Notes under the pieces: model-generated
What the model was told of the DNA's origin: nothing
Database searches by the model: none
What the model saw: the letters and a program-made list of their open reading frames with translations, nothing else
Shown: positions 1 to 24,114 of the stretch, piece by piece
Numbering within the stretch: the first letter of the stretch is position 1
How the letters are laid out: every line of letters starts with the position of its first letter
Source of the DNA: a virus
Virus record (IMG/VR): IMGVR_UViG_3300044984_001784
Span: 1-24,114 of that record
DNA: 24,114 nt
Direction: 5' to 3' (one strand)
Program-made: the position numbers and the translations under genes

Positions 1-1358
1 CAGCGGTTCGCAGCAAAAAGAGAGGATGGGACACGCTGCTCATCCTCGACACATCCAGGCTGGCGCGGCGCCGGCACATCGCCCTGATCTTTGAAGAAAT
101 CGAGTGCCGGAAGAACGGCGTCAAGATCATTTATAAGTCGCTGCCAGAAAGCGACCCAATCACCGAAATGCTGCTCAAGTCCATCCTTCAAGCGATGGAC
201 GAGTGGCACTCGCTGACCAGCAAGGCGAAGGGGCTGGCAGGGATGGCCGAGAATGTACGCCAGGGATGGCGAGCCGGGGGTAGGGCGCCCATCGGCTACA
301 AGCTCCACCATATAGAGACAGGTGCCATCAGGGAAGGCGCCCCGGTGGTCAAATCTCGGCTTGTGCCGTCTGATGATGCGCCGGCCATCGCAACCTACCT
401 CAAGGCCAAGGCGAGCGGCCTGCAGCGCCGTAAAGCCATCCACAACGCAGGTCTGAAGCTGTCCGACACCACCGGCATCGGGGTGGAATGGAATGCGTTG
501 ACCTATGCCGGCCACACGGTCTGGAATATGCGCTATGAGGCTACGGCAGGCGGCTACACCGGAGGCGTGAAGCGGCGCCCACGATCCGAATGGATCATCC
601 AGCGCGACACCCATCCGGCCCTGATCAGTGATGATGAGGCCGAAATCCTGATCACCTATCTTGAGAACAGCAGCAAATCAGCCAACCGCAAGACCAAGCC
701 CACCTATCTGCTGACAGGGATATTGCAAAACCCGGCAGGATCGCCCTGGCACGGTGATGGGGAGGGGTTCTATCGATTGGGCAAGGGAAAGCGCGTCAAG
801 GCCGCCAAGATCGAATCTGCGGTGCTATCCCAGCTTTCCGCCAATCTTCAGGACGCAGGGTTCGTCAAAGCCTTCACGCTGGCAGCCAAGAAGCAGGCGC
901 AGGCCAGGAAGCAGGATTCTGAACTACCAAGGCTGAAGGCCGAGCTTTCTGCCGTGAGCAAGCAGATCGAGAAGTTGACTGGACTGCTCGGGCAGACGTC
1001 GACGCCTGATCCATTGTTGCGGCAGATCGAAGTCCATGAGCAACGCCGGGTGGCGCTGGATGAGGAAGTGCTGCGGAGGGCTGAGACTGAAGCCAGCGCG
1101 GATAAGGTTCGCCTGCTGACTGAAGCGCATGTCGCCAAGATCATGCGAGCAATGTCCGAGGACATCGACTCGCTTGACCGCGACAGGCTAAAAGACCTTG
1201 TTTCTGGTCTGATCGAAAAGATCGAGCTTGATGATCAAGCCCTAACTTTTCAACTCTACTTCCGGCTCAATGCCGGGGGTAGAGTGGCGTCCCCACGGCA
1301 AGGCAACTCAATCCCCGGTTTTTTCCCATGGGAACCGAAATTGCTCAGTGCCGCCTAA
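1..1358 (+). CDS. Large serine recombinase (phage integrase), 5'-truncated by the window edge
   Basis: The frame is open from base 3 to the TAA at 1356-1358, giving 451 visible residues; the N terminus lies outside the window. Visible residues 15-23 read LDTSRLARR, the second active-site arginine motif of resolvase/invertase family serine recombinases (two Arg three apart, as in DRxxR). The recombinase domain follows (about 80-215, with a GYK/PxxW pattern and HPALIS), then a charged coiled-coil segment at about 300-370, the usual order in large serine integrases. The zinc-ribbon position (YLLTGILQNPAGSPWHGDGE) has no cysteine, and none occurs from visible residue 56 to the end. It converges on the holin gene with a 4-base overlap of the two stop codons. 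The likely role is phage integration and excision. The attachment site is not visible and may lie upstream of the gene, outside the window. Confidence 0.9.
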   Translation, partial: AVRSKKRGWDTLLILDTSRLARRRHIALIFEEIECRKNGVKIIYKSLPESDPITEMLLKSILQAMDEWHSLTSKAKGLAGMAENVRQGWRAGGRAPIGYKLHHIETGAIREGAPVVKSRLVPSDDAPAIATYLKAKASGLQRRKAIHNAGLKLSDTTGIGVEWNALTYAGHTVWNMRYEATAGGYTGGVKRRPRSEWIIQRDTHPALISDDEAEILITYLENSSKSANRKTKPTYLLTGILQNPAGSPWHGDGEGFYRLGKGKRVKAAKIESAVLSQLSANLQDAGFVKAFTLAAKKQAQARKQDSELPRLKAELSAVSKQIEKLTGLLGQTSTPDPLLRQIEVHEQRRVALDEEVLRRAETEASADKVRLLTEAHVAKIMRAMSEDIDSLDRDRLKDLVSGLIEKIELDDQALTFQLYFRLNAGGRVASPRQGNSIPGFFPWEPKLLSAA

Positions 1359-1855
1359 CTGGCAACCCCGTTCTTTTTATCGACTGACCTCATGATTCCC
1401 AAGCCCAGCATCCCGAACAGAACCTGCATGGTCAGATTCGTGTCGATCACCGGGAATGCGCCGCTGTATCCAATCACGACTTGCGCGACAAACCGAGCAA
1501 CCGGCTCCAGGATCGCAACGTAGCCGAGCGACAAAGCCCCCACCCAGCCGCACACCGGGCGCCAGCCTGAGACAAGTAAACTCGATGATGTCGCCTCCTT
1601 CTCATTGACGGCGATCTGCGCCAGTTGCAGCTTGATGTTGTTGTCGAGACAGAACATCTGAAACTCGATGTCGATCTTCTTGGCTGCCAGCAAATCAGCC
1701 GCTGACATACCGGACAGGGTCTGCTTGATGCCATCAACGGTGGAATCAGAGGCGCCTAGCTTCTCGGCCAACCACTGAACCCCAGCGCCAGCCAGGGCGC
1801 CGGCAGGACCAGCCAGGAAGGTGCCTATTGCCGGTAATGCTTCGATTAGGTTCAT
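1355..1855 (-). CDS. Phage holin, 3-TM (GTA-type) family
   Basis: The 166-residue product starts MNLIEALPAIGTFLAG, with a hydrophobic Gly/Ala-rich N terminus (about 5-28). A charged middle follows, then WRPVCGWVGALSLGYVAIL (98-116) running into a long membrane segment to about 128, and a last hydrophobic helix at 141-155 ahead of a basic tail. A WRP motif before the central membrane segment with a short last helix is typical of the three-TM holins of phages and gene transfer agents, as I recall the family. It would permeabilise the inner membrane so the endolysin can reach peptidoglycan. The start has a GGGGAG ribosome site about 9 bases upstream. It is the last gene of the leftward operon and overlaps the recombinase stop. 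A lysis role fits the endolysin upstream. Confidence 0.8.
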   Translation of the reverse strand: MNLIEALPAIGTFLAGPAGALAGAGVQWLAEKLGASDSTVDGIKQTLSGMSAADLLAAKKIDIEFQMFCLDNNIKLQLAQIAVNEKEATSSSLLVSGWRPVCGWVGALSLGYVAILEPVARFVAQVVIGYSGAFPVIDTNLTMQVLFGMLGLGIMRSVDKKNGVAS

Positions 1856-1870
1856 TCGTTGCGCTCCCCT

Positions 1871-2053
1871 CTATTCAGTGTCATGCGTTGGGTTTCTCGC
1901 CATCCGACGACTCGCTGCAATTTCTCTCCGCAGTCTTTCTGCGTTCGCCTTGCGTTCCATTTCATCAGATGCTGCATTGAGCCTGATGAGAATCGTGAAC
2001 ACCGCACAGGTGAAGGCGAACAGAAAAACAAGGATGAGTTCAATTTCGTCCAT
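1871..2053 (-). CDS. Small single-TM membrane protein in the lysis cassette (60 aa)
   Basis: The product begins MDEIELILVFLFAFTCAVFT. A single membrane helix covers residues 5-26 and is followed by a strongly charged tail (ERKANAERLRREIAASRRMA) that should form an amphipathic helix. The ATG is preceded by AGGTGG at a good distance and lies two bases past the stop of the 25-aa gene. An N-terminal anchor with a charged helical tail next to holin and endolysin resembles short inner-membrane spanins or holin partners. It is much shorter than usual Rz proteins, and I found no convincing lipobox-bearing Rz1 partner in the overlapping frames. Function is unassigned; a lysis role is inferred from position. 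Confidence 0.6.
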   Translation of the reverse strand: MDEIELILVFLFAFTCAVFTILIRLNAASDEMERKANAERLRREIAASRRMARNPTHDTE

Positions 2054-2054
2054 G

Positions 2055-2132
2055 TCACCACCTGAATGGCCACACGATCACGAAGCAGGCGAGTGCTATG
2101 GCCGCGATACTGAGGTAATCGCCTGCGGTCAT
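2055..2132 (-). CDS. 25-residue hydrophobic membrane peptide
   Basis: The short frame encodes MTAGDYLSIAAIALACFVIV followed by WPFRW and TGA. Its ATG overlaps the TGA of the HNH gene as ATGA, and the 60-aa gene begins two bases after its stop, so it fills exactly the gap between two genes. Nearly all of it is one membrane helix (about 7-21) with an aromatic and basic C terminus. The tight spacing argues that it is translated. Hydrophobic micropeptides at this position could act as holin-like or antiholin-like peptides, but that is inference. It is below the usual size cut-off for gene calling. Confidence 0.5.
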   Translation of the reverse strand: MTAGDYLSIAAIALACFVIVWPFRW

Positions 2133-2172
2133 TTCATCCCCCCCCATTCAAAGCTGTAGTGGTTGCTTTTCA
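2129..2172 (-). repeat. Copy 1 of the endolysin C-terminal coding tail (inside the HNH gene end)
   Basis: The 3' end of the HNH gene encodes NHYSFEWGGM then K and stop. The same ten residues end the endolysin at about 2689-2721. Reading sense codons, copy 1 uses AAC CAC TAC AGC TTT GAA and then TGG GGG GGG ATG; copy 2 uses AAT CAT TAT TCT TTC GAG and then TGG GGG GGT ATG. Only Trp, Met and one Gly codon are unchanged. Copy 1 is joined to the 25-aa gene by an ATGA overlap, the type of junction used by most genes here, so it is the better candidate for the original endolysin terminus. Confidence 0.75.
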
Positions 2173-2686
2173 TTTGGTTTTCTTCACCAGCAATAATTTG
2201 CATGTTTTCTGGAACATGCAGACCACACACCCCTATCCCACGAATAGGAACAATATGATCAACATGGAATTCAATTCCTAACATCTTTGTGCGGAGCCTT
2301 GCTAACGCATATATTTCCTGAATGAAAAATTTATTGGCCCACTTTGGTGTTGCCTTTCTCAATCGCCCCTTATAGATTGCTTTGTCGTACCGCTTTTTAT
2401 TTCTACGACTATCCAAAAGGCAAGGAGAGCAATACATTGCACCAATAGCCAAATCAGTTGTCCCGCAGGTGATGCACTTATGCCTTGCTCGACGGCGCTG
2501 ACGCTGTTTTTCCAGCATCGCGGAAATCACAGCAGGATCGCTCTTATGATCCTTGTGGCATTGCTTGCACCAACTACTCAAATACCCTTTTGACTTGATG
2601 CGATACGGGAAATGATCTGGTGTTCTCGGAAGATCACAAGAACATCTGGCACACTTAACCATCCCTGTCCGTAATGGTCTACCCAT
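2129..2686 (-). CDS. HNH homing endonuclease carrying a copy of the endolysin C terminus
   Basis: From the ATG at 2686 the product has 185 residues; a GTG at 2704 is a possible longer start. The ATG overlaps the endolysin stop as TGATG, so I prefer it. Two four-cysteine clusters (C12, C15, C40, C43 and C71, C74, C86, C89) look like zinc knuckles. A basic linker leads to the HNH core: D143-H144 within FHVDHIVPIRG, N161 in PENMQII and N170 in GEENQMKSN. This would nick or cut DNA. Residues 175-184, NHYSFEWGGM, are identical to the last residues of the upstream endolysin. The gene is distinctly AT-rich (22 G+C in 2161-2220 and 24 in 2281-2340, of 60 each by hand count) compared with its neighbours, a sign of recent arrival. 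It probably inserted into the ancestral endolysin 3' end. Confidence 0.85.
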   Translation of the reverse strand: MGRPLRTGMVKCARCSCDLPRTPDHFPYRIKSKGYLSSWCKQCHKDHKSDPAVISAMLEKQRQRRRARHKCITCGTTDLAIGAMYCSPCLLDSRRNKKRYDKAIYKGRLRKATPKWANKFFIQEIYALARLRTKMLGIEFHVDHIVPIRGIGVCGLHVPENMQIIAGEENQMKSNHYSFEWGGMK

Positions 2687-3036
2687 CAGGACATACCCCC
2701 CCACTCGAAAGAATAATGATTTCCATCGGGTACGCTAAACCTACCTCCCCATCGAGCCAGCGGGTGTTGCTTCTCCCACCAACTGCCAAGCTCCTTGTGG
2801 GCCTCGGTGCTTTCCATATACTCACCGTTGCGAAAAAGGTTGAGGTCAATCGCCAGCCGTTGCTTATGTCCGCTCTTGGAGTGCCCATAGCCTAGCTTGG
2901 TGCCGATGGCGCCATGCACCCTTGGATCGCGGTAGGCATCCCCAAGCGTAACCTCAAATCCAAGATCACGCGCCCTGTCGATCAGACGGGGAATCAGGGC
3001 CGCAAATGCAGATTGGACTTCTCGGAGCATGCTCAT
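2686..3036 (-). CDS. Phage endolysin, M15-family peptidase (L-Ala-D-Glu / D-Ala-D-Ala type)
   Basis: The 116-residue protein is a single small peptidase domain. GYGHSKSGHKQRLAIDLNLF (49-68) carries the family pattern SxxHxxxxxxxD with putative zinc ligands H57 and D64. PDGNHYSFEWGG (103-114) supplies the third ligand H107, with D104 as a candidate catalytic acid by analogy with T5-type endolysins. AYRDP (34-38) is also typical. There is no signal peptide, so export should depend on the holin. The ATG overlaps the stop of the upstream gene as ATGA. Only two residues (M115, S116) follow the duplicated stretch NHYSFEWGGM (106-115 here), which recurs at the end of the HNH protein. Length is normal for compact M15 endolysins, so the enzyme appears intact despite the insertion after it. 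Confidence 0.85.
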   Translation of the reverse strand: MSMLREVQSAFAALIPRLIDRARDLGFEVTLGDAYRDPRVHGAIGTKLGYGHSKSGHKQRLAIDLNLFRNGEYMESTEAHKELGSWWEKQHPLARWGGRFSVPDGNHYSFEWGGMS

Positions 3037-3347
3037 GGCTTTGACTTTGCAATGTGGTCGAGGAATACTTCAGTGAGCTTGTCGATCTTTGCGCCCAAAT
3101 CGTGAAATCCGTCACGAAAGGCGTCCTCCAATCGCTGAAATCTGGCATCTAGTTCGCCCTTGACGTAATGCTCCCTGGCGATCCGTTCCTTCAGTTCTGA
3201 CAGTTGCGCCGCGTCCTCGTCATGCTTGGTGAAAAGCAAGGCGATCTGTCTTTGTTGGGCCTCATCCTTAGATCGCAGAAACCACGCGATCATGGCCGCA
3301 AGGCCGGATAGTAGGTAGAAAGCAATGTCCTTAACAAGTGTTTCCAT
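3033..3347 (-). CDS. Membrane-anchored coiled-coil protein, spanin-like (104 aa)
   Basis: From the ATG at 3347 the product begins METLVKDIAFYLLSGLAAMI, with one membrane helix at about 7-24. A long, highly charged, heptad-like region then runs almost to the C terminus (RSKDEAQQRQIALLFTKHDE onward). An upstream in-frame start at 3401 would add an unrelated basic leader and lie inside the preceding gene; the ATG at 3347 directly follows that gene's TGA and has GAGG about 9 bases upstream. An N-terminal anchor plus periplasmic coiled coil is the architecture of inner-membrane spanins, and it sits directly before the endolysin. No lipoprotein partner was found, so it could equally be another lysis accessory or a superinfection protein. 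Confidence 0.65.
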   Translation of the reverse strand: METLVKDIAFYLLSGLAAMIAWFLRSKDEAQQRQIALLFTKHDEDAAQLSELKERIAREHYVKGELDARFQRLEDAFRDGFHDLGAKIDKLTEVFLDHIAKSKP

Positions 3348-3348
3348 T

Positions 3349-3612
3349 TCAGCGCGCCTCTGGTGGTAATTGAATTCGTGCCCGTTCCTTCTGGTAGGCA
3401 TTCCAGCAGTGGTTCGGGCCTTGAAGCGGCCAGAAGATCAAATTGATGACCCACTGCCATGCTTTGTACGGGTAGCGGTGGCCAAGCCTTCCACACCTAC
3501 TGCTCCACGTTTCATCGGCCCAGGTCTGCGTCGAAAACGGATTGCCAAGCAATACGTTCAAGAACTGATCAAACGCGATGAAAAGCTGATAGAGGCCGTG
3601 ACGCAAATTCAT
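3349..3612 (-). CDS. Conserved-looking small phage protein of unknown function (87 aa)
   Basis: The product starts MNLRHGLYQLFIAFDQFLNV and contains SSRCGRLGHRYPYKAW, then WVINLIFWPLQGPNHCWNAY and a basic tail ending LPPEAR. The aromatic-rich hydrophobic stretches (9-22 and about 53-64) could lie at the membrane. I recall similar proteins next to lysis genes in other proteobacterial phages, but I know no function. Its ATG overlaps the stop of the upstream gene as ATGA and its own stop is one base from the next start, so it belongs to the same transcript. The Cys/His content (SSRCGRLGH, NHCW) may be structural. Confidence 0.65.
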   Translation of the reverse strand: MNLRHGLYQLFIAFDQFLNVLLGNPFSTQTWADETWSSRCGRLGHRYPYKAWQWVINLIFWPLQGPNHCWNAYQKERARIQLPPEAR

Positions 3613-4001
3613 GAAAAATACAGCTTCCGCAAGGCTAGGTTTTCCTCGAGAGAAACCGGAGTGGTCAGAATCGTAGTCTGCATCGCTGAATCCACTGAAG
3701 GGACTTTGCTGCCAATGTAGGCAAGAGAAGTCGCAACATCAGCGCGTTGCAGATCGATCCATTTTCGAATCTGAACGTCAGCGAGAATCGCTTTGACGGC
3801 GGCATCGGTGCTGGTGAGGACTGCCATCTTGGCGGTTGAGAAACGGTCAAAGAATGGGCCGACGTCGATGAACCACGCAGTCGGATCGACAGGCGCCGCC
3901 GGCTCTGGTTGCAGTTCGTAGTCGCCAGGGTAGTGAGATTCAACGAATGCTTCGTCAGCAACAATCACGTTGCCGGTGCTGATGATTTTGTATTGAGCCA
4001 T
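3609..4001 (-). CDS. Tail-fibre-associated phage protein (130 aa)
   Basis: The start at 4001 gives MAQYKIISTGNVIVADEAFV, with a TAATG junction to the upstream fibre gene and GGAG nearby; the longer reading from 4019 is less likely. The N-terminal part (1-40) ends YPGDYELQ. The second half (from about 55) has FFDRFSTAKMAVLTSTDAAV and KWIDLQRADV. The same pattern, RF(S/T)xA followed by ID/VD-L-x-R-x-D, occurs in the protein at 16970-17419, so the two probably share a domain. Proteins like this commonly follow tail fibre genes in phages. A fibre assembly or attachment role is a guess from position. Confidence 0.6.
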   Translation of the reverse strand: MAQYKIISTGNVIVADEAFVESHYPGDYELQPEPAAPVDPTAWFIDVGPFFDRFSTAKMAVLTSTDAAVKAILADVQIRKWIDLQRADVATSLAYIGSKVPSVDSAMQTTILTTPVSLEENLALRKLYFS

Positions 4002-4966
4002 TAGATTGTCTCCATCCATTCGATTACGACTACGCCTGATCCGCCGGCGCCAGGGGCAGCGTTACCGCCTACGCCACCCGATCCACCGCCGATTCCGCCC
4101 GCAGGAGTTGCCCCGCTGCTACCGCCGCTGCCAGAAAACCTCCCGGCATAGGCAGTCGATGTGCTACCCCATCCAGATGCCCCATATCCTGTTGTAGACG
4201 GGCACGGGGATACCCCGAAAACTCCGGTATCAACTTGGTAGCCTTCGTAACCAAGATGCGACACGCTAACAACCGGGGCTACCGTACCCGTAGCATTTGT
4301 TGCCGCTGCTGACGGGCCAAACGGGCCACCGCCTTGAGTTGAGGTCGTCACACTGTTTGTTGTTGCTGCTCCGCTGCTACCACCGACACCCGCGCCACCT
4401 GTCGTGGCAAGGTACCCCCCCGCTGCTGATGCGTTACCGGATGCATAGCCAGTGCCGTACAGGCCAACCGCACCACCACCGGATGCAGCGTAACAGCTTG
4501 CGCTGGCAGTGACTGTCGCCGTACCGGACGCTCCACCGACGTTGTTGATGTCGCCACCGGATGCCGTACCACCTGCCGCGCCGCTTACCGTCTGCGCTCC
4601 AGCCGACGCTTGCTTTTGACCTGCACCGCCTCCGCCCGCTGTGAGCGATATGCCGGTTCCGGCGACTGTCGTTTGGTATCCAGATTGCCCCGCATTACCT
4701 GCCCCTTGCGACGCCCCACCTGCGCCAATCGTTATGGTCAGAGTATCAGCAACACCAAGACTCAGAGTCTTTTGTGCGAATCCACCTGAACCACCGCCGG
4801 TTGCCGCGAGTCCGTTACCCGTCGCACCAGACGATCCACCCGAACCGCCACCACCAATCGCCGTGACTCGATACACGCCGGCCTTGGGCGGAGTCCACGA
4901 TCCTGACGTTAGGAATACGCGTTCGCGGCGTACTCCGCCACCGGCAAATTGACTTAATGTACTCAT
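4001..4966 (-). CDS. Glycine-rich tail fibre / adhesin (321 aa)
   Basis: The ATG at 4966 overlaps the upstream stop as ATGA with GGAG 7 bases before it, so it is preferred to the in-frame start at 4978. The N terminus MSTLSQFAGGGVRRERVFLT leads to SGSWTPPKAGVYRVTAIGGG, which matches the Gly-rich domain in which a W-(T)-x-P-x-G-V start is followed by dense GGGGSGG loops. Glycine, alanine, serine and threonine dominate to the end, and the C terminus GGSGVVVIEW closes the domain as expected. Such proteins form polyglycine sandwich tips on phage fibres and bind host surface structures. This is one of the candidate receptor-binding proteins in the window. Confidence 0.8.
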   Translation of the reverse strand: MSTLSQFAGGGVRRERVFLTSGSWTPPKAGVYRVTAIGGGGSGGSSGATGNGLAATGGGSGGFAQKTLSLGVADTLTITIGAGGASQGAGNAGQSGYQTTVAGTGISLTAGGGGAGQKQASAGAQTVSGAAGGTASGGDINNVGGASGTATVTASASCYAASGGGAVGLYGTGYASGNASAAGGYLATTGGAGVGGSSGAATTNSVTTSTQGGGPFGPSAAATNATGTVAPVVSVSHLGYEGYQVDTGVFGVSPCPSTTGYGASGWGSTSTAYAGRFSGSGGSSGATPAGGIGGGSGGVGGNAAPGAGGSGVVVIEWMETI

Positions 4967-5643
4967 ACGATTCTCCACTGAGTTGCCGCGCTGATGTAGC
5001 GCAGCCAGACTGATCCGTAAATGCTGGTGATTGTCATATCCTCACCGATGCCGTTAATCTCCTTGCCGCCGCGAGCAATGACGTTGTCAGCACGCGCATT
5101 CGCCACGGTGACGATGATCGTGTCTCCGTCGCTGGGTGATGCCGGCAGGGTCACGGTGGTGGCGCTGGCGTTGATCAGCACATAGTGCATTCCGGCCAGC
5201 GCGGTTTGCGTTGTGCCTGAGACTTCCACGACCGTCGGCATGGCGCTTGACAGGCTGACCCAATTCGTCGGATCAGCCGCAGGGTCGGTCGTGCCGCCGC
5301 CGGTTGATTTGCGCCGGTAGCTTGTGTGGGTGGATGGCGACCAGACGACCGCGCCTTCGGTGTAAGTCGTGCCAGATACCCACGCGGAGGCATTGGATGC
5401 GACCGAGGCGGCGCTGAGTGCGGCTTGTGCCTCGACGGCGCTGGCAGCAGCTTCGGCGGCCATCAGCGTGGCTGTGTCGGCCCTGGCAATCGCAATTGCG
5501 GCATTCGCATTGACTTCGCCGGCCACCGTGTTTGTCTCTGTCGCAAACGTCGGCAGCGCCGCCATGAATGCATCGCCGCGTGATCGAAAGTTTGTCGGAT
5601 CAGACCGGCTTGGCGGTGTGGGTAGTGCAGTAATCGTCGTCAT
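4963..5643 (-). CDS. Tail protein with Ala-rich helix and CBM5/12-like module (226 aa)
   Basis: The ATG at 5643 overlaps the upstream stop as ATGA; the longer in-frame reading from 5718 starts inside the upstream gene. Residues 1-30 (MTTITALPTPPSRSDPTNFR onward, then RGDAFMAALP) are a recurring phage tail-fibre N terminus. Residues about 35-85 are an Ala-rich helical stretch. Next, AWVSGTTYTEGAVVWSPSTH and DPTNWVSL form a W-x(2)-G-x-x-Y-x-x-G-x-x-V pattern resembling carbohydrate-binding modules of families 5/12, as in the adjacent gene. The end is a beta-rich domain (TVTLPASPSDGDTIIV to WRIV). It is probably a tail-tip or short-fibre component. Confidence 0.7.
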   Translation of the reverse strand: MTTITALPTPPSRSDPTNFRSRGDAFMAALPTFATETNTVAGEVNANAAIAIARADTATLMAAEAAASAVEAQAALSAASVASNASAWVSGTTYTEGAVVWSPSTHTSYRRKSTGGGTTDPAADPTNWVSLSSAMPTVVEVSGTTQTALAGMHYVLINASATTVTLPASPSDGDTIIVTVANARADNVIARGGKEINGIGEDMTITSIYGSVWLRYISAATQWRIV

Positions 5644-6704
5644 ACAAGTCCTTCCACAGTGATTCCAATCTCTGAATGGTTCGGGTAGGCGATATTGATT
5701 GACCAGTCCTTGATCCACCCGTAAAGCACAAGACTGGAATAGGCGTCATCAAACAACCAGACCACCGGCACGGCGCGCACGGAGGCCAGCTTTTGCGCCA
5801 GGAAATCGACGGTGCCGTTGTCGCTGATAATCTCTGCCTCGACGCGTTTTGCATAAGCGCGCTCGACCACGCGAGTGACGCCCCAGGTGTCGGTTTCCTT
5901 ACGCGAGTAGTCGATAATTCCGACACGTACGCCATGGCGCACATCGCCGACGTCGACCAGATCGCCGATAACCAATGTGCCGACACCGATGACGCCATCA
6001 CCCGCCACGCTCACGCTAATTCGGCCGGCGGAATATGGCGGCAAATCATCGACCAGCAAATAGGTACGCGGCTGCATCGCATCGAAAAAGTAAGCGTACC
6101 AATCGATCAGTGGTGCCGCGTCGCCCATGTCAAACGTCTGCGAATACACCTCAGTGCCACCCGGTGCGTCGAGCATCGTGACGGTGACGCTAGTAGCATC
6201 GACAACATCGAGCAGCGCGAGCGATCCGATGATGCCAGGATCAACGGTAGCGTCGATCAGTTGCGAGCGCGTGGTTGTGGTGCCAACGCTGGTATCGAGC
6301 ATCGCCCATTTATTCGTCGGGCCGATGTCGATCCACCATGTGCCATCGTCCGTCGTTGGGTCGTGGTTGGTATTCCCCGCCTGGACGCTTTCATAGACGC
6401 GATGCGTGGCAACAACGAGGATGGTGGCGCCCGCAGCGTAGGTGGTGCCGCTGCTCCATGCCGAGTAGGTGGTGCCGAGCGATAGCCACCATGTGCCATC
6501 GTCCGTGGTCGGGTTGTGGTTGGTGTTTGTCGCTTGCACCGATTCCCATACGGTGATCACACCACCCGCCGTGCCGGTGCTGACGGTATTGCCGGCAGCG
6601 TAGGTGCTGCCGCTACTCCAGGCGCTGGGCGGGAGTTCCAGGCCGTTGCTGCTGATCAGCATGGCGCTGGTGACGGTCACGGGCTTGACTAATCTTAGGC
6701 TCAT
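5640..6704 (-). CDS. Tail protein with two tandem CBM5/12-like repeats (354 aa)
   Basis: After a 27-residue lead the protein has two copies of a 51-residue unit (about 28-78 and 79-129). Each starts AWSSGxTYAAG and continues ESVQAxNTNHxPTTDDGTWW. The Trp/Tyr/Gly spacing resembles chitinase-type carbohydrate-binding modules (CBM5/12). The remaining 220 residues are a beta-rich domain with WYAYFFDAM, a GVRVGIIDYSRKETDTWG stretch and a C terminus ending EIGITVEGLV. I do not recognise this part as a named family, though it lies where distal tail proteins usually sit, directly after the tape measure. Sugar binding at the tail tip is the likely role, by inference. Confidence 0.7.
   Translation of the reverse strand: MSLRLVKPVTVTSAMLISSNGLELPPSAWSSGSTYAAGNTVSTGTAGGVITVWESVQATNTNHNPTTDDGTWWLSLGTTYSAWSSGTTYAAGATILVVATHRVYESVQAGNTNHDPTTDDGTWWIDIGPTNKWAMLDTSVGTTTTRSQLIDATVDPGIIGSLALLDVVDATSVTVTMLDAPGGTEVYSQTFDMGDAAPLIDWYAYFFDAMQPRTYLLVDDLPPYSAGRISVSVAGDGVIGVGTLVIGDLVDVGDVRHGVRVGIIDYSRKETDTWGVTRVVERAYAKRVEAEIISDNGTVDFLAQKLASVRAVPVVWLFDDAYSSLVLYGWIKDWSINIAYPNHSEIGITVEGLV
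6333..6640 (-). repeat. Tandem 153-bp coding repeat (CBM-like units)
   Basis: The segment starting CCACCATGTGCCATCGTCCG occurs at 6333 and again at 6486, a spacing of 153 bases or 51 codons. The copies encode the two carbohydrate-binding-like units of the tail protein. DNA identity is high around the Asn-rich/Trp-Trp part and lower elsewhere, so the duplication is not brand new. Confidence 0.75.
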
Positions 6705-6710
6705 GGTGAT

Positions 6711-9700
6711 TTACGCCGGGGTAGTGATGATGGCCGTGCCGCCAGTCGTCACCTGGTCGAGCAGCTTGACGGTGGTCGCGGTATTGCGCGCGATGGCGCT
6801 GTTTTGCGAGGCCAGATCGGCGCGCAGGGCTCTAACTTCGGCGACGAGAGATTCGTTTTGCGCGGTGATGCCAGCCCAGATTTCGCTAAACGCCTGCTGT
6901 GCGGCTTGTGCATCGCGCACTGACGCGGCGATATTTGCATCCACCGAGGCGAGCGTGTCGTTCGTGTCGATGATGCCATCGGTCAGCGTGGCATAAACCA
7001 CCGCCTCATCGCGGAGCAATTCCTGATTAGCGGCGAGGTAGGTGCCGATTTGCGTATTCAGGTCGCCCAGCAATGCCACGGTGCTATCTTGCAGTGCTTT
7101 GATGTTCGCGTTCGCCGTGGCTTGCAGCGCGATCTTTTCGGCATCGTAGGCTTGCGACGCGAACATAAACTCGCGCTGCTCATACTCAATATCCGCCCCG
7201 GCGCGATTACCCAGGGCCGCTAGTTGAGCGCGGGTGCCTGAGAAGGTGCGAGCGTAGTCAGCGGCAGTGGCAGCCTGATCTTTTGCGGTATTGAGGAATG
7301 CGTCGGCCAGCCCTGGCAGGGCTTGTAGCGACTCAATATCGCCCGCACTGCCCTTGCTAAAACTGGCGCTGTATTGCTGGCGGTTGTACGCAAGCTGTGC
7401 TGATCCAGAAAGTGGCGAGAGGTCGGTACGCAGGAGGTCAGCGGCATATTCGCCGATGCTGCGATACGCGGCATTAAGTTCGTTCGCTGCCTGAACTGCT
7501 TTACTGCGGTTCTCTTCTTCTGCGTCAAATTGCTTCCGGGCCGATTCTTCAGCGATTCTGGCACGCTCATCGACAGCGGTGAGCGATGTCTCCAGACCGC
7601 TGTTGATTGCAGCCAAGCGGGCACTGTAGCCCTCCATGATGCTGCCGCGTAGAGTCTCAACGGCAGCGGCGCGATCTTCGTAGTTGGTGGCTCCGGCGAG
7701 CGCGGCGCTGGCGTTGCTGGACTGCCCATCCCAATACGCTATCGAATCGAAACCGGCCATCTGACTGCGCACGTCCTGCATGCTGCCGCTGACGGTATCC
7801 GAGAGTTGCGACCACCCGTCAATCTCTTGCTGGATGACTTGCATCGCCTTCATTGATTCAGCCGCCAACACTGACCGGCTCATGGCGTCGGCCCATAAAT
7901 CCACAGCCGCGACATTCTCGGCGGTGGCTTGCCCGAGGTCGGTCAATGATTTTTTGTAGTCGTCGGCCTGTTGCGCTATTTCGGCCAGCGAGTTCGCCAA
8001 CTCGGTACGCAGCAAGCTGTCTCGCTCGGAGCCCAGGCCGGTAAGCATGTCGGCGGCTTGTGCGCGATCTTCTTCGGCTTTCGCCAGAGCATCAGCGGCA
8101 ATTTTCGCCGCGTCGGCCAAGTCTTGTTGCGCGTACACCTGGGCGATAAGCGCCTGGGTGGCAGCGTCGGTGGTGCTGGCGAGGTCGCGTTGCAAGTCGC
8201 GGCCACGTTGCCCTGCGGGGTCGGTCAGCGACAGCAACTTGCCCTGCCAATCGGCCAGGGTGCGGGCCACGTTGGCGGCGATTTCCGCCGCTGTGGCTAA
8301 GTCCTCTTGCGCGTACACCTGATTAATGAGCGCCTGGGTCGCCGCGTCGGTGGTGCTGGCGAGGTCGCGGAGCATGTCGATTTGGCGCTGCGTCGATGCG
8401 CCAGTCAAGACATCGAGGCGCTCTTGCCATGCCAGACGGTCAGCAGTGGGGTCATAGGCCGCTTCGGCAGCGGTCGTTGCCGGCGACGCCCATTGATTCG
8501 TAGTCGCATCTTGCGACCATGCGGTACTGGATACGCTTTGGGATTTGGGCGGAACGTATGGAGTATCAGGTACGATAGAAGCAACAATATCGGCAACATT
8601 AACTCCGATTTGACGTATCGCTGCCTTAAATTCTGGGTTGTTGAATATCTCGCCCAAGGCTTCAGCCGCCGTTGTTGCCGTCGCAACCATGTCGTCGATA
8701 GCTATACCGGCAACAATATCCGTCACGCTCGCACCCGTTGCCGCCGCCATGATGACCGGTTGCACCAGTCCATTCACAAAAATGTCTGTGATCTGCTGTG
8801 CGAATGTTCCCGCGATGGAGTTATACACACCATCCACGACCATCCCGGCAAGCTGTCCACCCACGTCCTCTTTGCTCATGCGACCGAGCATTCCGTCGCG
8901 GATAAGGGTGCTGATGCTGTCCCCAGATATTCCAGCGGCTTGCATCGTTGAATCGACAAAAGATGAGAATCCCGAACTGAGTGTGAGTAAGCCGTTGTAG
9001 GCTCTGCGACCGGATTCCGTCGTCAGATCAAGACCATCAACCAGTGCGCGGAATTCGGCTTTTGTCGCCGGCATCGCAATCCCGAGGTCATCAAAACCGG
9101 CATTCAAATTCGCTGTAGCTTGCGCTGTGCGTTCGGACTGACTGTAGAAATTCTCGTAATACGACCCCAGCTTTACGCCTAAAGCATCCATGCCTCCGGC
9201 TGCGGTAAAAAGGGCGGTGGTTGTTTCGAATGAAAGATCGCGCAGATTCTCGAACGGCATCTTCTCGACGGCGCTGCCGAAAGCAGCGACTGCTGAAACG
9301 CTCTGGATAATCGCGGCGGCAGCTTCCCCGGTCAGTGATTCTGCATCAATTCCTTGTAAGTATTCTGATATGCTCGCCGGGAGGTCGGTGGCAGCTTGCA
9401 GTGCCTGGATAGTGACTTGCAGCATGTCGTCACCAAAATTCCTGGCGATGGCGGCCGCGTCGCCATCTCTGCTGCTGGTGGATTCGTATTTGCCGCCGGA
9501 ATAGTTGCTGCCCAAGGCCGCTTCTCCGAAGCGCACCCCAGTGCTTAATGTCCCACCGCTGAATACCCCGCCACGACCATTTCCTGACGTTTCGGCACCC
9601 GCCTGGAATCCCGCTAAGGTAGCCGACGATCCAAGAGTTCTGAATAAAGTATTGATGCCGGCGACGGTCTGTCCGGTCAGTTCCTGAATGCCTTGAATTG

Positions 9701-11912
9701 GGCCACCCGAACTGCCGAACTTTGCCGTAATGCCCGATGTTCCGTAGTCGTTATAGATGCCTGTGCCATCTCCGGTAGCACTGCCGTAGAGGTATGAAAC
9801 ACCTCCTTGACGGGATTCTCCGCCGAACATGCTATCCACGGCGCTGCCGATGGTATTGCCGATGAATGCGCCGAGTGGTCCGCCCATAGACTGACCTATG
9901 GCCGATCCGGCAGCAGCGCCCCAATTGCCGTTAGCGGCCTGAGCAAAGGCGTTGACGTAACCGCCATAAGAATCGACAGCGGAGGAGAAGTCGGCACCGT
10001 ATTGTCCCCATTGGGTAAGCTCGGTGCCCCCAATCGTTCCCGGCCCGTTGATTGGAGTTGATAAGCCCATGCTGACGCCAGCATTGGACGACGCGAAGTT
10101 TGACCACCCCAACGACATCGGGGACATATTCCATGAGCCACCGACGACTGCGGTTGATCCACCACCACTGCTACCACCCAAGCCCAACGCACTCATCCCC
10201 ATCTGCACCGTGGACTGAATGATCGGGCGCAGCACCAAGGTGCGGAAGTAGTCCTTGAGCAATTGCCCCGCGTTCTTGCCGCCGCGCATGATTTCGTCGG
10301 TCAGCGATTGCCCGAGCTGGTCCCAGGTGCGCTGCCAGTCTTCTTCGGCTTTCTTGGCGGCGCTGGCGTTGTCCTCGCTGATTCGCTTGGCGTCGTCGAG
10401 GCCTTCGACGGCCTGTAGTCCAGCGCGCAGGCGTTTGCGAGCGGCTATCTCTTTGTCAAGATTGGCGACGACTGTTTCCTGGCCGTCGAATCCGTCAGCA
10501 ATCCTCCGCTGCTCTTCCAGGCGAGCAATCGTAGTGTCCTCAATCTGTGATTTCGTTTTCCCGTAATTCTCGGCTTCAGTCTCGGCAGCAATCGCCTTAT
10601 CGTTCAGGCTGATGATGTTGTCGGACAGTGCCCTGTTGGCCTTCTCGATGCCTTCGCGCCAATCGTCCTCGTTCTTCTTGGCAGCCTTCAGCGCCGCCTC
10701 AAGCTGCTGTAGGGCCAATCGATCAGCGTCAGTGATCAAGGCTCGCTTAGACTTAATTGAGCCGCTAGACGCCCCTCCTGGCGCATCTGGAGCCCTTGAT
10801 TCATTTAACAACCGCAGATCGCGAGCGTCCAGAATCCCTGCGCCAGATAATTGCTTCAGCGGGTTGAGAATGTTTCGTTGAATCTTCTCAAGCTCTAGAC
10901 GGGCGCGTTCTCCGTCAGCCTTAACCATTTCCGAAATTGCTCTGAACTGAGCAAGATCACCGCTACCCAGCGCCGCGATCTGAGCCGCCCAGGCGCCAAT
11001 CTCGCGACCGATCCCCTTGAACACGAACATGACATCGGTAGCAAGAATGGCGATGGTTTGGAATACAACCTTCGATCCTGCAGCAATCGACACGAACAGG
11101 TTGAAACTATCCCCCATCTCGGCGGACGACTTGGACATTTCCTTGATGATGTCCGACAGATCAGTCAGCGCCGTGCTGGCAGCCCTCACGCCTTCAGTCA
11201 GGCTGTCATTTGGGCCGGATTGGCTGATGGTGAGCATCAACTGCGACCAACTATCGCCCAGGTTGCTGATCGCCCCATCAAGGGTATTTGCCTGCCGCTC
11301 CATAGCGCCAGCAAAGTCCGTATTACCCAGGTTCAGCAGATAGCCTTGAATCTCGTTGGCGCTGTTCTTGACCGTGGTGGTGATTCCCTTGAAGGTCAGC
11401 TTTACATTGTCGCCTTCCTTGTTGGCCTTGATCCCGAATTCTTTGAGCCGCTCAAATTCTCCGGTGGCCGCATCAGCAACCGCCTCCACCATCTGATTGA
11501 GCGACTTGCCCATGGCAGACGCCGTGTTGCCATAACTCCGCAATGCCGACTCCGTGGGATCGAGGCCCAGGGTTTTCAGCTTCACGAACGCGTTGCTAAC
11601 TTCTTGCAGGGAAAAAGGAGTTGAGGCCGCAAATCCCGTCAGCAGTTGGAACGCTTCAGCCGCTTTACTAACTGATCCGGTAACAGTTACCAGCCCGGTA
11701 TTGATCTTGTCGAATTCGCGCTGCGTTGAAATCAGGCTCGCTACAATAGCGCCAGACCCAAGAATCGACGTCAATGGCCCCATCACACTAGCAATCGACT
11801 TCATCGCCGTCGACGCCGATGCGCTAAGCGAAGAAATCGACTGATTGCTTTGATTTACGGCATTCTGCAGACCACTGGCATCGCCGGTAATTCTGATCTT
11901 TACATCAGCCAT
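6711..11912 (-). CDS. Tail tape measure protein (1,733 aa)
   Basis: The N terminus MADVKIRITGDASGLQNAVN, then FDKINTGLVTVTGSVSKAAE (about 68-87) and TPFSLQEVSNAFVKLKTLGL (98-117), is the signature of the tape-measure N-terminal domain (TMP_3 type). Hydrophobic segments follow at about 270-310 and 670-700 (GSAIGQSMGGPLGAFIGNTI). A coiled-coil region occupies about 400-560, a Gly/Ser-rich linker lies near 575-620, and Ala-rich helical repeats lie at about 1150-1275. It sets tail length and is thought to be ejected ahead of the DNA. At the usual 0.15 nm per residue the tail would be near 260 nm. The ATG follows the chaperone stop directly (TAAATG). Position after the frameshifting chaperones is canonical. 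Confidence 0.95.
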   Translation of the reverse strand: MADVKIRITGDASGLQNAVNQSNQSISSLSASASTAMKSIASVMGPLTSILGSGAIVASLISTQREFDKINTGLVTVTGSVSKAAEAFQLLTGFAASTPFSLQEVSNAFVKLKTLGLDPTESALRSYGNTASAMGKSLNQMVEAVADAATGEFERLKEFGIKANKEGDNVKLTFKGITTTVKNSANEIQGYLLNLGNTDFAGAMERQANTLDGAISNLGDSWSQLMLTISQSGPNDSLTEGVRAASTALTDLSDIIKEMSKSSAEMGDSFNLFVSIAAGSKVVFQTIAILATDVMFVFKGIGREIGAWAAQIAALGSGDLAQFRAISEMVKADGERARLELEKIQRNILNPLKQLSGAGILDARDLRLLNESRAPDAPGGASSGSIKSKRALITDADRLALQQLEAALKAAKKNEDDWREGIEKANRALSDNIISLNDKAIAAETEAENYGKTKSQIEDTTIARLEEQRRIADGFDGQETVVANLDKEIAARKRLRAGLQAVEGLDDAKRISEDNASAAKKAEEDWQRTWDQLGQSLTDEIMRGGKNAGQLLKDYFRTLVLRPIIQSTVQMGMSALGLGGSSGGGSTAVVGGSWNMSPMSLGWSNFASSNAGVSMGLSTPINGPGTIGGTELTQWGQYGADFSSAVDSYGGYVNAFAQAANGNWGAAAGSAIGQSMGGPLGAFIGNTIGSAVDSMFGGESRQGGVSYLYGSATGDGTGIYNDYGTSGITAKFGSSGGPIQGIQELTGQTVAGINTLFRTLGSSATLAGFQAGAETSGNGRGGVFSGGTLSTGVRFGEAALGSNYSGGKYESTSSRDGDAAAIARNFGDDMLQVTIQALQAATDLPASISEYLQGIDAESLTGEAAAAIIQSVSAVAAFGSAVEKMPFENLRDLSFETTTALFTAAGGMDALGVKLGSYYENFYSQSERTAQATANLNAGFDDLGIAMPATKAEFRALVDGLDLTTESGRRAYNGLLTLSSGFSSFVDSTMQAAGISGDSISTLIRDGMLGRMSKEDVGGQLAGMVVDGVYNSIAGTFAQQITDIFVNGLVQPVIMAAATGASVTDIVAGIAIDDMVATATTAAEALGEIFNNPEFKAAIRQIGVNVADIVASIVPDTPYVPPKSQSVSSTAWSQDATTNQWASPATTAAEAAYDPTADRLAWQERLDVLTGASTQRQIDMLRDLASTTDAATQALINQVYAQEDLATAAEIAANVARTLADWQGKLLSLTDPAGQRGRDLQRDLASTTDAATQALIAQVYAQQDLADAAKIAADALAKAEEDRAQAADMLTGLGSERDSLLRTELANSLAEIAQQADDYKKSLTDLGQATAENVAAVDLWADAMSRSVLAAESMKAMQVIQQEIDGWSQLSDTVSGSMQDVRSQMAGFDSIAYWDGQSSNASAALAGATNYEDRAAAVETLRGSIMEGYSARLAAINSGLETSLTAVDERARIAEESARKQFDAEEENRSKAVQAANELNAAYRSIGEYAADLLRTDLSPLSGSAQLAYNRQQYSASFSKGSAGDIESLQALPGLADAFLNTAKDQAATAADYARTFSGTRAQLAALGNRAGADIEYEQREFMFASQAYDAEKIALQATANANIKALQDSTVALLGDLNTQIGTYLAANQELLRDEAVVYATLTDGIIDTNDTLASVDANIAASVRDAQAAQQAFSEIWAGITAQNESLVAEVRALRADLASQNSAIARNTATTVKLLDQVTTGGTAIITTPA
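8101..8440 (-). repeat. Tandem 180-bp repeat inside the tape measure gene
   Basis: Bases 8101-8280 and 8281-8440 align at exactly 180 bases (60 codons), with long identical runs such as GCGTCGGTGGTGCTGGCGAG at 8164 and 8344. The protein unit includes LASTTDAATQALIxQVYAQ. A third, degenerate unit may precede in forward coordinates (about 7981-8100, encoding LTGLGSERDSLLRTELANSL). Sixty residues would equal about 9 nm of tail length. Confidence 0.75.
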
Positions 11913-12242
11913 TTATTTTCCCCGCTTGTTCGCCATAACCCTGAGTGCTTCGCCCTCCATCACCCCGATACCGGCCATACGCGAAGGGGTTAACTTGATT
12001 CGCAACCCTTTCGCCACTATGGGCAGTGCGACGTAATCCATCCCGGTCACTCCGTTCATTCCCACTCGCCACTGAGTTCCCATAGCAATGAACAGTCTCA
12101 GAGTTTTCCAGTTGGTCTGCCATATTTCGCATGGGGCGTTATTTTCTATGCTCGCTTTTAGTTCGGTTGGCAGCCCCAACGCTGCAAATGCTTGCTCAGA
12201 TTCGCCGCTGCCTCCGTAAAGACGGCGAGCGGCCTCAATCAG
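11913..12242 (-). CDS. Tail assembly chaperone, frameshift extension (lambda T-like, DUF1799 type)
   Basis: This frame carries the DUF1799-like pattern IWQTNWKTLRLFIAMGTQWR followed by VGMNGVTGMDYVAL. Coding similarity runs upstream through LIEAARRLYGGSGESEQAFA to the end of the previous gene, with no ATG or GTG in between; the first in-frame ATG is deep in the domain. A TTG at 12179 would cut off a plausible helix and has no clear ribosome site. The frame is -1 relative to the gene at 12239-12550 and meets it at two slippery heptamers. The product is therefore expected as a fusion of about 212 residues (103 + 109), made in minor amounts like lambda gpGT, and needed to load tube protein onto the tape measure. 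Confidence 0.8.
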   Translation of the reverse strand: MIEAARRLYGGSGESEQAFAALGLPTELKASIENNAPCEIWQTNWKTLRLFIAMGTQWRVGMNGVTGMDYVALPIVAKGLRIKLTPSRMAGIGVMEGEALRVMANKRGK

Positions 12243-12257
12243 TTTTTTCTTTTTCCC
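12204..12257 (-). promoter_or_regulatory. Programmed -1 ribosomal frameshift signal
   Basis: In the reading frame of the upstream chaperone, G_GGA_AAA lies at 12257-12251 and A_AAA_AAC at 12248-12242, both X_XXY_YYZ heptamers. The second directly precedes the TGA at 12241-12239. After 8 bases a hairpin can form: GCCGCT at 12233-12228 pairs with AGCGGC at 12209-12204, with an inner CCGT/ACGG stem around a CTTT loop. Slippery site, stop, spacer and hairpin match the classic layout. The first heptamer is one base different from the lambda GGGAAAG. Confidence 0.85.
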
Positions 12258-12550
12258 TCCAGCAACTCATGGCGGAAAGTCTCAAACAGATCGGACGCCG
12301 CAGCCGGGTAGTTGTCTAGCAGCATTTCTAGCGCAGCAATCGAATAAGGCTCGTCTACGCCAGCCCATCCAACTATGATTTCGCTCAACGCCTCTGAATC
12401 TGCCTTACCCGGCAGACCATCAAAATATGTCTTGATTCCGTCTTTCGACAAATACTTGAATTCAACTTCTATCTCTGCTGGACGAGGGGCGCCAGCAATC
12501 GAGATTCCGACTTTTGCTTTGAAGGTTGGTTTTGGCTGCAGTTTGAACAT
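12239..12550 (-). CDS. Tail assembly chaperone (lambda G-like)
   Basis: The 103-residue product begins MFKLQPKPTFKAKVGISIAG, contains EIEVEFKYLSKDGIKTYFDG and ends EGKRKN. Length, acidic helical content and position between tail tube and tape measure fit the first tail assembly chaperone of siphophages. Its last codons GAG GGA AAA AGA AAA AAC TGA hold the slippery sequences that lead into the overlapping -1 frame. It binds tape measure protein and keeps it soluble before the tube assembles. Spacing to a purine-rich site (AGGG) is about 9-10 bases, so initiation looks modest. A structured RNA element precedes it. Confidence 0.8.
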   Translation of the reverse strand: MFKLQPKPTFKAKVGISIAGAPRPAEIEVEFKYLSKDGIKTYFDGLPGKADSEALSEIIVGWAGVDEPYSIAALEMLLDNYPAAASDLFETFRHELLEGKRKN

Positions 12551-12583
12551 AATGATGGCCCTGTAAGTGACCCTGAAATGGAT

Positions 12584-12639
12584 GAGGACGGCTGCCGCAG
12601 GGCCAACGGCGCGTGTTAGGAGGTCACGCTGCCGTCCTC
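12584..12639 (-). promoter_or_regulatory. Predicted three-way-junction RNA between tail tube and chaperone genes
   Basis: Read on the minus strand the 56 bases fold completely. The outer stem is GAGGACGGC with GCCGTCCTC (9 bp, perfect). Hairpin 1 is GCGTG, loop ACCTCCTAA, CACGC. Hairpin 2 is GCCG, loop TTGGCCCTG, CGGC. Single A bases sit at two junction corners. There is no U-run after the outer stem, so it is not a standard intrinsic terminator. It could protect or terminate the abundant tail tube message, or control the following gene. Loop 1 contains ACCTCCT, the anti-Shine-Dalgarno sequence of 16S rRNA. Confidence 0.6.
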
Positions 12640-12650
12640 AAAACTCTCAA

Positions 12651-13307
12651 TTACGGTTTTGCGTAGCGGATACGTGACGCAATATTGATGCTGACGTCGG
12701 TGGTCATGATGCTGTTGGCGTTGTCGGCTTTCGGCAAGCCAGCGGAACCGATGTAGCCGAAGAAAAGCAACTCCAAACCATCGGGGAACACGATCTTGAA
12801 TCCGAGCTTAGAGGCGGTATCAGAGGCCGCTTGAATGGCGATCAGGCCAGCGTCATTCGGGTCCCAAACGCACGACAAATTTACTTGACCTCCAGCCTTC
12901 GTGGTCGGGAATTTGCGCGTGATCTTGTCCCACAAGAACGTGTATTCGGCGAACTGCTGATCGCCACCGGACATGCTGAAACCTGTCGCGGCCTGGATTT
13001 CCGTTGCCATGGTGACCAACTGGCCGTTACCCGACACGAAAGTTCCATATCCAGTGCTGTCTTGATCTTCTAGCTCCAGCGTGTTGCTGGTCGTATTGAC
13101 GGCAGCAACGCGGCACAAGGAATCCTCAAAATCGGTCATGCCGAACATGTCCGACAGAGCAATATAGTTTCCGTTAGTCCAGGTATCGGCGCCGCTATAC
13201 GTGACGACGGGAGGGGCGGCTTTGGTGATTCCGGTGATCGATTGCGCGGCAGAAATTGCGCTTTGCATGTAGATACGTGTACCAGCGGGGGTGCGGACGG
13301 TTGCCAT
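12651..13307 (-). CDS. Major tail tube protein
   Basis: The 218-residue product starts MATVRTPAGTRIYMQSAISA. It is beta-rich, with FGMTDFEDSLCRVAAVNTTS, a GFSMSGGDQQFAEYTFLWDK core and a C terminus ending SINIASRIRYAKP, as in siphovirus tail tube subunits. It would polymerise into the hollow tail tube around the tape measure. The ribosome site AAGGA lies 7 bases before the ATG, inside the end of the 55-aa gene, so the two are coupled. Downstream come the structured RNA element and the chaperones, the standard order. Confidence 0.85.
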   Translation of the reverse strand: MATVRTPAGTRIYMQSAISAAQSITGITKAAPPVVTYSGADTWTNGNYIALSDMFGMTDFEDSLCRVAAVNTTSNTLELEDQDSTGYGTFVSGNGQLVTMATEIQAATGFSMSGGDQQFAEYTFLWDKITRKFPTTKAGGQVNLSCVWDPNDAGLIAIQAASDTASKLGFKIVFPDGLELLFFGYIGSAGLPKADNANSIMTTDVSINIASRIRYAKP

Positions 13308-13309
13308 GA

Positions 13310-13477
13310 TTATTCCTTCACTTCAGGTTTGGAGGGATTTGCGTTCTTGGATGCCTTGGCAGGCTTTGGCGCATCGACGGCAGGCTGTTCGGCCTGCTCC
13401 AGATCATCGGGAACAGAAACAGGCTGTTCGGCCTGCTCCTGTTCGCGGCGCCGTCTATTAAAGGCGGTCAGTCCCAT
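13310..13477 (-). CDS. Small charged phage protein (55 aa), capsid-tail junction
   Basis: This short frame begins at the ATG at 13477, four bases past the capsid gene's TGA (13482-13480), and ends two bases before the tail tube ATG, so it exactly fills the gap. The product is MGLTAFNRRRREQEQAEQPV, then a middle containing DDLEQAEQP and a Lys/Pro/Ala-rich end (PKPAKASKNANPSKPEVKE). It is hydrophilic, probably disordered, and contains the motif EQAEQP twice, encoded by a duplicated 20-bp segment. I do not recognise the family. A connector or decoration role is possible from position only. Confidence 0.6.
   Translation of the reverse strand: MGLTAFNRRRREQEQAEQPVSVPDDLEQAEQPAVDAPKPAKASKNANPSKPEVKE
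13381..13439. repeat. 20-bp direct repeat, 39-bp period
   Basis: CAGGCTGTTCGGCCTGCTCC occurs at 13381-13400 and at 13420-13439. Each copy also contains a small inverted repeat (CAGGC, six-base loop, GCCTG). The 39-base period keeps the reading frame and produces the doubled EQAEQP motif of the 55-aa protein. Confidence 0.85.
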
Positions 13478-13479
13478 GA

Positions 13480-14433
13480 TCAGGCCAGCTTGTGCTTGAA
13501 CTGAACAATCGGAATCTGCTTGTTCTCAAACACGCGGAGCCAGTTCGTGCCAGTTGCAAGCTCGGTGCGTGTCGGGAAATCGCCAGCCGGGGTGCCTTGC
13601 CACTTGACGCCCTTCGGGTGCAGGATGAAGCGACGACGCATGGTCATCACGTCATCGCCAGCCAAGATGTCACGATCTGTTTCAAGATCGCTGGCACCAA
13701 TGGAACCCTCGGCAAAACCAACCGCACCCGCACCAAAGACGTAGCTTGTATAGGTGCCAGTGGCTACCGGCAGTCCATCATCAACGATCACGCGCTTGCC
13801 CATGTAATACGGGATACGAACCGACTTATCGGCACTGGTTTCATAAACGATGAGTTGCTGCTTGGCGAGATACGCCTCGGTAGCCGAGTGCATCGCAACC
13901 GCTGAGACATCGCCCTTGGCGTCACCGAGAAGCTGGCAGGCATCAATGAAGGTGTTGGCATTGAATGCGCGAACCGCCTCGCTGGCACCGCCCGAAATGT
14001 CGGACACGTTGCCGGACATGGACGCCGCACCGAAGGCACCAGTCAGCACCTTTATAAGCTCGGCCTGCATCTGGCGTGCCCAATAACCAGCAAGGCGGTC
14101 AATGATGGCAGCGGCAGGATCGGCGCCAGAGAATACGCCAGCCAGATCATTGACGCCGAAAGCTCGACCGCGACCTACCACGACAGCCACTTGCTTGACT
14201 GAAGAAATATTGCCAGGGGTCAGCGCCGCATCGTCGGCCAGGACTTCAGCATCGCCAGTCAGGTCGCCAAAGTAGGGCAGATTGATGGTTGCGCCACCGG
14301 AAGGGAGCGAAATGCCGGGGATGTTGGATACGATGCCAGATTGCCAGAACGCGGATAGTTCGGCGGTTCGATTGGCGCCGTATTGATTCCAGACGTCAGG
14401 GGTCAGAATGTCAGAGATTCGTGTAACAGCCAT
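13480..14433 (-). CDS. Major capsid protein
   Basis: The 317-residue protein begins MAVTRISDILTPDVWNQYGA and RTAELSAFWQSGIV, followed by INLPYFGDLTGDAEVLADDA and LTPGNISSVKQVAVVVGRGR. AFGVNDLAG, then YWARQMQAELIKVLTGAFGA and, later, AVAMHSATEAYLAKQQLI and YMGKRVIVDDGLP, form the coat-protein pattern of HK97-fold phage capsids. An AGGA site precedes the ATG by about 9 bases. It follows the scaffold gene, as expected for a capsid assembled on a separate scaffold. There is no cleavable N-terminal delta domain visible, so maturation should depend on the separate scaffold rather than a fused one. Confidence 0.9.
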   Translation of the reverse strand: MAVTRISDILTPDVWNQYGANRTAELSAFWQSGIVSNIPGISLPSGGATINLPYFGDLTGDAEVLADDAALTPGNISSVKQVAVVVGRGRAFGVNDLAGVFSGADPAAAIIDRLAGYWARQMQAELIKVLTGAFGAASMSGNVSDISGGASEAVRAFNANTFIDACQLLGDAKGDVSAVAMHSATEAYLAKQQLIVYETSADKSVRIPYYMGKRVIVDDGLPVATGTYTSYVFGAGAVGFAEGSIGASDLETDRDILAGDDVMTMRRRFILHPKGVKWQGTPAGDFPTRTELATGTNWLRVFENKQIPIVQFKHKLA

Positions 14434-14450
14434 GATTCAGTTCCTTTCGT

Positions 14451-15140
14451 TTAAGCGCCGGCAGCGGCTTTGAGTTGTGCCGCAAGCGCAGGGTTTTCGC
14501 GGGTCATTGCAATTTGCTCGGTAATATTCCGTGAGCCATTCGCCCATGGATTCTTGGCTTCACCGCCTCTAGCGTTTGTGCCATGTCCGGAGCCTCCCGC
14601 CCCTTTTGCTTTCAACAGATGAGGCTTGGTGGATGCCAGGGTTTTGACGCCATCCTCTAGCGTCATGACCTTCGTCCCATCGCCCTTGATCATGATCTGG
14701 TCATCTTCCCAAACGACTACGTTCTTGATCAACAATGAGGCTATGTCGCGGTCTATCCATTCAAAACCGGATAGCGATTTCTCAAGGGCTGCATCCAATC
14801 GACTGCCGCGATACTTGCCTTCAATCTCACCCTTTTGGGCAAGTGCTTCAGCCTTCTCGCGTTCTAATCGCTTCAGCTTGGTCTCGAATTGCTTGACCGC
14901 TTCGGCATGCCCTTTGCCATCCGGTAGGGAATCGAGGTCTGCATCGTCATCCAGCGCCAGCTTTTCAAACAGCTTGGTCTTGATGCCGCGCAACGTTTCG
15001 ACTTCTTCCTTCAGCTTCTTGCGCCCCGCAATCGATTCCTGACGGGCTGCATCACGCTGGCCTGACAGATCATCGACATAGGCTTTTAGCTCGGCAAACT
15101 TCTCGTCGCCTAGCTTGTCTTTCAGTTGTTCAAGATTCAT
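14451..15140 (-). CDS. Capsid scaffold protein
   Basis: The 229-residue product begins MNLEQLKDKLGDEKFAELKA. It is strongly charged and coiled-coil over residues about 1-115 (GRKKLKEEVETLRGIKTKLF, then FETKLKRLEREKAEALAQKG). A more globular part follows (GFEWIDRDIASLLIKNVVVW), then a Gly-rich linker and a helical Ala-rich tail (ENPALAAQLKAAAGA). This is the layout of GP20-type phage scaffolds, whose C-terminal helix docks on the capsid shell. It sits directly upstream of the capsid gene and is the first gene of the leftward late operon, with GAGG about 9 bases before the ATG. Confidence 0.85.
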   Translation of the reverse strand: MNLEQLKDKLGDEKFAELKAYVDDLSGQRDAARQESIAGRKKLKEEVETLRGIKTKLFEKLALDDDADLDSLPDGKGHAEAVKQFETKLKRLEREKAEALAQKGEIEGKYRGSRLDAALEKSLSGFEWIDRDIASLLIKNVVVWEDDQIMIKGDGTKVMTLEDGVKTLASTKPHLLKAKGAGGSGHGTNARGGEAKNPWANGSRNITEQIAMTRENPALAAQLKAAAGA

Positions 15141-15261
15141 GGTGATTTGGCCTCGCGCCTGTTATGACAGGACGCATGATCACTGGTTGCTTTCGCTCAA
15201 GTAATGGGATGCACGAAGCGGCCAACTTAACTTGCGCCAATCCCTTCACGTGCACGAAACC
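15141..15261. promoter_or_regulatory. Divergent intergenic region between scaffold and portal genes
   Basis: These 121 bases separate two operons that read away from each other, so promoters for both late operons should lie here or the transcripts should come from antitermination. I see no convincing sigma-70 pair in either direction. The one clear element is the inverted repeat CCTGT-TATG-ACAGG at 15158-15171, close to the scaffold start, a possible operator or small hairpin. Confidence 0.4.
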
Positions 15262-16953
15262 ATGACCCCGAATAAACCCCGCTTCCAGTTCATTGCCGAC
15301 GCCCTGAATGGGGCAGGGGTGTTTCGGCCAATGGTCACATACGACTCAATCGGTAAGCCGATCAGCACCACCACTACGGCGCTGATCAGATACCCCCGCG
15401 AATCCGAGGAAAAGTTTGCTCGGCGTAATGATGTGGCGTGGTACGAGAATCACATGCTGTCATCCTGCCGCCGCTTCGTTGGCTACCTGTCCAAGAAACC
15501 CCCAGCGCGTGACATTGGGAACCCGCTGCTTGAGGACATGACCGCAGACTGTAACTGGCGCGGCGATAGCATCGACGTGTTCTTTCAGGGATTCATGACC
15601 GAGGCCAAGGCTCGCGGATCAATGCTGCTCCTTATCGATATGCCGAGGTCTGAGCCTGTCACGATGGCCGAGCAGATTGAACAAAGATTCTTTCCATATT
15701 TTGTCCAGATCGCTCCCGAGGCCGTTACCCGCTACGAGTTGGACATGCGCGGTCGGATCAGCCTCGTTGAAATCAGCGTCATTCACAATGGAAAGCAAGC
15801 CATCAAAGGCTGGGATACGGAAAGCTGGTGGGTCACGCAAGACGGCCAGGAGGTCGACGGCGATCTGCATGGTCTAGGCATCTGCCCGGTCATCGCCTTC
15901 TCTGAATCTGGCGACTTCCCCTGCTATGGCGACTTCGCTCAGATCGCTGACATCAGCAAGCGACTATTCAATGCCCGGTCTGAATTGGACGAGATTCTTC
16001 GGGCGCAGACGTTCTCGCTGCTCCATTACCATGTTCCGCCAGATCAGCACGACTTTGACACCAAATCGGTAGCCGAGGCGATTGGCACCCACAACATGCT
16101 GATCCATCGGGGTGACGCTCCTGGCTTCATCGCACCGCCTGAAGGGCCAGCGACCACCTACCTTGAGAACATTGCCCGGCTTGAGGAAGCAATCAAGCGA
16201 GCGGCCTTGGTGGTCGAGGCGCCAGAGAAGCAGACGGCAGAATCCGGCCTTGCCCTGACTATCCGATTCCAGGCGCTGAATTCTGCGCTTACCAGTTTCG
16301 CTCGTCGCATGGAGGACTTTGAGCGCAGGGCATGGGACGTGGCCTGCAAATGGCTGAATATCGAACCAGATCGCGTCAATGTCCAGTGGGCCAAGGATTA
16401 CGCCCTGGCAGACCTGAAGATGGAGCTGGAGGTGCTGGGCGCCATGCAGGCGAGCGGATTCCCCGAAGAAGCCATCAAGCTACAGCAGGCGCAGATTGCC
16501 GCCCTGGCCTTCTCCACCTCCGAGCAAGACGACCTTCAAACGGTGCTTGATGCCATCGGCGCAGGAGCTGGCGAGGTCACTGATGGGATCGATCCCAACG
16601 CCGACCCCAATGCCGATCCTGCACAGAACGACACAAACGGCGCTACAGGCGATCAGCAGGCCGAAGGTAAGCAATCCCCCGCGCCGATAGACCTCGGGGC
16701 TGTGGAGAGCCGCCTCGCATCGATTGAGGCCAAGATTTCCGAACCCAAGCAAGAGCAGACGCCGATTGATCTGGCTCCGCTGAATTCCAAGGTCGAGCAG
16801 CTTACGACGGCAATCGATCAACTTCGGAATCAGCCAATCCAGCCGCAACCACAAACCCCGGTGATCTTCAATACCGCATCTGGCGCCAAGGTGATTGAAC
16901 TACGACACAACACCGACGGCAAGCTGGTAGGCGCTGAAGTTCGTGAAGCCTGA
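15262..16953 (+). CDS. Phage portal protein (DUF4055 type)
   Basis: From the ATG at 15262 the product has 563 residues. MTPNKPRFQFIADALNGAGV, NHMLSSCRRFVGYLSKKPPA, DVFFQGFMTEAKARGSMLLL and AQTFSLLHYHVPP are typical of DUF4055 proteins, which are treated as portals of tailed phages. The Ala/Glu-rich region (LVVEAPEKQTAESGLALTIR) is the expected crown-domain helix. The C-terminal third (from about 440) is a low-complexity tail with an NADPNADP repeat and coiled coil. In-frame TTG (15232) and GTG (15250) starts exist, but none of the starts has a clear ribosome site, which is odd for the first gene of an operon. It would form the dodecameric DNA channel at the capsid vertex. Confidence 0.8.
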   Translation: MTPNKPRFQFIADALNGAGVFRPMVTYDSIGKPISTTTTALIRYPRESEEKFARRNDVAWYENHMLSSCRRFVGYLSKKPPARDIGNPLLEDMTADCNWRGDSIDVFFQGFMTEAKARGSMLLLIDMPRSEPVTMAEQIEQRFFPYFVQIAPEAVTRYELDMRGRISLVEISVIHNGKQAIKGWDTESWWVTQDGQEVDGDLHGLGICPVIAFSESGDFPCYGDFAQIADISKRLFNARSELDEILRAQTFSLLHYHVPPDQHDFDTKSVAEAIGTHNMLIHRGDAPGFIAPPEGPATTYLENIARLEEAIKRAALVVEAPEKQTAESGLALTIRFQALNSALTSFARRMEDFERRAWDVACKWLNIEPDRVNVQWAKDYALADLKMELEVLGAMQASGFPEEAIKLQQAQIAALAFSTSEQDDLQTVLDAIGAGAGEVTDGIDPNADPNADPAQNDTNGATGDQQAEGKQSPAPIDLGAVESRLASIEAKISEPKQEQTPIDLAPLNSKVEQLTTAIDQLRNQPIQPQPQTPVIFNTASGAKVIELRHNTDGKLVGAEVREA

Positions 16954-16969
16954 CCATTCAAGGATAAAT

Positions 16970-17419
16970 ATGCCCACCTACATCGTCACCAATAAAGCCA
17001 CTGGCGCGGAAGTCACACGCTACTGCTCATCGCAGATCACCGAGCAGATCAACCAGGCCGACTACCCGCTGGCCGACTTTGATCACGCGGAGTACAACGA
17101 GGAAGTGCCTGCCGTAGCAGCAGCGCCAATGAAAATCACCAAGCTCGCCTTCCGCAACCGATTCACCCAGGCTGAGAAGGTCGCCATCGAGATCGCCGCA
17201 CTGGATGATCCTGCCGCGCCCATGCAGCAACGGGCATTGGCTGCCGCCCTTCGCGCCAATCAAGCCGACATTCAAGCCGCGCAGTATGTCGATCTAAACC
17301 GCGAAGATACGCGCACCGGAGTGCAGACATTGGAGTCAGTGGGATTGATTGCCACTGGCCGCGCCGAAGAGATTATCGACACCGCGCCGAGCGCGCAGGA
17401 GGTCTATCGTGGCGAATAA
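16970..17419 (+). CDS. Phage protein with RFxxAE / VDLxRxD domain (149 aa)
   Basis: AAGGA 5 bases before the ATG at 16970 decides the start; the in-frame GTG at 16943 overlaps the portal end without a site. The N-terminal third (MPTYIVTNKATGAEVTRYCS) is followed by MKITKLAFRNRFTQAEKVAI, DDPAAPMQQRALAAALRA, AAQYVDLNREDTRTGVQTLE and a charged tail. I recall the second part as a small domain common beside phage fibre genes; its function is unknown. It shows the same residue pattern as the C-terminal half of the protein at 3609-4001. The downstream gene starts inside its last codons. Confidence 0.65.
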   Translation: MPTYIVTNKATGAEVTRYCSSQITEQINQADYPLADFDHAEYNEEVPAVAAAPMKITKLAFRNRFTQAEKVAIEIAALDDPAAPMQQRALAAALRANQADIQAAQYVDLNREDTRTGVQTLESVGLIATGRAEEIIDTAPSAQEVYRGE

Positions 17420-18806
17420 ATACCTCATTCAAGGCGCTACTTACTGCGGCGATGGAACCACCAGTGCAGAGGCCGCGAGTGCGGGTGCTGCCGGGGCGTG
17501 GAACAACATCAACGTATTCCAAGGCACCGCGCCGGCCTACGGCACGCTCGCCGCGAGTGATGTGGTCTATATCCGCAGCAAGACCTCGGCGGGTGCCGAT
17601 ATTGCCGTGTCGATTTCAGGTGCCGCCCTCTACCTTGGATCGACGGCCGCTGCTGAATTGACGCCGATTCAGTGGGTCATTGATAGTGGGACTGTGTGGA
17701 GCGGCATCAGTGGTACGGTGACATTCACCATGACCGATGGAAACATCATTTACACCAGAAACTATAACAACATCAACGCCGGTGAGCATAAGTTGATATT
17801 GGTGCATGCCTATACAAACTTTGCAAATACAACATGTATATTGTTAGGGGCCGCGATAACCCACGGTGTAAAAATTGATACATCTGCTTTTACAGGTAGT
17901 TATGGCGGGAACATTTATGTCGAGTCTGGAACTCACGTTAACCTTTATTCAGTCAGTAAGCATGCATACCACGGCGTCATGGTTGGCGGTGGGCAAAATA
18001 GAGACATAACGTTGATAAATCCGACGATTGAATGCTTGGCGGTAACGGAATTGGGTTGGGCTGGAACATTGTTTAACGACGGCGGGAATTTTGGTGGTAG
18101 TTTCGTCGTGTTCGGTGGGCGCGCTTTCGGTGCGGGATGTTATGACGCACGTACTGTGCATCGTATTGGAGCGAATGCCGGAGCCTCATCGTATTATGGA
18201 TTTCAATATCCACGCAATATGGTGCTCGTAAACTCATTCCCAACATATTCAAGCGTATTTGCGAACGGTGGGGATGGTGTGGTTGGGAATGCATATGCAG
18301 ACTACAACTACTTCTACGACTCCCGAGACGATGGTTATTATCCGACGCTTAACGCGCTGCTAGAAACCAGCGTGGCGGATGGGTGGTCATACAAAGTCTA
18401 TCCCTATCGCACCACAAAGCAAAAACCTGCGCGAGTTCCCGTATCGAAACTCTACGCACTCACCGCAGCAGCAAAAACGATCACTCTGGAACTGCTTTGG
18501 CCGACCAGCATGAGTGCGCCAACCAAAGAACTTGTGTATATGTCGGTGGCCTATACCGACGACAGCACAGGTGTCAAGAAATTCGTCACCAGCCTTGATC
18601 CTGCTGGCGGCACCTTGGCGACATCGACAGCAGCGTGGAGCGCAACGACCTACGGGGCATCCAGCTTTACCAAGTACAAGCTCGAAGTCACTACACCGAC
18701 CAGCATCAAGCAAGACACGGAAGTCATGGCCGTGCTGCTCTCATCCCCACGATCCGCCTCGGCGACTGACATCGTCTTCGTCGATCCTGATTTCACGTTG
18801 ACCTGA
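17409..18806 (+). CDS. Beta-rich virion fibre or decoration protein (465 aa)
   Basis: The GTG at 17409 has a strong AGGAGG 7 bases upstream and gives MANKYLIQGATYCGDGTTSA. A longer reading in this frame from 17349 adds an Arg-rich leader and is rejected. The protein is rich in short beta turns (LYLGSTAAAELTPIQWVIDS, GGNIYVESGTHVNLYSVSKH, then NRDITLINPTIE), which suggests a right-handed beta-helix like those of phage fibres and polysaccharide-binding proteins. The last 130 residues (KLYALTAAAKTITLELLWPT onward) look like an immunoglobulin-like or jelly-roll cap. The middle of the gene (about 17745-18330) is AT-richer than either end, hinting at exchange of the variable part. No catalytic residues are assigned. 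Confidence 0.6.
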   Translation: MANKYLIQGATYCGDGTTSAEAASAGAAGAWNNINVFQGTAPAYGTLAASDVVYIRSKTSAGADIAVSISGAALYLGSTAAAELTPIQWVIDSGTVWSGISGTVTFTMTDGNIIYTRNYNNINAGEHKLILVHAYTNFANTTCILLGAAITHGVKIDTSAFTGSYGGNIYVESGTHVNLYSVSKHAYHGVMVGGGQNRDITLINPTIECLAVTELGWAGTLFNDGGNFGGSFVVFGGRAFGAGCYDARTVHRIGANAGASSYYGFQYPRNMVLVNSFPTYSSVFANGGDGVVGNAYADYNYFYDSRDDGYYPTLNALLETSVADGWSYKVYPYRTTKQKPARVPVSKLYALTAAAKTITLELLWPTSMSAPTKELVYMSVAYTDDSTGVKKFVTSLDPAGGTLATSTAAWSATTYGASSFTKYKLEVTTPTSIKQDTEVMAVLLSSPRSASATDIVFVDPDFTLT

Positions 18807-18808
18807 TC

Positions 18809-19195
18809 ATGGCAAAGGTTCATCCGTTCGGAGCAATGGCCTTCAGTGGGTTGGCGACGGGTAGGTCGCGGCCTCTTGGACTTTGCGGGTATTCGGTCAC
18901 GGCATTGCCCACCGACCCCATCGGCACCGCCACCGTCACTTTCTCTGGCGTCAATGCCAACAGCGAAATCCGCGTCTATCGTGCTGATGGAGTGGAGTCG
19001 GCCGGCGTCGAGCTATGCGATGCCAATCACGCGCTCACCTGGTCAGTCTATGCGCCCGGCGCTAATTCAATCTTCCGCGTGGTCGTGGTGCATCCCGACT
19101 ACAAGATCAAGGAATTCACCTACACCCCAACCGTCGGCGCGCAAAACCTGCCCATCCAGCAGGAAGCTGACAAGTGGTACAGCAACCCAGCGTAA
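18809..19195 (+). CDS. Small Ig-like virion protein (128 aa)
   Basis: MAKVHPFGAMAFSGLATGRS is followed by a compact beta domain (TATVTFSGVNANSEIRVYRA and LTWSVYAPGANSIFRVVVVH), with the end QEADKWYSNPA. The strand pattern resembles the small beta-sandwich domains of decoration and fibre-cap proteins, but I recognise no named family. The ATG is two bases after the previous stop and has no good ribosome site, so translation is probably coupled. The C terminus WYSNP-A resembles WYANP at the end of the next protein. Confidence 0.55.
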   Translation: MAKVHPFGAMAFSGLATGRSRPLGLCGYSVTALPTDPIGTATVTFSGVNANSEIRVYRADGVESAGVELCDANHALTWSVYAPGANSIFRVVVVHPDYKIKEFTYTPTVGAQNLPIQQEADKWYSNPA

Positions 19196-19204
19196 GGAAT
19201 AGCC

Positions 19205-20557
19205 ATGGCAAAGATACTCGATCCCGATTCGCTCACCTACATTGTGGATGGTTCGCCATCGACGGAGATTCTGCGCTTCAACACCACGGCCAAGACGATC
19301 ACCCTGGCCGAAGGCGGCGCCTTTACATTCAAGGATGGGGTCACCGGGCAGTGCCTGTTCTCCAAGATCAAGGAGGTCATCAAGGCCAGCTCCACCCTGA
19401 TCTCGGTCGCCCTGCCAGTGCGCGAGATGATCCACGATGAGTCGATGGAGTTGATCAACGGGTGGACGTTCGGCAACACCAACACGGTCAAGGCTGTTCG
19501 AGATTGCGGCGTGGCCTATGTCAATGCCGCTGGCGCGATCACCGCCATGTTCGCTTGCTTCGTGTCTCTTGGGACACTCGCAGCCGGCACCACCACAGAG
19601 CTTTATTACACTCAGGACAGCGCCACCAACGCCAGCACCTCGACCTTCACGCACATCAACACCGCGACTTCGTTCGGCGTCAATGAACTGGTGCAGATTT
19701 ACAGCGACACCAACGGCGACGGCACTCCTGACTACGACCGACGCGCCTATGCCAAGGTATTTCTGCGCCGCGCCGGCTATACGTTCGACGAATCCAGCAA
19801 TGCCGACATTGGCTACAGCACGCTGACCTACAAGAAATATAACTTCCCGATCACGCATGTGGTCGATGCTGGCGTCACCGTGGATGATGCCACCCTGGCT
19901 GGCTACACCGGGATGAGCATCCAGTGGTACGCCACCGCGCAATCAGCCAGCCTCGGCACCAATGGGCCATATGATTTCCACCTGATCATCAACGCCAACG
20001 GCAAGACTCACGCCGAGACGTACTCTTGGGTGCAGTATCAGCTTCGGCAATCCGCTGACATCGATGCTGGCGCCGGGAATCGCACCGGACAGGTCGCGCC
20101 TTCCCTGGTGTTCATGGATGGCACCACACTCAAGACGCGCTATCAATCGGGCGTCGGTGGCGTGCATGTGTCAAACATCAGCGCCGTGAGCTACAACGAC
20201 ATCGCGGAAGCTGATGACACGCAAGCCTATCGCACCTACCCGCTGTCGGTATCGGTGGCGGTGGAGTTTGATTCCTACCTGAAAGGCGACACGGATTCCT
20301 ACTTCTGGATTTTCGAGACAGCCGACTATGGAACCCCTGGCGCTACCCCGTTCCTCGATTCATCTGGAGCGCAGATGAAAGGGGCTGCGACCGCTGACAC
20401 CTCATTCGCCAGCACCTATAGCACCGATGTCCCGCTGACCGGAATCGCCCTGGGCAAGGCCGGCGCCAAGATCGCTATGGCTACCGGGACGCTGACCAAT
20501 GCCGGGGTCAAGTTGGTGTTCGTCGCCGGCTTAGAGCGTTGGTATGCGAATCCGTAA
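19205..20557 (+). CDS. Virion structural protein of unknown family (450 aa)
   Basis: AAGGA 7 bases before the ATG supports the start MAKILDPDSLTYIVDGSPST. The sequence is beta-rich and neutral in its first quarter (FNTTAKTITLAEGGAFTFKD), with a long regular middle (SVALPVREMIHDESMELING, YTQDSATNASTSTFTHINTA, YDRRAYAKVFLRRAGYTFDE). A C-terminal domain ends GVKLVFVAGLERWYANP. The evenly GC-rich coding sequence and its place between fibre-like genes suggest a major fibre or decoration protein. I do not recognise the family and assign no enzymatic role. Long open frames on the opposite strand are shadows of its GC-rich codons. Confidence 0.65.
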   Translation: MAKILDPDSLTYIVDGSPSTEILRFNTTAKTITLAEGGAFTFKDGVTGQCLFSKIKEVIKASSTLISVALPVREMIHDESMELINGWTFGNTNTVKAVRDCGVAYVNAAGAITAMFACFVSLGTLAAGTTTELYYTQDSATNASTSTFTHINTATSFGVNELVQIYSDTNGDGTPDYDRRAYAKVFLRRAGYTFDESSNADIGYSTLTYKKYNFPITHVVDAGVTVDDATLAGYTGMSIQWYATAQSASLGTNGPYDFHLIINANGKTHAETYSWVQYQLRQSADIDAGAGNRTGQVAPSLVFMDGTTLKTRYQSGVGGVHVSNISAVSYNDIAEADDTQAYRTYPLSVSVAVEFDSYLKGDTDSYFWIFETADYGTPGATPFLDSSGAQMKGAATADTSFASTYSTDVPLTGIALGKAGAKIAMATGTLTNAGVKLVFVAGLERWYANP

Positions 20558-20566
20558 GGGGCTGGC

Positions 20567-20977
20567 GTGAGCTATACCTTCAATGGGGCAACGAAACGGA
20601 TCACCCTCGCCGGGGTGACTACGCTCAATCTGATCGATCTGCATTCGCGCTGGAAGGAATGGGTGCTGTCTGGCAACGCTGAGTGCCTGATCGCCTTCAA
20701 TGCCGTGGGCGGCGACATCCCGGCCATTCCGTTATACCTGTTCCTGCTCAATGGCTGGCGCATCGTCCCTCAAGCCTCAGATCATGTGCTGACAGTGGCG
20801 AATGGCATCCTTGAGACATCCGACTCTGCCGATCCGTTCGTTGATCCGGCAGGGAGCTACAAGATTCGGATAAATCGCCAATCGCCAGGGATCGCCATTG
20901 GCTATAGCAGCACCGGCACCAGTGGGCCGAGCGCCGACGATATAGCCACTGCCGTCTGGTCTAAGACGCTACCGTGA
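20567..20977 (+). CDS. Phage structural protein (136 aa)
   Basis: The GTG start at 20567 has AAGGGG 6 bases upstream. MSYTFNGATKRITLAGVTTL, then DLHSRWKEWVLSGNAECL and SYKIRINRQSPGIAIGYSST form a compact beta domain. It ends with a Ser/Gly-rich linker and DDIATAVWSKTLP. I recall DxIAxAVW tails from phage fibre proteins, where they link to the next module. Its stop overlaps the next gene's start as GTGA. A structural role is likely; the exact place in the virion is unknown. Confidence 0.6.
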   Translation: MSYTFNGATKRITLAGVTTLNLIDLHSRWKEWVLSGNAECLIAFNAVGGDIPAIPLYLFLLNGWRIVPQASDHVLTVANGILETSDSADPFVDPAGSYKIRINRQSPGIAIGYSSTGTSGPSADDIATAVWSKTLP

Positions 20978-21558
20978 CAGCCGCTGAACGACTAAGGTTG
21001 CTGGCTGGCACCGCTGGCACAGCGGCAACGCTTCTTGCCCTGCTGGGATCGGGAGCGACTGCCGGCGCAATGCTGGTCGAGTACTCGGGCCTGGAAACAG
21101 GAACAGCAGCACAGCACCTTCTAGTTGACGTAGATCAAACCGAGCAGGTCGAAGGGGTTGGTGGTGGAGTTAGGTTCGTTCCATCAGCCCGTACACAGCC
21201 CGTACACGCGACCGGATTCATTGTTGAGGAACGAAGGTCTGCCAATCCTGAGCCAACCGGCACAGAGCCTATCCTGGCCGATCCTGGCGCCGGCCAATCC
21301 GAGAATGGCGACAGCCTCGTCCAAATAGGCACCAGCCTATCCGAATTTGCGCCTGATCTTTCTCCAGAAGGGGCCGCAGGAAGCGAATACGAGGCGCTGG
21401 ACGGGATTACCCAACAAGGGCCGGATAAATCCTTCACCGACGCCCTGAATGCGCTAGAAACAGCCATTCTTGCCCATTCCCAGCCAGTTGCTATCGATGG
21501 CTTTGATTCCGATGATGAGGCGCTGGCGCTGATCCTGGCAATTGCGGAGACACTATGA
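20974..21558 (+). CDS. Hypothetical virion-operon protein (194 aa)
   Basis: The GTG start overlaps the previous stop (GTGA) and has no separate ribosome site. The first 50 residues (MTAAERLRLLAGTAGTAATL, then LLGSGATAGAMLVEYSGLET and GTAAQHLL) are small-residue-rich and resemble the Ala/Gly/Thr modules that precede phage fibre domains. Residues 55-150 are acidic, Pro/Gly/Ser-rich and probably disordered. The C terminus (FTDALNALETAILAHSQPVA and DDEALALILAIAETL) is helical. I do not recognise a family. It could be a linker, a neck-fibre base or an assembly factor. Confidence 0.55.
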   Translation: MTAAERLRLLAGTAGTAATLLALLGSGATAGAMLVEYSGLETGTAAQHLLVDVDQTEQVEGVGGGVRFVPSARTQPVHATGFIVEERRSANPEPTGTEPILADPGAGQSENGDSLVQIGTSLSEFAPDLSPEGAAGSEYEALDGITQQGPDKSFTDALNALETAILAHSQPVAIDGFDSDDEALALILAIAETL

Positions 21559-21989
21559 ACATTGACATCCATGTGGCCGGGATCGATGCGACCCAAGCAA
21601 TGCTTGCTAAGGTTGGGCAGGCGTCCGACGCAGCAATCCGAGGGCTTGCCCAGCGAATCTATGACCTCTCTGAACGCGGCGCCGACAAGCACACCAAGAC
21701 CGGGGCACTGTTCCGCTCGATCTACATTAAGTCGGCCCCTGGCGGGTGGGAGGTTGGGCATGACCTGCAGATGGCTCCGCATGCGATCTTCGTCCATTGG
21801 GGAACCAAGCCACACCTGATCAAGCCCAAGACCAAGAAGGCTCCGCGCTGGACGGCTGGCAATCGCTGGGCCTTCGCCAAGGTTGTCCATCATCCAGGCT
21901 ACAAGGGCGACCCCTGGCTGGTCACTGCAGCCAATAAAGCACTCACCGAATTCCCGAAAATGATCGCAAAACACCTGAAAGGTTCATAA
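21555..21989 (+). CDS. HK97 gp10-like head-tail connector / tail completion protein
   Basis: The ATG overlaps the previous stop (ATGA) and has GGAG 5 bases upstream. HTKTGALFRSIYIKSAPGGW, HAIFVHWGTKPHLIKPKTKK and FAKVVHHPGYKGDPWLVTAA match the HK97-gp10 family pattern (xGTKPHxIxPK, then HPGxK). The length of 144 residues is normal. This protein acts at the head-tail joint or tail completion step. It sits upstream of two small connector-type genes, as in many siphophages, but is far from, and opposite in strand to, the tail tube gene it usually precedes. Confidence 0.85.
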   Translation: MNIDIHVAGIDATQAMLAKVGQASDAAIRGLAQRIYDLSERGADKHTKTGALFRSIYIKSAPGGWEVGHDLQMAPHAIFVHWGTKPHLIKPKTKKAPRWTAGNRWAFAKVVHHPGYKGDPWLVTAANKALTEFPKMIAKHLKGS

Positions 21990-22301
21990 ATGGCTCTGAC
22001 CTACACCTATGCCGACGCCTACCTGAAGTCAGTCGTCACCGAAGATCGCGAGGATCGCGCCATGGCCGATGTGGCTGCAGTCGCCACCTTTGCTGCTGAA
22101 TGGGTGCAGAAGCTGACAATCATTCGCGCCTACATCCTGACCTGCCTTGAATGCCAAGCCCAGCCTGATGACCTGTTCTCGCAGAAGCTGAAGCATTACC
22201 GGCAGGAATGGGAGTCGGCGCTGGCATCTGCCAAGGCGGCAACCGTGGATGAGGACTTAAACCCGATGCCGACCATATCGATCAGCCTGGAGCGTGCGTG
22301 A
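21990..22301 (+). CDS. Head-tail connector-like small helical protein (103 aa)
   Basis: The ATG follows the previous TAA at once, with AAGG 8 bases upstream. MALTYTYADAYLKSVVTEDR, AAVATFAAEWVQKLTIIRAY and FSQKLKHYRQEWESALASAK are helical, with a short C-terminal strand (PMPTISISLERA). The helical content and the position between gp10-like and tail-terminator-like genes suggest a neck or adaptor protein. The sequence alone does not fix the family. Its last bases overlap the next gene's start. Confidence 0.6.
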   Translation: MALTYTYADAYLKSVVTEDREDRAMADVAAVATFAAEWVQKLTIIRAYILTCLECQAQPDDLFSQKLKHYRQEWESALASAKAATVDEDLNPMPTISISLERA

Positions 22302-22720
22302 TGATGGATTTGCTTGAGGCGATTAAGACATCGCTGGCCACGATTCCTGGCGTGACATCCTGCCGCATTGGCCTGGAGGACAACATCACACCTGACGACT
22401 ACCCGCTGATCAGAATCGTGCCGTCAAACATGCAGCCAGGACAGGCAACTGTTAGTGGCACGATGCTAACCAGACGTGGCGAGATATTGATTTATTTCGG
22501 AATGCCAGTGCAGCCGTTCGACGATACTGCCGATGGATCGGGCAGGGTGCGACTTGAGAAGGTCTATGCAGCGCTATTCGATTTGGAGGCGGACATCTTG
22601 ACGAAGCTGATGTCCACCCCCGCTGGCATCCTGGCTGCCAGATACCGCGAAACGATCACCGATGAAGATCGGCTTGATACCTATAAGCTGATGGCGATAC
22701 GGTGCGAGGTTGAGGGTTAG
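22301..22720 (+). CDS. Tail terminator-like protein (139 aa)
   Basis: The ATG at 22301 follows GGAG by 8 bases and overlaps the previous TGA; a GTG at 22298 and an ATG at 22304 are alternatives. MMDLLEAIKTSLATIPGVTS, DDYPLIRIVPSNMQPGQATV and GEILIYFGMPVQPFDDTADG, then the helix LEKVYAALFDLEADILTKLM and an end strand (LDTYKLMAIRCEVEG), form the alpha/beta pattern of lambda U-like tail terminators. Such proteins cap the finished tail tube and join it to the head. It is the last gene of the rightward operon and overlaps the convergent gene by 65 bases. Confidence 0.7.
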   Translation: MMDLLEAIKTSLATIPGVTSCRIGLEDNITPDDYPLIRIVPSNMQPGQATVSGTMLTRRGEILIYFGMPVQPFDDTADGSGRVRLEKVYAALFDLEADILTKLMSTPAGILAARYRETITDEDRLDTYKLMAIRCEVEG

Positions 22721-23027
22721 CCCTTACCTGCTCAGAATACATGGCCGACCAGACATCCAGATACGCGTCATGTCGGTCAGTGTCCTTCACCGATGACTTG
22801 AAGTTGGGATATTCAATCCCCTTGATCGCCTCGGATAGCCGCAGGGCGACCACATTGCGATCCACTTCCGCACGATAGAGATAATCCGCCTCGGCATCAG
22901 TCCAGACCTTTGCCTGCCCGAACGTCCGCTCAATATCACCCTTCAGCCGCGCCCTGACTAGCAGGGTGTCGGGCTTTGTGCGATGCGCCACGATAGACAA
23001 GAAAGCATCGTTCAAGAATACCCACAT
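22656..23027 (-). CDS. Small phage protein, MWVFLNDAFLSIV family (123 aa)
   Basis: The product starts MWVFLNDAFLSIVAHRTKPD and continues LLVRARLKGDIERTFGQAKV, then DADYLYRAEV-like and YPNFKSSVKDTDRHDAYLDV motifs. I recall this family from many proteobacterial genomes and phages, always as a small protein of unknown function with the RHDAYxxVW end. After WSAMYSEQ the frame continues for about 25 more residues, of which 21 codons are antisense to the 3' end of the tail terminator gene. The ATG lies one base past the previous stop. Function is unassigned; it could be a partner of the upstream ART-domain protein. Confidence 0.65.
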   Translation of the reverse strand: MWVFLNDAFLSIVAHRTKPDTLLVRARLKGDIERTFGQAKVWTDAEADYLYRAEVDRNVVALRLSEAIKGIEYPNFKSSVKDTDRHDAYLDVWSAMYSEQVRANPQPRTVSPSAYRYQADLHR

Positions 23028-23028
23028 A

Positions 23029-23271
23029 TCAAAGTCCTTTCATCAGGCCAACGGTTAGGTGCATGTATTTCTCCTTCTGCACATCGGTCAATTCCGGTTC
23101 TGGCGAATCGTCTTGAGCGGCAAACTCAATATTCCTGGCGTCATCCAGGGCGATCCAATCATCGGGTGACATCCTGCGAACCTGAAGATTCGTATCAACC
23201 CATTGCCGGGTCACATTCGGGTTTCCATTCGCCCTCATTCGCTCCACAACATCATCAATGGTTGCCATCAT
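23029..23271 (-). CDS. Hypothetical small acidic protein (80 aa)
   Basis: The product is MMATIDDVVERMRANGNPNV followed by TRQWVDTNLQVRRMSPDDWI and an acidic C-terminal half (AAQDDSPEPELTDVQKEKYM). The first 40 residues look like a small helical DNA- or protein-binding unit, but no motif is decisive. The start overlaps the upstream stop as TGATGATG, so it is translationally coupled to the ART-domain gene. A small acidic protein directly downstream of a toxin-like domain could be an immunity partner; that is speculation. Confidence 0.5.
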   Translation of the reverse strand: MMATIDDVVERMRANGNPNVTRQWVDTNLQVRRMSPDDWIALDDARNIEFAAQDDSPEPELTDVQKEKYMHLTVGLMKGL

Positions 23272-24114
23272 CAGTCCTTTAGGTAGAAATGACGGACACC
23301 GGTTTTGGCATCCGTTGTTGCGTCAATAACGCGATACCTCCCAGGTGGGAACAGAATCTCATCCTCGCTCTCATGCGACGAGATAGGCTTCACATGGGAG
23401 CCTCTGGTGCTTTCATCAAAGTGCAGAACTATGTGTTCATTCGGGTTATCTCCTGCCCACAATGGTTTTGAGCCGCGCTTCGCTGATTGGGGGGTCATGA
23501 ATTCAACGAATCCATTGTTGTCCAATGCGCTTTGTAGCTCATCGATTGTTTTCTTGAAATACCCAGGCCGCACCCGGTTTGGAGCGATCCCGCGAGCAGC
23601 GGGACCTGAGTAGCGCGGTGACGCTTCAATAGCCTGCCCCACCAACTGAAAATAATCGAGTTCATATTTCTTTGCAACTCCTTTAAGCGCCCTTTCAAAC
23701 ATTCCCTGATAGTACTGAGCAGTCCACGTTCCGATTGCGTTTCTGAAGGCCAGAGGGACATTCTTGAACGCCTCCCAACCTGTGTTTTTGTAGTGCATCC
23801 AGTTCTTAGCGCCAATCGACCGCAGGATTCCCTCGGCCTGAGCCTCAGTGAATAGCTGCTTGGCGCCGAACATCCATGGCTCAAACGTGACCTTGATCAT
23901 CGATGCCTGAACGCCGATTGAGTCAGTCCAATAGTCGAACTTGGCAGTGGGCGCCTTGAACTTCATCGCCGCGCCCATCCCAGGCGAGACAGCATCCTCC
24001 AGCGATTCCAACCATGGGCCGAAATGGGCCTCCATCTTTGCGATGGATTCCCCATCCATCAGCTTGCCGTATTTCTGCAGGATGGCGCTGTATTGCTCTC
24101 TGGCAGCAGCCACC
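23271..24114 (-). CDS. C-terminal part of a virion-associated protein with ADP-ribosyltransferase-like domain (5'-truncated)
   Basis: The frame is open to the right edge, so the N terminus is missing; 280 residues are visible from the codon at 24113. The last 90 carry an ART-fold pattern: FVEFMTPQSAKRGSKPLWAG, then NEHIVLHFDESTRGSHVK and SSHESEDEILFPPGRYRVID. E250-x-E252 followed by ILFPPG matches the ExE plus [I/L]LxPxG turn of C3-type and phage MuF-linked ADP-ribosyltransferases. Earlier parts (about 60-190) are helical and not recognised. In many phages such domains sit at the end of minor head proteins that are packaged in the capsid, which fits a phage structural context. Substrate and activity are unknown. 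Confidence 0.65.
   Translation of the reverse strand, partial: VAAAREQYSAILQKYGKLMDGESIAKMEAHFGPWLESLEDAVSPGMGAAMKFKAPTAKFDYWTDSIGVQASMIKVTFEPWMFGAKQLFTEAQAEGILRSIGAKNWMHYKNTGWEAFKNVPLAFRNAIGTWTAQYYQGMFERALKGVAKKYELDYFQLVGQAIEASPRYSGPAARGIAPNRVRPGYFKKTIDELQSALDNNGFVEFMTPQSAKRGSKPLWAGDNPNEHIVLHFDESTRGSHVKPISSHESEDEILFPPGRYRVIDATTDAKTGVRHFYLKD

Follow-up and report, generated by a model that had tools for sequence, protein, structure and literature searches.

An HNH nuclease gene has probably inserted itself into a phage endolysin gene at its 3' end, importing a divergent homologous tail for the endolysin and displacing the old gene end to a position behind the nuclease; we put the probability of this reading at about three in four. 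The locus lies in the window, by which we mean the whole stretch of 24,114 nucleotides analyzed here (positions 1 to 24,114 of the IMG/VR virus record IMGVR_UViG_3300044984_001784). By analogy, the data overall are best read as homing with a swapped-in, divergent homologous tail, of the kind known from the mobile open reading frames (mORFs) of fungal mitochondria.

The genes concerned are encoded on the minus strand. The first of them, an M15 endolysin of the L-Ala-D-Glu endopeptidase type (116 amino acids; positions 2686 to 3036), the 3' end of which appears to have been replaced, is followed by an HNH/endonuclease VII-like protein of 185 amino acids (positions 2129 to 2686), a 25-amino-acid ORF with a single transmembrane-like segment (positions 2055 to 2132) and, in the same lysis cassette, a three-transmembrane holin (positions 1355 to 1855; Pfam GTA_holin_3TM and PHROG 3427, holin). 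The endolysin gene ends GGRFSVPDG-NHYSFEWGGM-S-TGA, with the tail NHYSFEWGGMS-TGA at positions 2686 to 2721, and the HNH ORF ends ENQMKS-NHYSFEWGGM-K-TGA, finishing at 2129, with NHYSFEWGGMK-TGA at positions 2129 to 2164 as its in-frame C terminus. The ATG of the HNH gene at 2686 overlaps the endolysin stop codon as TGATG, and the end of the HNH gene shares an ATGA overlap with the start of the 25-amino-acid ORF. The original prediction that both proteins end in the same 10 residues was confirmed, its coordinates and codons being right, as was its statement that the HNH tail joins the next gene by ATGA. When all six frames of the whole window were compared with NHYSFEWGGM, these two places matched at 10/10 residues and the next best at 4/10; the sharing of this end by the two proteins is beyond chance. 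Because a G-rich TGG-GGG-GGN tract lies just 5' of the next start codon in both tail copies, each copy may be the source of the ribosome site of the gene that follows it. Positions 3 to 1358 of the window contain a recombinase-like ORF that runs off the contig edge; by eye it resembles a large serine recombinase, and it suggests a temperate phage.

The assignment of the endolysin was made from Pfam, PHROG and the predicted fold. The ORF at 2686 to 3036 matched Pfam Peptidase_M15_4 at 25.2 bits (cutoff, 25) and a PHROG annotated as endolysin, and its structural model (pLDDT, 92) aligned over nearly its full length to ChiX, PLY500, LysB4 and LysECD7, the fold matches over residues 3 to 115 having Z scores of 9.7 for ChiX and 9.2 for PLY500. 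A sequence search of the PDB returned nothing for either the endolysin or the HNH protein. Residues H57, D64 and H107 were invariant among the endolysin relatives, and we take them to be the zinc ligands H, D and H of the M15 family, with H107 as the third ligand. The predicted strand at residues 107 to 110 (HYSF) forms part of the endolysin core, and the earlier claim that the repeated stretch contains H107, a putative zinc ligand, was thereby borne out. Because H107 is the expected third ligand, an insertion at NHYS that lacked a replacement tail should inactivate the enzyme.

The two 30-base stretches that encode NHYSFEWGGM have 9 base differences but specify identical residues, and a direct comparison of the bases verified that seven of the eight degenerate positions use different codons, exactly as had been listed. 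The AT-rich codon version belongs to the endolysin tail and the GC-richer version (GC3, 8/11 versus 9/20) to the HNH tail. Since nine base changes have left every residue intact, each copy appears to have evolved in a genome of its own while being selected as part of an endolysin active site, and since the relic behind the nuclease is still undecayed, they seem to have met recently. If the insertion had duplicated the endolysin end locally and the two versions had then drifted apart, this would explain why two copies of the same 10 residues lie only 0.5 kb apart; however, simulated neutral change retained the peptide in 0 of 200,000 trials, and we consider this origin highly improbable and reject it on the strength of the zero residue changes among the nine base changes.

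The HNH protein has two N-terminal Cys-pair motifs and the core HVDHIVP...GLH...N...N..K.N, in which D143, H144, H157, N161, N170, K173 and N175 were invariant over 28 relatives. It matched PHROG 26577 (E value, 1.5e-23) and PHROG 1035, endonuclease VII (E value, 5.4e-15), and the Pfam HNH match was below the cutoff in the relatives L064 and L095. The structural model of the HNH protein was of low confidence (pTM, 0.46); Foldseek found nothing below an E value of 1 with it, Hpy99I and ColE7 appearing among the weak rows only. We take the protein to be a putative homing endonuclease, encoded by a gene that is probably selfish. No Rfam match for an intron RNA was obtained in positions 1300 to 3700 of the window (E values up to 1) or, at the gathering cutoff, in the related contigs L058 and L220, and the endolysin's own stop codon precedes the HNH gene; a group I or group II intron or other self-splicing element was rejected on these grounds.

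No close relatives of the HNH protein were found in viral contigs, bacterial genomes, phage isolates or plasmids. The best by alignment search, L058 and L059, share 39% identity with it overall and 55% over the C-terminal half. A K-x-N motif was present in 78 of 80 relatives, with the C terminus lying 2 to 16 residues past it, and relatives from phage isolates end KSNVYWPDMP and similar. Given this regularity, the native end of the window protein is probably near K-S-N, where it meets the G-N-H of the endolysin, and the right junction may lie at the bases GC-AAC, which the two have in common. Neither NHY nor SFEW occurs in any of the 80 HNH relatives, and the search for other HNH proteins that end in NHYSFEWGGM found none among them.

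The question of which tail is the old one was addressed with M15 endolysin relatives taken from viral contigs, 92 unique sequences in all. NHYSFE was present in 58 of these. The C-terminal residue was K in 74 and S in 1, and the spacing between WGG and NHY was five residues in 85 of the 92 and seven in the window endolysin. In the viral contigs, empty-site relatives finish with DGNHYSFEW-GMK-TGA and are followed directly by the next gene, often via ATGA, so that the uninterrupted endolysins do carry the tail that had been expected of them. Because the empty relatives end in K-TGA before the next gene and the HNH relatives lack such a tail, the tail of the HNH protein looks like an ordinary endolysin end: most likely, it is the displaced old end of the endolysin, and the present endolysin tail was most likely imported together with the nuclease. 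The imported segment would comprise at least the NHYSFEWGGMS codons, and the odd SVP spacing suggests that it starts farther upstream, at about WGG. The nearest empty relative of the window endolysin is L139, with 79% protein identity, and a short hydrophobic ORF lies directly behind that endolysin as well. Over the tail, the identity between the window endolysin and L139 was 0.702, and the 5% level of such pairs was 0.772; this low value agrees with the atypical end and spacing of the present tail. The relic and the present tail are identical at 21 of 33 bases. A search of viral contigs by tail pattern did not reveal a donor locus in which this tail is combined with TGATG and the HNH gene. 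The GC3 of the window tail ranked 39 of 97, which is unremarkable, and we rejected it as a sign of foreign origin, tails being generally lower (mean, -0.085), even in the empty relative L223.

The converse arrangement, in which the nuclease already carried an endolysin-like tail and was inserted between an intact endolysin ending in S-TGA and the 25-amino-acid gene, would make the present tail the native one. It gains something from the tail comparisons, in which the two nearest relatives resemble the relic more than the present tail but only 7 of all 13 relatives do so, and from the existence of a few M15 endolysins that end in S (for example, L216). However, the ATGA overlap with the 25-amino-acid gene would then have had to arise anew, the residue frequencies of 74 K to 1 S among the 92 relatives speak against a native S, and the right junction in the second case, described below, demonstrably lies in the old last endolysin codon. 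We regard this arrangement as unlikely.

The contigs of the L058 type constitute, as judged from their alignments, a second, independent case of a tail-replacing HNH insertion. The HNH genes of L058 and L059 adjoin an M15 endolysin on the 5' side and a holin on the 3' side; this endolysin-HNH-holin layout was found in five contigs (L218 to L222), and the HNH gene overlaps the endolysin stop codon as TAATG. At one and the same site, the HNH gene is present in the L058 type and absent from L223, L224 and L321. In a comparison with the empty L223, the nucleotide identity of the L058-type endolysin was 83.5% before codon 94 and 56.5% from codon 94 to the stop, a breakpoint that was equalled in 0 of 2,000 codon shuffles. 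The corresponding drop from 0.826 to 0.587 was the largest of all endolysin pairs with a body identity above 0.78; for reference, tail identity averaged 0.881, with a 5% level of 0.807, in pairs with a body identity of 0.8 to 0.9. Within this clade, DGNHFS or DGNHYS is retained in the empty relatives, and the HNH-bearing members read KDAVHFSITHGGRS-TAATG, so that the replacement tail here differs in protein as well (KDAVHFSITHGGRS versus PDGNHFSVRHGGRA). On the holin side, the sequence matches that of the empty L224, L318, L321 and L322, beginning with the last codon of the endolysin (ATCGCATGATCGCAGACGCAA versus ATGGCATGATCGCAGACGCAA), which places the right junction at that codon. Because the left breakpoint is at about codon 94 and the holin-side match begins with the last codon, the element seen in L058 evidently swapped approximately the last 20 endolysin codons and left the final codon, or a few codons, of the old gene. 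In L058 (positions 3146 to 3571), and likewise in L218 to L222, the holin gene is overlapped at its 3' end by a short Endo VII-like ORF (CQICG...LSADHCHSTNRFRGLLCSACN) just behind the HNH-carrying lysis cassette, and the empty L224 has a comparable ORF start.

The exact arrangement in the window was seen in one metagenomic contig, and the left breakpoint there is not sharp, the nearest empty relative being only 79% identical. This single occurrence could point to an artefact of assembly or binning, but the two copies differ at 9 of 30 bases and both gene overlaps are intact, which is no assembly repeat, and the L058 layout recurs in its five contigs; we give an artefact almost no credence.

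HNH genes at another site served as a control. The L064-type HNH gene sits behind a conserved 312-amino-acid phage gene and starts just past its stop codon, and the last 63 bases of that gene are 98% the same whether the HNH gene is present or absent (L263 versus L264; L268 versus L271). Because these insertions leave the gene tail unchanged, tail replacement is, on these comparisons, a feature of the endolysin insertions and does not accompany HNH insertion in general. The position after the stop codon of the 312-amino-acid gene is itself a hot spot for HNH genes (L064, L065, L088, L092, L102 and L228 to L307): 9 of 80 relatives have an HNH gene there, at identities from 100% to 38%, with an unchanged gene tail. 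HNH genes also occur in another lysis cassette (L100, L101, L104, L109 and L111, near positions 2240 to 2728), between membrane/holin-like and lysozyme-like genes and overlapping both. In L095 (positions 2040 to 2704), the HNH C terminus VNKLKGNRFY is similar to the end of the upstream ORF, VNQLKSSRF; the DNA is AT-rich and the likeness was estimated to be at chance level, so that we do not count it as a tail copy, chance being more likely.

The original prediction had seen in the present endolysin tail a recoded rescue copy supplied by the nuclease. The element does appear to have brought a tail along and displaced the native one, as the empty relatives and the L058 type indicate; a recoding that keeps the protein identical is not general, the L058 tail being divergent. 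At least seven of eight codons differed in approximately 7.5% of pairs drawn at random with the codon usage of this phage, and all six NHYSFE codons differed in 1.2% of natural endolysin pairs; the number of codon differences was rejected as proof of designed recoding, since natural and random pairs reach the same level. Because homologous tails from other phages can differ as much, and because the L058 tail is not even protein-identical, a divergent donor and co-conversion are sufficient on the sequence evidence, and designed recoding is unneeded.

How far selection for cut resistance enters into this is a further matter. If the nuclease already stood behind a divergent donor endolysin, break repair or mosaicism may simply have moved the attached gene end, which would restore the enzyme by homology without any such selection. 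This passive co-conversion shares its anatomy with the best explanation, of which it is a weaker version, and it fits the data equally well: codon differences of this extent occur among natural homologues, the replacement tail in L058 has diverged at the protein level as well, and co-conversion of flanks is normal in phage homing (PMC2988022). Against it stand the difference at all six NHYSFE codons, found in so few natural pairs, and the fact that both endolysin insertions show a replaced tail and the L064-type control does not, a contrast suggesting that a site within coding sequence requires replacement. We judge its chances to be about even. More tentatively, the element may be a natural cleave-and-rescue selfish element, in which the HNH enzyme cuts the M15 active-site codons and carries along, as it spreads, an uncuttable end with synonymous divergence, with at least two origins or spreads in lysis cassettes; if this is true, cut relatives must take up the element or lose lysis.

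In the tail-swapping reading that we prefer, a free-standing HNH/endonuclease VII-like gene, presumably that of a homing endonuclease, would enter the 3' end of the M15 endolysin gene. The nuclease would cut or nick the conserved active-site codons for D-G-N-H-Y, and repair would copy the donor tail and the nuclease, so that the incoming DNA places the final codons from a divergent, homologous endolysin gene 5' of the nuclease gene. The resident body (approximately 100 codons) would thus be joined to the imported tail, completing the active site, with the nuclease next via TGATG. The last eleven codons of the resident and its stop would be pushed behind the nuclease to become its in-frame C terminus, with the ATGA link kept, and the right join would fall in the GC-AAC bases common to the K-S-N end of the HNH gene and the G-N-H of the endolysin. 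Such a swap would restore the essential gene and at the same time destroy the target, the left copy having other bases and the right copy lacking the left half.

The closest parallel is found in mitochondrial genomes. In Glomus atp6, atp9, cox2 and nad3, a mobile endonuclease ORF brings a foreign C-terminal end (Beaudet et al. 2013, PMC3630166); the same had been described earlier for Allomyces atp6 (Paquin et al. 1994, as cited in PMC3630166). The native end remains behind the mORF in atp6 and is fully replaced in atp9, and the hybrids are nearly identical in protein and 64 to 81% identical in DNA (PMC3630166). The two tails in the window are likewise nearly identical in protein with diverged DNA and mostly silent differences, and the two mitochondrial forms seem to be matched by the two phage cases: 11 codons of the probable native end lie behind the nuclease in the window, and at most a few do so in L058. 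As in the mORFs, the nuclease ORF directly follows the hybrid gene (TGATG in the window, TAATG in L058), and the upstream gene has a C-terminal end that appears foreign, as seen from the breakpoint and outlying tail identity in L058 and from the value of 0.702 versus 0.772 in the window. Unlike the mitochondrial elements, which use LAGLIDADG or GIY-YIG enzymes, the phage element has a nuclease that is HNH/Endo VII-like by PHROG and lies in a lysis gene, and only in the phage case is the displaced end translated as the nuclease's own C terminus. The phage element thus resembles an mORF in its apparent working, and we do not class it as one.

Nucleases such as Seg, Mob and F-CphI are known from positions between genes or beside introns. 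Free-standing phage nucleases home by break repair with co-conversion of the flanks (PMC2988022, PMC10448857), and F-CphI is a homing nuclease with an Endo VII motif (PMC6083498), which parallels the PHROG 1035 match reported here. The T4-like Seg and Mob nucleases and F-CphI are, like the HNH protein of the window, encoded by stand-alone genes beside conserved genes. The L064-type HNH group is of this ordinary free-standing kind, unlike the endolysin cases. In the open PMC literature, where most subscription papers are missing, we found no phage nuclease with a replaced coding end. Some integrative elements also rebuild the target gene at its 3' end, by means of an integrase and nearly identical att repeats. 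The rebuilding of the gene end by the incoming element is common to both; however, the repeats described here differ at nearly every silent site, and an HNH nuclease rather than an integrase lies between them. Engineered ClvR elements and toxin-antidote homing drives (PMC7951863, PMC7046741) also link a nuclease to a functional, sequence-different part of its target. In these designed systems, the rescue is deliberately recoded, whereas the cut resistance considered here is hypothetical and the difference may be simple divergence.

Our reading would extend the tail-swapping design of fungal mitochondria to bacteriophages, where it would involve an essential lysis gene and a nuclease of another class. 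The reading also hints at a route by which free-standing homing nucleases may enter coding sequence without an intron or intein, by bringing along the missing gene end, and at a way for nucleases to shuffle the C termini of phage enzymes. The element may represent a small natural counterpart of the engineered cleave-and-rescue drives.
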